Source: Sulfurimonas sp. | GTDB lineage: Bacteria > Campylobacterota > Campylobacteria > Campylobacterales > Sulfurimonadaceae | Length of the DNA stretch: 64,000 nt | Direction: 5' to 3' | NCBI GenBank assembly: GCA_028689055.1 | Contig: JAQTWZ010000005.1 | Location: forward strand, 29,647 to 93,646 | In this document: positions 1 to 64,000 of the stretch, piece after piece | Layout: each line of letters begins with the position of its first letter | How positions within the stretch are numbered: the stretch's first letter is position 1 | Notes under the pieces: generated by a model | What the model saw: only the letters and a program-made list of their open reading frames with translations | Told to the model about the DNA's origin: nothing | Database searches by the model: none | Translations under genes and position numbers: made by a program

Positions 1-292
1 AATCCATATCGATAGAGTCTAAATCTACAAAAAGGATATCTAATTCATGAGCGAGTTTTTCTAAAATAGCTCTTTCACTAATATAATCATAGTTATCAAT
101 GATAGAAAGGTTATAAACGCCATCTCTTACCTGCTGTACGATAAAACGTACCAGCCTATCCATCGTCATAAAACCTGAGAGTGTTATGTCGCGTAAAATC
201 AGGTTTGGATGTATTCCCTTGGCGAGAAGTCTGTCCACCTGACCTTTCATAATAGAACCATTTGCTAGTAAATCAGTTGTTACTCTATCCAC
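1..292 (-). CDS. GspE/MshE-type secretion/pilus ATPase, N-terminal part (runs off window start)
   Basis: Minus strand from GTG at 292 reads VDRVTTDLLANGSIMKGQVDRLLAKGIHPNLILRDITLSGFMTMDRLVRFIVQQ..., open to the window edge; resembles a T2SSE/MshEN N-terminal domain and follows Msh-like genes. Confidence 0.65.
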   Translation of the reverse strand, partial: MDRVTTDLLANGSIMKGQVDRLLAKGIHPNLILRDITLSGFMTMDRLVRFIVQQVRDGVYNLSIIDNYDYISERAILEKLAHELDILFVDLDSIDMD

Positions 293-300
293 GATTGTCC

Positions 301-846
301 CTACCAATAGATGTGTCTTTTGACAACTATTGTATCATAAAACTCTTCAATCACCATTTTACTAATTTTATCCTCTTCGAGTATATAAAGCTTATAAGAG
401 AGTTTAGAATTATGCGGATCATCAAAGATATAAACAGATTGTTTATCGTGTTTTTTAAGCTTTACATAAAAATCAAATACTTTGGATAATACATAATCTG
501 TTGTGGGCAAATTTAAACCTTCTAAGTCATACTCATCCACGAGTGCATGATAAAGAAGTTTCTTTTGCATCAGTATAATTGAAAAATAAGCGGCATTCGC
601 ACGTGCTTCTTTTGAATATTTAAGCATAGCAAGAGGCATAGCTAGTCTATCGATAAAATCTGCATGTAAGCAAGAAAAAGCATACAAAGAAAGAAATTCA
701 TCTTCTTGTTTGTACTCTTTGAGGTTTTCAAAGCCTAGATTACACGCTTCTTCGTATTTATTATTTTGAAATAAATGAAGCATTTCCTCTTTGGCATTTG
801 CATGAAGATTTAAATAAATCAATAAAAATAGTATTATAAATTTCAT
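301..846 (-). CDS. Hypothetical secreted protein in pilus cluster
   Basis: 181-aa ORF, N-terminal signal peptide MKFIILFLLIYLNLHANA, overlaps the upstream gene by 4 nt. Confidence 0.6.
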   Translation of the reverse strand: MKFIILFLLIYLNLHANAKEEMLHLFQNNKYEEACNLGFENLKEYKQEDEFLSLYAFSCLHADFIDRLAMPLAMLKYSKEARANAAYFSIILMQKKLLYHALVDEYDLEGLNLPTTDYVLSKVFDFYVKLKKHDKQSVYIFDDPHNSKLSYKLYILEEDKISKMVIEEFYDTIVVKRHIYW

Positions 847-1736
847 TTGAACTTTCCTGAGAGGATTTCATCAAGCAATAAATTTGCACGACTCGAATTA
901 GACTGTTTCGCATACTCTTTTAAAACTTTGATTGCTTTTTCTTTGTCACCAAGTTTAACAAGTGATTGTGCAAAAATAATCCAGCTTGCCTCTATATCTT
1001 TGTTGAGCTCATTTGTAATAAGAGAGTAGTTGTATGCCTCACGGTATTCACCTAAATTGTAATATTTTTTAGCTATAAAAAGACTAAGTGTAGGATTGTT
1101 ATTTTTTTTAAATCTTTGAATAATTTCTTTAATATCACTATAGGTATCTTGTCTTTTTATATTGACTACACTTGTTTTAGATTTTTCTTCTTTAGGTGCT
1201 GCCTCTTCGATTGTTTGACTGGGCTTTTCCTCAAGCTCAATTGTTTCTGTCATAACTATTTCTTCCATCTTTATTGGAGTAGGAGGAGTTTGCGGTTGCA
1301 TGATTTGAATGCGTTTTGTATCACTAGCTTGTACTGGTTCATTATCATATTCAAGATTGTTGTGTTGCATATTTTTTATAAAATTCATAGATGGTGTGAG
1401 AGTAACTTTTCGTTCTTGTTCTTTTTTTTCAACATCTAAAAGAGGCTGTGTAATAGTTATGGCTGCATTTTCTTGTAATGTTGTAGTTTTTACAGAAACA
1501 ACTTGCGGAGGAATTTCATTTATATTTTTTTCTTTTATGATTATTTTTTCTTTCATTTCTTCAGGTTTATGTACGGTATTTTCTTCTTGTGTTTCTACTT
1601 TAAAATAGTTTAAATTTATTAAAATATTTAGTAGAATTATAATTAATAATGAACTGATTAGTATAACTATTAGTGGAAGATATGATTTTATTTTATAACG
1701 TAACCATTTTTGTTCGAGTTGACTGATATTAAGCAT
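843..1736 (-). CDS. TPR protein, MshN-like
   Basis: One TM segment, variable linker, C-terminal TPR-like repeats (YYNLGEYREAYNYSLITNELNKDIEASWIIFAQSLVKLGDKEKAIKVL); start taken at the internal Met after the ORF start at 1769. Confidence 0.6.
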   Translation of the reverse strand: MLNISQLEQKWLRYKIKSYLPLIVILISSLLIIILLNILINLNYFKVETQEENTVHKPEEMKEKIIIKEKNINEIPPQVVSVKTTTLQENAAITITQPLLDVEKKEQERKVTLTPSMNFIKNMQHNNLEYDNEPVQASDTKRIQIMQPQTPPTPIKMEEIVMTETIELEEKPSQTIEEAAPKEEKSKTSVVNIKRQDTYSDIKEIIQRFKKNNNPTLSLFIAKKYYNLGEYREAYNYSLITNELNKDIEASWIIFAQSLVKLGDKEKAIKVLKEYAKQSNSSRANLLLDEILSGKFK

Positions 1737-2541
1737 GTAATAAACCTGTATGAAGTGCGGACATCTCAATTATTTTTGTGGAGACACTGTTCGTTTTTAG
1801 TGAGTAAAGTTTATGATTGTTTTCATAAATAGTATAGATATCGAAAAGTGTATAGAGCAGTTTATTAGTATCTCTGTAGTTACCTCGCGTGATTTTATGA
1901 ATTAGGTTGACAGATTTGTTTGTAAACATATTGGCACTGTCAAAACAGTTGGCTTTCATAAGTTTTTTTTGGATATAAATTTTTAATTCTGCACTCGAAG
2001 CATTCTCAAGCTCTATACTTTCCCAGATTCTTGTTTGAAAATGCTCTTTTGCAATAAGGTCTTCTTTGTCTGTTTTATGGAGTGTGATAACAAATTTTAC
2101 ACTTCTTGTATCTGAAAGTAATCGTATCTTTTCCATAAGCTGATTTGAATAGAGTTGTGCTTCATCAAGTAAAATAATAGGAATAGCATTAAATGAACTT
2201 TGCTTAACAATTTTCATAAATTGTGTAAAATTGAGTTCTCCTTTATAATTTACAGAAAATATATCTTGTGCTAATGTTCTAAAAAATTCACTTTCATCTA
2301 AAATAGGAGTTTTGTAAATAAACATTGGTTGATTTTTTGAGATATCATGGTAAAGCTTATTGAGAAACATACTTTTACCAGTTCCTGGTCTCCCATAAAG
2401 CAATACCATTTTCAGTGGTTTATTTATTGAGTCTTTTAGAGACTGATAAATGCTTGATATTCGATCAAGCTGTATATAATCTTTCGCATTTACCGTATCT
2501 AAAAAAACATCTTTTGAATTTTGAAAGATACTAGTACTCAT
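1729..2541 (-). CDS. AAA ATPase, MshM/ExeA-like
   Basis: Walker A GRPGTGKS, Walker B IILLDEAQ; position between MshL-like and MshN-like genes. Confidence 0.75.
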   Translation of the reverse strand: MSTSIFQNSKDVFLDTVNAKDYIQLDRISSIYQSLKDSINKPLKMVLLYGRPGTGKSMFLNKLYHDISKNQPMFIYKTPILDESEFFRTLAQDIFSVNYKGELNFTQFMKIVKQSSFNAIPIILLDEAQLYSNQLMEKIRLLSDTRSVKFVITLHKTDKEDLIAKEHFQTRIWESIELENASSAELKIYIQKKLMKANCFDSANMFTNKSVNLIHKITRGNYRDTNKLLYTLFDIYTIYENNHKLYSLKTNSVSTKIIEMSALHTGLLHA

Positions 2542-2545
2542 AACC

Positions 2546-4129
2546 TTATTCTTTTTCTGTACTGTTAAAGTCTGTTCTATCGCTTTTTAAAAGGCTATTT
2601 GAGAGCCCCTCATAACCTAAATCTGATAATGATACAGAGTTTTTCTCTCTATGTATAATATGTGGTTCAATAATAACAACAAGTTCTTGTGTTACTTTGA
2701 TATCGTTTTCATATTTGAAGAGGTAATTAACAATAGGAATATCACCCAAAAGAGGGACTTTATTTGTTTCTCGTGTATTTTTAGTATTAATAAGACCACC
2801 TAAGATGATTCTATTGCCATCCTTGACTGTTACAACCGAAGAGAGTTGACGACGATTAAGGTCTGGCGGCATATCTCTACCAGTATTGGATTCTTGTGAT
2901 ATATCAACATTTGTTTCTGATAAAGATGGATTGATAATCAAAGTAATAGCGTTGTCATCTGCAATTTCAGGAGTTATAGAGAGAAGAACGCCTGCAAAAA
3001 CAGATTGAATGTTTTCACTTGCCGATGTTAGTGAGCCAGCTGTTCCTGCAGTTGATAATGACTCTGATTTTATTTTATAAAAATACTCTGTTCCTGCGGT
3101 GATAAGAGCTGGCTGATTGTTGAGTGTAAGTACTTTTGGATTGGATATTGCGCTTACATCTCCTTGCGTTTGAAGAAATTTGATGACTTCATTTAAACTT
3201 CCTCCTGCTTTGAAACTCACAAGACTTGCAGCACCCTTAATAGCATCTGCAGCAATCTCTGTTTCTGTAATATTGATTTTGCCAGAATCCGAGTCCCAAG
3301 CAGATACATTTTGATTTTGTAGTTTGTGTACACTTAGTTCTACATTTTGCAGTGCATAAATCTGGCTCCAGTCTATTCCTGTACTTTTTCCATCAGAGAT
3401 GGTAACTGTTAAAAGTTGTACATCAATGAGTACTTGGAGCTGTACTTTATCTTGAAGTTTTTTGAGATAATCATCAAAGCGTTTCATCTGTTTTGCTGTT
3501 GCAGTTATTGTGATAAGACCTGCATTTTTGTTGATGATTGGTTTTGGTGCTTCATACACATCTTGAGGTCTATTGAGTATTCTTTGAAGTTCCAAGTCTA
3601 ATTCTTCCCAAAATTTGACTTCATCTAAACTTTCTATTTTAATGCCTGATTGTGCGCCAGAAGTAGTTTTTCCATTTGATGTTTGGGGCGTTGAGCCTCC
3701 TGACATACCACTTGCTTGTGAGTTGGATTGAGAGCTGAGAGTGATATCCGTACTTCCTTTCCCTGACCTTTGTGAAAGAATATAATCAATATTAAATACT
3801 TTTGTAGTTAAATAAGAGATTTTGAGTACATTATTTTCAAGAGTATAAGAGAGATTATTTTCACTTAAAACAATGGCTAAAACTTCATCAATTGTCAAAT
3901 TTTTTAAATGCGTTTTATTGAGTTTTGTATTTAAAAACTCTTCGGCATGAGGATCTGCTACAATGATACTAAATTGACATTCATCGCTTAGCTGTTCAAT
4001 AAACTCTATAATCTTTGTGTCTTTTGTGGAACTAATACTAAAAAGTTCATAAGAACAATCAGCAAAGGCACTCGTAGAGAGCAGTAGAGCCAATAAAGTT
4101 GCGTTTATTTTTCTATTAAGAAGTTTCAT
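2546..4129 (-). CDS. Secretin, MshL/PilQ-like outer-membrane channel
   Basis: Secretin C-terminus VVTVKDGNRIILGGLINTKNTRETNKVPLLGDIPIVNYLFKYE; N-terminal STN-like region. Confidence 0.88.
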   Translation of the reverse strand: MKLLNRKINATLLALLLSTSAFADCSYELFSISSTKDTKIIEFIEQLSDECQFSIIVADPHAEEFLNTKLNKTHLKNLTIDEVLAIVLSENNLSYTLENNVLKISYLTTKVFNIDYILSQRSGKGSTDITLSSQSNSQASGMSGGSTPQTSNGKTTSGAQSGIKIESLDEVKFWEELDLELQRILNRPQDVYEAPKPIINKNAGLITITATAKQMKRFDDYLKKLQDKVQLQVLIDVQLLTVTISDGKSTGIDWSQIYALQNVELSVHKLQNQNVSAWDSDSGKINITETEIAADAIKGAASLVSFKAGGSLNEVIKFLQTQGDVSAISNPKVLTLNNQPALITAGTEYFYKIKSESLSTAGTAGSLTSASENIQSVFAGVLLSITPEIADDNAITLIINPSLSETNVDISQESNTGRDMPPDLNRRQLSSVVTVKDGNRIILGGLINTKNTRETNKVPLLGDIPIVNYLFKYENDIKVTQELVVIIEPHIIHREKNSVSLSDLGYEGLSNSLLKSDRTDFNSTEKE

Positions 4130-4138
4130 TTTTAGTTC

Positions 4139-4585
4139 CTACTTGTTTTTAAATTTTAGATTTTTACTATCGCTTTGTGTACTAAGCGTTAGTTTCTTAT
4201 TTTTACTTGTTAGGTGAGCAGATTTAAGGTCTAAACTTACAACTTTGTAGCCCTGAACTGTATCACCTACTTTGCACCACTTACCATTTATGAGAGCAGA
4301 CCCATTCATAATTGCAACAAGTTTGAGTGTAGGTGCAGTTGGTAAAGGAGTCTTAAAAGCAAAAGTAGCACTTGTGGCTGGTAGCTTTTTTTCGGTGTTA
4401 GTAGTATCCAAAGCAACTTTCTTTTCAAGAAAAATAAAAGGATCATTTAACGCAGATATGGTTACTGAAGCAACACCTATTCTAGGAGGTTTAATAGCAT
4501 CAACTTGATGATCCACCCATGCAAGCTCGCTGGAACTGAGTGTAAGTGTAAAAACAAAAAAGCCAAAAATTACGTTCTTATTCAT
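4139..4585 (-). CDS. MshK-like pilus biogenesis protein
   Basis: Signal peptide, LVAIMNGSALINGKWCKVGDTVQGYKVVSLDLKSAHL (SctW/MshK-type pattern); synteny. Confidence 0.6.
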   Translation of the reverse strand: MNKNVIFGFFVFTLTLSSSELAWVDHQVDAIKPPRIGVASVTISALNDPFIFLEKKVALDTTNTEKKLPATSATFAFKTPLPTAPTLKLVAIMNGSALINGKWCKVGDTVQGYKVVSLDLKSAHLTSKNKKLTLSTQSDSKNLKFKNK

Positions 4586-5217
4586 TAGTATATAATCCCC
4601 CAAACTGAGATATTTAAATCAGAGTGTAAGCCATTAGCTGCTGTGATATTCATATCGTGTATATCGACAACAAGATCACTTTGTTCGAGTGAATTAATGA
4701 AGTTTACAGTGTTTTTATACCCAGCAACAGATGAAACAGTAATATCTAAAACATGCCCAAAGGAGGTGTTCATCTGAGCTAGTTGATTGGTGAAGTTTAA
4801 AATTTTAACATCATATTTTTTTGCATTAGTGGAGATAGAATGCAAATACTCACCCCATGCTCTTTCATCATAAATTAAAAAAGCAATGGCTTCTATTTTA
4901 TTTTTTATATATGCATTATTGTCTTTATGCATAAGCATTTCATTTGATGCTTGTATAGTTTCAGCTTCAAGCTGGGCTACTTTGGCTTCAGTGTTATATT
5001 TTAAGTACAAATTGTCATTTTTAATATTTGTTTCGACGTTAATTATTTCATGATTTTTAGTTTCAAAATTTTCAAATGAACTTTCCCAAAAGAAAAGATA
5101 GGAAATAGCAAAAATAACAGCAAAAATCATAATGTATGTTATATAAATGTCTTTTTGACTTTTTTCCTTAAAACTACCGTCAATCTGGTGTAAAAAATCC
5201 TCAATATTTATTTTCAT
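4585..5217 (-). CDS. MshJ/PilO-like protein
   Basis: Single N-terminal TM, coiled coil, PilO-like C-terminus; synteny. Confidence 0.55.
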   Translation of the reverse strand: MKINIEDFLHQIDGSFKEKSQKDIYITYIMIFAVIFAISYLFFWESSFENFETKNHEIINVETNIKNDNLYLKYNTEAKVAQLEAETIQASNEMLMHKDNNAYIKNKIEAIAFLIYDERAWGEYLHSISTNAKKYDVKILNFTNQLAQMNTSFGHVLDITVSSVAGYKNTVNFINSLEQSDLVVDIHDMNITAANGLHSDLNISVWGIIY

Positions 5218-6749
5218 AATAGTTCTACCTTTAATGCACTAAAGTATTTTTTTGTATCATCTTTATAAGATATGTAATTGAGCGAAAATTTGAAAACACC
5301 TTGATGCATGTTGGTTAAGTGCTCAACAAGTTTGGTTATTTTTTTATCATCTTCCGCGACAAGATTGAGCGTTAATGTTTTAATGGACTCTTTTTCATTA
5401 TAGTTAAGAGTTTCAAGCTGTACATCATAATCATTTAAATCTTTTGTTAGTGTAGAAATAAGTTGGGCTTTCATGGGATAATTAACTTTAACGTCATGGA
5501 TTTTGATTAAAGTGTTTTTCTTATCGGTATATTCATCTTTCTCTTTTTTCAAGAGAGCTAAAGCTTTCTCTTTATCTGCTTCTTTATTTTTGATAGTAGT
5601 CTCTCTTGAAATCTTTATATTATGTACATCAACATATTCCTGTTGGAGTAGATTGAGTTGTAATTCCTGCGCATAACTTAGCACCCAATAAGTGATTGGA
5701 TAAGCAAAAGCTATAGCAAAAGAAGCGGCCACTGCCATAATCAGCTTTCCACTTTCACGTTTTATAAATTTTGGCGGACGATGAAATGTACTGAAATTAC
5801 TTTCATATCTTTCATGAGGTGATAATGTCGCATAGACATGCATAAGCGCATGCATTTGTTCAATATGCTCACTATTACTTTGGAACCCATAATCAAATGC
5901 AAAGTCACTTGCTTTAATATTAAGTTCAGATTCTATCATCTCGTCTAGTTTTGTGAGAGATGGTATTTTCATGCCAATATATAAATGCTCTATTTTTTCT
6001 AGGTCAAAAGCCCGTTTTAAATATGTAAGAATGTCATTGATATTTACAAACAGTTCTTTATATAACTTAATAACGAAGCTTTTGTAGCTGCTCTGCGTTT
6101 CTTTGAGACTTTGTGTAGAAATAAAGTTGATGAAATCTTGATATTCCACTCTTTCACCATAAAGTTCGCAAAATCTTTCATGCATTTGTTTTAGCGAGAA
6201 CTTTATAGACTTGGCATATACAAACTCTTTATCATGATAGATAGTAACAAAAGCATCGTTTTCTTGAATATAAATAAAACAGTGTACCCCATTATTTTGA
6301 ATGAGGTTTTTTGTATAGAGTGATTTAAGTAAAAGAGGTGATGGGATAATAATATCAATATATTTTAGCTTATCTATAGCATCTTGATATGTTTGAGTAA
6401 TTATGAGTGGATCAACAATAAAAACATTAAAGTACCTATTTTCTAAATCAAGAGTATTAAATGTTTCTATAAATTGAATTTGATATTCTACCGCTTGATC
6501 GAGTGCAAGTTCGTCATAGACTTTGTTGAAAATAGCATCTGTTAAATCTTCTTGGGGAATGTTTTTACTGATTTCAATTTTTGCATTTATAAAGCTATGT
6601 GTATTTAGAAAAGAGATTACAAACTGATTTTGTACATACGAAGGTGTAAAAGCTTCATCCAAAATATTAGACATACCACTAAAATATGTATTATTATAGG
6701 GATTAATTGATATTACACTTGAAAAAGAGTGCTGCGTTGATTTGTCCAT
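5214..6749 (-). CDS. MshI/PilM-N-like protein
   Basis: Actin-like N-terminal half plus TM and PilN-like coiled coil (IMAVAASFAIAFAYPITYWVLSY); synteny. Confidence 0.55.
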   Translation of the reverse strand: MDKSTQHSFSSVISINPYNNTYFSGMSNILDEAFTPSYVQNQFVISFLNTHSFINAKIEISKNIPQEDLTDAIFNKVYDELALDQAVEYQIQFIETFNTLDLENRYFNVFIVDPLIITQTYQDAIDKLKYIDIIIPSPLLLKSLYTKNLIQNNGVHCFIYIQENDAFVTIYHDKEFVYAKSIKFSLKQMHERFCELYGERVEYQDFINFISTQSLKETQSSYKSFVIKLYKELFVNINDILTYLKRAFDLEKIEHLYIGMKIPSLTKLDEMIESELNIKASDFAFDYGFQSNSEHIEQMHALMHVYATLSPHERYESNFSTFHRPPKFIKRESGKLIMAVAASFAIAFAYPITYWVLSYAQELQLNLLQQEYVDVHNIKISRETTIKNKEADKEKALALLKKEKDEYTDKKNTLIKIHDVKVNYPMKAQLISTLTKDLNDYDVQLETLNYNEKESIKTLTLNLVAEDDKKITKLVEHLTNMHQGVFKFSLNYISYKDDTKKYFSALKVELL

Positions 6750-6759
6750 AGCTATAATC

Positions 6760-8043
6760 CTATTTAAATTTTACCATTAATGTGGTGCAAAATTCATCAT
6801 CTTTGTAAAACTCTACTCGATAAACTTTCTTGAGTGTGTCAAGTGAAAAACTCTCACTCATATCACTTTGTTTTAAGCGTATTTCCTCTTCATTGGAAAC
6901 CCCTTTGGAATAGTATCCAATAACATTCACACGTACGCCATCATTTTTTAATATCTTAAAATCGTCATTTACAAAAAAAGATGAAGCTTTCTCTACGGAA
7001 GTAACATTTCCGTCTATCTCAATTTTATAAGTATCAGGACATGAATCTGATAGTTTAAAGTACTGAGGCTTAAGCTCAGTTAACTTTTTGTTTGCTATAA
7101 AGACTTCGATCTTTCCCTTAGAATATTCCACTGATCCCAAGGGACTGGAAAAGCTAAAGAGATTATCAATCGATTTTATCGGAATAAAGCTTAAAGAATT
7201 TTTGATATCCTTTAAATTTAGTGAAATATTATTATTTATACTAACAAAACCATATTCCTCAATAATTGTATTTATCTCTTTCTCATTCATATCAAATTTT
7301 CTTGTAAATTTAATATCCATTATCTTCATAAATTCTTCTATTGCAAGGAGTTGGTAAAAAACTTTTTCAGATAAAGAAGAGAGATTTTTACTACTTTCAA
7401 TTGCAAACGCAGGTTTGTTGTTAGTTACTGCAAAGTAGGTCAGTGAGAGTTGCATTGCTTCATCATCAAACTTTGTGTTAGTATTCCTTACATCAAAACT
7501 ATGGTGTGATTTTAGAAGTTTTTTATTGAGATTTTCTTTTACAAGAGAAGCAATTTCATCAAGATTACCAAAAGGCTGATTTTCTTTGAGTTTACATTGA
7601 TCAATAACGCAGGTTTGTCCCCATGCATTTGGATTGAAGATATTACCTTGTTTTTCTTTTCTATAAAAACCGTGTCCATCATGTAGATTGAGTATAAGTG
7701 ATACTTTTTCTTCTAAAATAATTTTTTTTATCTCTTCTATGGTTTGTTTGTCAGAATCATTCTCTTTTATAGCAGAAAACTTTCTATTCATATCACCATA
7801 AATACCTCTAGAATTTTGTTGAATACTTTTTTGATTGAGGTTTGGAACAATCCATAGATTTTTTGACTCTATTTCATAGTGCGTTGCAAGAATAGAAGCT
7901 GCAAAATAGCCACCTGGTTCATCACCATGTATCCCACCTATAACAAGTAGAGTAGTATTGAAATCTGCATTTTCTTTTTTAATAAGTTGAATTTCTCCAT
8001 GCAGGGTAGAGAAATATAATAAAATAAATAAAAAAAACTTCAT
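6760..8043 (-). CDS. Csd4/Pgp1-like DL-carboxypeptidase (M14/M99 zinc metallopeptidase)
   Basis: GGIHGDEPGG zinc-binding HxxE motif, LNLHDGHGF, signal peptide. Confidence 0.8.
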   Translation of the reverse strand: MKFFLFILLYFSTLHGEIQLIKKENADFNTTLLVIGGIHGDEPGGYFAASILATHYEIESKNLWIVPNLNQKSIQQNSRGIYGDMNRKFSAIKENDSDKQTIEEIKKIILEEKVSLILNLHDGHGFYRKEKQGNIFNPNAWGQTCVIDQCKLKENQPFGNLDEIASLVKENLNKKLLKSHHSFDVRNTNTKFDDEAMQLSLTYFAVTNNKPAFAIESSKNLSSLSEKVFYQLLAIEEFMKIMDIKFTRKFDMNEKEINTIIEEYGFVSINNNISLNLKDIKNSLSFIPIKSIDNLFSFSSPLGSVEYSKGKIEVFIANKKLTELKPQYFKLSDSCPDTYKIEIDGNVTSVEKASSFFVNDDFKILKNDGVRVNVIGYYSKGVSNEEEIRLKQSDMSESFSLDTLKKVYRVEFYKDDEFCTTLMVKFK

Positions 8044-9039
8044 CTAGCGTTCTGTAAAAATTTTCATTTTTTTGTCTTCTAATTTTATCATAAGAGTTTT
8101 ATCGCCAGTAAATCTAAAAGTGTCTGATCTATACATTTCTTTGAATGTTATTTTGAAAACATTTGTCAAATTTGGGTAAGGAACAATACTTATATTTTGA
8201 AAAATAATCGTTTTTTTCTCATTTTTTTGGAAAACTCTTGTTTTAAATCTTTTAAATTCTGGATATTTCATGCCATCATCTCTAACAAAATCAGGGGTAT
8301 AAAAATCAAGATAAGTATCTGTGTCACTATAAAGCCAAGCATATCTCCATTTGAATAATTCAGATAAAAGTAAAGAGAGAGTCTCTTTAGATGAGATTTT
8401 TGGTGTTGTCTGTTCATCAATAATTAAAAGTGTTTCTAGATAGTTGATTTTTCCCTCCAAACATTCTATATTTTCATTCTCTATAGCAATACAACCTTTA
8501 GTGTATGTATCTCTTGTTTGTTCTGTTGGCAAACCGTGAATCCATATGCCATGACCGTTTTTTCCTTGAAATCTGTCATAGATATTTGGATATGAAGTCA
8601 CAAAAGCAAGCGGACCGTAAAAAGAGTCAAGATTTTTGTCTTTTGAGAGTTTCTCTACAATACGATAGATGCCTATTGGAGTTTTCAAATCTCCTTCCTT
8701 TGCCTTGTCTCCATCGTTTTTTCCTGTATAAGCACTATGTTTTTTGACAAATTCATAGTTGTTTTCTTTATTTTTTACATATAAAGAGAGTGTAGATTTG
8801 TTTTTATCGCAGTAAAGGATACTACTATACTCTTCAGTAAAGCCAAATTTCGTGTCCTTATCTTTGATATATTCACTCCAATAAGATTCTCTTGTGAGTT
8901 CTTCATCCATTATTTTGGCAATATTGTCTATACCGTTTATTCGATAATTATCTAAAGATTCATTTGCAAAAAGCAAAACATTAGTAAAAATAATCATAGT
9001 AATAGTTTTTAATAGTTTTTTAATATTATGCTTTGTCAT
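8044..9039 (-). CDS. L,D-transpeptidase-fold (YkuD) protein, Csd6/Pgp2-like
   Basis: HGIWIHGLPTEQTRDTYTKGCIAIEN matches the YkuD HxxxxxxxxxSxGC-type active site; NTF2-like C-terminus. Confidence 0.82.
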   Translation of the reverse strand: MTKHNIKKLLKTITMIIFTNVLLFANESLDNYRINGIDNIAKIMDEELTRESYWSEYIKDKDTKFGFTEEYSSILYCDKNKSTLSLYVKNKENNYEFVKKHSAYTGKNDGDKAKEGDLKTPIGIYRIVEKLSKDKNLDSFYGPLAFVTSYPNIYDRFQGKNGHGIWIHGLPTEQTRDTYTKGCIAIENENIECLEGKINYLETLLIIDEQTTPKISSKETLSLLLSELFKWRYAWLYSDTDTYLDFYTPDFVRDDGMKYPEFKRFKTRVFQKNEKKTIIFQNISIVPYPNLTNVFKITFKEMYRSDTFRFTGDKTLMIKLEDKKMKIFTER

Positions 9040-9940
9040 TTTGATATCCTATCTCTTTTAAATAATTTTTATCTTTGCTCCAGCCCTTTTTGACGCTTAC
9101 TTGAAGGTCAAGATAGGCTTTTTGTCCACTTAAAAATTCTATTTTTTCTCTAGCATATTTTCCTATGCGTTTGATAGATTCTCCGCCTTTACCGATTATG
9201 ATACCTTTTTGCGACTCTTTTTCGATGATAATAGTCGCATAGATTTTATCTAGGCCTTTATTCTCTTCTATCTTGTCTATCAAAACATCCGATTCGTACG
9301 GGATTTCATCACTGACATTTTCAAAAACGGCCTCGCGTATAAAACCTGCATAGATGTCACGTACAAGCTCGCTTGTCAAATCTTGAGGGTCAAAAAGATA
9401 AGGAGAATCAGGCAGATTTTTCGCGATAGTATCAAGTAAATCTTTATGTCCTACTTTTTTTGGCACGGCAATAGGGATTAATGCTTCAAAATGGTCTGAA
9501 AATTGGTTGTAAGAACTGATACGTTTGAAGAGTTTTTCTTGTGTTACCTGATCGATTTTACTGAGTACTATAATATGTTTCACACGATTATTATTGAGTT
9601 TTAAAAATTTTTCATAATGCTCTGTCGAATCCGTTATCGGTGCAAGATAAACAATAAGGTCACAATCTCCCATGGCTTTGAGTGCTTCATCAAGCATAAA
9701 CTGGTTGAGCACTTTTTCGCGCTCATGTATGCCGGGTGTGTCAACAAAAATAATCTGATCTCCATTGTGCATGACGATTGCGTTGGAACGTTTTCTTGTC
9801 GCGTTTGCTTTTTGCGAAACCATGGCGATATTTTCACCCAAAAGAGAGTTCATTAGGGTACTTTTACCTGCGTTTGGACGACCTATAAGAGAGACGAAAC
9901 CACTTCTTGTAGTTTTTGGAGTATTTATTTCTTGGCTCAT
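9026..9940 (-). CDS. era: GTPase Era
   Basis: GRPNAGKSTLMN, DTPGIHE, SKID, KH domain GIIIGKGGESIKRIGKYAREKIE. Confidence 0.97.
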   Translation of the reverse strand: MSQEINTPKTTRSGFVSLIGRPNAGKSTLMNSLLGENIAMVSQKANATRKRSNAIVMHNGDQIIFVDTPGIHEREKVLNQFMLDEALKAMGDCDLIVYLAPITDSTEHYEKFLKLNNNRVKHIIVLSKIDQVTQEKLFKRISSYNQFSDHFEALIPIAVPKKVGHKDLLDTIAKNLPDSPYLFDPQDLTSELVRDIYAGFIREAVFENVSDEIPYESDVLIDKIEENKGLDKIYATIIIEKESQKGIIIGKGGESIKRIGKYAREKIEFLSGQKAYLDLQVSVKKGWSKDKNYLKEIGYQNDKA

Positions 9941-9964
9941 GAGAGTGACCTTTATTTGGTATTT

Positions 9965-11293
9965 TTACAATATATAACGAGAGAGATCTTCATTTTCTAC
10001 GACTAAATCAAGTTTTTCATGTACTAATGCAGCTGTGACAATACAATCTTGCCCTTTGTAGCTATCGGCATCAAAACTTATATCTTCTAAAACTTTTTCC
10101 AAAACCGTATGAAGGCGTCTAGCACCAATGTCTTCGGTTATTTCATTGGCACGGTGAGAGAGTTTGGCTATGGCTCGAATAGCTTCATCATCAAAACGCA
10201 GTGTGACTCCTTCTGTCGATAAAAGTGCCTCGTACTGTTTGAGCAAAGAGTTCTGCGTTTGTGTAAGTATGGCATACAGTGTCTCTTCTGTTAGTGCTTC
10301 AAGTTCTACGCGAAGAGGAAATCTTCCTTGAAGCTCAGGAATAAGATCGCTGGGTTTGCTCACATGAAATGCACCTGCGGCGATAAAAAGGATGTGATCT
10401 GTATTGATAACACCATATTTTGTAGTAACGCTACTACCTTCAACTATAGGAAGCAAATCCCTTTGTACACCTTCTTTGCTTGGATCATTTCTACCCTGAG
10501 ATTTTTCACTGAGAGCTATTTTGTCTATCTCATCCAAAAAGATGATACCGCCATTTTCTGCGCGGCGGAGCGCTTCTGCGTTTATGTTTGTCATATCGAG
10601 AAGTTTGTTTGTCGCTTCAAGCTTGAGGATGGATTTTGCATCTCTTACAGTAAGCTCTTTTTTGTTATCTTCTTTGCTCATGGTTGCAAATATTTTGGAA
10701 AAACTCTCTTGGACTTTGGCCATTTCCGGAGGCATATTTGTGTCATTAAATTCGATGTTTACTTTTTCAAGTTGCAGTTGGATGACAGTATCATCCATTT
10801 CGCCGGATTCTACTCTTTCTTCCATTGCGCGAAGAAGATGGGCATAGTCATCTTTTTTACTTTCACTTGCACCAAGAGGAAGAGGCGGAAGGAGATTTTC
10901 TACTATTTTATTGAGGACATAGTTGTCTATTTTCTCTTTGTTTTCTTCTTCTTTTTCGGCTTTTACGATACTGATTGCGTTTACGACAAGATCACGGATC
11001 ATCGACTCTACATCCCGTCCGACAAATCCTACTTCGGTGTATTTGCTAGCTTCGACTTTGATAAATGGTACTTTCATCATTTTTGCCAGTCTTCGGGAGA
11101 TTTCTGTTTTGCCGACACCAGTTGAACCTATCATAAGTATGTTTTTTGGCATGATTTCGTTTTGGAGTTCCAGCGAAAGCTGCATTCTTCTATATCGAGT
11201 TCTAAGGGCTAAAGCTATTGTTTTTTTTGCGTTTTTTTGAGAGATCACATATTGGTCTAAGTATGCAACTATCTCTTTTGGTGTTAAATTCAT
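9965..11293 (-). CDS. hslU: ATP-dependent protease ATPase subunit HslU
   Basis: MNLTPKEIVAYLDQYVISQKNAKK, GSTGVGKTEISRRLAK, IIFLDEIDKIA. Confidence 0.97.
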   Translation of the reverse strand: MNLTPKEIVAYLDQYVISQKNAKKTIALALRTRYRRMQLSLELQNEIMPKNILMIGSTGVGKTEISRRLAKMMKVPFIKVEASKYTEVGFVGRDVESMIRDLVVNAISIVKAEKEEENKEKIDNYVLNKIVENLLPPLPLGASESKKDDYAHLLRAMEERVESGEMDDTVIQLQLEKVNIEFNDTNMPPEMAKVQESFSKIFATMSKEDNKKELTVRDAKSILKLEATNKLLDMTNINAEALRRAENGGIIFLDEIDKIALSEKSQGRNDPSKEGVQRDLLPIVEGSSVTTKYGVINTDHILFIAAGAFHVSKPSDLIPELQGRFPLRVELEALTEETLYAILTQTQNSLLKQYEALLSTEGVTLRFDDEAIRAIAKLSHRANEITEDIGARRLHTVLEKVLEDISFDADSYKGQDCIVTAALVHEKLDLVVENEDLSRYIL

Positions 11294-11304
11294 GGCTTAT
11301 TTTC

Positions 11305-11835
11305 CTAAAGAGTAAGGATTTTGATGTTGTGGTTTGTGTAGATGCACAGATCTGCTGCGATAGTAAGGCTCTCTCGTACAAGTTCCTCTTCATCGAGTGA
11401 AGCATGTTTTTTGAGTGCGCGCGCTGCTGCAATAGCATAATTGCCACCGCTTCCGATAGAAGCTATTGCACCATCTTCCGGCTCAACTACATCACCATTT
11501 CCTGTAAGAATAAAAATATGTTCGTTGTTAAGGACGATCATCATGGCTTCAAGTCTGCGAAGAACTTTATCTTTTCTCCAAGCTTTGGAAAATTCTATAA
11601 CAGACTTGAGAAGATCACCTTTTTTATTTTCTAAAAATTGTTCAAACATTTCAAAGAGGTTAAATGCATCCGCCGTACTTCCGGCAAAACCCGCGAGAAT
11701 CTTGCCGTTGTGAAGTGTCCGAATTTTTGTCGCATTGCCTTTGAGGATAGAGCTCCCAAATGTAACTTGTCCATCACCACCTATAACAGCTTTGTTTTTG
11801 CCTTTATAGGCAAGTATGGTTGTTGCATCAAACAT
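11305..11835 (-). CDS. hslV: ATP-dependent protease subunit HslV
   Basis: [28 protein letters not shown]-terminal Thr protease fold, adjacent to hslU. Confidence 0.96.
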
Positions 11836-11837
11836 TC

Positions 11838-12284
11838 CTATTCGCCTTGGATATCCACATGAAGTGTTGCATGAATGCCATGACCGAGTTTGAGGTCTAG
11901 CTCATGTTCACCAACTGTTTTGATAGCAACTTTATCTATGATGTGTTTTTTATCTATCTCAATTCCGTGTTGCTCAAGGAGTGCATGAGCTACTTCATCT
12001 TTTGTGATTGAACCAAAAAGATGGCCATTGTCACCTATAGGTTTCGTAATGATTATCTCTGCTTTATCTAACTTCACTGCGAGAGCTTTCAGCGTTGTAA
12101 TCTCATCCGCCAAATCTTTTGCTTTTTGTGCTTCATCAGCAGCATGTTGTGCTAATATCTCCGTTGTTGCATGTTTTGCAAAGCCTTTTGCTATAAGAAA
12201 GTTTTTGCCATATCCGTCTTTTACTTCTTTAACTTCACCGACTTTTCCTAAACTTTTTACATCTTTTGTAAGTAGTACTTTCAA
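11838..12284 (-). CDS. rplI: 50S ribosomal protein L9
   Basis: [36 protein letters not shown]. Confidence 0.96.
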
Positions 12285-12302
12285 TTTTATTCCTTTTTTT
12301 TC

Positions 12303-12333
12303 TTCTAAAAAAAGAGAGAATTATCTCTCTTTT
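12303..12333 (-). terminator. Rho-independent terminator of the FTR-rhodanese gene
   Basis: Perfect 10-bp stem aaaagagaga/tctctctttt (12310-12319/12324-12333), 4-nt loop, U-run on the minus strand; overlaps the stop codon. Confidence 0.7.
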
Positions 12334-13058
12334 GGTCCGCCATAAGAAACGATACCATGTGTGAGGTTTCCGACTTTTGTATAGCCCATATCACCCAAAA
12401 TTCTTGCACAGTGTGCAGAACGGCTGCCTACATGACAATAAAGAATGATATTTTCATTTTTGTCAAGTTTTGCTTCATCTAAAGTTTGGAAGAAACTGCT
12501 CGTAGGAACAAGTGCATCTGCACCGCTAATATGACCCATCATCCACTCCATATGTTCACGGACATCGACGATTTTAAAGTCAACCATACCAAGATCACGT
12601 GCTTCGATAAGTGCAATAAGTTCATCTCCATCGATCTCTCTTTGGCTCACAAGAACTTGACACTCTTCTTTTGTAAGTCCGCGTGAGTGCGTATGAACGA
12701 CCTCTTCCATACCGAGTTCGATGCGTTTTGCAGCTGCAAACGCAGGCGTACAAAAGATCTGACAGTGACATACGCCTTCGTCAGGTATCTCATGTTCTAG
12801 TGCCGGTTTACATGGGCAGATTCTATCTTCAACACTTCTTGGTTTTTCATCTACCACTTCAACCATAAAACAAGGACAAAAGCGTTTGTTATACATCATC
12901 TTGTTTCTAGCAAGACCCATCTGTACACCTTCGTTTATCTCTGTTTGAGGATTGTATTCCCAGTTAAACTGCTTGATAACTTTGTCTGTAAACTTAATCG
13001 TTTTTTGCATCTCTTCTTGAAATTCAGGAGAGTTCATATCGATTTTAATGATGCTCAT
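12321..13058 (-). CDS. Ferredoxin-thioredoxin reductase catalytic-domain/rhodanese fusion protein
   Basis: CPC...CPC...CHC cysteine triad (FTR beta-like) followed by rhodanese domain with YCHVGSRS active-site loop. Confidence 0.88.
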   Translation of the reverse strand: MSIIKIDMNSPEFQEEMQKTIKFTDKVIKQFNWEYNPQTEINEGVQMGLARNKMMYNKRFCPCFMVEVVDEKPRSVEDRICPCKPALEHEIPDEGVCHCQIFCTPAFAAAKRIELGMEEVVHTHSRGLTKEECQVLVSQREIDGDELIALIEARDLGMVDFKIVDVREHMEWMMGHISGADALVPTSSFFQTLDEAKLDKNENIILYCHVGSRSAHCARILGDMGYTKVGNLTHGIVSYGGPKER

Positions 13059-13075
13059 TTTGTCTTCCTTTGTAT

Positions 13076-14320
13076 TTATTTTTTTAAGTGATTTCTTTTT
13101 TTACCGGCGATAATTCTTCTAAGCGCATTGAGTCTGATAAAACCTTCTGCATCTTTTTGATTATACACTTCATCTTCTTCAAATGTTGAATGCGCTTCAG
13201 AATAGAGAGACATATCTGATTCGCGACCTACAACTTCTACATTTCCTTTGTAAAGTTTGAGTTTTACAGTTCCTTGAACATATTTTTGCGTAATATCAAT
13301 CGCTGCTTGCATCATCTCTCTCTCTGGCGTAAACCAGAAACCGTTATAGATAAGTTCCGCATATTTTGAAATCATTGAGTCTTTCATATGTGCTTCTTCA
13401 CGGTCGAGACAAATTGATTCTATTGCACGGTGTGCTTTGAGCATGATAGTCCCGCCCGGTGTTTCATAACATCCACGCGCTTTCATACCTACAAAACGGT
13501 TTTCTACGATATCAACGCGCCCAATTCCGTGTTTGTTTCCATATTCGTTTAAAGTTCTCAAAAGAGTAGCAGGAGACATCTCTATACCATTGACTGAGAT
13601 AGGATCGCCATTTTTGTATCCTATCGTAATGTACTCTTTTTCATCAGGAGCATTCTCAGGAGAGTTACTCCAAAGCCACATTGACTCTTCTGGCTCATTC
13701 ATAGGGTTTTCTAAGTGTAATCCTTCATACGAAATATGAAGAAGATTGGCATCCATAGAGTAAGGACTTACGGTAGGATTGCCGTTTGCATCTAAATGTT
13801 TTTGGTCTATTTTAATGCCATGTTCTCTTGCATATGCTAAAAGTTTTTCTCTTGAGTTTAAGTCCCACTCTCTCCAAGGTGCAATAACAGTGATATCGGG
13901 ATTTAGACCTAAATAACCAAGTTCAAATCTTACCTGATCGTTCCCTTTTCCTGTAGCACCGTGACTTACTGCATCCGCACCCATCTTCTTTGCAATCTCA
14001 ATCTGTTTTTTAGCGATGAGAGGTCTCGCAATAGAAGTTCCAAGGAGATACTCACCTTCATAAATAGCGTTTGCTCTAAACATAGGAAAAACATACTCTT
14101 TTACAAACTCTTCTTGTACATCAAGAATAAAAATATTTTCAGGTTTGATACCGTTGTCAAGTGCTTTTTGACGTGCCGGTGCAACATCTTCGCCCTGTCC
14201 TAAATCTGCTGTAAAGGTAATAACTTCAGCTTTGTACTCATCTTGTAGCCACTTCAAAATAACACTTGTATCAAGTCCGCCTGAATATGCTAAAACTACT
14301 TTTTTGACTTCTTTTTTCAT
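13076..14320 (-). CDS. argG: Argininosuccinate synthase
   Basis: [33 protein letters not shown]. Confidence 0.97.
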
Positions 14321-14479
14321 ATAAAAAACCCTTTGCTAGAGAAATAATTGACGCGATTATAACGAAAAAGAGGTGAGGGAATACTTATAAAGAATGAATT
14401 CTGTGAGTGTATGAAAAAATATTTAAGAGAGTGTAGCAAAACTAAGCAGAAAAAAAGTGGTTGATTCAAAGGAGTCTAT

Positions 14480-14869
14480 TTACCCCTTGGAATCAAATAA
14501 TATGCCTGTAACTTCTTGCATTTTAGGTAAAAAATCTGCAGCTTGTTCGGCTGGAAATCTTCGTATCATTTTGTTTGTTTGGGCTTCGATAACAGAGACA
14601 TAAAAAATATCGTTTGTATCTACACCAAATTTGAGATTTGTGTTCATTGGAGCCATTGCTTTGTTGAGGTCATCTACCAAATCTTGCACTTTTTCTTTTG
14701 AATCTATTTTATTCATATGAACAGTAGCATCTTCTTTTTGCATCTGTTTTACAACATCAACTTTTTGGGTTTGTTGAACCTGTTGTTGTGCCTGTTGTGC
14801 TCGTCCTTGAGCCTCGCTTGAAGCTATCTGTGATTGTTGCTGTCTTGCAACATTTGCTATGCCATCCAT
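14480..14869 (-). CDS. flaG: FlaG family flagellar protein
   Basis: C-terminal DLNKAMAPMNTNLKFGVDTNDIFYVSVIEAQTNKMIRRFPAEQAADFLPKMQEVTGILFDSKG. Confidence 0.85.
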   Translation of the reverse strand: MDGIANVARQQQSQIASSEAQGRAQQAQQQVQQTQKVDVVKQMQKEDATVHMNKIDSKEKVQDLVDDLNKAMAPMNTNLKFGVDTNDIFYVSVIEAQTNKMIRRFPAEQAADFLPKMQEVTGILFDSKG

Positions 14870-14984
14870 GACTTACTCCTATCTAAAGAATATTATTACA
14901 CTTTAAATCGACATAAAAATAAATAACTTTAATACAAAATATGTAAAATTTACAAATAATTAACTTTATGCTACCCTTGCGTTT

Positions 14985-16190
14985 ATGAAAACATACAGAG
15001 AACTCCTTGCAAACGAACCTTTACTCAAAAGACTCTCCTCTATACAACTCATCGTTTATTTTGGTGCTTGGTTTTCCAATGTGGCTATTTATACACTTCT
15101 TTTGAGTATGAATGTCTCAGCCGAAGTTGTTGCGTTTACTGCGATGATTCATTTTGCTTCAGGGATTGTTCAAGCGCCTTTTTCTGGAAGTATTATCGAT
15201 AAAGTAAAACCAAAAAAGTTGATGCTTTGGTTGATTTTTTTGGAGATGAGTACAACTTTTTTCCTTGTTTTTATTACAGAGCTCTCAGATTTGTGGTTGC
15301 TTTATATTCTTATTTTTATCAAGATGGCGGCGGCAAGTTTTTATTTTACAAGTGAAATGTCACTGCTTCCAAAAATACTTAGTGCTGCAAATCTACAAAA
15401 AGCAAATGAACTGCACTCTATTATCTGGTCTCTTTCATATACGCTGGGCATGGCGGTGAGCGGTTTTGTCGTTTATCTACTTGGAGTGAAGATGGCGTTT
15501 ATCCTTGACGGATTTATTCTTATGGCTGCGTTTTTTCTTTTTTATCGCATCGATATCCGAGTCGAACTTCAAGAAACGCAAGAAAATCTTTTAATAATGA
15601 TGCAAGATACTTTTACCTATCTCAAAAAATATCCTCATGCGATGCACCTGATGTTTTTGCACGCTTTTGTTGGTTTGACTGCGTTTGATGCGCTTGTAGC
15701 TTTGATGGTGGATGCATACTACGCAAGTATCATAGCCACATCACTTGCGCTTGGTTTACTCCATGCCAGTCGGGCTATCGGTCTAGTTATCGGACCTGTT
15801 TTGATGCGAAATTGGGTAAACAACAAGCGACTTGTTTATATCTTTATCGCACAGGCTTTGGCTATCTGGCTTTGGGCGTATGTTATGCAAAATTTTTATC
15901 TCTCTATAGCTGCAAGTGTGGTAGTGGGGTTTTTTACGACAACACTCTGGTCTTACACTTATACACTCTTACAAAAAAATATCGACAAAAAATATTACGG
16001 TCGTATAGTCGCTTATAATGATATGCTTTTTCTCTCTGTAGCTGCGTTTACATCCTATATGATAGGGTATCTTGCCACACTCACATATTCTTTGGGGTTT
16101 ATTACTTTTCTTATCGGTTTGGGTTTTGCTTTGGGAGCAATCTATTATCGCTGGATATATAAAACACAAAACATAGGTGATGTGCAATGA
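14985..16190 (+). CDS. MFS transporter
   Basis: 401 aa, about 12 hydrophobic segments, MFS-like arrangement. Confidence 0.8.
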   Translation: MKTYRELLANEPLLKRLSSIQLIVYFGAWFSNVAIYTLLLSMNVSAEVVAFTAMIHFASGIVQAPFSGSIIDKVKPKKLMLWLIFLEMSTTFFLVFITELSDLWLLYILIFIKMAAASFYFTSEMSLLPKILSAANLQKANELHSIIWSLSYTLGMAVSGFVVYLLGVKMAFILDGFILMAAFFLFYRIDIRVELQETQENLLIMMQDTFTYLKKYPHAMHLMFLHAFVGLTAFDALVALMVDAYYASIIATSLALGLLHASRAIGLVIGPVLMRNWVNNKRLVYIFIAQALAIWLWAYVMQNFYLSIAASVVVGFFTTTLWSYTYTLLQKNIDKKYYGRIVAYNDMLFLSVAAFTSYMIGYLATLTYSLGFITFLIGLGFALGAIYYRWIYKTQNIGDVQ

Positions 16191-16441
16191 TGACTTTTGC
16201 AGTTCTTGGCGGATTTCTTCTCAATATCGGTGCGTTTTTGACTTACAAAGGCAAAATTTATCAGGCGGTCATCGTCTATCTTTTTGCCGATATTTGCTGG
16301 ATAGTTATGGCGTATGAAAGAAATGATTATATCGGTTCGTTTTTTATCATTACGGGAACTACATTTGGCTTTTTGGCTTATCTGAAGATGCAACGTGGAG
16401 AGATGAACAAAAGCCTCAATAAGGAAGAAAATGATTTATAA
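16187..16441 (+). CDS. Small membrane protein
   Basis: 84 aa, overlaps the MFS gene by 4 nt, hydrophobic segments. Confidence 0.6.
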   Translation: MMTFAVLGGFLLNIGAFLTYKGKIYQAVIVYLFADICWIVMAYERNDYIGSFFIITGTTFGFLAYLKMQRGEMNKSLNKEENDL

Positions 16442-16703
16442 CTCAAGTATAGGTGCGATAGAACTCTCAAATCTTACAAGACTTTATCCTGCAGTCGTCG
16501 TAGATATGCATGGGGAAGTGGCGGAGATGAGTTTGGAATGGACGGAGCTTTACGGTGATAAAGTAAAACTTTTGAAATATATACTCGTTTTTGACTACAC
16601 AAAACCCGGTGAAGATGTAAAAAACAAAAAAGTTTTGGAGTTTAAAACAAAAGAGGCACTCATCGCGACGATGCAAGAGGTAGCACAATTTTTTCAAGAG
16701 TGA
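16431..16703 (+). CDS. Hypothetical protein
   Basis: 90 aa, overlaps the preceding ORF, same strand. Confidence 0.55.
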   Translation: MIYNSSIGAIELSNLTRLYPAVVVDMHGEVAEMSLEWTELYGDKVKLLKYILVFDYTKPGEDVKNKKVLEFKTKEALIATMQEVAQFFQE

Positions 16704-17174
16704 TTTCAAAAAACGAGACGTGTTTTCATTACTGTTTATGATTTTTGAGATAATTAGTCACCTCTGAAAAATGCAATCCTTATTATCAGTATTTCTGCGG
16801 AATGAATGACTATTAAGCAAAACTGCCATGTGACGCGACAGAACTTGTAAAGTTTCGTAAGTGTATAGGTTAAGATGAAGTCGATATTATTTTTGGAGTC
16901 AGTGTTGCATGGTAAGCTGGTAATCAAGATCATTAACCGTTTTATGCGAGTGTTGCTTCAAAAGAGAACTTCACACAATAAGGTCTATTCACTTCATTAG
17001 TGTTTGATTATCAGAGTGTGGCAAAACTCATTCGATGCTTCTTTAGGAATTGGAATGTGACAAGTAGAAATTCAAAATATAGGACTCTGCTTTACGCTTG
17101 AAATGAACTTGAAATCTTGTTTTTCAGGGGCGACTAACTACGCAGTAGCACAATTTCCGCAGGAGGAACATTAC

Positions 17175-17203
17175 AGTCACTGCGAGCGTAGCGCGGCAGT
17201 CTC
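17175..17203. repeat. Dispersed-repeat-like element (GTCA[TC]TGCGAGCGTAGCGCGGCA[GA]TCTC family)
   Basis: agtcactgcgagcgtagcgcggcagtctc; imperfect palindrome resembling a short repeat seen in many bacterial genomes. Confidence 0.5.
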
Positions 17204-17271
17204 TTTTGGAGGTTTTTTGTAGTGAAGAGTGCTATAATAAAAGTAGAAAAATAATGTTTCGGAGGTCTCTT

Positions 17272-18669
17272 ATGGTTCATGTGACATCGTATGGAGCGGC
17301 GCAGGGTGTGACGGGTTCTTGCCATTTGTTGAAGATAGGTTCGATTAGGATTTTGGTGGATTGTGGTCTTTTTCAGGGAGAGGGTGCGACTGAAAAAAAC
17401 TATGCGCCTTTTGCGTTTGATGTAGCAAAAATAAACTATCTCATCTTGACACATGGGCATCTTGATCACATAGGGAGAGTCGCAAAGCTTGTCAAAAATG
17501 GTTTTCATGGCACTATCATAGCGACACAACCGACAAAAGAGATAGCAAAAATCATGCTCCTAGACAGTGCGAAGATACTCAAAGAAGAGTACAAAACACT
17601 CCGAAAAAAAGCCCGTAGAAGAGGGGAGGAAGAGAATATACTTGAGCCTCTTTACACAGAAGAAGATGTACACAATGTTTTTGCAAAAAATTGGCATACT
17701 TTGGAGTATTTTGCTGCGTTTAAGCTCAAACAACATATCGTAGTCACGCTTGCAAACGCAGGTCATATACTCGGAAGTGCTTTTGCTATGATAGATGCTC
17801 ATGATGAGGGAAAATACAAACGCATCGTTTTTTCGGGTGATTTGGGCAGTCCAAACCGACTCATCATAGAAAATCCCAATAAGCTTGATAGGGCAAATAT
17901 ACTCTATCTTGAATCCACATACGGAGACAGAGTACACAAGCCGCTTGAGCAGAGCATACAAGAGTTCAAAGAAGCGGTGCAGAGTACACTCAAACGCGAT
18001 GGAAATGTCATCATCCCTTCTTTTGCCCTTGAGAGAACGCAGGAGATACTTTGGCTTTTGCATGAGATGCATGACAATGGCGAGTTGCCAAAATGCAGAG
18101 TTTTTTTGGACTCTCCGCTTGCTATAAAAGCGACGGAACTTTACAACAAATATCCTCTGCATCTGAGTGATGAACTCGAATATTATGATGGAGGCGGGAG
18201 CAATCCCTTCTCTTTTTCGTGGCTCGAACCTACGCCTACGACAGATCAGTCTATGGCGATAAACAGTGTCAAAGAGCGCTCTATCATCATCGCAGGAAGT
18301 GGGATGTGTAGTGGAGGGCGCATCATGCACCATCTCAAACACAGACTATGGAACCCCAACAATTCTATCGTTTTTGTAGGATTTCAAGTTGGGGGAACGC
18401 TTGGGCGTGCTATTATTGATGGTGCAAAATTTGTCAATATATATGCAGAAGAGATTATCGTCAAAGCACAGATTTTTACTATCAACGGTTTTTCAGCTCA
18501 TGCAGACCAACATGAGCTACTTCAATGGATAGGCGGTGCGGAAGATATCAGTACGCTTTGTTTGGTGCACGGCGAATTGGATAAGATGGAGATTTTTGCC
18601 AAAGCTATACATGAGCACTTTGGATATGAAGCTCTTATCGTTGAGCCAAATGTCACACTTACTTTATAG
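17272..18669 (+). CDS. MBL-fold/beta-CASP ribonuclease family protein
   Basis: LTHGHLDHIGR, beta-CASP motifs (IIPSFALERTQEIL, GSGMCSGGRIMHHLK, INGFSAHADQ); ggagg RBS upstream of ATG 17272. Confidence 0.9.
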   Translation: MVHVTSYGAAQGVTGSCHLLKIGSIRILVDCGLFQGEGATEKNYAPFAFDVAKINYLILTHGHLDHIGRVAKLVKNGFHGTIIATQPTKEIAKIMLLDSAKILKEEYKTLRKKARRRGEEENILEPLYTEEDVHNVFAKNWHTLEYFAAFKLKQHIVVTLANAGHILGSAFAMIDAHDEGKYKRIVFSGDLGSPNRLIIENPNKLDRANILYLESTYGDRVHKPLEQSIQEFKEAVQSTLKRDGNVIIPSFALERTQEILWLLHEMHDNGELPKCRVFLDSPLAIKATELYNKYPLHLSDELEYYDGGGSNPFSFSWLEPTPTTDQSMAINSVKERSIIIAGSGMCSGGRIMHHLKHRLWNPNNSIVFVGFQVGGTLGRAIIDGAKFVNIYAEEIIVKAQIFTINGFSAHADQHELLQWIGGAEDISTLCLVHGELDKMEIFAKAIHEHFGYEALIVEPNVTLTL

Positions 18670-18981
18670 TGGCTGCGTTTCTTCGTAGCACAACTCTTTT
18701 GCACAGTACCAGTCTGCTATAGCTTGATCGTTGTACTGATACTCTCTTTGGTTTGGCGGGATGACGCTGTTTCTGAGTTTGGAACGGACGATACCCATGA
18801 CGATAAAACTGAGCAAAAGTGATAAAAGTGCCAAGAAAAAATCATACAAATACCAGATGATAAAAAAAACTCCAAATGTCGTGAACTGTAAAAATACTCT
18901 GAGTATAAAAGAGAGTAATCTACACTTTTTGGTATGCAATTTCGGTGTCGGTTCTAAGAGATAAATAGTCTCTGTGTGCAT
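18664..18981 (-). CDS. Hypothetical membrane protein
   Basis: 105 aa, two hydrophobic segments; convergent with the MBL gene. Confidence 0.5.
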   Translation of the reverse strand: MHTETIYLLEPTPKLHTKKCRLLSFILRVFLQFTTFGVFFIIWYLYDFFLALLSLLLSFIVMGIVRSKLRNSVIPPNQREYQYNDQAIADWYCAKELCYEETQPL

Positions 18982-19004
18982 CGTAATCTTCCTTTGTGTC
19001 GCGT

Positions 19005-20174
19005 TTAGTAATAGACGGCGATGATAGCAAACGCAAGAAAAAACATCAGGTGTGAGAGACCTTCAAAATAGTTCGTCTGCCCTTCGTCCGTCGTCTTCCA
19101 AGCCAAAATGATAGTGAGAATAAGCGCGCCAATCTCCAAAGGATTGAAATCAAGAGTGAAACGTATATCGCTCATGTACGCAAGCCCCATAAGTATCGGA
19201 ACGGTGAGCAGGATGGATACGGTAGAAGCACCCATAGCGATGTTGACAACTCTTTGTATTTCATCATTTTTTGCCGCTTTGATGGCGGTGACTATCTCTG
19301 GAGAAACTGCGACGATAGCGATAATAAGCCCTGACAAACCTGCAGAGATACCATACTCTTTGGCGAGTTTGATACCATCGATGGCAAAAATTTCCGCACC
19401 AAAAGCGATAATGGCGATAAATAAAAATATCGAAGCGATAAGCCCAAAAATATTGAATTTTTCAAAAATATAGTCATCTTCGTCTTGCGTTTGTATCTCT
19501 AAGTTTTCTTTTGCCATCTTGCGTTTGAGACGAAAAATCCTGCTTCTAGCCGTCTGCTTGAAAAAGTGTGTATGCGTTTTTGTTTGAAATACGAGGATAA
19601 CAAAATAAAAAAGTATCAATAGAGCGGCAATAGCAATAGAAGCATCCTCGATAACACTAGGCTCATGAGCGCCCGAGCTTAGAACTCCCGGAACCAAAAG
19701 AGCGGCGGCTGTGACAAAAAGTATCGTCGTATAGGCACTTGAAGTCTCTTTGTTGTGTTCTTGTTCGGTAAAACGCAGTCCACCCAAAAAGACGGCAAGC
19801 CCCAAAAGGACATTCATATCTACGATGACGGCAGAGATAATCCCGCCTTTGACAGTTTCTATCACCTCTGGATTTGTCATGGCTTGAAGTAGAATGACAT
19901 ACAAAAGAATAATCTCAACAACAACCGCGCTGAGTGTAAGTACAAAACTGCCATAAGGTTCTTGAAGTCGCTCTGATAAAATCTCCGCCACTTCAGAGAC
20001 GGTGAGGGAGAGTGAACCTATCCCGATAGCGGCAAAAAGCGTCGCCATGCCCCCTTGTCCAAGTTTGTGAAAATAAAACGCAACTAAAATGGTTGTTACC
20101 CCTAAAAATATATCCCAGTAGTCTTCAACAAAATATTTGAGTTTTTTGTTTTCTTTTTGAATGGTGTCGCTCAT
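19005..20174 (-). CDS. ChaA-like Ca2+(Na+)/H+ antiporter
   Basis: Repeated CaCA-type alpha repeats (EPYGSFVLTLSAVVVEIILLYVILL; GLSGLIIAIVAVSPEIVTAIKAA). Confidence 0.85.
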   Translation of the reverse strand: MSDTIQKENKKLKYFVEDYWDIFLGVTTILVAFYFHKLGQGGMATLFAAIGIGSLSLTVSEVAEILSERLQEPYGSFVLTLSAVVVEIILLYVILLQAMTNPEVIETVKGGIISAVIVDMNVLLGLAVFLGGLRFTEQEHNKETSSAYTTILFVTAAALLVPGVLSSGAHEPSVIEDASIAIAALLILFYFVILVFQTKTHTHFFKQTARSRIFRLKRKMAKENLEIQTQDEDDYIFEKFNIFGLIASIFLFIAIIAFGAEIFAIDGIKLAKEYGISAGLSGLIIAIVAVSPEIVTAIKAAKNDEIQRVVNIAMGASTVSILLTVPILMGLAYMSDIRFTLDFNPLEIGALILTIILAWKTTDEGQTNYFEGLSHLMFFLAFAIIAVYY

Positions 20175-20186
20175 AACGTGTTTCCC

Positions 20187-21554
20187 TTACAAAAGAATGA
20201 TAGTAGCTAGACCTAAAAAGCTAAAAAAGCCAACTACATCTGTCACGGTGGTAAGTAATACGGTACTTCCAATAGCAGGATCCACGCCGGCTCGCTGGAG
20301 CACAAGAGGGATCACAGAACCGAAAAAACCGGCACTAATGAGGTTGATAATCATCGAAAGTGCGATCACCACACCAAGCATCGGCATACTAAACCAGAAG
20401 TAAGCGATGATGCCTATGATAACGGCAAAAAGCAGACCGTTGGCTAAAGAGATGATGACCTCTTTGACGATAGTTTTTCTTGCGTCATCCCCTTCGATAT
20501 CTCCCAAAGCCATCTGGCGTACGGTAACGGTAAGTGTCTGCGTACCTGCGTTTCCACCCATAGAAGCTACGATGGGCATAAGTATCGCCAGAGCAACAAG
20601 TGACTGGATTGTTGTATCAAACATACCGATAACGATAGAAGCAGCGATAGCGGTGAGAAGGTTGAGCCCTAGCCAAATCGCTCGCGTTTTCCCGATCTCA
20701 AACATATCTTCTTCTTGCTCAGCTTCGTCATTGACCCCTGCAAGGTTGAAGATCTGCTCTGTCGCACTCTCTTCGATGATGTCATAGATGTCATCGGATG
20801 TAATCCTACCGATAAGTTTGTTCTTATCATCGACAACAGCGATAGCATTGAGGTTGTAGTTGGTAACCATCTCTACCACATCTTTGATATCTTCTTTGTG
20901 GTTTACGGAAAAGTTTTTATGTTTTTCAAAAGGAATATCTTCAAATTTGAGAGCGTGCTCAAAAATAATCAGCTCTTCAAGACCGACCGAACCCAAATAT
21001 TTATTGCGGTCGTTGATGAGATGAACATGCCAGATATTATCGACTTCACCGCTTTCTTTGAGCTCTTTGAGGCGGATAAGTGCATCACCGATTTTTTCAT
21101 TGATATTTGCACTAAAAAGTTCCGTTTGCATATATGCACCGGCTTCATCCTCTTCGTAAGCGATGAGTTGTTCGATGAGCTCTTTGTCTTCATCATCAAA
21201 TGACTGGAGGATATTTTGCGAAATCTCCTCATGTTCTTCACTGATGTTTTGGATGAGTGTGGCGGCATCATCGGTGTCCATTTTAGAAGCGATATCTGCG
21301 AGTTTTTTGACACTGAAGATATCTGCCGTCTCTTCTTGCACATAATCCGGAAGCTCAGATAAGACTTCCGCAAGCAGCTCATGTGGGATTTTTTTGAGGA
21401 GAGAGACATACTCTTCATTGCTGATATCTCTGAGTTCTAAAAGCTGCTCGGCGATGTCATAAGGGTGTACGGTGGAAGTGTTTTCTTCATATTGTTTGAT
21501 TTCAAAAAATATAAGTTCGATTAAATCTGTGAGCTCTTCTTTGTCTGTTTCCAT
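20187..21554 (-). CDS. mgtE: Magnesium transporter MgtE
   Basis: MgtE N domain, CBS pair, TM domain MGGNAGTQTLTVTVRQMALGDI. Confidence 0.95.
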   Translation of the reverse strand: METDKEELTDLIELIFFEIKQYEENTSTVHPYDIAEQLLELRDISNEEYVSLLKKIPHELLAEVLSELPDYVQEETADIFSVKKLADIASKMDTDDAATLIQNISEEHEEISQNILQSFDDEDKELIEQLIAYEEDEAGAYMQTELFSANINEKIGDALIRLKELKESGEVDNIWHVHLINDRNKYLGSVGLEELIIFEHALKFEDIPFEKHKNFSVNHKEDIKDVVEMVTNYNLNAIAVVDDKNKLIGRITSDDIYDIIEESATEQIFNLAGVNDEAEQEEDMFEIGKTRAIWLGLNLLTAIAASIVIGMFDTTIQSLVALAILMPIVASMGGNAGTQTLTVTVRQMALGDIEGDDARKTIVKEVIISLANGLLFAVIIGIIAYFWFSMPMLGVVIALSMIINLISAGFFGSVIPLVLQRAGVDPAIGSTVLLTTVTDVVGFFSFLGLATIILL

Positions 21555-21712
21555 CCGCTTCTCCTTATATAATAAGTGTGCAATTATACTTTTAGATATG
21601 TTTATTATTCTCTAAGTTGTGAAATAAGTTCAAATGTTTCAAACGCAAGGTCTGATAGTTAAAACAAAAAATACACAACATTTGATATAATCACTCGTTT
21701 TAGGGGGCTTTT

Positions 21713-22153
21713 ATGCAAAACAAAAAAATAGTCGGTAATGTGGAGATAATATCAATCTTAGATTTAGAACTCTTTGATTTGGATGCAAAAATAGATACGG
21801 GTGCGGACTCAAATGCCTTGCACTGCGATGATATTTTTGTAGATGAAAACAACAACGTTCACTTTAGACTTGTGGACGATGTTCATGAAGCTTACCACGA
21901 TAAAAAAATTGTTATGCCGCTCTATAAGCTCAAAAGTGTTCGCAGCTCAAACGGAGAACTGCAGCTTAGACCTTCCATCAAAGTTGATGTCTTGTTTTTT
22001 GGTAAAAAATACAAGGCTGTTATCTCCCTAACAAACCGTTCAGATATGAAATATCCTATGCTTATAGGAAGGAAATTTTTAAGCGGAAAATTTTTAGTAG
22101 ATGTGTCACAAGAATATTTAACAAAACAAATAACTAAAGGAAAAACCCTGTGA
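21713..22153 (+). CDS. RimK-associated retropepsin-like zinc protease family protein
   Basis: DAKIDTGADSNALHCDDI (DTGA motif), LRPSIKVDVLFFGKKYKAVISLTNRSDMKYPMLIGRKFL; upstream of rimK. Confidence 0.88.
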   Translation: MQNKKIVGNVEIISILDLELFDLDAKIDTGADSNALHCDDIFVDENNNVHFRLVDDVHEAYHDKKIVMPLYKLKSVRSSNGELQLRPSIKVDVLFFGKKYKAVISLTNRSDMKYPMLIGRKFLSGKFLVDVSQEYLTKQITKGKTL

Positions 22154-23076
22154 GAGTTTATATATTATCAAGAAATAAGGCACTCTATTCAACACAACGA
22201 CTCGTAGAAGAAGCAGAGGCAAAAGGCTGGGAAGTCAAAGTTATTGATTATTTAAAATGTACTATAGAAATCATGAAAGGGGAGTTGGTTATAAATTATC
22301 TGGGGAAAGTTTTACCGACTCCTGATGCCATTATCCCAAGAATAGGGGCGAGTAGAACATTTTACGGTACTGCAATGGTGAGACACTTTGAGATGATGGA
22401 TGTTTTTAGTACCTCAGGCAATCTGGCTATTGCGCGTAGTCGTGATAAACTCAGAAGTTTGCAGGTTCTCTCAAAGCATGGAGTCGATATGCCAAGAACG
22501 GTTTTTGCATCCAACAAATCAAGTGCAAAAGATGTAATAGCACTCAGCGGAGGTGTACCTCTTGTGCTCAAAATCCTTGAAGGGACGCAGGGTGTCGGTG
22601 TTGTTTTGGTCGATACGGAAAAGGCGGCAAAGTCTGTTCTTGATGCGTTTTATGGCATGGATGTAAACTTGCTCATCCAAGAATACATCGAAGAAGCGGG
22701 AGGTGCAGATATCCGTGCTTTTATCGTTGGCGGTGAAGTTGTGGGGGCTATGAAACGCCAAGGTGCCGAAGGTGATTTTAGATCCAATCTACATCAAGGC
22801 GGAAGTGCTACAATCTACAAACTCAACAGAAAAGAGAAGACAACAGCCCTTGCAGCCGCTAAAGCTATGGGACTCGGCGTGTGTGGCGTGGATATGATTC
22901 CATCAAAACGCGGTCCGCTTGTTATGGAAGTAAACTCATCTCCGGGTCTTGAGGGAATCGAAAAATCTACAAATATCAATATCGCCGCAAAAATCATGGA
23001 ATATATAGAAAAAAATGTGCCTCATAAATCGAGTGGTCTTATCAAAAAAGTCAAAAGAGACAATATTGGAGCTTAA
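22150..23076 (+). CDS. rimK: RimK-family ATP-grasp alpha-L-glutamate ligase
   Basis: FSTSGNLAIARSRDKLRSLQVLSKHGVDMPRT, AGGADIRAFIVGGEVVGAMKRQ, MEVNSSPGLEGIE. Confidence 0.94.
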   Translation: MRVYILSRNKALYSTQRLVEEAEAKGWEVKVIDYLKCTIEIMKGELVINYLGKVLPTPDAIIPRIGASRTFYGTAMVRHFEMMDVFSTSGNLAIARSRDKLRSLQVLSKHGVDMPRTVFASNKSSAKDVIALSGGVPLVLKILEGTQGVGVVLVDTEKAAKSVLDAFYGMDVNLLIQEYIEEAGGADIRAFIVGGEVVGAMKRQGAEGDFRSNLHQGGSATIYKLNRKEKTTALAAAKAMGLGVCGVDMIPSKRGPLVMEVNSSPGLEGIEKSTNINIAAKIMEYIEKNVPHKSSGLIKKVKRDNIGA

Positions 23077-23095
23077 AGGAGAGACGAAAAGAAAC

Positions 23096-24151
23096 ATGGA
23101 AGAATTTTACGATATTTTAAAACAGCTAATACGTATCCCAAGTGTTGTAGGTGCGGAGCATCCATTTTTTATGTTTGTCAAACGCGAGCTTGAAGAGCTT
23201 GGTGTGAGTGTAGAGTATTATGACGGTGTTTTGGTCGCAAAAGGCGATAAGCCTGAGAGTGGATATCTCTCTTCACACGCCGATAGACACGGGCTTTTTT
23301 GTACAGGGCACAATGAGTTTCAGTACGCTGCGTTTATCACAAAAAATCGCGCAGACTTGACGGGAAACTCAAACGCAGAACAGCTTTTACGCAATTTTAC
23401 TTCACGTTTTGTGGATGAAAAAGTCCAAGCCTATGAGCCGTGGTCGGGAGCTTATCTGGGGATAGGAACTATCAAAGAAGCTTTTTTGTGTAATAGAAGA
23501 AAAAATATCATCTTTAAAGTCGAAGGTTTTGACTATCTTTTTCCTTCAACGCCGATTGCGTTTATGGACAAACTTGAATTTCGCGGGGATATCATCTCTG
23601 CACAGCTTGACAATGTCATCTCTATAGCCATCATGATCTATATGTATCAGATAGGTTATCAAGGAACTGCGTTTTTCACGGCTTCTGAAGAGGCTGGAAA
23701 GAGTTGGAGATTTTTGCTGGAGTATTTCAAACGCTTCGATATTACAACCAATGAACTGCTTGTTTTGGACACAAGTCCTTATGAGAGACTTGAAGATATC
23801 AAAGCGATAGATATCGTGCTAAGAAATCGTGACTCAAACGCAGTCTTTCGTTCGCCACTCAAAGAAAAGATAAAAAAAATAGCCAAAAAAGAGGGTGTGC
23901 GTTATCACTTCAAAGATACCTATCTCAAAGAAAAAATGGCAAAAAATGGTACAAAAGGCTCTTTGGGAACCACAGAAATGGGGCGAATAATCCATGCGAC
24001 GAAGGGAGAGATACAAGGTACGACTCTGCAAATACCGACTATAGGTTATCACACGGTCAATGAAACAGCTTCGACAAAATCTGTAGAGAGTATCATCAAA
24101 GTCTTAAAGGGTTTGTACATAAATGAAAAAGTAAAAGAGAAGGCGGCGTAA
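23096..24151 (+). CDS. M42-family-like aminopeptidase
   Basis: MEEFYDILKQLIRIPSVVGAEHPF..., SSHADRHGLF, FFTASEEAGKSWRFL; ATG 23096 after AAAGGAGAG. Confidence 0.75.
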   Translation: MEEFYDILKQLIRIPSVVGAEHPFFMFVKRELEELGVSVEYYDGVLVAKGDKPESGYLSSHADRHGLFCTGHNEFQYAAFITKNRADLTGNSNAEQLLRNFTSRFVDEKVQAYEPWSGAYLGIGTIKEAFLCNRRKNIIFKVEGFDYLFPSTPIAFMDKLEFRGDIISAQLDNVISIAIMIYMYQIGYQGTAFFTASEEAGKSWRFLLEYFKRFDITTNELLVLDTSPYERLEDIKAIDIVLRNRDSNAVFRSPLKEKIKKIAKKEGVRYHFKDTYLKEKMAKNGTKGSLGTTEMGRIIHATKGEIQGTTLQIPTIGYHTVNETASTKSVESIIKVLKGLYINEKVKEKAA

Positions 24152-24173
24152 TAAACGCAGCCTTACATGAGCA

Positions 24174-24572
24174 CTAAACGAGTTGTTTGTAGAGAGAGTT
24201 GAGGTCTCCTAGAACCCAGATATCGATGATTTTTTCATCTTTTATCTTAAAAAAGGAAGCACCGTAATAGATGATATGGTTGCCTGTGGCTTCAAAATCA
24301 AGTAGTTTGCCGCTGTGTGTGCCGTTGTAGAGCGTGCGCGTGGCGACAAAATTGTTCTCAGCAACCATAATCTCAACAGAGTGATAAAGGTTGGGAATCC
24401 CCGCGATAATAGTATCAAAGTAGTTTAAAAACTCTTCTCTTCCTCTTGTCTCTATATTGAGCGAACCTCGAAAAACTATATCTTCGTGGAGAAGTTTTTC
24501 GACATAGGATTTATTCTGTTTATTCCATAAATTTTCATAGTATGAAGTGATGATTTGTTTTTTTGCTTTCAT
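24174..24572 (-). CDS. NTF2/SnoaL-like (ester cyclase-type) protein
   Basis: YYENLWNKQNKSYVEKLLHEDIVFRGSLNIETRGREEFLNYF. Confidence 0.75.
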   Translation of the reverse strand: MKAKKQIITSYYENLWNKQNKSYVEKLLHEDIVFRGSLNIETRGREEFLNYFDTIIAGIPNLYHSVEIMVAENNFVATRTLYNGTHSGKLLDFEATGNHIIYYGASFFKIKDEKIIDIWVLGDLNSLYKQLV

Positions 24573-24669
24573 GGTCTCTCAAGCGTTGAAATTTTCGCAA
24601 TTATACTTGAATTTGTGAAATTAGTATATAATCATTTTCTTATGTAAATGAATAAAAAAAGGAGATGAT

Positions 24670-26265
24670 GTGCTAGGAATCATTGTTGCGACACTGTTTA
24701 TTGCCCTTGCAACCAACATTCTTTTGAGAAAGTTTGAGCTGCCTACGATTATCGGCTATATTTTTACGGGAACGATTATCTCTTATCTTTTTGGGCTGCA
24801 TGAGGCTGTGAACAACCATGAGCTCAAAGAGATAGCTGAGTTTGGTATTGTGTTTTTGATGTTTACTATAGGTTTGGAGTTTTCTTTAAAGCATTTGAGA
24901 GATATGAAATATGAAGTGTTTGTCGTGGGTACGCTGCAGATACTTATAACAGCCGGTATAGTCTTACTCACCTCTTATTATCTTCTCGGGATAGACAAAT
25001 ATAGCGCACTCGTTCTCTCTATGGCAATCGCTATGTCTTCAACAGCCATCGTTCTCAAGACATTCAACGAAACAGGTGAGATAAACAAGCGATACGGAAA
25101 AAATGCTTTAGGTATTTTGATAATGCAGGATATTGCGGTTATCCCGATTCTCATCATCATCGGGGTGATAAGTTCTCAAGAGAGTTCTTTGAGAAGTGTT
25201 GTTGCAGAAGTCACATTGGGTGTTATCATCCTGCTTGGGGCAATGTATGTTATAGGGAAGTATCTTCTCAACCCTTTTTTCAATCAAATAATCAAAACAA
25301 AGTCCGATGAACTTTTTATGGGTTCTATACTTTTTTTAGCTATTGGGGCATCTTATGGAGCGAATCTTCTTGGTTTTTCTTACTCTTTGGGTGCTTTTGT
25401 AGCCGGTATGCTTATCGCGGAGACAAAATATAAACATCAGGCGCAGGCCGATCTGATTCCATTTCGGGATATTCTTTTGGGTATCTTTTTTATCACGGTG
25501 GGAATGCAGATTCGTTTTGATATTATTTTTGAATATCTCCATTTTGTAGCATTACTGCTTATCTCGATTATGTTTGTCAAGTTTGTCGTGATTTATCTTT
25601 TGATACGCATGAGCAAGCTCAATAATAGAAGAACAACACTCAAAACAGCTTTCTCATTGATTCAGATAGGAGAATTTTCCCTTGCGATTTTAGAGTTGGC
25701 ACGTGTCAACTTCATCATAGAAGCCTCTTATAGTCAAGTGATGATTGTAACTATTGTTATTTCGATGATTCTCACTCCTTTGATACTGAAAAATCTCAGC
25801 GCTATAGCTGACTTTTTTATCAAAGAAGAATATACGGATATGGATAAAAGTTTTCAAAGTAACCCTTTTGAAGAACATCTCGTCGTCTTAGGTTATGGAG
25901 AGTTTGGTCAGAGTGTCGTCGCACGTCTCAAAGCCGATGGTGAGCTGTATATTATCGTAGAAAACAATATGGAGCAGTTTCGTTTGGCAAGGGAAAATAA
26001 TGAACCTGTTATCTTCGGATCGGCTGCAAATCGGGAGATACTTAAAAGTGCTTACCTTGATAAAGCCAAAAAAATCATCGTGGCGATTGACAATCCAAGA
26101 AAACTTCATATCGTATGCGAAAATGTCAAAAACATCATTGCAAGCGATAAAATAATCGTAAAAGTGCACTCATTCAAAGAGCAAGATTCCTTGCTTGAGA
26201 TGGGTATTACGAATATTATTGTCGAAAATCAAGCAACCATAAAAGAACTTCATAACTATATATAG
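24670..26265 (+). CDS. CPA2 monovalent cation:proton antiporter (KefB-like) with TrkA-N domain
   Basis: Na+/H+ exchanger domain plus LVVLGYGEFGQSVVARLKADG NAD-binding domain. Confidence 0.9.
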   Translation: MLGIIVATLFIALATNILLRKFELPTIIGYIFTGTIISYLFGLHEAVNNHELKEIAEFGIVFLMFTIGLEFSLKHLRDMKYEVFVVGTLQILITAGIVLLTSYYLLGIDKYSALVLSMAIAMSSTAIVLKTFNETGEINKRYGKNALGILIMQDIAVIPILIIIGVISSQESSLRSVVAEVTLGVIILLGAMYVIGKYLLNPFFNQIIKTKSDELFMGSILFLAIGASYGANLLGFSYSLGAFVAGMLIAETKYKHQAQADLIPFRDILLGIFFITVGMQIRFDIIFEYLHFVALLLISIMFVKFVVIYLLIRMSKLNNRRTTLKTAFSLIQIGEFSLAILELARVNFIIEASYSQVMIVTIVISMILTPLILKNLSAIADFFIKEEYTDMDKSFQSNPFEEHLVVLGYGEFGQSVVARLKADGELYIIVENNMEQFRLARENNEPVIFGSAANREILKSAYLDKAKKIIVAIDNPRKLHIVCENVKNIIASDKIIVKVHSFKEQDSLLEMGITNIIVENQATIKELHNYI

Positions 26266-26280
26266 TTCCTATCTTTACTA

Positions 26281-26313
26281 AACTTACTTTAGTCTATTGG
26301 ACTAAAGTAAGTT
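26281..26313. terminator. Perfect inverted repeat between antiporter gene and htpG (terminator or operator)
   Basis: aacttactttagtc-tattg-gactaaagtaagtt: perfect 14-bp arms, 5-nt loop; only a weak T-run follows. Confidence 0.5.
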
Positions 26314-26382
26314 GATTTTAGTTGCATTTATTAACCTTTTTTTGTTAAAATCCTGAAAATTTTTACTCAAAAGGAATTTACT

Positions 26383-28275
26383 ATGGCAAAACATCAATTT
26401 CAAACAGAAGCAAATCAAATCTTACATCTTATGATTCACTCACTTTATTCAAACAAAGAAATTTTTCTTCGTGAGCTCGTATCAAACGCTTCGGATGCAC
26501 TTGATAAGTTAAACATGCTTGTTTTAACAGACGAAAAATATAAAAATGTTGCGTTTTCACCGCGTATCGATATCGTTGCGAACAAAGAGGCAAAAACTTT
26601 AACCATCAGAGATACGGGTATCGGTATGAACGAAGAAGATCTCATGAACAACCTCGGTACAATCGCAAAATCAGGGACAAAAGCTTTCCTACAAAATCTC
26701 ACAGGTGATCAGAAAAAAGATTCCAATCTTATCGGTCAGTTCGGTGTCGGTTTTTATGCATGTTTTATGGTCGCACACAAAGTAGAAGTAACGACTAAAA
26801 AAGCAGGCGAAGATCAGGCATTTTTATGGACGAGTGCAGGTGATGGTGAGTTTGAGCTAGAAAACGCAACACAAGATGGGCACGGAACGACTATCGTAAT
26901 GCACCTCAATGATGATGAAGATGAGTTTTTGGAGACATACAGAATAGAGAGTATCATCAAAAAATACTCAAACCATATCCCATTTGCTATTTTTATGGAC
27001 AAAGAAAAATTTGTTCCTGCGAAAAAAGATGATGATGGCAAAGAGATAGAACCAAGCAGAACGGATATCGAAAACACGCAAATCAACCGTGCAAACGCTC
27101 TTTGGAGTATCTCAAAAAATGAGATAAAAGATGAAGAGTATAAAGATTTTTATAGCTCAATAGCACACTCTTCAGAAGAACCGCTCGCTTGGATGCACAA
27201 CAAAGCAGAAGGTGCTATAGAATATACGACACTTTTTTATATCCCAAGCAAAGCACCTATGGATATGTATAGAGTGGATTATCAAACAGGTATCAAACTC
27301 TATATCAACCGCGTTTTCATTACGGATGATGAAAAAGAACTTATGCCTACATACCTGCGTTTCCTTCGTGGTGTGATTGATTCAAAAGATTTGCCTCTGA
27401 ATGTCTCTCGTGAGATTTTACAGTCAAACGCAATCATGGCAAAAATCAAAAACGCGTCTGTGAAAAAAGTGCTCTCAGAACTTGCAAAACTTGCTAAAAA
27501 TGATAAAGAAAAATATGACAAATTTTACGCAGAGTTTGGAAATGTCCTCAAAGAAGGTCTCTACAATGACTTTGCAAACCGTGAAAAAATCTTGGAACTA
27601 TTACAGTTTAATAGACTCAATGCAAGCGAAAAAACTACAATCGAAGAGTTTGTCGCAAATGTTGACCAAGAGAAAAAAGAGATTTATTATATTATAGGAA
27701 AAACTTCACTTGCTATGCTCAAAAACTCTCCTTCACTAGAGAGATTTAAAGCACGCGGTATAGATGTATTGCTCCTCAATGAAGAAGTTGACACTATCAT
27801 CTTCCCTATGGTTACAGAATATAAAGAGTATAAACTTGTGCCTGTTGCAGATGCAAAGTTTCAAGAGAGTGAAGAGGAGAAAAAAGCTGAAGAAGAAGTT
27901 GCAAAGACGTATGAAGGTTTGGCAAAAGAGTTCAAAAATGCACTCGGTGAGAGTGTAAAATCTGTTGAAACGACTTTTGATCTGACGGATTCTCCGGTTG
28001 CTATCAAAATAGACAAAGAAGATCCATCTTATATGATGGCACAGATGATGAAACAGATGGGACAAGGCGGTGATATGCCTGCTCCAGCACCGATACTCAT
28101 GATAAATCCAAAACATGAACTGATGCTTAAACTCAAAGAATCATCGGATGTAAACTTGATAAATGATGCCGCTCATGTACTTCTTGACCAAGCAAAACTT
28201 TTTGATGGACAAGAACTATCAGATACTGCCGACTTTATAACAAGACTCAATAGAATAATAAGTAAAGCATTATAA
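26383..28275 (+). CDS. htpG: Molecular chaperone HtpG
   Basis: FQTEANQILHLMIHSLYSNKEIFLRELVSNASDALDKL. Confidence 0.97.
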   Translation: MAKHQFQTEANQILHLMIHSLYSNKEIFLRELVSNASDALDKLNMLVLTDEKYKNVAFSPRIDIVANKEAKTLTIRDTGIGMNEEDLMNNLGTIAKSGTKAFLQNLTGDQKKDSNLIGQFGVGFYACFMVAHKVEVTTKKAGEDQAFLWTSAGDGEFELENATQDGHGTTIVMHLNDDEDEFLETYRIESIIKKYSNHIPFAIFMDKEKFVPAKKDDDGKEIEPSRTDIENTQINRANALWSISKNEIKDEEYKDFYSSIAHSSEEPLAWMHNKAEGAIEYTTLFYIPSKAPMDMYRVDYQTGIKLYINRVFITDDEKELMPTYLRFLRGVIDSKDLPLNVSREILQSNAIMAKIKNASVKKVLSELAKLAKNDKEKYDKFYAEFGNVLKEGLYNDFANREKILELLQFNRLNASEKTTIEEFVANVDQEKKEIYYIIGKTSLAMLKNSPSLERFKARGIDVLLLNEEVDTIIFPMVTEYKEYKLVPVADAKFQESEEEKKAEEEVAKTYEGLAKEFKNALGESVKSVETTFDLTDSPVAIKIDKEDPSYMMAQMMKQMGQGGDMPAPAPILMINPKHELMLKLKESSDVNLINDAAHVLLDQAKLFDGQELSDTADFITRLNRIISKAL

Positions 28276-28395
28276 GTTTTTAATATGAGTGCATTTGTAG
28301 CACTCATAAAAATATGATAAATTTTAATCTTGATTTTCTCTACTTTGCAAAGAAGTATGTTATCTTGCTTAAATGATTAAATTCCAGAGAGCAGA

Positions 28396-28881
28396 ATGAA
28401 CAAATCCAAAGAAGATCTTATTAAAGCATTTCTAGTGAGTGCTAACAACCTTTGTAAAGAAGTGCTGCTCAATGATTTGAAAGATCTTCAGATTGCAGGA
28501 TATGTTTACTCTTCAAAGGAAGCTGTAGAAGAGTTGGGGCTAGATGATGATCTTGTACATCATCTGGTTGAAGATTATGTAGCGCAGGTTATGAAATCTA
28601 TCTACACTTTTGCGGATTATCTTTTAGAGTTGAAGATTGCTCAAAAAGCAAATAGAACACTTGATTACACACCACTCAGAGAACTAGCACACAAAAATCT
28701 TGGTGTCGCAAGAAATCTTCGTATCAAAGACGCAGAAAAACTGCTTTTTGAACTCATGAAAAAAGATGATTTGGAATATCTCGAACTTTGCATACAAGCA
28801 TTGCAAGCCTGCACTATCAAGCTAAAACCCGTCTGCGCCTACAACACCGTCACAATGATAAAAATCAAAAAAACATTATAA
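28396..28881 (+). CDS. Hypothetical protein
   Basis: 161-aa ORF with good coding appearance. Confidence 0.65.
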   Translation: MNKSKEDLIKAFLVSANNLCKEVLLNDLKDLQIAGYVYSSKEAVEELGLDDDLVHHLVEDYVAQVMKSIYTFADYLLELKIAQKANRTLDYTPLRELAHKNLGVARNLRIKDAEKLLFELMKKDDLEYLELCIQALQACTIKLKPVCAYNTVTMIKIKKTL

Positions 28882-28883
28882 TT

Positions 28884-29045
28884 TTATTGAAGAGAACGAG
28901 AGACTTCTTCAAGTTTATTTTGAGGTTTTGTCAAGAATTTTTCTTCTTTGTCTAAGGGCAAGACAAAAGCAAGTAAGATAAATATAAATGAAAAAACGAT
29001 AGCACTTAAAATGCTAAGTACAACTTTCAATTTAAAATCATCCAT
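28884..29045 (-). CDS. Small single-TM protein (53 aa)
   Basis: Hand translation MDDFKLKVVLSILSAIVFSFIFILLAFVLPLDKEEKFLTKPQNKLEEVSRSLQ*; absent from the supplied ORF track; divergent from the next gene. Confidence 0.5.
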   Translation of the reverse strand: MDDFKLKVVLSILSAIVFSFIFILLAFVLPLDKEEKFLTKPQNKLEEVSRSLQ

Positions 29046-29079
29046 AGTGACCCTCTTTTTTAGTGTGATTTATTATAAC

Positions 29080-29601
29080 ATGTTAAAATCATATATGCAT
29101 AAACTATCTTCTTTTTTAGTACTATTGTCGTGGAGTGTTTTGCTTGCAAAAGAGCCGAATCTTGCGATACTTCAAAGTGTCGTCTCAAATGACACACAAA
29201 AGTTTTCTCAAGGAAAGTCTCATTTTGTTTGCAAGCCGTACGGGGTTGTAACACTGGAAAAACTTTATAATGCAAGTACAATCGACTCTTTATGCAGAAA
29301 AAGTGTGGATGGCTTTTATGCACAAGATCCAAACATGAGATATTTTTCTCTTCGTTTGCTGAAACCTATGCAAACTTATCATGTAGAGTTTCAAAACAAA
29401 AGCTGCGTTTTATATGCCAAGGGTGAAAAAACACTCTCAGAGCTTCTTTTGGCAGAAGGTTTGGCTTTTATAAAACCTGCGTTTGACGATGAGGTTTTTA
29501 ACGCTGTTTTTTTTAAAGCACAAATGACCGCAAAACTTTCCAAAAAAGGCTTGTGGCGGGAAAATATACTCAAAGAGTGCATGGTTGAGTCGAAGCTTTA
29601 G
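29080..29601 (+). CDS. Secreted SNase-like (thermonuclease-fold) protein
   Basis: Signal peptide; C-terminus LLLAEGLAFIKPAFDDEVFNAVFFKAQMTAKLSKKGLW resembles the SNase C-terminus. Confidence 0.55.
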   Translation: MLKSYMHKLSSFLVLLSWSVLLAKEPNLAILQSVVSNDTQKFSQGKSHFVCKPYGVVTLEKLYNASTIDSLCRKSVDGFYAQDPNMRYFSLRLLKPMQTYHVEFQNKSCVLYAKGEKTLSELLLAEGLAFIKPAFDDEVFNAVFFKAQMTAKLSKKGLWRENILKECMVESKL

Positions 29602-29659
29602 TGACTGAATATAATTTGGACGCGTTCGAATTATATGAGATTTATTAGTAGGAATAATT

Positions 29660-30901
29660 TTGAAAAAAGCATTTTATAGCGGTATAGCGGTTGCCCTTGT
29701 CGGTATTATCCTCAACTTTTCGTTTAAGATACTTGCGTCACATCTGATAGATAAAGCGACTTTGGCACTTTATTTTACGGCGATAGACATCTTTACGCTT
29801 ACTCTTTTGATTTTGGTGGGATTTCGCTCTTCTATGGTAGTTGCGTTTTCACAACTCAAAAACGCAAGCATGATCGTCAATATCTTCCGAGGTTTTGTGC
29901 TTCTAACAGTCTTGATCTCTTGGGCTTTTGTGATACCGTTTTTAAAGCATAAAATGGGGATAGATATCCATTATTGGTATCTTGTAGCAACGGTGATAAG
30001 TTTGAGTTTGGCACTCTATTTTTCCAATATTATCGCGATGTATCGACTCTATTCTGTAATGAATGCAGTAACACTTTTAGAACCTGTTTTGGTACTTTTT
30101 TGGTTCTCTTTTGCCTATTTCACTTTTGATCTTAGAGGTGTGCAGCCTCTTTTTATTGCGACTATTATGAGTTCATTGGGCGTAAGCAGTTATATCTTTT
30201 TCAAAAAACGCAAAGAACATCCTGCACTTTCACTCAAACAACCTGTCTTTGATGCCAAAGCTATCGCTTTTATAAAAAACTCTGTGATATCTACCATAGA
30301 GTTTGGTTCAGGAATCGTGCTGTTGTATATGGTTGTTTTTATTATGATGCGTCATTACAGTGTAGAAGAGCTGGGTGATTTTCAGGTGGTTACAAAACCC
30401 ATATTTTCTTATATGGTGATGCTTTTTGTTTTTCCTATATTTCGTTTTGTTTTGCCAGAGCTTTCCAAACTTATCAGTGAAAAAAAGATTGAGGAGATTT
30501 TGGATCTCAAAAAATGGATACTCCGTTATGCATTTGTCGTAAGCGGCATTTTTATCATTGTTTCTTTGTTGTTTTCTTCAGATATTTTGGCATATCTTTT
30601 TCCTCCGGAATATGCAAACGCATCTCTGATGATAAAACATCTCTCTTTTTTCTTTATCTTTTTGATTATAAACTCCTATCAGGTTGCGTTTATCAAGGCT
30701 AGCGGAGCTTTCATGAGTGCACTTTTGATTCGTCTTTTGGGGATTGTCGCTTTGGTAAGTGTGTTTTATTTTATTTACAATTTTTATTCGCAAAATGTTA
30801 TATCGATTATCGTCGCTTTAGTTTCGAGTTATCTGATTATGTTTTTGGTTTCGTTTGTGGTTGAGAGAAGATTGCTAAGAGAGCTTAAAAGCTCCCTTTA
30901 G
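29660..30901 (+). CDS. MATE/Wzx-like polysaccharide flippase
   Basis: About 12 TM segments, oligosaccharide flippase-like. Confidence 0.7.
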   Translation: MKKAFYSGIAVALVGIILNFSFKILASHLIDKATLALYFTAIDIFTLTLLILVGFRSSMVVAFSQLKNASMIVNIFRGFVLLTVLISWAFVIPFLKHKMGIDIHYWYLVATVISLSLALYFSNIIAMYRLYSVMNAVTLLEPVLVLFWFSFAYFTFDLRGVQPLFIATIMSSLGVSSYIFFKKRKEHPALSLKQPVFDAKAIAFIKNSVISTIEFGSGIVLLYMVVFIMMRHYSVEELGDFQVVTKPIFSYMVMLFVFPIFRFVLPELSKLISEKKIEEILDLKKWILRYAFVVSGIFIIVSLLFSSDILAYLFPPEYANASLMIKHLSFFFIFLIINSYQVAFIKASGAFMSALLIRLLGIVALVSVFYFIYNFYSQNVISIIVALVSSYLIMFLVSFVVERRLLRELKSSL

Positions 30902-31194
30902 TCATGTTTGTTAGTCATATAAACCCAAAACTCTTTATGTGAATAACCTTTGTTGAGAAAAAATATTTGTAAGATACCAACACGGTAAAGTGTGATAATC
31001 ATTTTCGCGTAAGGTACAAAAAGACTCAAGCTGATCAAGATATTTTGTTCTTTGTCACCTTTGGAGCTTATCATCTCCTGCATACCGATATTTTTGCTTA
31101 AATAAAGCCCAAACATCATAGAAAATAAAAAGTTTAAAATAAGCCCAAAGATCATGTATGCTACAAAATCCTGCTCATGTATTCCTGCAATCAT
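30898..31194 (-). CDS. Hypothetical membrane protein
   Basis: 98-aa ORF with hydrophobic segments. Confidence 0.5.
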   Translation of the reverse strand: MIAGIHEQDFVAYMIFGLILNFLFSMMFGLYLSKNIGMQEMISSKGDKEQNILISLSLFVPYAKMIITLYRVGILQIFFLNKGYSHKEFWVYMTNKHD

Positions 31195-31252
31195 AAAAAA
31201 ACCTTTCCTTTAAATGTGGGGATTTTATCAAAAAAAATATAAAAGAGTGTTT

Positions 31253-31540
31253 TTACTCATAAGTTTTAATCTTTTTACTTGTGATAAATGTAGCAAAGGG
31301 AATCAGTGAAGCGATAAAAAATATAGTATTTTCTTTGAAACCCCATTTGGCTTTTTGGCTTGCCAAAACGAGAAATATACACAAAGCAATAAATAAAACA
31401 CCATGAAGCAAGCCTGCGATTTTCACAGCAAGAGCAAATCCAAAAATATATTTTAAAGGCATAGCAATAAAAAGTAGAATGAGGTAAGAATAGCCTTCTA
31501 GTGTGTTAATGTGCCTAAATGTTTTTACTATATTTTGCAT
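31253..31540 (-). CDS. DUF3817-like integral membrane protein
   Basis: HINTLEGYSYLILLFIAMPLKYIFG...AGLLHGVLFIAL. Confidence 0.75.
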   Translation of the reverse strand: MQNIVKTFRHINTLEGYSYLILLFIAMPLKYIFGFALAVKIAGLLHGVLFIALCIFLVLASQKAKWGFKENTIFFIASLIPFATFITSKKIKTYE

Positions 31541-31691
31541 TATATTTTCTTTGTATTTAATTTTTTCGAAGTATATAATCAAAAGGTAACAAAAGGACAA
31601 TGCTAAAAGAATTCGTAGTATGTTGCAATAATTTTTTAAACATCTTTATACTATACTATTCGCACAAATTATTAGTATAAAAGGTAATTTA

Positions 31692-31922
31692 ATGGAAACA
31701 AATCTCGTAGTAGAGGGTGTAAAATTTATGTTTTTAGGAATGGGAGCTGTTTTCCTATTCTTGGCATTGATGATAGTTATGATGAATATCATGTCATATA
31801 TCATCCATAGATTTTTCCCAGAACCACAACCAATCGTGAAATCAACTGTTGTTCCAGAAGAAGACAATAGAAAAATAGTAGCAGCAATAACAGCAGCAAT
31901 TGCACATCATAGACAAGGATAA
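31692..31922 (+). CDS. oadG: Oxaloacetate decarboxylase gamma chain
   Basis: GVKFMFLGMGAVFLFLALMIVMMNIMSYIIHRFFPEP; upstream of oadA. Confidence 0.88.
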   Translation: METNLVVEGVKFMFLGMGAVFLFLALMIVMMNIMSYIIHRFFPEPQPIVKSTVVPEEDNRKIVAAITAAIAHHRQG

Positions 31923-31930
31923 GGATACTA

Positions 31931-33736
31931 ATGGCTAAAAAATTTATAGACATAATGGATACAACTTTCAGGGATGGTTTCCAGTCGGTTTTCGGCGGAC
32001 GCGTCCTCATGAAAGACTTTTTTCCAGCTGTAGAAGCTGCAAAAACTGCAGGAATCAATCACTTTGAGTTCGGTGGCGGAGCAAGATTTCAATCTTTATA
32101 CTTTTACTTAAGAGAAGATGCTTTTGAGATGATGGATGAGTTTAGAAAAATTGTTGGACCTGATGCAAACCTTCAAACACTTGCTCGCGGTGTAAATACA
32201 GTTATGCTTGATACGGGCTCTAAAGAACTTATCGACTTACATGCAAAAATGTTCAAAAAACACGGTACTACTACGATTAGAAACTTTGATGCACTCAATG
32301 ACGTGGAAAACTTAAAGTATTCAGCTGAGCGAATCACACACCATGGTCTTAAACACGAAGTAGTGGTAACGATGATGGACCTTCCTCCGGGATGTCACGG
32401 TGCACACACGGTAGAGTTTTATGAAAAAACACTCCGTGAAATACTTGATAGCGGTATTCCTTATACGAGTATCTGTTTTAAAGATGCATCGGGAACTTCA
32501 AATCCTCAAAAAGTTTTTGAAACTATCAAAATGGCTAGAAAACTTATCCCTGAGGGAACACACTTGCGTTTGCATACGCATGAGACAGCTGGTGTTTCCG
32601 TTGCTGCATATATGGCAGCACTTGAAGCCGGAGTTGACGGTATAGATATGGCTGCTGCTCCAGTTTCTGGTGGTACAAGTCAGCCTGATATCCTTACTAT
32701 GCTTCATGCTACAAAAGGTATGGATTATGATCTTGGCGGTTTAGAGATTAGCAAGATTTTAACATATGAAAAAGAGTTGGCACATTGTCTTTCTGACTAT
32801 TTTATGCCACCGGAAGCTACGATGGTTTCTCCTATCATTCCTTTCTCTCCTATGCCTGGCGGTGCTTTGACGGCAAACACGCAAATGATGAGAGATAACG
32901 GGATATTGGACAGATTTCCTGAAGTTATCGCTGCGATGACAGAGGTAGTAGAAAAGGGCGGTTACGGTACTTCTGTGACACCTGTTTCTCAGTTTTATTT
33001 TCAACAAGCACTTAACAATGTAATGCAAGGTCCATGGAATGCTATTGCTCCGGGATATGGAAGAATGGTTCTTGGATATTTTGGTAAAACGCCAGTCGCT
33101 CCGGATCCTGAAGTTGTGCGAATTGCTTCAGAAAAACTTGGACTTGCGCCTACAACTGAAAAAGCTCTTGATCTTGCAAATGCAGATGAGACAAAATCTC
33201 TTGCAAACTGGATCAATAAGCTTAAAGAAGAAAATATAGAGATAACTGAAGAAAATATTTTTATAGCGGCTGCATGTCATGATAAAGGTATTGCGTTTTT
33301 ACAAGGTAAAGGCGAGCTAAACGTTCGTAAAATTTCAGAAATGAAAAAAGAAAATAATGAAGGAAGTTCAAATATGGGTAGTGGAAGTTATACAGTAGTA
33401 GTGGATGGACAAAAGTTTAGCGTTCAAGTTGCAGAAGGTGATGTAAATATTGAGATAACTGAAGTAGATGGTGAGCCAGTAGCTCCGGCAGCAAAAGCAG
33501 CACCGGTCAAATCTAGTGGAAACAACTTAGATATCAAAGCACTTCTTCCGGGTAGCGTTTGGAAAATCGTTGCTAATCCGGGTCAGAGCGTAAACGAAGG
33601 CGATGTTATTTTGATTTTAGAGTCAATGAAAATGGAAATAGATATTGTTGCACCAAAAGGCGGTGTGGTTAAGTCTATTAATGTTGCAACAAACGACAAG
33701 GTAGTCGAAGGTCAAGTTGTAGCAGTATTAGGGTAA
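31931..33736 (+). CDS. oadA: Oxaloacetate decarboxylase alpha / pyruvate carboxylase subunit B
   Basis: [29 protein letters not shown], biotinyl ESMKMEIDI. Confidence 0.94.
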
Positions 33737-33741
33737 TTCAT

Positions 33742-35073
33742 ATGAAAAACTCTATAATAAAACTCTTTGCACTTTTTTTGCTGATGGGCTTTGGCGCGTT
33801 ATTCGCGAATGAAGTTCAAGCACCAGAGGTAGCAGCAAATTCTACGCACATGGAAGAGACATATAAAGCGCAGCCATTTATGGATATGATTGATGGTTTT
33901 TTACACTCTACAGGTATTAGTGCTTTGATGGAACCTCGTGCAGATGAGATGAATGCTCACGGTGAGCCAATAAGTGATTTTCATAAATCTTGGGGTCGTG
34001 TGATTATGATACTTATCACTTTCCTTCTTTTCTATTTGGCTATTGCAAGAGGATTTGAACCACTTTTGCTTTTGCCTATAGGTTTTGGCGGACTTTTGGC
34101 AAATATTCCTCTCGCTGGTATCGGTGGAGACAATGGATTTTTAGGAATTATTTATCATATGGGTCTCTCAAATCAGCTTTTTCCTATCCTTATTTTTATG
34201 GGTGTTGGAGCTATGACAGACTTTGGTCCACTTTTATCAAACCCTAAAACTGCACTTCTTGGTGGAGCTGCACAGTTTGGTATCTTTGGAACACTTGTTG
34301 GTGCGGTGGCACTTGCAGAGTACACGCCTTTATTTGATTTTACTCTTAAGCAAGCTTCAGCGATTTCTATCATCGGTGGAGCGGATGGCCCGACATCTAT
34401 CTTTATCGCAACAAATCTCGCACCTGAGTTACTTGGAGCGATTGCGGTTGCTTCGTATTCGTATATGGCGATGGTTCCTATCATCCAGCCTCCGATTATG
34501 AAAGCGCTTACAACAGATGCCGAAAGAAGAATCAAAATGACGACATTACGTCATGTTTCTCGTTTAGAAAAATTGGTTTTCCCTATTTTGGTTCTTGTAC
34601 TTGCTATTTTGATACTACCGGATGCTACTCCGCTTATCGGTGCGTTTATGTTTGGTAACTTTCTTAAAGAGAGTGGTGTGGTTGATAGACTTTCAGACAC
34701 GATGCAAAATGCACTTATCAATATCGTGACGATATTCTTAGGTCTTGCAGTTGGTTCTAAGCTAGCAGCAGATCAATTTTTAGTTCCAGATACTTTGGCT
34801 ATTTTGCTTCTTGGTATCGTTGCGTTTTCAGTAGGTACGGCCGCAGGTGTTATCATGGCAAAGATTATGAATCTTTTCCCTGGACACAAAGTCAATCCTC
34901 TTATCGGTTCTGCAGGTGTTTCTGCTGTTCCTATGGCTGCTCGTGTGTCTAACAAAGTAGGTATGGAATATGACCGTACAAATATGCTTTTAATGCACGC
35001 AATGGGTCCAAATGTTGCAGGCGTTATCGGTTCAGCAGTTGCTGCCGGTATCTTAATTTCTCTTTTTCAGTAA
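33742..35073 (+). CDS. oadB: Oxaloacetate decarboxylase beta chain (Na+ pump)
   Basis: [39 protein letters not shown]. Confidence 0.95.
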
Positions 35074-35095
35074 GAATTTACTAACTGATGTTACA

Positions 35096-35122
35096 CACTC
35101 AATGAGCAAAGCTCTTTGAGTG
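35096..35122 (+). terminator. Possible terminator hairpin after oadB
   Basis: cactcaatgagc-aaa-gctctttgagtg, 12-bp arms with one mismatch; no clear U-tract. Confidence 0.4.
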
Positions 35123-35163
35123 GAGGGACAAATCTCCCTTCCAATCCCCTGCGTTTTGTAACT

Positions 35164-36102
35164 CTATCGCATTACCGAAATAATAAGCGGTATGATGTTG
35201 TGACTCTTCGTTTTATCGATAAAACCACTTGCCCCTAATGTCTCAGCTTCTCTTTTATTGTTTGCACCGGTCATAGAGCTATTGACAATTATTGGGATTT
35301 CTTTTGAATGAGGATTACTTCTTATAAGTTTTATCACCGTAAAACCTGACATCTCAGGCATCTCTATATCGGTAATAACTGCAGGAATTTCTTTTGCATC
35401 TTCACCCAAGCTTGTAATATAATCAATAAGCTTTTTTCCGTTATCAAAGAGTTTCATATCGATATTTGCATTTTTAAAAATTTGCACAAGAGATCTCTGG
35501 GCTGTTTTAGAATCTTCAGCGATAAGTACGGTGCCATTTTTAAGTTTGAGAGGAATATCTATATTTTTGAGTGCGTCTGTGTCTTTGATGACATCAACCA
35601 TTGCGTGAGGTATAACTTGAGATAAAAGTTTTTCATAGTCAAGTATCAGACAAAGACTACCATCTTCTAATCGCGTGTCATTCATAACAACACCATCTTC
35701 TTTGAGACGATAACTATCAGGCGCATGCATCTGATTCCAATTCTTTTTGATAACTCTATAAGCAGACATGATTCGAAGGCCTATGATAACACCGTTAAAA
35801 TCGCATATGAGGATATTTGATTTTTTTATCTCCTCTTTTGTGAGTGTGACATTGAGCCACTTTGGAAGATTGAGTATGGGAATTTGTAGTCCCCTCAGTA
35901 TAATAGTCCCCTCTAAAAGTGGGTCACAGGCTGGTATCTGAGTAAGGTAGTGATTTTTTGATTCAACAACTTCTCTGGTCTTAAAAACATTAATCGCATA
36001 ATACGCAGAGACAGACTTATCACTCACCCTAAAAACTAAAAGCTGAAGTTCATTATTTTTGGCAAGGTTCGTCGCAGCGTCAACTTTATCTAAAACAGAC
36101 AT
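35164..36102 (-). CDS. cheV: CheV-type chemotaxis protein (CheW + receiver)
   Basis: CheW-like N-terminus; receiver domain VLIAEDSKTAQRSLVQIF...VITDIEMPEMSGF. Confidence 0.9.
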   Translation of the reverse strand: MSVLDKVDAATNLAKNNELQLLVFRVSDKSVSAYYAINVFKTREVVESKNHYLTQIPACDPLLEGTIILRGLQIPILNLPKWLNVTLTKEEIKKSNILICDFNGVIIGLRIMSAYRVIKKNWNQMHAPDSYRLKEDGVVMNDTRLEDGSLCLILDYEKLLSQVIPHAMVDVIKDTDALKNIDIPLKLKNGTVLIAEDSKTAQRSLVQIFKNANIDMKLFDNGKKLIDYITSLGEDAKEIPAVITDIEMPEMSGFTVIKLIRSNPHSKEIPIIVNSSMTGANNKREAETLGASGFIDKTKSHNIIPLIISVMR

Positions 36103-36214
36103 GAATACCCTTTATTGAAAACTTCTTTAATCATACCGAAAATATAATGAATTATGATTAAATATTAATAATGAAATGGTAAAATATTTCTTATTAACCA
36201 TAAAGGCTACTTAG

Positions 36215-37015
36215 GTGAAATTTATTATTATTTTGTTGAGTTTATACTCATTTTTGTTCGCAAAAGTTTATTATGCAAAGGTTGAGCCTTACGAGTTGCG
36301 AGATATCTCTTCAAATGTTTCGGGTCTTGTCCTTTTTGCAGATGAAGAGAGTTTGGGTAAGAAACTCTCAGACAAAGCATATATCAAAATCGATACAGAA
36401 TTGGATGCAGATGAGTTGCAATCCGTCCAACAAAAACTCGTATATATGCGTGAGACGATAAAAGAAAATGAGGCTATTCTAGTCAATCTCAAAGAATCGC
36501 TCAAAAGAAAAAGAGATAACTATAAACAGATAGAATCTTTGAAAATAAAGTCACGTGTAGAAAAAGACAAAGAGTTTTATGACCTTGTTGCGAGTGAAAA
36601 TTCCTATCTCACCACACAAAAAGAGATAAACAATTTGAAAATCCAGATGGCCGATCTCTCCCACAGACAAACGCAGCTTCAAAGAAGTATCAAAGATAAA
36701 AACTTAAGTGACAAAGGTTTTGTACTCTATTCTTTATCTGTAAAACCGGGACAATTTGTAGGAGTTTCTACGCCGCTTGCTAAAATCGCCGATGTTTCTA
36801 AAGCTGTTTTAACTCTTTATCTTGATGAAGAAGATGTGAAAAATGCTCAAACACGCTCGATTTTTATTGACGATGTCGCAACAAAATATAAGATCTCACG
36901 CATCGTGAATATAGCAGATGCAAAAAACATCTCAAAATATATGGCACAGATTGTTATAGATGCACCGGAACTCTTTTCCAAACTTGTAAAAGTTGAAGTA
37001 AAAGAGGAAAAATAG
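36215..37015 (+). CDS. HlyD-like periplasmic adaptor/membrane fusion protein
   Basis: Signal peptide, coiled coil, LYSLSVKPGQFVGVSTPLAKIADVSKAVLTLYLDEEDV. Confidence 0.7.
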   Translation: MKFIIILLSLYSFLFAKVYYAKVEPYELRDISSNVSGLVLFADEESLGKKLSDKAYIKIDTELDADELQSVQQKLVYMRETIKENEAILVNLKESLKRKRDNYKQIESLKIKSRVEKDKEFYDLVASENSYLTTQKEINNLKIQMADLSHRQTQLQRSIKDKNLSDKGFVLYSLSVKPGQFVGVSTPLAKIADVSKAVLTLYLDEEDVKNAQTRSIFIDDVATKYKISRIVNIADAKNISKYMAQIVIDAPELFSKLVKVEVKEEK

Positions 37016-37016
37016 C

Positions 37017-38750
37017 TTGAAGGCGTTTACGGCGTGTCCTCTTGATTGTTATGATGCCTGTTCGATTGTTTACAATGAGGGTGCTCTTCAAGCTTCCAAA
37101 GATGGTCATACGCAGGGTTTTTTATGTCCGCACATGAACCATTTTGAAAAGTTTGAAACCATCCAAAAGCCAAGATATAAGGGCGAAGAGATCTCGTTAG
37201 AAAAAGCGCTTGATCTGCTCAAGGGGATGTTGCGAGCTAGTGAACCATCTTCAGTATTGCACTACCGCGGTCATGGAAATTTTGGATTGATGCAAGCGGT
37301 GAGTGATCATTTTTTTGCTTCTTTTGGTGCTACCTTGACTGATGGAAATCTTTGTGATGGCGCAGGAGAAGCAGGGATAATCCAAGGAAGAGGCTCAAAT
37401 AAAAATATGCCTCTTTTTGAGATAGCGAAGTCTGAAGTGGTCATCATTTGGGGGAGAAATCCGCATACGACTTCGAGTCATCTTTTGCCTTTGTTTAAAG
37501 ATAAAAAGATAATCGTGATAGATCCGCTCAAGACAAAAATAGCGAAAATAGCAGATTTGCATATCCAGATAAAACCTCACGGTGACTTGGAGCTTGCGAT
37601 GCTCATGAGTCGTTTTTTACATATCGAAAATGGCACTGATGAAGCATATCTCAAAGAGTGTGCAAGTGAGTATGAAGAATTTTATGAACTCACGCAGAGT
37701 GTACGCATCAAAGCGACTTTGGATGATATTGGTGTGACTTTAGGACAGATTGGCAAACTTTTGGAGTTTGTTAGAGAAAAAAAAGTTGCTATAGTCTGCG
37801 GTGTCGGTATTCAAAAATATGCTGACGGTGCAGATGTTATGCGCGCTATTGACGCATTTGCCGTTTATCTTGGGCTATTTGGCAAAGAAGGATGCGGGGT
37901 CGCCTATCTTGGAAATTCCAAAGAAAATATAAGCTCCCCTTTTTTTACAAAAGCTGCGAGAGTTTCGAAGGTAAATACGGATTTTTCTAAGTTTGCAACA
38001 GTGTTTATACAAGGAGCAAATCCGCTTTCTCAAATGCCTGATACGCTTCGTGTCCAAGAGTCATTAAACGCAGTGAAAAATGTTGTTTATTTTGGACTTT
38101 ATGAAAACGAGACAAGTGAGCGAGCTGACTTAATCATACCGGCAAAAAGTTTTCTTCACAAAGAGGATATACGGACATCATACTCGCATAATGCGATGTT
38201 GCCGATGCGCAAAGTAGCGGCGAGTGTGCATGGCATAAGTGAATATGATTTGAGTGCGTATCTTTGCGCTGCGTTTGATATAGCTCTCAAAAGTGAAGAA
38301 GAATATCTCAATCATTTTAAAGCTTATGGCATAGAAAAGATGGATGGAAGTTTGTATGTGGAGGGTCGAGAAGAGATACCTTATGCTGAGGGTTTTGATA
38401 CGGATGATGGTGAGTTTTGCTTTTTGGATGCAATAGAAAGCAATCAAGAAAATGACGGCAAACTTTTTTTACTTACGTCCAAAAGTCCTCGTAGTCTCAA
38501 CTCACAGTTTAAACGCGAGAAGTATGTCTATCTGCACAGTTCGCATGGAGTGGCAGAAGATGAGAGTGTCTGTATCTCTTCGGTCAATGGAGAGTTGCGT
38601 TTGCAAGTGCGGCATAATGACGATCTCAGAGAAGACTGCGTTTTGATATACAGTGGAACGTCCGGTCTGAACAATCTCACAAGTTCAAAACACTCCTTAG
38701 AGGGAAAAAATGCAATATATCAAGAAAATAAAGTGGAGATAAAAAAATGA
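37017..38750 (+). CDS. Molybdopterin-dependent oxidoreductase
   Basis: CPLDCYDAC...GFLCP Fe-S motif, VIIWGRNPHTTSSHLLPLF; TTG start. Confidence 0.85.
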   Translation: MKAFTACPLDCYDACSIVYNEGALQASKDGHTQGFLCPHMNHFEKFETIQKPRYKGEEISLEKALDLLKGMLRASEPSSVLHYRGHGNFGLMQAVSDHFFASFGATLTDGNLCDGAGEAGIIQGRGSNKNMPLFEIAKSEVVIIWGRNPHTTSSHLLPLFKDKKIIVIDPLKTKIAKIADLHIQIKPHGDLELAMLMSRFLHIENGTDEAYLKECASEYEEFYELTQSVRIKATLDDIGVTLGQIGKLLEFVREKKVAIVCGVGIQKYADGADVMRAIDAFAVYLGLFGKEGCGVAYLGNSKENISSPFFTKAARVSKVNTDFSKFATVFIQGANPLSQMPDTLRVQESLNAVKNVVYFGLYENETSERADLIIPAKSFLHKEDIRTSYSHNAMLPMRKVAASVHGISEYDLSAYLCAAFDIALKSEEEYLNHFKAYGIEKMDGSLYVEGREEIPYAEGFDTDDGEFCFLDAIESNQENDGKLFLLTSKSPRSLNSQFKREKYVYLHSSHGVAEDESVCISSVNGELRLQVRHNDDLREDCVLIYSGTSGLNNLTSSKHSLEGKNAIYQENKVEIKK

Positions 38751-39928
38751 ATATACAAGAGTTAGATAAAAAATATGTGTTGCCGACATACGCAAGAGCG
38801 GATGTGGAGTTTGTAAGCGGACAAAACGCAAGACTTGTCGATGCCAATGGCAAAAAATATATAGATTTTACTTCAGGTATCGCAGTGGTGAGCGTGGGGC
38901 ATGGCAATAAAAGACTGACAGATGCCATTTGCGCACAAATACAAAATATGATTCATATGTCCAACCTGTACTACATAGCACCTCAGGCAAAAGCGGCACA
39001 AAAAATCGTTGAAGCAAGTGGCTACGATATGAAATGTTTCTTTGGAAACAGCGGTGCAGAAGCAAATGAGGGCGCTATCAAAATAGCAAGAAAATACGGC
39101 GAAAAAAATGGCCAGCCAAAAAAGTATAAGATTATTACTCTGCAGCACTCTTTTCACGGAAGAACGATAACAACTGTCAAAGCGACGGGACAAGAGAGTA
39201 TGCACAACTATTTTGGTCCATATCCTGATGGTTTTGTTTATGCAAACGGCATCGATGAGATAGAAGGACTTTTGGATGATCATACTGTAGCGGTCATGAT
39301 AGAACTTGTCCAAGGTGAGGGCGGAGTGCAGCCGCTTGATAGAGACAAGGTTCAGGCTTTGGCAAAAATGCTCAAAGAAAAAGATATCTTGTTGCTGATA
39401 GACGAAGTACAGACAGGTGTTTACAGAACAGGAAAGTTTTTGGCTTCAAACTATTATGACATAGAACCTGATGTTATCACTTTAGCCAAAGGTGTGGGTG
39501 GCGGTGTTCCTGTTGGTGTTGTGATGACAGGGCTCAAAGATATTTTTGCAGCGGGAGACCATGGCTCTACGTTTGGTGGTAATAACCTTTCTACGACGGC
39601 GATCTGTGAAGTCATAGATATCTTAAATGAATATAATGCAAGCGGTGCACTTCAAGAGGGTATTGATTATTTTGACAAAGCACTTGAGGCATTTTATGCG
39701 CAACACAGAGATGTATTTACCCAAAAAGTAGGTATCGGTATGATGGCTGGACTTCGCGTCGTGGACGCAGATACTTTGGCAAAAGTCATAAACGCAGCAA
39801 GAGCACACGGTGTGATGGTTTTAAAAGCCGGACGTAATACACTGAGATTTTTACCACCACTTACTATAACGAAAGAGGAAATTGATGAAGGCTTTATATC
39901 TTTGCACGCTGCTCTTAGCAGCTTGTAG
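38747..39928 (+). CDS. argD: Acetylornithine aminotransferase
   Basis: Class III aminotransferase: FGNSGAEANEGAIKIARKYG, LLIDEVQTGVYRTGKFLA, TLAKGVGGGVPVG. Confidence 0.92.
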   Translation: MNIQELDKKYVLPTYARADVEFVSGQNARLVDANGKKYIDFTSGIAVVSVGHGNKRLTDAICAQIQNMIHMSNLYYIAPQAKAAQKIVEASGYDMKCFFGNSGAEANEGAIKIARKYGEKNGQPKKYKIITLQHSFHGRTITTVKATGQESMHNYFGPYPDGFVYANGIDEIEGLLDDHTVAVMIELVQGEGGVQPLDRDKVQALAKMLKEKDILLLIDEVQTGVYRTGKFLASNYYDIEPDVITLAKGVGGGVPVGVVMTGLKDIFAAGDHGSTFGGNNLSTTAICEVIDILNEYNASGALQEGIDYFDKALEAFYAQHRDVFTQKVGIGMMAGLRVVDADTLAKVINAARAHGVMVLKAGRNTLRFLPPLTITKEEIDEGFISLHAALSSL

Positions 39929-41099
39929 CACACAACTCGCAGCAAACGACAATAACGCATCGCTTGATGCTTATATTTCGCAGCTGAAAAAAGAGCAGTT
40001 TTCGTATGACTATCAAAAAAATGAAGTACAAGGTTTGCTGCTGCGTGATTCATGGATAGCACCGCTCAATCTGAATTATTCGCATAGTACAAGCAACCCT
40101 TACGATGCACAACAGGTGAGCCAAGTTGCAGCTATCAGGATGGATCAGCCTATTTTTCAAAGCGGTGGTATCTACTACGGTATCAAGTTTGCAAATGCTT
40201 CTAAAGAGTATTCGGATTTGGCTGTAGATGTGGCAAAACGCAAGATGATAAAAGATGCGATATCTCTGCTCATGCAGATAAAACAATCAGAAATCCGTGT
40301 CAAACGCCAAAATTTTCAGATAAAAAATTCGGAGATAAATCTCGAACAAAAAAAAGAACAGTATCTAAACGGTCAGCTTGATTCAGGTTTTCTCGACTCT
40401 GCGATTATAGAGAGAAATACGGTTATCCAAGCACTTTACGATATAGAAACCTCCAAAGAAAAACTTATCGCGAGTTTTAAGGCTATCAGTGATCTTTCGT
40501 ATGAAAACGCAGCTATTCCTCATCTGGAGCTTCTTAACGAAGAGGAGTTTATGGAACACAATATCGCTTTAAAAATGGCAGAGTCACAAAACGCAAAAGA
40601 TGATTACAATACAAATGTTACGGTTGCCAAATATCTTCCAAAAGTGAGTGTGACAGCGGGCTACAACTGGACTAAAAGTGAAAATCAACTCTTTCCGCAA
40701 GCAGATGGAGAGAGAGATTATTATGATTACGGGATGAAAGTAGCTATGCCTTTGAGTATTAATACATTTCGTGATATTGAATCGGCAAGAGTGGATTATC
40801 TCAAATCACAACTCAAGATAGAAGATGAAAAACGCAGCCTTACTTCGATTTTTGCTCAGGTGTTGCAAAACATCAAAAAATTGGACAAAAAGATTGCTTT
40901 GAGTGTTGAAAATAAAAATCTTTATGAGAAACTCTTGGAAGATACACGCAATCTTTTCCGTGCAGGATATAAAACCGAGTATGATGTGGAGACACTTGAA
41001 AATTCGGTGCAGATTCAAGAGTTTGATTCTAAAATATTTGAACTTGACCGTCAACTTGAACTTTTGACACTGTATGAAAAGTATGCCAATGAACTTTAG
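39885..41099 (+). CDS. TolC-family outer membrane protein
   Basis: Signal sequence, TolC-like paired coiled coils; start overlaps the argD 3' end. Confidence 0.75.
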   Translation: MKALYLCTLLLAACSTQLAANDNNASLDAYISQLKKEQFSYDYQKNEVQGLLLRDSWIAPLNLNYSHSTSNPYDAQQVSQVAAIRMDQPIFQSGGIYYGIKFANASKEYSDLAVDVAKRKMIKDAISLLMQIKQSEIRVKRQNFQIKNSEINLEQKKEQYLNGQLDSGFLDSAIIERNTVIQALYDIETSKEKLIASFKAISDLSYENAAIPHLELLNEEEFMEHNIALKMAESQNAKDDYNTNVTVAKYLPKVSVTAGYNWTKSENQLFPQADGERDYYDYGMKVAMPLSINTFRDIESARVDYLKSQLKIEDEKRSLTSIFAQVLQNIKKLDKKIALSVENKNLYEKLLEDTRNLFRAGYKTEYDVETLENSVQIQEFDSKIFELDRQLELLTLYEKYANEL

Positions 41100-42078
41100 C
41101 GTCTATATGAGCCAATGGCTTTATGGCGAAGATGGTTATTATGCAAGTTACAAAGAGATAGGCAAGGGCGGGGATTTTTATACGGCGGTGAGTACGAGCA
41201 AGTTTTTTGGCGGTACTATTGCAAAACATATCATCTCTTTGGTGGATGAAGGTTTTTTGCACCAAAACGCAACGATTTGTGAGATAGGCGCACATCATGG
41301 CTATTTTTTGGCGGATGTGATAGAGTTTATCTACACCCTTAGACCCAAACTTCTCTCTTCACTCAACTTTGTTATCATCGAGCGTTTTGATGCATTGCAA
41401 ACGCAGCAAAGAGACTATTTTGTAGAGTGCTTTGGGGATACAGTATCTTTGACACATTACAAATCTCTGAGTGAGTTACAGTGCAAAAACGCTTTTTTTA
41501 TTGCCAACGAGATCTTTGACGCATTTCCCTGTGAGCTTTATTATAAAGGAAAGAGTGCTCATGTAAGTGCTCATGAGATTAGCTTTGATAGAGACGATGC
41601 ATGGGTTGATGCCAAAGCAAAAAAGTACCATAAAGATAGAGGTGAAATCGCAAGAGGTTATGAAGAGTTTGCCCTTGAAATGGCAAACGCAGCCGACTCT
41701 TTTGAGTTTATGAGTTTTGATTATGGAGAGATGGCGGCGCGTCCTGATTTTTCCATTCGCGTTTATGCCAAACATGAAGTGATACCTTTTTTCGATGAAA
41801 ATATAAAACGCAGTGAACTTTTCGGCAAAAGCGATATCACTTATGACGTGACTTTTGCTCATGTCAAAGATGCTTATGAAGAAGCAGGCGTAAGCTTTAT
41901 AGAACTCAAAGCACAGATGGTCGCACTTATTGATATGGGTATTTTGGAGCTTTTAGATATGCTTAAAGCAAACGCAGAAGAGAAGATTTATGCACAAGAG
42001 CTTGAAAAAGTAAAAATGCTCATTTTGCCAAATTTTTTAGGCGAGCGTTTTAAGATGATTAAGTTTAGAAAAAACTAA
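41074..42078 (+). CDS. MidA/NDUFAF7-type (DUF185) SAM-dependent methyltransferase
   Basis: MSQWLYGEDGYYASYKEIGKGGDFYTAVSTSKFFGGTIAKHI, ICEIGAHHGY, FFIANEIFDAFPCE. Confidence 0.88.
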   Translation: MKSMPMNFSVYMSQWLYGEDGYYASYKEIGKGGDFYTAVSTSKFFGGTIAKHIISLVDEGFLHQNATICEIGAHHGYFLADVIEFIYTLRPKLLSSLNFVIIERFDALQTQQRDYFVECFGDTVSLTHYKSLSELQCKNAFFIANEIFDAFPCELYYKGKSAHVSAHEISFDRDDAWVDAKAKKYHKDRGEIARGYEEFALEMANAADSFEFMSFDYGEMAARPDFSIRVYAKHEVIPFFDENIKRSELFGKSDITYDVTFAHVKDAYEEAGVSFIELKAQMVALIDMGILELLDMLKANAEEKIYAQELEKVKMLILPNFLGERFKMIKFRKN

Positions 42079-42426
42079 TTTTCAAACCTCCCAAAATTGC
42101 AGCAGCTTATAATCTAAGACGAATGCCTAATCTGATACAAAGGTATGGATAAAGTACAAAAAGAGAAAAATATAGCACTACAAGTACTATTTATGAGGAT
42201 TTGTTTAACAAAATCAGCAGTCAAGACCGCTAAAAAATAAAGTTAGATATTAAAATAACCAACTCTTTAAATTAAAGTTCCAGGAATGAGCTTGTTCAGA
42301 GGGTTTAATTCTAATAAAATCAAGAGAGCCGCAATTTTAGATAAATAAACTTTGTACACAATTTCTTTATCTACAAACAAAATATACACTTTTATGCGTA
42401 ATGTAACAAGTTAAGAATAATGAAAG

Positions 42427-42432
42427 TATAAT
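42427..42432 (+). promoter_or_regulatory. Candidate -10 box upstream of the defence operon
   Basis: TATAAT about 40 nt upstream of ATG 42474 in an AT-rich region; no convincing -35. Confidence 0.3.
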
Positions 42433-42473
42433 TTAACAAAATATATTAATTTACTTTAATTTTGGATTTATTT

Positions 42474-43379
42474 ATGAACATGCAAGAATGTAAAATTTGT
42501 AATAATAATGCTCAGCACCATGCATATAGTACAGAAAAAGATAGTCAAGTAGTTGATTGTTCTTATTGCGGAAAATATTATTTAATGCATTTGTTTGAAA
42601 CAGACATTTACAATGATAAATCTAATTTTTACAAAGTATCAAGCTGGATACGAGAACAAAATGATGAGTTTCATATTAACCCTGAAATATCACAAGAAGT
42701 ATTTGAAGATAAGTTAAATATGAGAGATAAAAGAATCAAAGAGAAATTTGATTTGATGATGCAGTATTTTTCAAATGCTACTAATCGTTTTCAATTAGAT
42801 AAAAAAATATTAGTTAAATGTTGGATGAAAAATGAAAATGAATTTGCTAAACTTTATCAAAAAGCAGTAGATACGATATTATTAGACGGTCCATTAATAA
42901 AAATGCTAAGTGGTTTTAGTTATCCCATATTCCTTGGCTTAACATTTGACGGTCTTGAATACATCGAAAACCTAGCCAATCCAAACCAGTCATCAAAAAA
43001 TATATTTGTAGCCTTTAATTTTGAAGACAACTTAAAAGAAGTTTTCAATGTACATGTAAAGAGTGCCATAGAAGAAAACGGTTTTAATTATGTTGTAGTA
43101 AATCAAGATAATGTTGAACACAACAAAAGCATAAACGATGAGATAATCGTAAAACTAAAATCCTCAAGAATCGTAATAGCAGACTTCACAAACCATAGAC
43201 CTAGTGTTTATTTTGAAGCAGGCTTTGCGATGGGCATGAACATACCTATCATCTGGACTTGCCAAGAAGGACACGATCAAGATATGTCATTTGACACAAG
43301 ACAGTTCCCTCATATTATTTGGAAAGATAAAGATGATTTGGTGAAACAGGTTATGGATAGAATCAAGGTGATACTGTAA
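42474..43379 (+). CDS. Zinc-ribbon + nucleoside 2-deoxyribosyltransferase-like/TIR-like protein
   Basis: CKIC...CSYC motif; C-terminal NIFVAFNFEDNLKEVFNVHVKSAIEENGF...RIVIADFTNHRPSVYFEAGFAMGM. Confidence 0.75.
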   Translation: MNMQECKICNNNAQHHAYSTEKDSQVVDCSYCGKYYLMHLFETDIYNDKSNFYKVSSWIREQNDEFHINPEISQEVFEDKLNMRDKRIKEKFDLMMQYFSNATNRFQLDKKILVKCWMKNENEFAKLYQKAVDTILLDGPLIKMLSGFSYPIFLGLTFDGLEYIENLANPNQSSKNIFVAFNFEDNLKEVFNVHVKSAIEENGFNYVVVNQDNVEHNKSINDEIIVKLKSSRIVIADFTNHRPSVYFEAGFAMGMNIPIIWTCQEGHDQDMSFDTRQFPHIIWKDKDDLVKQVMDRIKVIL

Positions 43380-43380
43380 A

Positions 43381-45438
43381 ATGAAAGAATTATTACAACA
43401 GGTTAAAGATTTAAAATCAGAGTACAAATATAAAGAAGCAAGAGATTTTATAGATGAAAATACAACAGATGCTAATTTGTTGAGAATACTTGCAGAGTGT
43501 TACTATAAAGATTTGGAGTTACATAGAGATTTTTCTTATGATAAAGCCTTAAGAATTTTAGGCAAAATTGATGATACAAGCGATAACGATAAAAAAGAAA
43601 CATTATGCCTAAAAGGTGCAGTATATAAGAGAAAGTGGGAATATCAGGCAAAGTTAGATGATTTGTATGAAGCAATCAAAAATTATGAAGAGGCTTATAC
43701 AGAGCATAAAGATAATGATAGAGGATATGGCGCTATAAACGCAGCATATCTTTATGATGTTTTGGCAAATACGTTAGGTAATGTAGGTTTTAAAAATTAT
43801 CAAGAATTTGAAGAAAAAGCTACAAAAATTCGACAAGATATTATCAATGCATTTAATAACAGTAAAAGTGATAGATGGATATATCATACTTTGGCACAAG
43901 CCTATTTGGGTATAAGCGATCTTTCTACATGTAAAGAAATTCTTCAAGAGAGTTTGAATAAAAATTATAACTACAGTGACTGGGAAACATATACAACTTT
44001 TAAACAGATGAGAGAACTCGCAAAATTAAAAAAGATAGAAAATTTAGATGTTTTACTTCCACTTGTCGGTGAAGATAACAGACATCTACTAGAGACAACT
44101 TTAGACAAAAAAGGCTTGGCACTTTCAGGCGGTGGTTTTCGTGCTAGTTTTTTTCATCTAGGAACTTTGGCAAAGCTTGCAGAATGTGACTTACTTAAAG
44201 ATATAGAAGTTATCTCAACCGTATCCGGTGGAAGTATAATAGGTGTTCACTACTACTTAAAACTTCAAAAAATGCTTGAAGAAAAAAGTGATATAGAGAT
44301 AACACAAGCTGACTATATAGAACTCGTTCATGAATTGATAGAGGAGTTTTTTGAAGCGGTACAAACAGATATACGAAATAGTGTTATAACAAAAAACTTT
44401 TTCTCAAACACAGTCGTAAAAATTTTAAATCCATTTTCTAGTTATAGCAGAACTAATAAACTAGGTCAACTCTATCAAGAAAGAATCTATAAAAAATATA
44501 AACAATATATGCATGAGTTAATTATCACTCCCCACGGTTGGGAAGATGGAAAATTTAAACCAAGGTTTCATAATTGGAGAAGAAAAAATAAAGTGCCTAT
44601 TTTAGTCATCAATGCCACAAATCTAAATAGTGGTCACAACTGGCAGTTTCAAGCAACAAAAATGGGTGAACCTGACTACATGTACAATATGGAGATAGAT
44701 AAAAACAACAGATTTGATTGGGTGCGATATACAGATAAAGGGCTACAAGAGAAGTTTAAAAACTACTCTATAGGACAAGCCGTTGCTTGTTCATCTGCCG
44801 TACCAATGTTATTTACCCCTGTTGTTTTAGAAGATCTATATGAGGGATACAAACTCAGCATATCTGATGGCGGAGTGTACGACAATCAAGGTTTTAGCGG
44901 ACTTTTAAGTGAAGAGTGTGACTATATAATCTGTAGTGACGCATCAGGACAGATGGATAATCAAATTACCTCACACACTTCCATACTCAGAACAAACATG
45001 AGAACCATAGATATTCAAATGGATAGAAACCGAGAGATGATTTTTGAAGATATGCAAAATAAAAAAGAGAGAGGTATATTAAAAGGCTTTCTGTTCACAC
45101 ACCTAAAACAAAATTTACAAGCTTATGAGATAAATCAAGCTGATGCAATACAAAAATTTGAAGATAACCAAGACAAAGAGTTTCAGGAGTTGATTTCAGA
45201 TGTGAGAACCGACTTAGATAAGTTTTCTAAAACAGAAGCTTATGCTCTCATGTATAATGGATATGAGTTATTTCAAGGACAAACAAAATCAATGAAAGAT
45301 TGTCATAAAAAAGATGATTGGGTATTTTTAAGTATAAAAAATGATGTTGATAAAAAGTCGGAGAAGTTGATGGATGAGTTGGAGTTGTCGGAGCACCAAT
45401 TTACAAGAAGGTTTAGAAAATGGTGGAAGAGTAGATGA
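43381..45438 (+). CDS. TPR/TRAFs-binding-like domain + patatin-like phospholipase
   Basis: N-terminal CLKGAVYKRKW...GYGAINAAYLYD; patatin SGGGFRASFFHLG, STVSGGSIIG, SDGGVYDNQGF (Ser-Asp dyad). Confidence 0.85.
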   Translation: MKELLQQVKDLKSEYKYKEARDFIDENTTDANLLRILAECYYKDLELHRDFSYDKALRILGKIDDTSDNDKKETLCLKGAVYKRKWEYQAKLDDLYEAIKNYEEAYTEHKDNDRGYGAINAAYLYDVLANTLGNVGFKNYQEFEEKATKIRQDIINAFNNSKSDRWIYHTLAQAYLGISDLSTCKEILQESLNKNYNYSDWETYTTFKQMRELAKLKKIENLDVLLPLVGEDNRHLLETTLDKKGLALSGGGFRASFFHLGTLAKLAECDLLKDIEVISTVSGGSIIGVHYYLKLQKMLEEKSDIEITQADYIELVHELIEEFFEAVQTDIRNSVITKNFFSNTVVKILNPFSSYSRTNKLGQLYQERIYKKYKQYMHELIITPHGWEDGKFKPRFHNWRRKNKVPILVINATNLNSGHNWQFQATKMGEPDYMYNMEIDKNNRFDWVRYTDKGLQEKFKNYSIGQAVACSSAVPMLFTPVVLEDLYEGYKLSISDGGVYDNQGFSGLLSEECDYIICSDASGQMDNQITSHTSILRTNMRTIDIQMDRNREMIFEDMQNKKERGILKGFLFTHLKQNLQAYEINQADAIQKFEDNQDKEFQELISDVRTDLDKFSKTEAYALMYNGYELFQGQTKSMKDCHKKDDWVFLSIKNDVDKKSEKLMDELELSEHQFTRRFRKWWKSR

Positions 45439-48400
45439 GTAATAGTATTGAAATTTTTGTAAGTTACTCTCATGAAGATATAGAACATGTGAAAAATCTG
45501 CAAAACTCTCTAAAAGATTATAAAAATATTAAACTGTGGACTGATGAAAATATCAGAGTTGGAGATAAATTCAATAAAAAGATTTATACTAAAATCAAAC
45601 AAAGTGACATCATTATATTTTTCTTTAGTATTCATCTAATGAAAAGAAATTTTTCTTATGTAAAAGATGTCGAAATACCTCTTGCATTAATCGAAAATAG
45701 AAAAAGAAGTATTCAAATTTTGCCACTTATTGTAGATAAAGACGCTTATACTTCAGTTTTTTATGAAGCGTTGAAAAAAGATTTTGTAACACTTCCCGAA
45801 CATAACAAACAATCAAAAGCGATAAATGAGTTTCAAAAAAATAAATGGTGGAAACCTTGGAAAAAAGTTCCTAATCCTTGGGATGTTGTAAGAGCAAATA
45901 TAGAAGAACTTGTCTCAGGTAGTGATTTTAAAAAATATTTACAAAATAAAAAAGATGTGTATTCTGAAAATGTCAATATAGATAAGATTGAGAATTTTGA
46001 CAAATATATCACAAGAGAAATTGAAGTAGATATCAAAAAGTGGTGGGAAACAAACACTTCATCTTGCTATATACAAGGTGATGAAGGAGTTGGAAAAACA
46101 TTTTTAGCTCTTAATATTGCAAATAAGATGCAAATGGATGGAATCATCTCATTTTATCTCAAAAGTTTAGAGTGGAACGGTTGTAAAACAATCAAAGAAA
46201 TTTTAGTTCAATCGTTTGGATTTAAAGATGAAAATGAAATAAATGATATAAACGAATTTTTGAACGGTTTTGAAAAACCTATTTTAATAGTTCTTGATGG
46301 AGTGAATGAAAAAGGCGCTTTAGAAGTTGTAGATAACATTTTAAATGATTATTTTAAAGAGAGTCTGTATCAAGAAAAAATCAGATTTATATTTACAACA
46401 AGAGATTTATCAAATTATAGTAATTTTAATAAGCCTTTATGGAACAAATTAAATAAATTTTTAGTTAATCCATATAGTGCAGCAGAACTAAAAGAAGCCA
46501 TTTCTAAGTTTGAACCAGATTTTGATTTTGAACAATTTCCAAAAAATCTTATTCCTACTGCTTCAATAGCACGATATTTAAAGTTAGCACTGAATTTGAA
46601 AGATAAATTTGGTTGTTATGCTAATGTAACTAAGGAAATTTTATATTGGGAAGGTCTGAAAGAACAGATTGAGAACGATATGAAAATTAGGTTTGACTTG
46701 ACTATTACCTCAGAAAATATTGAAAGATTACTAACTAAATTAATAAATAATTGCCAAATAGAAGATTCTAAGGTAACAACAAATGATAAAAAACTGGAAG
46801 GTATTTTTGGTAAAAATTTTTTAAATATTGAGAATTCACTAAGAGAAATTAGATTAATTGAAGATATTGATTCTGACAGTACTATTACGGTAAATTCAAA
46901 TCATATAGTAATTGCATATTCAATCTATTTGTTAAATAAATTTGAAGAAATTGATACTACTTTAGAAGTAGAGGAGATAGCCGATAAGTTTAAATCTTAT
47001 TTGGAACCTTATGATAATGATTTTATATCGAATGTTCCTTTTTTGATTTTTCAATTATCTTTAGATCGAAACGATAAAAATGACAATATTTCGAAAATTC
47101 ATTCGGGATTATTATATCTATGGCTTAATAATCATAATTCAAATATACGCACTGAAAATTTAAAATTATGGTGTGAAAGAGATTTAAGTTCATTTATAGA
47201 GATATTAGACATAGTGGAATTCAAAAATAAAGACTTTAATCGAAACAATTTACAAGAAATAATGTTGGCAGTATTGTGTGAAGTTTGGCGCGAAAGTCAT
47301 GGTCAAAACGAAAATCTGAAAGACTATCTTAAATCTATATTTTTAGGTACAACAACATATAAAGAAAATCATAATATTGCAAGATTTAAGAGGGGTATAA
47401 TTATTCTTGCACATTTTCCAACAGAAGAATTTTTAGATATTTTTGCTCAAAAAATCAAAGATTTAAGTGAAGAAAATTGGGGTATGTATTATGTTGTAAA
47501 AGAGGCTATATTATTTGAATATATACCAATATTATTTAGATTTGGGTATCAAGAAGATATCTTTAGTGTATTGATAGAAAAAGATGATTTTAAAGAGCTT
47601 GCAAAAATGTATAAATCACACTCTTTATCTGAGACGTTCTCATTGGAAGTAGAACCGATAAATAGAAATAATTCTATATCTGCTTTTGTAAAAAAAATTG
47701 GAGAAAATCAAAAACTATTAGATGACTTTGATGTGGAAAATTTCAAAATATATGAAGTAAGTGGGTTATCTAATATTGCATGTAGAAGAGATTTGATCAT
47801 AGATAATGAAGATAAGAAAAAAGTTATTGAAATTTTAGAACAATTATTTAATGAGTTTACAAAACAAGAGAATAGAAATATATTTCCATATCGCTGGGTA
47901 TATGATAATTTTCCATATTTATTGGCTTCTTTTGATAGTATAACTTTCAACAGGATCAATTCACAATTTCTTTTTCAAACAATCAAACAAAAAGCTAATT
48001 GGCATAGAGTTCAAGGTTTTCACTTAACAATATTACCAAATAAAGACCTGCCAAAATATATTTTATCCAATATTGAGAGTTTGACTACTTTTGAACAAGA
48101 GCATGAAAAAACAACTTTTTTAAATCAATTGATAGAAATGATTCTGTTTACGGCAGATGAAAAACAATTGGAGAGTTTCTTTAATTACCTTATTGACGAG
48201 CTAAAATTTTCAATCATTTTTATAAGAAATCATCCTGTAGACATTTATATCAGAGAGCTATTTGGCACAAAACTATTGAATATGATACATACAAAATTAA
48301 ATGAAAAACCAGAGAAAGAATTAGAAGAAACGTTAATGACTTATCTGTGTCTATTGAATGATTTTAACAATCAACACTTGATTGCTTGGGCTATTGAAAA

Positions 48401-49610
48401 ACTAGAAGATATTTCAATCGAAGATGATAAAAAAGAGTTTTATCGTACTATATTGATGAACTCATCTCCGTCAAAATATTTTGAAGATATATATTTACAT
48501 AAAGATCTGAAAATATATTTTTATGAATCTAATAGTAGTCGTGGAGGAGCTTATTTAACTTATTGGATAACAAGAGAAAAAGGATTTTACAACAACAAAC
48601 CGTTTGATGAATTAATTGATATTTTACCTCTTGACACTGTTGGTAATTTGTTATTTCATAATGAAAGATATGATGATATCAATCTATGGGGAAAATATAT
48701 ATTTGACAACTTAGCACCGCAAGACATGAACGATTATGACGTCTTTGAAGCCATTAAAAAGTACTCTGAACAAAATAATGATGAATTTGAATCCTACGCT
48801 ATAAAATATTTAACTAAGGCTAATGATACCTATGAAAATGGAGGAAGACATTTCCCACCGTTGAGAGTATTTGAGGATGCTTTAATTACTTTGCTTCTGC
48901 CTATAAATTTTGACAAATCTGTAGAGTTTTATAATAAAACCAAAAAATTCCGGCATATCTCAAATAGCTTTAATCGTGAAATTTTTAATGCTGAAAAATA
49001 TTGTGAGGCAAAACATAAAATATATCGAAAAGAGTATATTCAATCACTGAAAAGGGATATTGATATTTTGCATATTGCAAGAATGTCTCATCAAAACAAT
49101 AGTCAAAAAGAATTGATGGAGTTTATTGAAGAATGGCTTGTAAGCAAATATGCTACTGATAGATTATTGGCGGTTTCTTTGTTGACTTGGTTCGGTGATA
49201 ATTCTTCTATTGCATTACTAGAAAAGATCAAGTTTAATGATGATAGTGAATATGTAAGATATTTTGCTAGTTGGTCATTAGAAGTTGCAAAACAAGAAAA
49301 ATATGCAAAAAAGATATACGAAGAGATTTTACAAGAAGATACTTTAGAAGTTATTTCTGCAAAACTATATCAAATAAAACCAGTAATTACACCAATGGTA
49401 AATTATTGGGGTGTGGAGTTAAATGAAAAGTATGAATTCAATAAAACAGAAAAATACAAAAAGATTTTAATTCAAAGATTTTGGGATATTGTCAGCGAAA
49501 GTATCAAGGATGACAAAAATATAGAGATAAATCAAAGAAAATTATTAGGATATTATCGAGGTGAAGAGATTACAGATGCTAATAGATTTATAACTGGAGA
49601 GTTCAAATGA
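45435..49610 (+). CDS. TIR-STAND NTPase with long C-terminal helical-repeat region (1391 aa)
   Basis: N-terminal TIR EIFVSYSHEDIEHVKNLQ...WTDENIRVGDKF...KDVEIPLAL; Walker A GDEGVGKTFLAL; Walker B PILIVLDGVNEKG; C-terminal HEAT-like repeats. Confidence 0.85.
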   Translation: MSNSIEIFVSYSHEDIEHVKNLQNSLKDYKNIKLWTDENIRVGDKFNKKIYTKIKQSDIIIFFFSIHLMKRNFSYVKDVEIPLALIENRKRSIQILPLIVDKDAYTSVFYEALKKDFVTLPEHNKQSKAINEFQKNKWWKPWKKVPNPWDVVRANIEELVSGSDFKKYLQNKKDVYSENVNIDKIENFDKYITREIEVDIKKWWETNTSSCYIQGDEGVGKTFLALNIANKMQMDGIISFYLKSLEWNGCKTIKEILVQSFGFKDENEINDINEFLNGFEKPILIVLDGVNEKGALEVVDNILNDYFKESLYQEKIRFIFTTRDLSNYSNFNKPLWNKLNKFLVNPYSAAELKEAISKFEPDFDFEQFPKNLIPTASIARYLKLALNLKDKFGCYANVTKEILYWEGLKEQIENDMKIRFDLTITSENIERLLTKLINNCQIEDSKVTTNDKKLEGIFGKNFLNIENSLREIRLIEDIDSDSTITVNSNHIVIAYSIYLLNKFEEIDTTLEVEEIADKFKSYLEPYDNDFISNVPFLIFQLSLDRNDKNDNISKIHSGLLYLWLNNHNSNIRTENLKLWCERDLSSFIEILDIVEFKNKDFNRNNLQEIMLAVLCEVWRESHGQNENLKDYLKSIFLGTTTYKENHNIARFKRGIIILAHFPTEEFLDIFAQKIKDLSEENWGMYYVVKEAILFEYIPILFRFGYQEDIFSVLIEKDDFKELAKMYKSHSLSETFSLEVEPINRNNSISAFVKKIGENQKLLDDFDVENFKIYEVSGLSNIACRRDLIIDNEDKKKVIEILEQLFNEFTKQENRNIFPYRWVYDNFPYLLASFDSITFNRINSQFLFQTIKQKANWHRVQGFHLTILPNKDLPKYILSNIESLTTFEQEHEKTTFLNQLIEMILFTADEKQLESFFNYLIDELKFSIIFIRNHPVDIYIRELFGTKLLNMIHTKLNEKPEKELEETLMTYLCLLNDFNNQHLIAWAIEKLEDISIEDDKKEFYRTILMNSSPSKYFEDIYLHKDLKIYFYESNSSRGGAYLTYWITREKGFYNNKPFDELIDILPLDTVGNLLFHNERYDDINLWGKYIFDNLAPQDMNDYDVFEAIKKYSEQNNDEFESYAIKYLTKANDTYENGGRHFPPLRVFEDALITLLLPINFDKSVEFYNKTKKFRHISNSFNREIFNAEKYCEAKHKIYRKEYIQSLKRDIDILHIARMSHQNNSQKELMEFIEEWLVSKYATDRLLAVSLLTWFGDNSSIALLEKIKFNDDSEYVRYFASWSLEVAKQEKYAKKIYEEILQEDTLEVISAKLYQIKPVITPMVNYWGVELNEKYEFNKTEKYKKILIQRFWDIVSESIKDDKNIEINQRKLLGYYRGEEITDANRFITGEFK

Positions 49611-50395
49611 ATGAAATAGACTATTGGGTATCTAAAGTAAAATGGGATGCAAATGGAACAAGAATTATTTCTATGTATGTTCACCTAAATGAAGATAACT
49701 CCGTGGGTGTATATGAAGAAATGAGCCGTTATGACATCATTAAATATATCAATGATGGTTATATATTTTGTTCAATTATTAAACAAGAAAATGGCAAATG
49801 GCAAAAAGGCAATTATGTAATTACGGATGGTTCATTATTAAAAAATATAGACAGCAAGCTACCTTTTATCCAAACAAAAAGAAAAACCTTTGTCAGTTAC
49901 TATCACAAAGATGATTCAGATTATAAGAAAAAGTTTTTGAATTTGATGGATGATTTGATTGTCAATAAATCTGTTGAAGATGGTGACATTAACTCCGATG
50001 TCAGTGACGAATATGCAAAGCAAATGATACAAAAAGGTTTTCTGCATGACACCACAGTATTAATCGTATTGTTGAGCAATAAGACGAAATGTAGAAAGCA
50101 TGTAGATTGGGAAATCAGCGGTGCGTTGAATTACAAAGTTGGTGATAGTTATGCTGGATTATTGGGATTAAAGTTGCCAACTCATGATGATTATGTAAGC
50201 GGGAAATGTACCTACAGCAAAATACCTGATCGGTTGGCAGATAATTTTAAATCAGGCTATGCAATTGTCAGAGACTACACAACAGATAGAAAAATACTAC
50301 AGGGATATATTGAAGAAGCTTATAGTCTTCGAAAGAAAAATGCTGACAAGAGAGTGAATTCGAGAGTTCAGATGAAAAATGATACTTGTGAATAG
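49607..50395 (+). CDS. DUF3892-like + MTH538-type TIR-like (DUF1863) protein
   Basis: KTFVSYYHKDDSDYKKKFLNLMDDL...TTVLIVLLSNKTKCRKHVDWEISGAL; N-terminal DYWVSKVKWDANGTRIISMYVH. Confidence 0.75.
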   Translation: MNEIDYWVSKVKWDANGTRIISMYVHLNEDNSVGVYEEMSRYDIIKYINDGYIFCSIIKQENGKWQKGNYVITDGSLLKNIDSKLPFIQTKRKTFVSYYHKDDSDYKKKFLNLMDDLIVNKSVEDGDINSDVSDEYAKQMIQKGFLHDTTVLIVLLSNKTKCRKHVDWEISGALNYKVGDSYAGLLGLKLPTHDDYVSGKCTYSKIPDRLADNFKSGYAIVRDYTTDRKILQGYIEEAYSLRKKNADKRVNSRVQMKNDTCE

Positions 50396-50406
50396 AAGGG
50401 ATTTTT

Positions 50407-53400
50407 ATGCAAGAAAAAGAATTATTTGAACGATTTAAAAATAAGCTTATTGAAGAGTATTCCTATTATGAACAAGATATAAAATTTGAAGTCAAGATAG
50501 ATATATTAATCAATAATATTAGATATATTCCAGATATAGTTGTTTATAAAGATCAAAAACCTTACATAATTATCGAGCTAAAACATAATTACTCGCAAAG
50601 AATATTCGAACTAGCTTTTGAAAAAGTTTCACAAGCTACACGATCTTTAGATGCCAAATATTGTGCGATTGCTACTTTGGATTTTATTGAAACTTATGAA
50701 TTGAAAAATGATGAATTTTTCATGATTCCAAATATCCCCAATAGAATAGGGGAGTTTTATTTAAAAAATCGACTAGATATTGATGAAATTCATTTTAAAT
50801 ATTTATTTAATGAAATTAAAGACATATTATGGTCCGGCGGAAAGAGGGACAGCTACACGATAATCAATGAATTTAATAAAATTCTTTTGGTCAAATTTTT
50901 TATTGACGAAATGCTCTTAAAAGATAGTAAAAGTTTTTTTGAAAACTATAAGTTTGACTCTATGCCAGATATAAATAACTTGTTTTTTACTGCAAATGCA
51001 AACTTTAAAATATTTGAAGATTCAGACAAAATAAATTTAAATCAAAAAGAAATAGAAAAAATAATAAATATTTTAGACGCGATTGGATTATTGCATTTAT
51101 CACATATTGATAAAATCTATTATGATGTTTTTACTAAAGATTTAAAAAATGGAGAAGTTTTTTTATCTGAGGATGCAGTAAATTTTTTGAGTAAAATTCT
51201 TGATAAAACACAAATGACTTTACTTGCAAATAGTGGGTTTGGTCAATTGTCTTTAGAACTTTCAAATCGACTGCAAAATTTTGATTTTATTGAACCTAAT
51301 AGCATAAAGTATAGAACAAATTTAATACTACAGCTTATTAAGGGTACTCACTCAAAACATCAATTAGGCGAGTTTTTGGATGATGATGATGTTTTTAAAT
51401 ATGATACTTTTGGGCAAATAGTATCTACCCCACCTTTGAATATTAGGACAAAAGAATATAAATCCTACCAGCTTACTAAATATACTTCAGGAACAGACAT
51501 CTCTGCATTGCATATAGAAAAATCCCTAAATATATTGCATGAAAATGGACTATTGTTTGTAACTGTATCAGATAGTATTTTGTCAAATCAAATGTTTTCT
51601 TATGTAAGAGACTTTATAAAACAATCTTGTCAGATCCTAGCAATATTATCGTTTGAAGATGGGATATTTTTGAATATCAAGATACCGTCTTCGTTATTGA
51701 TTTTGAAAAAACAAAAAATACATGATTATCATGTCCTAGTTAAAAACATTGATGTCAACGATATTGATCAAGATATACAATTAATCAAAGCCTTTATACA
51801 ATATCAACAACCTAGTGAAAATACTCTTCATATTAATGTACTGAATGATAGTGATAGATGGGATTGTCACTATTATAAAAAAGAATTTTTAGAGATTGAA
51901 AATAAAATAAGCAATGTTAAACATAAATTTTTAGCTGATTATGTAGAGACAATACGAGGTGGGAGTTTAGGACATAATCAGATAGGTACAATTAATTTAA
52001 TAACTGTTGGAACTATCCAAAATGGGCAACTTGAAAAAAGCAAATTAAGTCTTATTACAGATGAACAAAACGATAAAAATAGACGTAGTGTAGTTAAAGA
52101 AAATGATGTACTAGTGAGTGTCGTTGGGAAATATCCTAGATGCGCTAAGGTTACTGCTGAATTTGTAGGGTCAAATACAAACTCAGGTATTGTAATCCTT
52201 AGAATGAAAGATGGTTTTGAAAGTAAAGTTGATGAGATTTATGAGCATTTAAATTCCAAATTAGGTCAAGTTTTATTACACAGGGGTGTTTCATTTACAT
52301 CAACCGTTCCTATTCTGACGCAAAAAGAATTGGAAAAAATACCAATCATTGATAGGTATGACAACAATGAAATATTGGAATTTATAGATCAAGTTAAAGA
52401 AATACCACTATTTAAAAGTCAGCAAGAAGAGAATCTTATAGATGAGGAAGAAATTGAACCTGACAATATAATTTTATCATTAAATGGGCTAAAGGGAAAA
52501 GTATTTGGTCTTGAAGTAATTCGATGTTTTATAAATTTAAAAAACCTAGTCAATTTTGAGATAAACAATCAAAACTTTCAAAGAGAAATAGATGATGCTC
52601 ATAAAAATGAGCTCATAGAATTTTTAAATAAAAGTAATTATAAATTTTTTCCTGAAATTGTTCTAGCTATTAGAGATATTGATACATTAATTGAACAAAA
52701 AGCCGTTTCTTTAATTGGTATGGAACCATGTATACAGTTGAATTTTCATGATACAGAAGATCCGCAAAAAAATGTATATCAAAATATTGAAATACTAGAT
52801 GGAAGACATAGAATTAAATCATTAAAAGACTATATAGAAAAGGATAATTCGCATGAAAATCTAACAGTTTCAATTATATTTATTTTGTTAAGTGATAGTG
52901 ATACTAAAAAGCTAGTACAAAGGGCAATATTTTATAATTTAAATGCGAAAGCCAAGCCTTTGCTTCCTAAAGATTATTTGAATTTACTCGAAAACGATCC
53001 CCATAATACATTGAAAGAACTAGAAATTACCAATATTGACCTATTTAAACACTTATCATTGAATAAATACAAGATATACAATTTAAGTGAAAGCAACGAA
53101 AGCATTCTGGAAAAATGTATAGATATAGCCTATCAATTAAGTTCTCATTTTAAGTCAAATGATTTGAAAAAATTAGACTTTTTTATTACTTTGTTAGAAA
53201 GACAAAATAGCAGGATTTTAAAAAAATATGATATCCATTTAAAAACAAAATTTTATATTTTGATCATTAATATAATAAGTGAAACTAGACTGAATAGAAA
53301 TAAAATCAATGACTATCTGGATAAAGAATTGGCTGGATTTATTGAGTGGTTGGAACTTTCAAATCTCTTTGAATCACTTCAAAAAATCAGTGAATTGAAA

Positions 53401-53970
53401 GATTTTTACAAGACATATCAACAAACATATGTGCCAAAATCAAGAAAAATATATATATCTATGCCTTATCATAAAGAAACAGAATGGACATACTTTTTGA
53501 TTAAAGATGTCATTAATGATATATCAAATAATTTAAAGATCAGAATAGAACCTATAAGAACTGACCAACAAACAAATGGTGTTCATACTGGAATTAGCGA
53601 AACTGTTTATAATGAAATAGCATCTTGTGATTTGATGATTGCTGATTTAACGGGCGGAAATGCAAATGTATTCAATGAAGTCGGTTTTAAAATGGGATTG
53701 GATAAAGCACAAGGTCTAAAGGAAACACAAATTATTTTTATCGTTAATTCTAAATGTTACTATGAAGAGCATTTAGAAAATGAAAGTTTCGTTGATGGTG
53801 AATATAAAGTTAGTGGTAAAGTTCTTAAAAATAGTGCGAAGCAAGTACCATTTAATTTGAGAGGTATTAAACATATAGAGTTTTATAACAGTCACTATTT
53901 AAAAGCTGAATTATACAAAGAGCTAGAACAATATTTTAGTTATTACAAAATTACAAAAGTTTCGAAATAG
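50407..53970 (+). CDS. Multidomain fusion: HsdR_N-like nuclease, degenerate HsdM-like MTase, HsdS-like region, DndB/DGQHR-like domain, NDT-like domain
   Basis: PDIVVYKDQKPYIIIELK (PD-(D/E)xK); HsdM-like body with motif IV as STPPLN; IRGGSLGHNQIG...VKENDVLVSVVG; ILDGRHRIKSL...NLNAKAKPLLPKDYL; KIYISMPYHKETEW...MIADLTGGNANVFNEVGFKMGL. Confidence 0.75.
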   Translation: MQEKELFERFKNKLIEEYSYYEQDIKFEVKIDILINNIRYIPDIVVYKDQKPYIIIELKHNYSQRIFELAFEKVSQATRSLDAKYCAIATLDFIETYELKNDEFFMIPNIPNRIGEFYLKNRLDIDEIHFKYLFNEIKDILWSGGKRDSYTIINEFNKILLVKFFIDEMLLKDSKSFFENYKFDSMPDINNLFFTANANFKIFEDSDKINLNQKEIEKIINILDAIGLLHLSHIDKIYYDVFTKDLKNGEVFLSEDAVNFLSKILDKTQMTLLANSGFGQLSLELSNRLQNFDFIEPNSIKYRTNLILQLIKGTHSKHQLGEFLDDDDVFKYDTFGQIVSTPPLNIRTKEYKSYQLTKYTSGTDISALHIEKSLNILHENGLLFVTVSDSILSNQMFSYVRDFIKQSCQILAILSFEDGIFLNIKIPSSLLILKKQKIHDYHVLVKNIDVNDIDQDIQLIKAFIQYQQPSENTLHINVLNDSDRWDCHYYKKEFLEIENKISNVKHKFLADYVETIRGGSLGHNQIGTINLITVGTIQNGQLEKSKLSLITDEQNDKNRRSVVKENDVLVSVVGKYPRCAKVTAEFVGSNTNSGIVILRMKDGFESKVDEIYEHLNSKLGQVLLHRGVSFTSTVPILTQKELEKIPIIDRYDNNEILEFIDQVKEIPLFKSQQEENLIDEEEIEPDNIILSLNGLKGKVFGLEVIRCFINLKNLVNFEINNQNFQREIDDAHKNELIEFLNKSNYKFFPEIVLAIRDIDTLIEQKAVSLIGMEPCIQLNFHDTEDPQKNVYQNIEILDGRHRIKSLKDYIEKDNSHENLTVSIIFILLSDSDTKKLVQRAIFYNLNAKAKPLLPKDYLNLLENDPHNTLKELEITNIDLFKHLSLNKYKIYNLSESNESILEKCIDIAYQLSSHFKSNDLKKLDFFITLLERQNSRILKKYDIHLKTKFYILIINIISETRLNRNKINDYLDKELAGFIEWLELSNLFESLQKISELKDFYKTYQQTYVPKSRKIYISMPYHKETEWTYFLIKDVINDISNNLKIRIEPIRTDQQTNGVHTGISETVYNEIASCDLMIADLTGGNANVFNEVGFKMGLDKAQGLKETQIIFIVNSKCYYEEHLENESFVDGEYKVSGKVLKNSAKQVPFNLRGIKHIEFYNSHYLKAELYKELEQYFSYYKITKVSK

Positions 53971-53980
53971 GAAGTAATAA

Positions 53981-55288
53981 ATGAATCCCCTCTGCTTCGT
54001 ACTCATGCCATTCGGTAGCAAAAAAGATGAAAATGGTCAGCTAATTGACTTCGATAAAATTTACAGCGATTTTATAAAACCATCCATTGAAGATGCAGGA
54101 TTAGAGCCTATCCGTGCAGATGAAGAGCAGATAGGGGGGATCATCCATAAACCTATGTATGAGAGATTGATGCTGTGTGAGTATGCTGTAGCTGATCTGA
54201 GCACGGCTAATGCTAATGTATTTTATGAGCTGGGCATCCGTCATGCTATTCGACCTCATAGCACCATTTCCATATTTAGTTCCGATACCAAACTCCCTTT
54301 TGACATCAACTTTTTACGCTCATTACCGTATGACAGAGAGCTGAGCGATTTAGAGAGTTTAAAAAAACAGCTCACGGAAAAACTGCTCCATGCCAAAAAA
54401 GAGAAACATACCGATTCGCCTCTCTTTCAACTCGTAGATGGACTCGCACCCTCAAATATCGAGCATATAAAAACGGATGTATTTCGGGAAAGGGTTGAAT
54501 ACAATAAAACAATCAAAAGCCAACTCAAAAGTGCACGAGAAATAAAACCTAAAGAGGATGCAAAAGTAGTGTTGAAAAATTTGCACTCGTCTCTTGGAAC
54601 TTTGAGCGAAATAGAAGCAGGGGTGATTATAGATCTTTTTCTGTCCTACAGAGCCGTTGAAGCGTATAGCGAGATGGTAGAGTTGGTGTCACTCATGTCA
54701 AAACCTTTGCAACAAACGGTAATGGTGCAAGAACAATTAGGATTTGCACTCAACAGAGTAGGGCGGAGAAAAGAGGCGATAGAAGTTCTCGAAGAGGTAA
54801 TAAACAAGCATGGTAAAAACAGTGAAACATGCGGAATCCTCGGACGAGTGTATAAAGACTATTGGCAAGTGAATAGTTCAAATGAGACTCTGGCAAAAGG
54901 GTATTTGAAAAAAGCGATTCAGACCTATTTAGATGGATTTGAATCTGATTTTAGAGACGCTTATCCCGGAATCAATGCGGTTACGCTCATGGATATTTCC
55001 GGAGATAAACGAAAAGACGAAATTTTGCCCGTGGTCACATATGCGGTAAAACAAAAGATGAAAAGTAGTGCCGATTATTGGGATTATGCGACGCTTTTAG
55101 AATTAGCGATACTTGAAAATAACCAAGAAAAAGCACAAGAGCTGATTTCAGATGTTTTAGTACATGTAAAAGAAGATTGGGAGAAAAAAACTACTGCCAA
55201 TAACATCAAATTTATTCGTGAGCATAGAGAATCAAAAGGTCTAGAATGTGCATGGCTAACAGAAATAGAAAAGAAATTAAATCTTTAG
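53981..55288 (+). CDS. NDT-like/TIR-like domain + TRAFs-binding-like (DUF4071-type) protein
   Basis: CFVLMPFGSKKDENGQLIDFDKIYSDFIKPSIEDAGLEPIRADEE...AVADLSTANANVFYELGIRHAI; C-terminal LGRVYKDYWQ...DAYPGINAVTLM. Confidence 0.82.
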   Translation: MNPLCFVLMPFGSKKDENGQLIDFDKIYSDFIKPSIEDAGLEPIRADEEQIGGIIHKPMYERLMLCEYAVADLSTANANVFYELGIRHAIRPHSTISIFSSDTKLPFDINFLRSLPYDRELSDLESLKKQLTEKLLHAKKEKHTDSPLFQLVDGLAPSNIEHIKTDVFRERVEYNKTIKSQLKSAREIKPKEDAKVVLKNLHSSLGTLSEIEAGVIIDLFLSYRAVEAYSEMVELVSLMSKPLQQTVMVQEQLGFALNRVGRRKEAIEVLEEVINKHGKNSETCGILGRVYKDYWQVNSSNETLAKGYLKKAIQTYLDGFESDFRDAYPGINAVTLMDISGDKRKDEILPVVTYAVKQKMKSSADYWDYATLLELAILENNQEKAQELISDVLVHVKEDWEKKTTANNIKFIREHRESKGLECAWLTEIEKKLNL

Positions 55289-55307
55289 ATTTTTTTAAGA
55301 CTTTGTC

Positions 55308-55562
55308 ATGACTCAACAAAATAGTACATTGCTTACTGATGGAAAAATGTTTTTTGACAATATAGTCCCAAAGTTTTTAAATAAATTTGTTGCTAAAAGT
55401 AAAAAAGATTTTTGGCAAAGATATTTTGATTCAATGAATCCTAAAAAATTTCTCGGTTATGATTCAGAAAAAAGTTACCTAGAGATTCATAACTTTACAA
55501 AAAAGCAAATAGTTTTGAATTCAATTCATGATATTTACAGTGATTTAGATACAAAAGGTTAG
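55308..55562 (+). CDS. Hypothetical protein (84 aa)
   Basis: ORF in frame between operon and RMD1-like gene, 5 nt upstream of the next ORF. Confidence 0.4.
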   Translation: MTQQNSTLLTDGKMFFDNIVPKFLNKFVAKSKKDFWQRYFDSMNPKKFLGYDSEKSYLEIHNFTKKQIVLNSIHDIYSDLDTKG

Positions 55563-55567
55563 AAAAG

Positions 55568-56359
55568 ATGGCTAGCACAAAGCAAACAATGGAACTTCTG
55601 GCAATTTACACACTTAAACCTCTCTCTATTGCAGCAATAGAAAAAACTTTGGGTATAACTTTTAAAAAGGCGATAGAAGCGACGCATTATGCACAAATTG
55701 GGGAAGCGATGATCGCTTACACAAATTTTAATGTGCTCACTCTTATAAACTGGACTAAAGAGAGTGCGCAAGAGACACTCAGTTCTATAGGTGTTATAAA
55801 TGATGCAAGTACAATCAATCAAGATTACCCGATTCTTGTCGATTCATCTATTGAGAAAGCTTTTACTATCGACAATGAAAAAATTACACTCAAAGAGCTA
55901 AATATTCTCAATCTTATTATTATCTCTCATGTCATCTCTCAAAGTGTCGCGCTTGAGGTGTATGAGAAAAAACTCTCTGAATATTATGAGAAAAGTAGAA
56001 AACTTATTATCGATGTGAGTACTTTTTCTATTTATAAACGCAATTTGTTGGCAAAGTTTTCAAAACAGCTTGTACTCATTCGCCATGACATGCTTATTGA
56101 CCTTTTTCTTTTAGATAAGCCAAATATTCTTTGGGACAATGAAAACGCGGAACTTCTCTACAACAAACTCGCTTCAAGTCTTGAACTCAAAGACCGTTTT
56201 GATGTGATAGAGTACAAGCTCGATAGCATCAAAGATGACATCGCTATGATTATGGATCTAACCAACCATAACCATAGTTCATTTTTGGAATGGATCATTA
56301 TTATCCTCATCATGATTGAGATAGTTATGAGTTTAATGGAGTGGTTTGGGTTAAAGTAG
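55568..56359 (+). CDS. RMD1/DUF155-family membrane protein
   Basis: C-terminal KLIIDVSTFSIYKRNLLAKFSKQLVLIRHDMLIDLFLLDKPNILWDN...LEWIIIILIMIEIVMSLMEW. Confidence 0.75.
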   Translation: MASTKQTMELLAIYTLKPLSIAAIEKTLGITFKKAIEATHYAQIGEAMIAYTNFNVLTLINWTKESAQETLSSIGVINDASTINQDYPILVDSSIEKAFTIDNEKITLKELNILNLIIISHVISQSVALEVYEKKLSEYYEKSRKLIIDVSTFSIYKRNLLAKFSKQLVLIRHDMLIDLFLLDKPNILWDNENAELLYNKLASSLELKDRFDVIEYKLDSIKDDIAMIMDLTNHNHSSFLEWIIIILIMIEIVMSLMEWFGLK

Positions 56360-56416
56360 CCTATATTTTTTCTCAAACTTGCTCAGGCTCAGAGGCTTGC
56401 TTTCGAGGTAGTCTTG

Positions 56417-56659
56417 TGAACTCCGCCGTTGACATTGGGTGGATACAATCCTGACTGGGCAGTATTGATCGAAAAAGACAACGAAGAGAGGCTGTATTTC
56501 GTCGTAGAGAGCAAAGGAAGCCTCTTCAGCGAAGATTTACGAGATACCGAACAAGCCAAAATCGATTGCGGTAAAAAGCATTTCGAGGCTATTTCCGCCG
56601 ATGCCCTTTTCGTCAAATCCAATGGATTCGAGCATTTTAGGGAGTGTATCTATAGTTAA
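56417..56659 (+). pseudogene. Type III restriction enzyme Res subunit, C-terminal remnant
   Basis: TPPLTLGGYNPDWAVLIEKDNEERLYFVVESKGSLFSEDLRDTEQAKIDCGKKHFEAISADALF; in-frame TGA just upstream, no helicase domain present. Confidence 0.7.
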
Positions 56660-56664
56660 AGTAG

Positions 56665-56685
56665 ATTCCGTGTCAAGCACGGAAT
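56665..56685. repeat. Dispersed palindromic repeat (GATTCCGTGTCAAGCACGGAATGACG type)
   Basis: attccgtg-tcaag-cacggaat, 8-bp perfect arms, followed by gacg; recurrent short repeat type in bacteria. Confidence 0.55.
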
Positions 56686-56705
56686 GACGAAGAATTATAC
56701 GTATT

Positions 56706-57704
56706 TTAAAATCTATCTTTTGCAAAGTGTGCCGCACCCAAAAGGGCGGTCTCAGCATTGAGTGATATTTTTACAGACATCTGCATGAGCATCTCTTCAA
56801 ATCGTCCTTTGGAAACAAAACCTTGCATAAAGTGCTTTTGTTGCATGAGCGACAAAATCTTTGGAGCGATACCGCCGCCGATATAGACACCTCCGAGAGA
56901 GAGTGATTTGAGAGCAAGATTGCCGGCTTCTGCACCGTAAATCTCCGTGAAGAGTTCAAGTGTTTTGAGACACAGGGCATCGTTGTGTTCAAGTGCGCAT
57001 CGGCTGATAAGGGCGCTTTTGTCTGTATTTTTCTCTGCGTTTTGTATCATAAGCGGCTCAGGAATTTGCAACTCTTCTTGCAAAAAGTCATACAAAGCGG
57101 CGATTCCCGGCCCTGAAAGAATCCGCTCATAACTCACATGAGCAGGGTAGTGTCTGCGAAGCCAGAGTAAAAGGGCATCTTGCAGAGGTGAAGTCGGAGC
57201 AAAGTCACTATGTCCACCTTCTGAGCCTAGCGGATGGTAACTCTCTCCATCATAAAAGAGCATACCTTCCCCCAGACCCGTGCCTGCGGCGATAACTGCT
57301 TTGTTGCCTTTGCGGTTTTGCGCGTTTTTGTTGAGTTCTACAAAACTCTCCTCAGGAAGATAGAGCATCCCGTACGCTGTTGCTTCGAGGTCGTTCATCA
57401 AACGCACATTTTGTGTGGCTAAACTCTTTTGCAGAGCCGAGGTGCTGATATGCCACGGCAGGTTTGTTGTCTTGCACTCTGCGTCGATGATAGCTCCTGC
57501 GATACCAAAACAGGCTGCGTTTATCAAAGGATGAGAGCTGTTTTGTAAAAACGCAGCGATAACTTCATCAAAACTCTCAAATGCCCCACTTGAAAACTGC
57601 TGCTGCGTTTGAAGTGCTAAGACTCCATCGACAACTTTATAGAGTGCCAGATTTGTTTTTGTGCCACCAATATCGCCTGCTAGTATCATAGAATCCTCTT
57701 TCAT
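56706..57704 (-). CDS. glk: Glucokinase
   Basis: ILAGDIGGTKTNLALY, AAGTGLGEGMLF, GVYIGGGIAPKIL. Confidence 0.94.
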   Translation of the reverse strand: MKEDSMILAGDIGGTKTNLALYKVVDGVLALQTQQQFSSGAFESFDEVIAAFLQNSSHPLINAACFGIAGAIIDAECKTTNLPWHISTSALQKSLATQNVRLMNDLEATAYGMLYLPEESFVELNKNAQNRKGNKAVIAAGTGLGEGMLFYDGESYHPLGSEGGHSDFAPTSPLQDALLLWLRRHYPAHVSYERILSGPGIAALYDFLQEELQIPEPLMIQNAEKNTDKSALISRCALEHNDALCLKTLELFTEIYGAEAGNLALKSLSLGGVYIGGGIAPKILSLMQQKHFMQGFVSKGRFEEMLMQMSVKISLNAETALLGAAHFAKDRF

Positions 57705-60700
57705 TTAGCGCTCTTGTGTTGTCAAAAGATGCACAAAAGCATCGACAAAATTTTTGTCCGTCTCTTTTGGAGAAAGTTTATAAAAACTCTCCCAAGCCTG
57801 AGCTTTTTGCTCATCATAGTTACCATCTATATTGTGTTTGCTCCAAGCGATTTTGACAGCATGACCAATCAAAACATCAAGTATAATGTCACTATTGACA
57901 TAAAGCTCTGGACTTTGTCTAAATATTTTTGCCAGCGTTTTGATAAGTTCGATATTGAGTTGACGATAGTCAGGTGCTTCGATACTTTGCAAAAGCGTGT
58001 CGATATGCAGCTCAAAACTTCTCTCACCCGGAGTAAACTCATGAGTGCTCTCTGAAGAGATACGGTTTTGCAGGCTGTACTTATCTCCGACTATCAAACC
58101 TCTGCACTGTTGGAGCAGATGCCAGGTATCTTTATAAAAACATTGAGAAAGTCCGCTTATCATACCGACTTCTTCTCTCCAAAGCGCCCAATTTTCGTTG
58201 TGAGTATCTTCGTACAAAAGATACTGCGAGGTGATGTCATGTGGGTTTGAGAGTCCCGAGGCACTCAGGTTTTCCAGCTCAGAGAGTTTTTGTACTTCTT
58301 TACTAAACGACTGCAAAATCAAACGCAGTCGGTTGTAGATATCATGCGGGGCAAGAGAGAGCAGCACTTCATAAGCATCCCCGATAGCAATGGCTTTTTC
58401 TCTCACGAGTTGCCCCACGAGTAGCTGTACAAAATACCACGTACGCAGAGTGAGCATATTGGTAAAGAGCTCCGGTTCACTGCGTATCAGATGCCCTAAA
58501 TGCAAAATAATCTCCTGTGTGAGGATACTTTCAGCGATATTATTGCCACAAAATTCTTGGATGGTTTTTACGATAAACGCACTCTCATGAGGTTTTGAAA
58601 AGGTGGCTTTTTCGCTATAAGCACGTCCGACGGCGAGGCGTTTTTGTGAGATGATGATATCAAGTAAAACATCTTCGAGTCTATCATCAAACTTTTTGCT
58701 TATCTCGGCGATGTGGCGTGCTGTAGCCCAGTCATGACAAACAGATGCCATTTCATAATATTGTTGCGCGAGGGTAGAGAGCGTCAAAGAGACTTCATCT
58801 ATCTGTACTTCAAAATCCCTGCCGTGGCGTTTGCATAAAAGACCAAGTGCGTAGGCTGTTTCTGTACGGTTTTTCTTAGAGAGGAGGATATTGACTAAAA
58901 ACTCATCTTCGGCTGTATCAAATTCTTGAAGTCTTTGTGCATCCATAGGCATAGAACTCTCTGCTGTATTTGGTGCTCCACAAAGGGTTTGTTTGAGTGC
59001 GTGAAGTTCTATCTCTTTAGGTTTATAATCCTCTAAAAAATCTATACGCTCATAATCAACACTTGTGAGGAGTTGTTCGAGATGACCTGTTTTGATATTC
59101 ATAGTGGGTGTGTGTCTGTTTTGCAGCTCATGTAAAAGCTCAAGAATACTCTCTTGCGTATCATTTTGAAGCATATCTTCACGCACCAAAAAAGGAAGGA
59201 TAGGTTGTCCCGGCTGATCCCAGTGTTTTATCAAAAAGTTTATTGAAGCACGAAAATGTTGCGTCAGTAAGATGTTGTCATAAGAAAAATAAAAGCCTTG
59301 CGGGTTGAAATAGTAGGGAAGAAAAACCGTTCGCTCACCGTCAAGGATATGCAAACGAGCGGTAGTTATACTGCGAGTGACGCCAAAAGGTCTTCCCGTG
59401 AGAGAGAGTTTTTTGTTTGCCCCAAGCATTGTATGTATTTTTGATAGTTCGGCTGCATGCATGATGCGTATAGGTTTGACACTCTCTATGGTTTGACTTT
59501 GGATACCTAAGTTCAGAAGTCTTTGTGCGACATATTCGTTTGCACTGAGGATGCAGACCATAGGATAAACGCTGCGTTTATGTCCTATGCGTTTATGTCT
59601 TTGCAGAGGATCGATATCGCTTTTATCCAAAAGTCCGCTCATGATCATATCGCAAAGCATATAGAGACTTTGTGCCCAGACGAGAGGAATATTTTCATTT
59701 GGGATACGCACTTGAGAGTGTGGCTGTGCTTTTTCAGCTTCTATAGACTCTTTTGGGACGATGTAGAGTTCAGGAAGAAGCCTGACTCCATTTTCTTCGA
59801 CAAAGAGCGGTTCAAGTTTTTCTTTGTACTTTTGTATCTCTTGATGATCTTCACGCATGATTGCATCAAGAAGCAGATAGGTGAAAAAAAGCGGCCATTC
59901 GGATTCGATGTTTTCAAACTCACGCAGTTCAGAAGGCTCATAGTGCAGACGGGATTCATCTTCGAGCATACTTTGATGTCCATCAAGCAAAAAGCGTTTG
60001 CATCCATAAGATCCGGCTAGTTTTTTGAGTATCTTTTTGCGTGTACGCGCTACCAGTTCTTCATCTTCTACGGCGTATGCAGGATATCCGATGATACTCA
60101 AAAGTGCCGCGTCCGTCTCTTTGGAGTTTGATTCTCGTGGAAGCAGACCGTGAAGTGTAAAACGTGAGCGTGCGATATCGTTTGGTACGACATGGATAAG
60201 AGCTTCATTGCCTGATACATTGCCAAAAAGATTGCAACCGCTCATGGCTTCAAGAGCAGCTTTTGCCATACCTACTGAGCTACAATTTATCTCCGTCGTC
60301 CCATGATTTTTTTTATTTCCGCGCTCCCAAATACCATAATCAGGGGTACAGTAAGTGCGGCTGATATAGTGCACAAGATTTTGTACAAAATTGACTTCAT
60401 CAATCGTATAAATAATCTTAAGTCCCGAAGCACTCATCTGTGCAAGCATCAAAAGATAAAGTGAAGTGGCATCAAGCTGCAGATGTCCCCATTCATCATC
60501 ACCGACGACTGCAAGAGCGGTTGTTGTCCCATACTTAGCATGAAGTGCGTCGATAGGATTGTTGCTTTTTTTATAGGCTTCGAGTTTATCTGCTTGTCGC
60601 ATCATTGCATTTAAGAGCCCGCGCATAAGTTTGACGACACTTTGAGAGAGGAGATGTGTGCGGTAGTGCTCGGGATAAAACTTAGAGTACGAAAGCCCAA

Positions 60701-60884
60701 GTCCCCAAACGCTCATGATACTATAAACGTTGTCCCGTACCCAAGCGTCTGTGTAGTCTCCATGAGCAGTGATAGCCGTACTTGCGGGCAAAAGCCCTGT
60801 TATGGGATCTTGACGGGAGAGAATAATCTTCTCTATTGATTGATACTGTTTTTCAAGTAAAGGGGCTATTTTCTCTAAGTTCAT
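57705..60884 (-). CDS. Phosphorylase-kinase alpha/beta-like (GH15-related) protein
   Basis: DPITGLLPASTAITAHGDYTDAWVRDNVYSIMSVWGL, ALAVVGDDEWGHLQLDATSLYLLMLAQM, YGIWERGNKKNHGTTEINCSSVGMAKAALEA. Confidence 0.85.
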   Translation of the reverse strand: MNLEKIAPLLEKQYQSIEKIILSRQDPITGLLPASTAITAHGDYTDAWVRDNVYSIMSVWGLGLSYSKFYPEHYRTHLLSQSVVKLMRGLLNAMMRQADKLEAYKKSNNPIDALHAKYGTTTALAVVGDDEWGHLQLDATSLYLLMLAQMSASGLKIIYTIDEVNFVQNLVHYISRTYCTPDYGIWERGNKKNHGTTEINCSSVGMAKAALEAMSGCNLFGNVSGNEALIHVVPNDIARSRFTLHGLLPRESNSKETDAALLSIIGYPAYAVEDEELVARTRKKILKKLAGSYGCKRFLLDGHQSMLEDESRLHYEPSELREFENIESEWPLFFTYLLLDAIMREDHQEIQKYKEKLEPLFVEENGVRLLPELYIVPKESIEAEKAQPHSQVRIPNENIPLVWAQSLYMLCDMIMSGLLDKSDIDPLQRHKRIGHKRSVYPMVCILSANEYVAQRLLNLGIQSQTIESVKPIRIMHAAELSKIHTMLGANKKLSLTGRPFGVTRSITTARLHILDGERTVFLPYYFNPQGFYFSYDNILLTQHFRASINFLIKHWDQPGQPILPFLVREDMLQNDTQESILELLHELQNRHTPTMNIKTGHLEQLLTSVDYERIDFLEDYKPKEIELHALKQTLCGAPNTAESSMPMDAQRLQEFDTAEDEFLVNILLSKKNRTETAYALGLLCKRHGRDFEVQIDEVSLTLSTLAQQYYEMASVCHDWATARHIAEISKKFDDRLEDVLLDIIISQKRLAVGRAYSEKATFSKPHESAFIVKTIQEFCGNNIAESILTQEIILHLGHLIRSEPELFTNMLTLRTWYFVQLLVGQLVREKAIAIGDAYEVLLSLAPHDIYNRLRLILQSFSKEVQKLSELENLSASGLSNPHDITSQYLLYEDTHNENWALWREEVGMISGLSQCFYKDTWHLLQQCRGLIVGDKYSLQNRISSESTHEFTPGERSFELHIDTLLQSIEAPDYRQLNIELIKTLAKIFRQSPELYVNSDIILDVLIGHAVKIAWSKHNIDGNYDEQKAQAWESFYKLSPKETDKNFVDAFVHLLTTQER

Positions 60885-60900
60885 TCTCTAACCTTTTTCA

Positions 60901-62541
60901 CTATTTCTCATACATTTTGATGTAATACTCATGCGCCATACGACCAGAGTCAAACGCAGGAAGGATATCATTCATCGCACTTTTCATCATCTGTGTCCAG
61001 TTTTGGGGTCTATCATAGTACATAGGAATAATCTCATTTTCGAGAATATCCATCATGTTTTTATTATCAAGTACGTCTTGTTGTTCCGTAGAGAGTGCGC
61101 TGCTAGCAGAAGGGATAGTAAAGGCATTGCAACCGTGTTTTGCAAATTCCGGATGCCATCCGTCATTGGTTGAGAAGTGGATAGAGCCGTTCATACTTGC
61201 GCTCATACCGCTTGTTCCGCTTGCTTCACGAGATATTCTGGGTGTATTGAGCCATACATCACTTCCATATTTGAGTGTACGGGAGAGTTTGAGTTCATAG
61301 CCTATGAGCACAGCCATATTTTTGATCTTATGACTGATATGGATGAGTTCATTAAAGGTATTGATGGCATTTGTGTCAAAAGGATAAGGTTTCCCTGCCC
61401 AGATGATTTGTACGGGATATTTTGTGTTTTCAAGCATTTTGACAAAACGCTCAAAATCTTTTTTGATAAGTCCGGGGCGTTTGTACTCTGCAAAACGGCG
61501 TGCCCATACCAGTGTCAGCACATCAGGGTCAAACATTTTGCCTGTTTGGTCTGCGACTTCATCAAACAAAAGGCGTTTGAGATGTTTTTTACGTGCGGTG
61601 AGCGCATAATCTTCATGATCATCAAGGGCTGTTCGCATTCCTTTGTCCATCCAAAAACGTCTGTTTTGGGCATTTGTGATGTAGGTGATTTCTGAGCGTC
61701 CTTCACACTCCTTCCACATACGATTCGCGACTTCACCGTGAAACTTTGAGACTGCGTTTGTCATCTTTGAAGCACGAAGCGCACCGACTGTGAGGTTAAA
61801 AGTATCATCTTTGACAAGTGTTATGTCCCCTACGCTCTGCATATCAAGCCCGTCAAAAAAACCAAAGGAGTGCAAAAGAGCCAGAGAGTGTTTTTCATTT
61901 CCCGCATCTTCTGGTGTATGTGTCGTAAAAACGACATGGCGTTTGACCTCTTCTATATCTTTGAGTTTGGAGTAAAGTTCATAGACCAAAGGCAGAGCAT
62001 GTCCTTCGTTGAGATGGTAGATATCTATTTTTTGTTTAAGCGCTTCAAGTACGCGTGTGCCGCCGATACCGAGGATGATCTCCTGAGAGATACGTGTCTC
62101 TTCGTTTGAATCGTAGAGTTTGTGTGTGATGGTACGGGAGAGAAAATCGTTTTCAGGGATATCCGTACTCAAAAGTAAAAGCGGAGCAGAACCAAAGATA
62201 TGCGGTGCTAGATAAAAGACTTTGATAGCAACATCTTTGCCGCGAATATTGACAGAAGTCAAAATGCCAAGATCATCGAGAAAATAGTAATGTTTGCGGA
62301 TAAACTCTGCTAAAAGGGAACGGTCTTCATGGCGCCCCTGATCATAATAGCCATAACTCCATAAAATCCCTATGCCTACAATGTTTTGACGCAAATCAAA
62401 AGCGCTGCGCATATGTGAACCCGATAAAAATCCCAAGCCGCCTGAGTATATTTTCAGAGCCTGATGGATTGCAAACTCCATTGAGAAGTAAGCAACGCTC
62501 TTTTTGTATTTGGCATCGAATTCGTAATCGTGTAATATCAT
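60901..62541 (-). CDS. glgP: Alpha-glucan (glycogen) phosphorylase family protein
   Basis: VAYFSMEFAIHQALKIYSGGLGFLSGSH, HLNEGHALPLVYEL, TPRISREASGTSGMSASMNGSIHFSTNDGWHPE. Confidence 0.93.
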   Translation of the reverse strand: MILHDYEFDAKYKKSVAYFSMEFAIHQALKIYSGGLGFLSGSHMRSAFDLRQNIVGIGILWSYGYYDQGRHEDRSLLAEFIRKHYYFLDDLGILTSVNIRGKDVAIKVFYLAPHIFGSAPLLLLSTDIPENDFLSRTITHKLYDSNEETRISQEIILGIGGTRVLEALKQKIDIYHLNEGHALPLVYELYSKLKDIEEVKRHVVFTTHTPEDAGNEKHSLALLHSFGFFDGLDMQSVGDITLVKDDTFNLTVGALRASKMTNAVSKFHGEVANRMWKECEGRSEITYITNAQNRRFWMDKGMRTALDDHEDYALTARKKHLKRLLFDEVADQTGKMFDPDVLTLVWARRFAEYKRPGLIKKDFERFVKMLENTKYPVQIIWAGKPYPFDTNAINTFNELIHISHKIKNMAVLIGYELKLSRTLKYGSDVWLNTPRISREASGTSGMSASMNGSIHFSTNDGWHPEFAKHGCNAFTIPSASSALSTEQQDVLDNKNMMDILENEIIPMYYDRPQNWTQMMKSAMNDILPAFDSGRMAHEYYIKMYEK

Positions 62542-62768
62542 CTAAAAATTCCTTTAAAAAATTGTATCGCATTTCAAGTTCTAAATATTCTAAAAATTGT
62601 CTCTTTTATAAGCAATAATAAACTCCTCTGATATACTTGTAGAGAAGTTAAACACTCAAGATGTTCTTTGCCTAAAATAGAATCATTTTATACTCTTTTT
62701 GTCCATAAAAGAAGGTAAACTGTTAAAAATTTATTTGAAGAATATTCATTAAATATCAAGGAGCATAT

Positions 62769-64000
62769 ATGAAAGCAGTTGTGATGGCAGGCGGATTTGG
62801 AACAAGGATACAACCACTCACAAACTCTCGTCCAAAACCGATGTTGCCAATCATCAATAGACCGATGATGCAGCACACGATGATGAATCTCAAAGATTTA
62901 GGAATTACGGAATTTATTGTTCTGCTTTATTTTAAACCTGAGATTATCCAAGACTACTTTAAAGACGGGAGTGAATTTGGTATCAAAATCACTTATGTTG
63001 TTCCTGATGATGATTATGGCACGGCGGGTGCGGTGAAGTTGGCGCAAGAGCTTATTGGTGATGAGAATTTTATCATCATCAGCGGTGACTTGGTTACGGA
63101 TTTTGATTTCCAAAAAATATTTGACTATCATAAAGAGAAAAAATCAAAACTCACTATCACCCTTACTTCTGTAGATAATCCTTTAGAATTTGGCGTCGTC
63201 ATCGCAAATGAAAACGGAAAAATCGAGAAATTTTTAGAAAAACCGAGTTGGGGTGAGGTCTTTAGCGACACTATAAATACGGGTATCTATATTATAGAAC
63301 CGGAAATACTCAACTATATCCCTAAAAATGAAAATTTTGACTTTGCAAAAGATCTGTTCCCGCGTTTGATGCGTGAGGGTATAGAGCTCATGGCAGGAAA
63401 TGCTGAGGGTTACTGGCGAGATGTTGGTAATCCTGAGAGTTACCGTGATGTCTATGATGACCTCCTAAGCGGCAAAGTAAACTTCAAAATGCCGGGGATA
63501 AAAACTGTTTTTCCTGATGGCGTTTTATACAGCGATGAGGCTTATACTCTTGATAAAAGCATCGAGATTATCGGAAATGTTGTTTTGGGTAAAAATGTCC
63601 TTCTTGAAACAGGTGTCAAACTCAACAATGTAGTCCTTGGAGACAATGTTCATATCGGACCTGATTGTAAAATCCGTAACTCCGTTATGTGGGAAAATGT
63701 ATCTGTTGGAAAAAACGCAATGCTTGATGGTTGTGTTATCTGTAACGATAATGTTATAGGCAAAAATTTTACCGTAAAAGCAGGGATGATCTTAGCGGAA
63801 GGGTGCGAAATAGGGCAGCTTGTAAATGTTGAAAAAGATGTAACTATTTGGTCACATAAAGTTATCGAAGATGCATCTATCATAAGCAACAGCCTTATTC
63901 TGGGAAGCAAATATAAAAATTCTATCTTTGAAAACGGTATGGTTGTCGGACGCTCCAATGTTGAGCTCTCGTGTGAGATGGCGACAAAACTTGCAGAAGC
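62769..64000 (+). CDS. Sugar-1-phosphate nucleotidyltransferase (ManC/GCD1-like, probably fused to a phosphohexomutase), runs off window end
   Basis: [36 protein letters not shown], left-handed beta-helix repeats; ORF open at the window end. Confidence 0.88.

Follow-up and report, generated by a model that had tools for sequence, protein, structure and literature searches.

Within the window, a stretch of 64,000 nucleotides from a Sulfurimonas genome, six co-oriented open reading frames (ORFs) occupy positions 42474-55288 of the + strand, and an ORF check of the sequence finds no internal stops in them. Their coordinates and junction spacings (+1, -4, -4, +11 and +10 nt) bear out the original prediction of six genes joined by ATGA overlaps or gaps of 1-11 nt. 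With the two ORFs that follow, the features are:

Gene 1, 42474-43379, + strand: zinc ribbon (C6, C9, C29, C32) and NDT/DRHyd domain (approx. 43047-43304) with a catalytic-type Glu
Gene 2, 43381-45438, + strand: TPR-S domain (43429-43752) and patatin phospholipase (44116-44889)
Gene 3, 45435-49610, + strand: TIR domain (45453-45749), STAND/NACHT-like NTPase (about 46065-46403) and an unmatched C-terminal region of ~870 aa
Gene 4, 49607-50395, + strand: N-terminal domain and ThsB_TIR (49889-50176) with a DWE motif
Gene 5, 50407-53970, + strand: HsdR_N PD-(D/E)xK domain (50434-50739), pseudo-N6-methylase (51313-51750), HsdS with one TRD (approx. 51910-52446), DndB/DGQHR (52567-53295) and NDT (approx. 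53524-53961)
Gene 6, 53981-55288, + strand: NDT/DRHyd domain (53981-54400) and TPR-S/MAP3K-TRAF-binding repeats (TPR-S 54662-54991)
84-aa ORF, family unassigned, 55308-55562, + strand: 19 nt 3' of gene 6
DUF155 protein (RMND1/Sif2-Sif3-like), 263 aa, 55568-56359, + strand: 5 nt past the 84-aa ORF

Gene 1 could instead start at a TTG a little farther upstream (42462). The 84-aa ORF and the DUF155 gene, which is accessory in the genus, may share the transcript of the six genes, the membership of DUF155 being uncertain. Promoter and terminator scans of the operon gave matches at chance level, and a repeat search there gave nothing informative. GC content is 26-33% in the operon (27% in genes 3 and 5), 39% in gene 6 and 37-44% in the flanks, and the distribution of the operon is patchy, with near absence from its own phylum. 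In an empty-site comparison, the left flank gene is kept across the genus and the right flank glucokinase is present in 2 of 26 genus genomes; because the right flank is so poorly conserved, a clean insertion boundary is not demonstrable.

What do the first four genes encode? In gene 1, a CxxC..CxxC ribbon precedes a domain that matches Nuc_deoxyrib_tr just under the cut-off (E 1.2e-5) and a PADLOC TIR-effector model (E 7e-18), in agreement with the NDT-like plus zinc ribbon architecture first proposed; its NDT part has a 73% identical relative on an Aliarcobacter plasmid, and a full-length relative (49.5%) lies on a Hydrogenimonas plasmid. Gene 2 matches TPR-S (2e-13) and Patatin (4e-16) with its patatin motifs SGGGFR, VSGGS and DGG all intact, and is predicted to be a membrane-lipid effector gated by TPR-S. 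Gene 3 had been called a TIR-STAND protein, and is one by its TIR_2 match (1e-13) and NACHT/STAND P-loop (Walker A GDEGVGKT); it has no full-length homologue among 299 phylum genomes or plasmids, and is a predicted invader sensor. Gene 4 matches ThsB_TIR (1e-14; 54.7 bits against a cut-off of 21.2), a family formerly named MTH538/DUF1863, with relatives in Aliarcobacter (68%) and Aureispira (56%), and is a putative NAD+-consuming signal generator. Here the TIR part of the earlier assignment stands, but its DUF3892-like N-terminus finds no Pfam support. For genes 2 and 6, the patatin and NDT calls were right, and the segments labelled TRAFs-like are now assigned to TPR-S, at 51 and 95 bits, respectively, against a curated cut-off of 27.6.

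Gene 6 also matches MAP3K_TRAF_bd (1e-47; TPR-S, 4e-27), and its sequence matches ASK1, a stress kinase of humans (5ulm, E 1.4e-8; 8qgy, E 1.5e-8). For its predicted structure (pLDDT 84.7), the best fold match in the PDB is full-length ASK1 (8qgy, E 9.7e-9, 433 alignment columns). The likeness to the regulatory region of human ASK1 (MAP3K5) covers TPR-S in sequence and fold, and the fold match extends over almost the whole of gene 6. Gene 6 differs in having no kinase domain and in conserving its NDT active-site residues: among 79 homologues, D72, N77, N79 and E83 show conservation of 95% or more. Rows from annotated public records were excluded from the gene 6 alignment. On its sequence and modelled fold, gene 6 is a bacterial counterpart of the regulatory half of ASK1. 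E. coli genomes hold no match to gene 6 at the DNA level, and the phage matches listed cover no more than some 135-163 residues at its N-terminus, at 35% identity or less.

The TPR-S (Tetratricopeptide Repeats-Sensor) domain of genes 2 and 6 presumably goes back to Burroughs and Aravind in 2020, whose study reportedly predicts, in silico, a class made up of DRHyd-TPR-S proteins, TPR-S fused to an effector, and TIR genes. Pfam PF20308 and PF20305 carry TPR-S/DRHyd names, PF20308 being the TPR-S class. The operon resembles such systems in having TPR-S above cut-off in genes 2 and 6, a DRHyd/NDT domain N-terminal to TPR-S in gene 6, TPR-S joined to a lethal enzyme in gene 2 (a patatin here; an abhydrolase or pYEATS-TPR-S-patatin elsewhere), TIR genes, and homology to ASK1. 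What sets it apart is that a single transcript also includes another TPR-S protein, a TIR-STAND whose type is unmatched, the NDT protein with the Zn ribbon, and the R-M-derived fusion of gene 5. The claim of an undescribed combination therefore holds for the exact six-gene set, which occurs a second time in nothing that we searched, but not for its core, which belongs to the class already predicted.

Other named systems were considered and set aside. Thoeris shares the ThsB-type TIR, the likely signal generator, but has a SIR2-SLOG or Macro-type ThsA where this operon has TPR-S proteins; SIR2, SLOG and Macro were not found in genes 1-8, nor were a CD-NTase (CBASS) or DndC, DndD and DndE, the DndB-like domain being the only Dnd component. 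Gene 3 has the STAND sensor architecture of Avs (AVAST) systems and matches no Avs model, PADLOC returning only TIR models and a weak mad8 hit; an Avs3a match belongs instead to an Aliarcobacter TIR-STAND (E 3e-51, 6e-32). As for MADS, two of its components have matches among the split relatives of gene 5, MAD2 at E 1e-93 (below cut-off) and MAD5 at 3e-25, but gene 5 itself scores 25.7 bits against a cut-off of 720, and no other mad gene was found save for that mad8 hit, which falls on the gene 3 NTPase.

Do these genes keep company elsewhere? Genes like gene 2 occur in 16 of 50 genomes bearing gene 6 (in 7 of the 16 within ~10 kb of it, where 0.09 would be expected), compared with 1 of 398 across the phylum, the one being the genome of the operon itself. 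A TPR-S-patatin adjoins a gene 6 homologue at eight loci, and a TPR-S-hydrolase also recurs there. Compared with ORFs that lie beyond 5 kb at the same loci (132 in each group), operonic neighbours of gene 6 homologues more often carry TIR_2 (15 versus 3), TPR-S (11 versus 2) and ThsB_TIR (8 versus at most 1); SLATT (7) and abhydrolase (6) are further neighbours. Minimal versions lie on plasmids of Acinetobacter (TIR/ThsB_TIR/TPR-S) and Vibrio (ThsB_TIR/SLATT/TIR/TPR-S). Conserved neighbourhood, the check proposed at the outset, is seen for genes 1, 2, 4 and 6, whose relatives share an Aliarcobacter plasmid with a TIR-STAND, and for genes 2 and 6, which co-localise in several phyla; it is not seen for gene 3 or the complete gene 5, which have no relatives in comparable operons, a point against the reading favored below.

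Gene 5 is the new element of the operon. It matches HSDR_N_2 (8e-8), N6_Mtase (6e-8), HsdS (7e-9, PADLOC) and, both under cut-off, DGQHR/DndB (9e-11 and 4e-5), ahead of its C-terminal NDT domain. The proposed order HsdR_N/HsdM/HsdS/DndB-like/NDT is correct, but HsdM as a working methylase is not: motifs I and IV read NSGFGQLS and STPPL, as opposed to DPSCGSGG and TNPPF in split relatives. Gene 5 is collinear with three-gene cassettes (L103-L107; HsdR_N-HsdM, HsdS, DndB-NDT), and judging from sequence it is a Rosetta-stone fusion of such a cassette; no relative with its complete architecture appeared in anything searched, and a literature search found no paper naming the DndB-NDT cassette. HsdR_N, the N6-methylase fold and HsdS are shared with type I restriction-modification (R-M). 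Its methylase motifs are decayed and the HsdR SF2 helicase motor is missing (the HSDR_N nuclease domain being the only HsdR part found), so gene 5 does not qualify as an ordinary R-M enzyme; it differs further in having DndB-NDT added. The decay of the methylase together with retention of the nuclease, DGQHR and NDT motifs suggests a shift from R-M to sensor or signal generator, and sensing of DNA modification is plausible. The predicted structure (pLDDT 46, from a 16-row alignment) was kept out of the evidence.

How might such parts work together? At slightly better than even odds (about 0.5), we favor an abortive-infection operon of the TPR-S/TIR type that was acquired horizontally and works with two sensors and an NAD-derived signal. 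The C-terminal region of gene 3 would sense an invader product and bring about oligomerisation, and gene 5, a former type-I-like R-M module with a decayed methylase, would sense DNA through HsdS, HsdR_N and DndB. The activated TIR domains of genes 3 and 4, with the NDT/DRHyd domains of genes 1 and 5, would convert NAD+ or nucleotides into an ADP-ribose-type messenger, which the TPR-S domains are predicted to bind, turning on two outputs: membrane lipid hydrolysis by the gene 2 patatin, and NAD/nucleotide depletion or signal amplification by the gene 6 DRHyd. With both switched on, the infected cell would die before phage or plasmid could spread. The initial proposal of a conflict operon with nucleotide/NAD signaling and at least two effectors that could kill is supported by domain content, by active sites that are intact outside the methylase of gene 5, by the low GC and the patchy distribution, and by plasmid relatives and recurrent neighbors.

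Because GC is uneven and other Sulfurimonas (L012, L013) have gene 6 but not genes 1-5, the six genes may not form one pathway. Genes 1, 2, 4 and 6, with or without gene 3, could make up a TPR-S/TIR system into whose transcript gene 5 was inserted as an independent, cassette-derived defence protein that works alone. We consider this somewhat unlikely. Five other Campylobacterota do carry the cassette alone, without adjoining TPR-S genes, the Aliarcobacter operon lacks gene 5, GC is mosaic, and DndB-NDT has no match in the 50 genomes bearing gene 6, a set without a positive control. Yet gene 5 is embedded in the operon, 11 nt past gene 4 and 10 nt ahead of gene 6, its NDT domain is of the same kind as those of genes 1 and 6, and its methylase decay suggests that independent R-M function was lost. 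Rather unlikely, too, is a bolder reading in which gene 5 would be an immune sensor of a new class: a one-chain R-M complex whose decayed methylase would be a non-catalytic DNA reader; foreign or unmodified DNA would trigger an NDT-made nucleotide messenger for the ASK1-like TPR-S effectors, and a parallel STAND protein sensor would feed the same output.

A messenger might also be dispensable. The central region of ASK1 acts in protein assembly with thioredoxin and TRAFs, and given the homology of gene 6 to ASK1, TPR-S could be a protein-protein scaffold through which STAND/TIR oligomers physically recruit genes 2 and 6, as in an ASK1 signalosome, for direct killing. TPR-S recurs, however, with enzymes that process NAD or nucleotides (TIR, ThsB_TIR, DRHyd), and in Aureispira a TIR-SLOG protein accompanies the gene 4 homologue, which puts TPR-S in the place held there by a SLOG signal sensor; we consider scaffolding improbable. 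Very improbable is a role other than antiviral, in plasmid competition, stress death or virulence. Patatins can be secreted virulence factors and several relatives are plasmid-borne, the Aliarcobacter patatin having been entered under invasion/lipase for a plasmid of putative virulence function (PMC6690266), but gene 2 is a TPR-S fusion adjoining TIR/STAND genes, and relatives occur in free-living bacteria of many phyla.

Most parts of the abortive-infection operon that we favor thus belong to a defence type predicted earlier by others and related to ASK1; gene 5 seems to be an unusual restriction enzyme turned sensor, and what is new is this fusion and the unmatched STAND sensor of gene 3. 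The TPR-S class has been predicted to respond to NAD-derived messengers and to be ancestral to the animal ASK1 signalosome, and our literature search found no paper that tests the class experimentally. The operon packs two TPR-S outputs together with several TIR/STAND/NDT inputs and one decayed R-M reader into ~13 kb, a clonable size, so it could serve to test small-molecule sensing by TPR-S. The fusion, in turn, points to an unnamed HsdRM/HsdS/DndB-NDT cassette in Campylobacterota and ties R-M to nucleotide signaling. Also in favor of the abortive-infection reading, one genome (G134) retains a scar, the N-terminus of gene 1 being joined directly to gene 6; the alignment there scores 76, and shuffled sequences average 25 (sd 4.1) and peak at 55.

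The six co-oriented plus-strand ORFs at window 42474-55288 (genes 1 to 6) are present exactly as first described, with intact frames and tight junctions, and Pfam, PADLOC and NCBIfam agree overall with their predicted domains. Small corrections are needed: the domain first called TRAFs-like is Pfam TPR-S/MAP3K_TRAF_bd, that called MTH538 is ThsB_TIR, and the assignment of the N-terminal part of gene 4 to DUF3892 is not supported. Motif inspection of genes 1-4 and 6 found intact active sites, including the patatin motifs SGGGFR/VSGGS/DGG, the P-loop GDEGVGKT and the TIR/ThsB Glu; the NDT pattern is D..N.N...E, of which gene 1 carries a variant, DFTNHRPSVYFE.

What might such an operon do? The best-supported model, in which we infer messenger, triggers and phenotype around an observed domain content and linkage, is a two-input, TIR/NDT-signalled, TPR-S-gated abortive-infection system: STAND and an R-M-derived sensor would supply the inputs, TIR/NDT would make the signal, and TPR-S would gate patatin and DRHyd outputs, with abortive infection as the end result. 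DRHyd and TIR have been described as NADase or cADPR-forming enzymes (PMC9503650). The TPR-S class is already known as a prediction, and therefore the operon is a new variant rather than a categorically new system. The Pfam names TPR-S and pYEATS reportedly originate with Burroughs and Aravind in 2020.

Gene 6 matches the regulatory region of human ASK1 (MAP3K5) in sequence, and its AlphaFold model (pLDDT 84.7) has ASK1 8qgy as top fold match (433 alignment columns); its NDT/DRHyd residues are kept across 79 homologues. A genome scan found 199 relatives spread over many phyla, whose operonic neighbours, compared with distant ORFs from the same loci, are enriched in TIR_2 (Fisher p 0.003), TPR-S (p 0.010) and ThsB_TIR (p 0.018, with the control count taken as 1 because ThsB_TIR is missing from the listed control families). 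Further recurrent neighbours are SLATT, abhydrolase-TPR-S, pYEATS-TPR-S-patatin, QueC and Ogg. One gene set, found in ~8 loci, looks like a deazaguanine/oxoguanine-linked TPR-S system:

L004:10460-17332 and L005:10456-17337, Rhizobium and Agrobacterium plasmids: gene 6 homologue with TIR, QueC, Ogg-HhH, TIR with weak TGT match, PfkB-like kinase and DUF4231

TPR-S-patatin lies in the gene 6 neighbourhood in 8 loci and, genome-wide, in 16/50 gene 6 genomes; the contrast with the phylum control reads as co-distribution and not as a strict test, the taxa of the two sets being different. The Aliarcobacter plasmid pM830MA carries relatives of genes 1 (73%, NDT part), 2 (66%), 4 (68%) and 6 (65%), plus an extra TIR and a TIR-Avs3a-like STAND, and has no relative of gene 5. 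The STAND and gene 1 are both in pieces there (frameshifts or assembly errors). In genome G134, a gene 1-type protein runs for its first 26 residues (the Zn-ribbon N-terminus) and then continues directly into a decayed gene 6 with a premature stop and frameshifts, as an internal deletion in an operon starting with gene 1 and ending with gene 6 would leave. A HEPN/MNT-type gene pair lies immediately upstream of the scar.

L003:5733-19150, pM830MA: TIR/STAND/TPR-S operon with TPR-S-patatin
L011:13768-15167, G134: deletion scar joining gene 1-type N-terminus and gene 6 relative (sequence alignment)

In PMC6690266, pM830MA is a putative virulence plasmid and its patatin comes under 'Invasion/Lipase activity'; since this patatin is a TPR-S-patatin within a TIR/STAND/TPR-S operon, a defence effector is more likely.

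The operon is accessory, as gene 6 occurs in 2/398 Campylobacterota genomes, gene 2 in 1/398 and gene 3 in 0/298 others. The chief rival to the two-input model is that gene 5 is independent of the TPR-S/TIR operon around it. Five Campylobacterota genomes carry three consecutive genes collinear with gene 5, encoding HsdR_N-HsdM (~700 aa), HsdS (~470-680 aa) and DndB-NDT (410-550 aa), with an additional small ORF intervening in G110 and DndB-NDT split in G033:

L103:8537-13630 (-), L104:8351-13320 (-), L105:4567-10392, L106:5040-9959 and L107:4057-9614: HsdR_N-HsdM/HsdS/DndB-NDT cassette
L007:8855-11098, Leisingera plasmid: intact N6-methylase joined directly to DndB-NDT in a single protein

The cassette is unnamed, and neither PADLOC nor NCBIfam has a model that spans the whole DndB-NDT protein. 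Its methylase is intact and resembles MAD2 of MADS, and its HsdS resembles MAD5; gene 5, by comparison, lacks methylase motifs I and IV and has an HsdS of about half the size, and it retains the PD-(D/E)xK, DG(R)HR and NDT residues. Self-DNA protection by methylation has thus probably been lost, and gene 5 may be a DNA-triggered signal generator or nuclease. The Leisingera protein has no HsdS and appears to have arisen either by a separate fusion or by deletion from the same cassette.

Gene 4 relatives accompany TPR-S on Acinetobacter and Vibrio plasmids and TIR-SLOG in Aureispira, which suggests that TPR-S and SLOG may be interchangeable readers of a TIR product. The Aureispira set, on a 77 kb plasmid, adjoins a type III-B CRISPR locus.

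L108:8272-12777, Aureispira plasmid: NDT, ThsB_TIR, TIR-SLOG, TIR and gene 4 homologue

GC content is 26-33% in the operon versus 37-44% in its flanks (genes 3 and 5, 27%; gene 6, 39%). Immediately downstream and co-oriented, at window 55308-56359, lie an orphan ORF of 84 aa and a gene for a DUF155 (RMND1-like) protein, the latter rare in the genus (3/26; relatives 31-34% identical). The glucokinase beyond is present in just 2/26 genus genomes, and therefore the right flank is accessory too.

Window 56706-60884, right of the operon: glucokinase and long adjoining gene (1059 aa)
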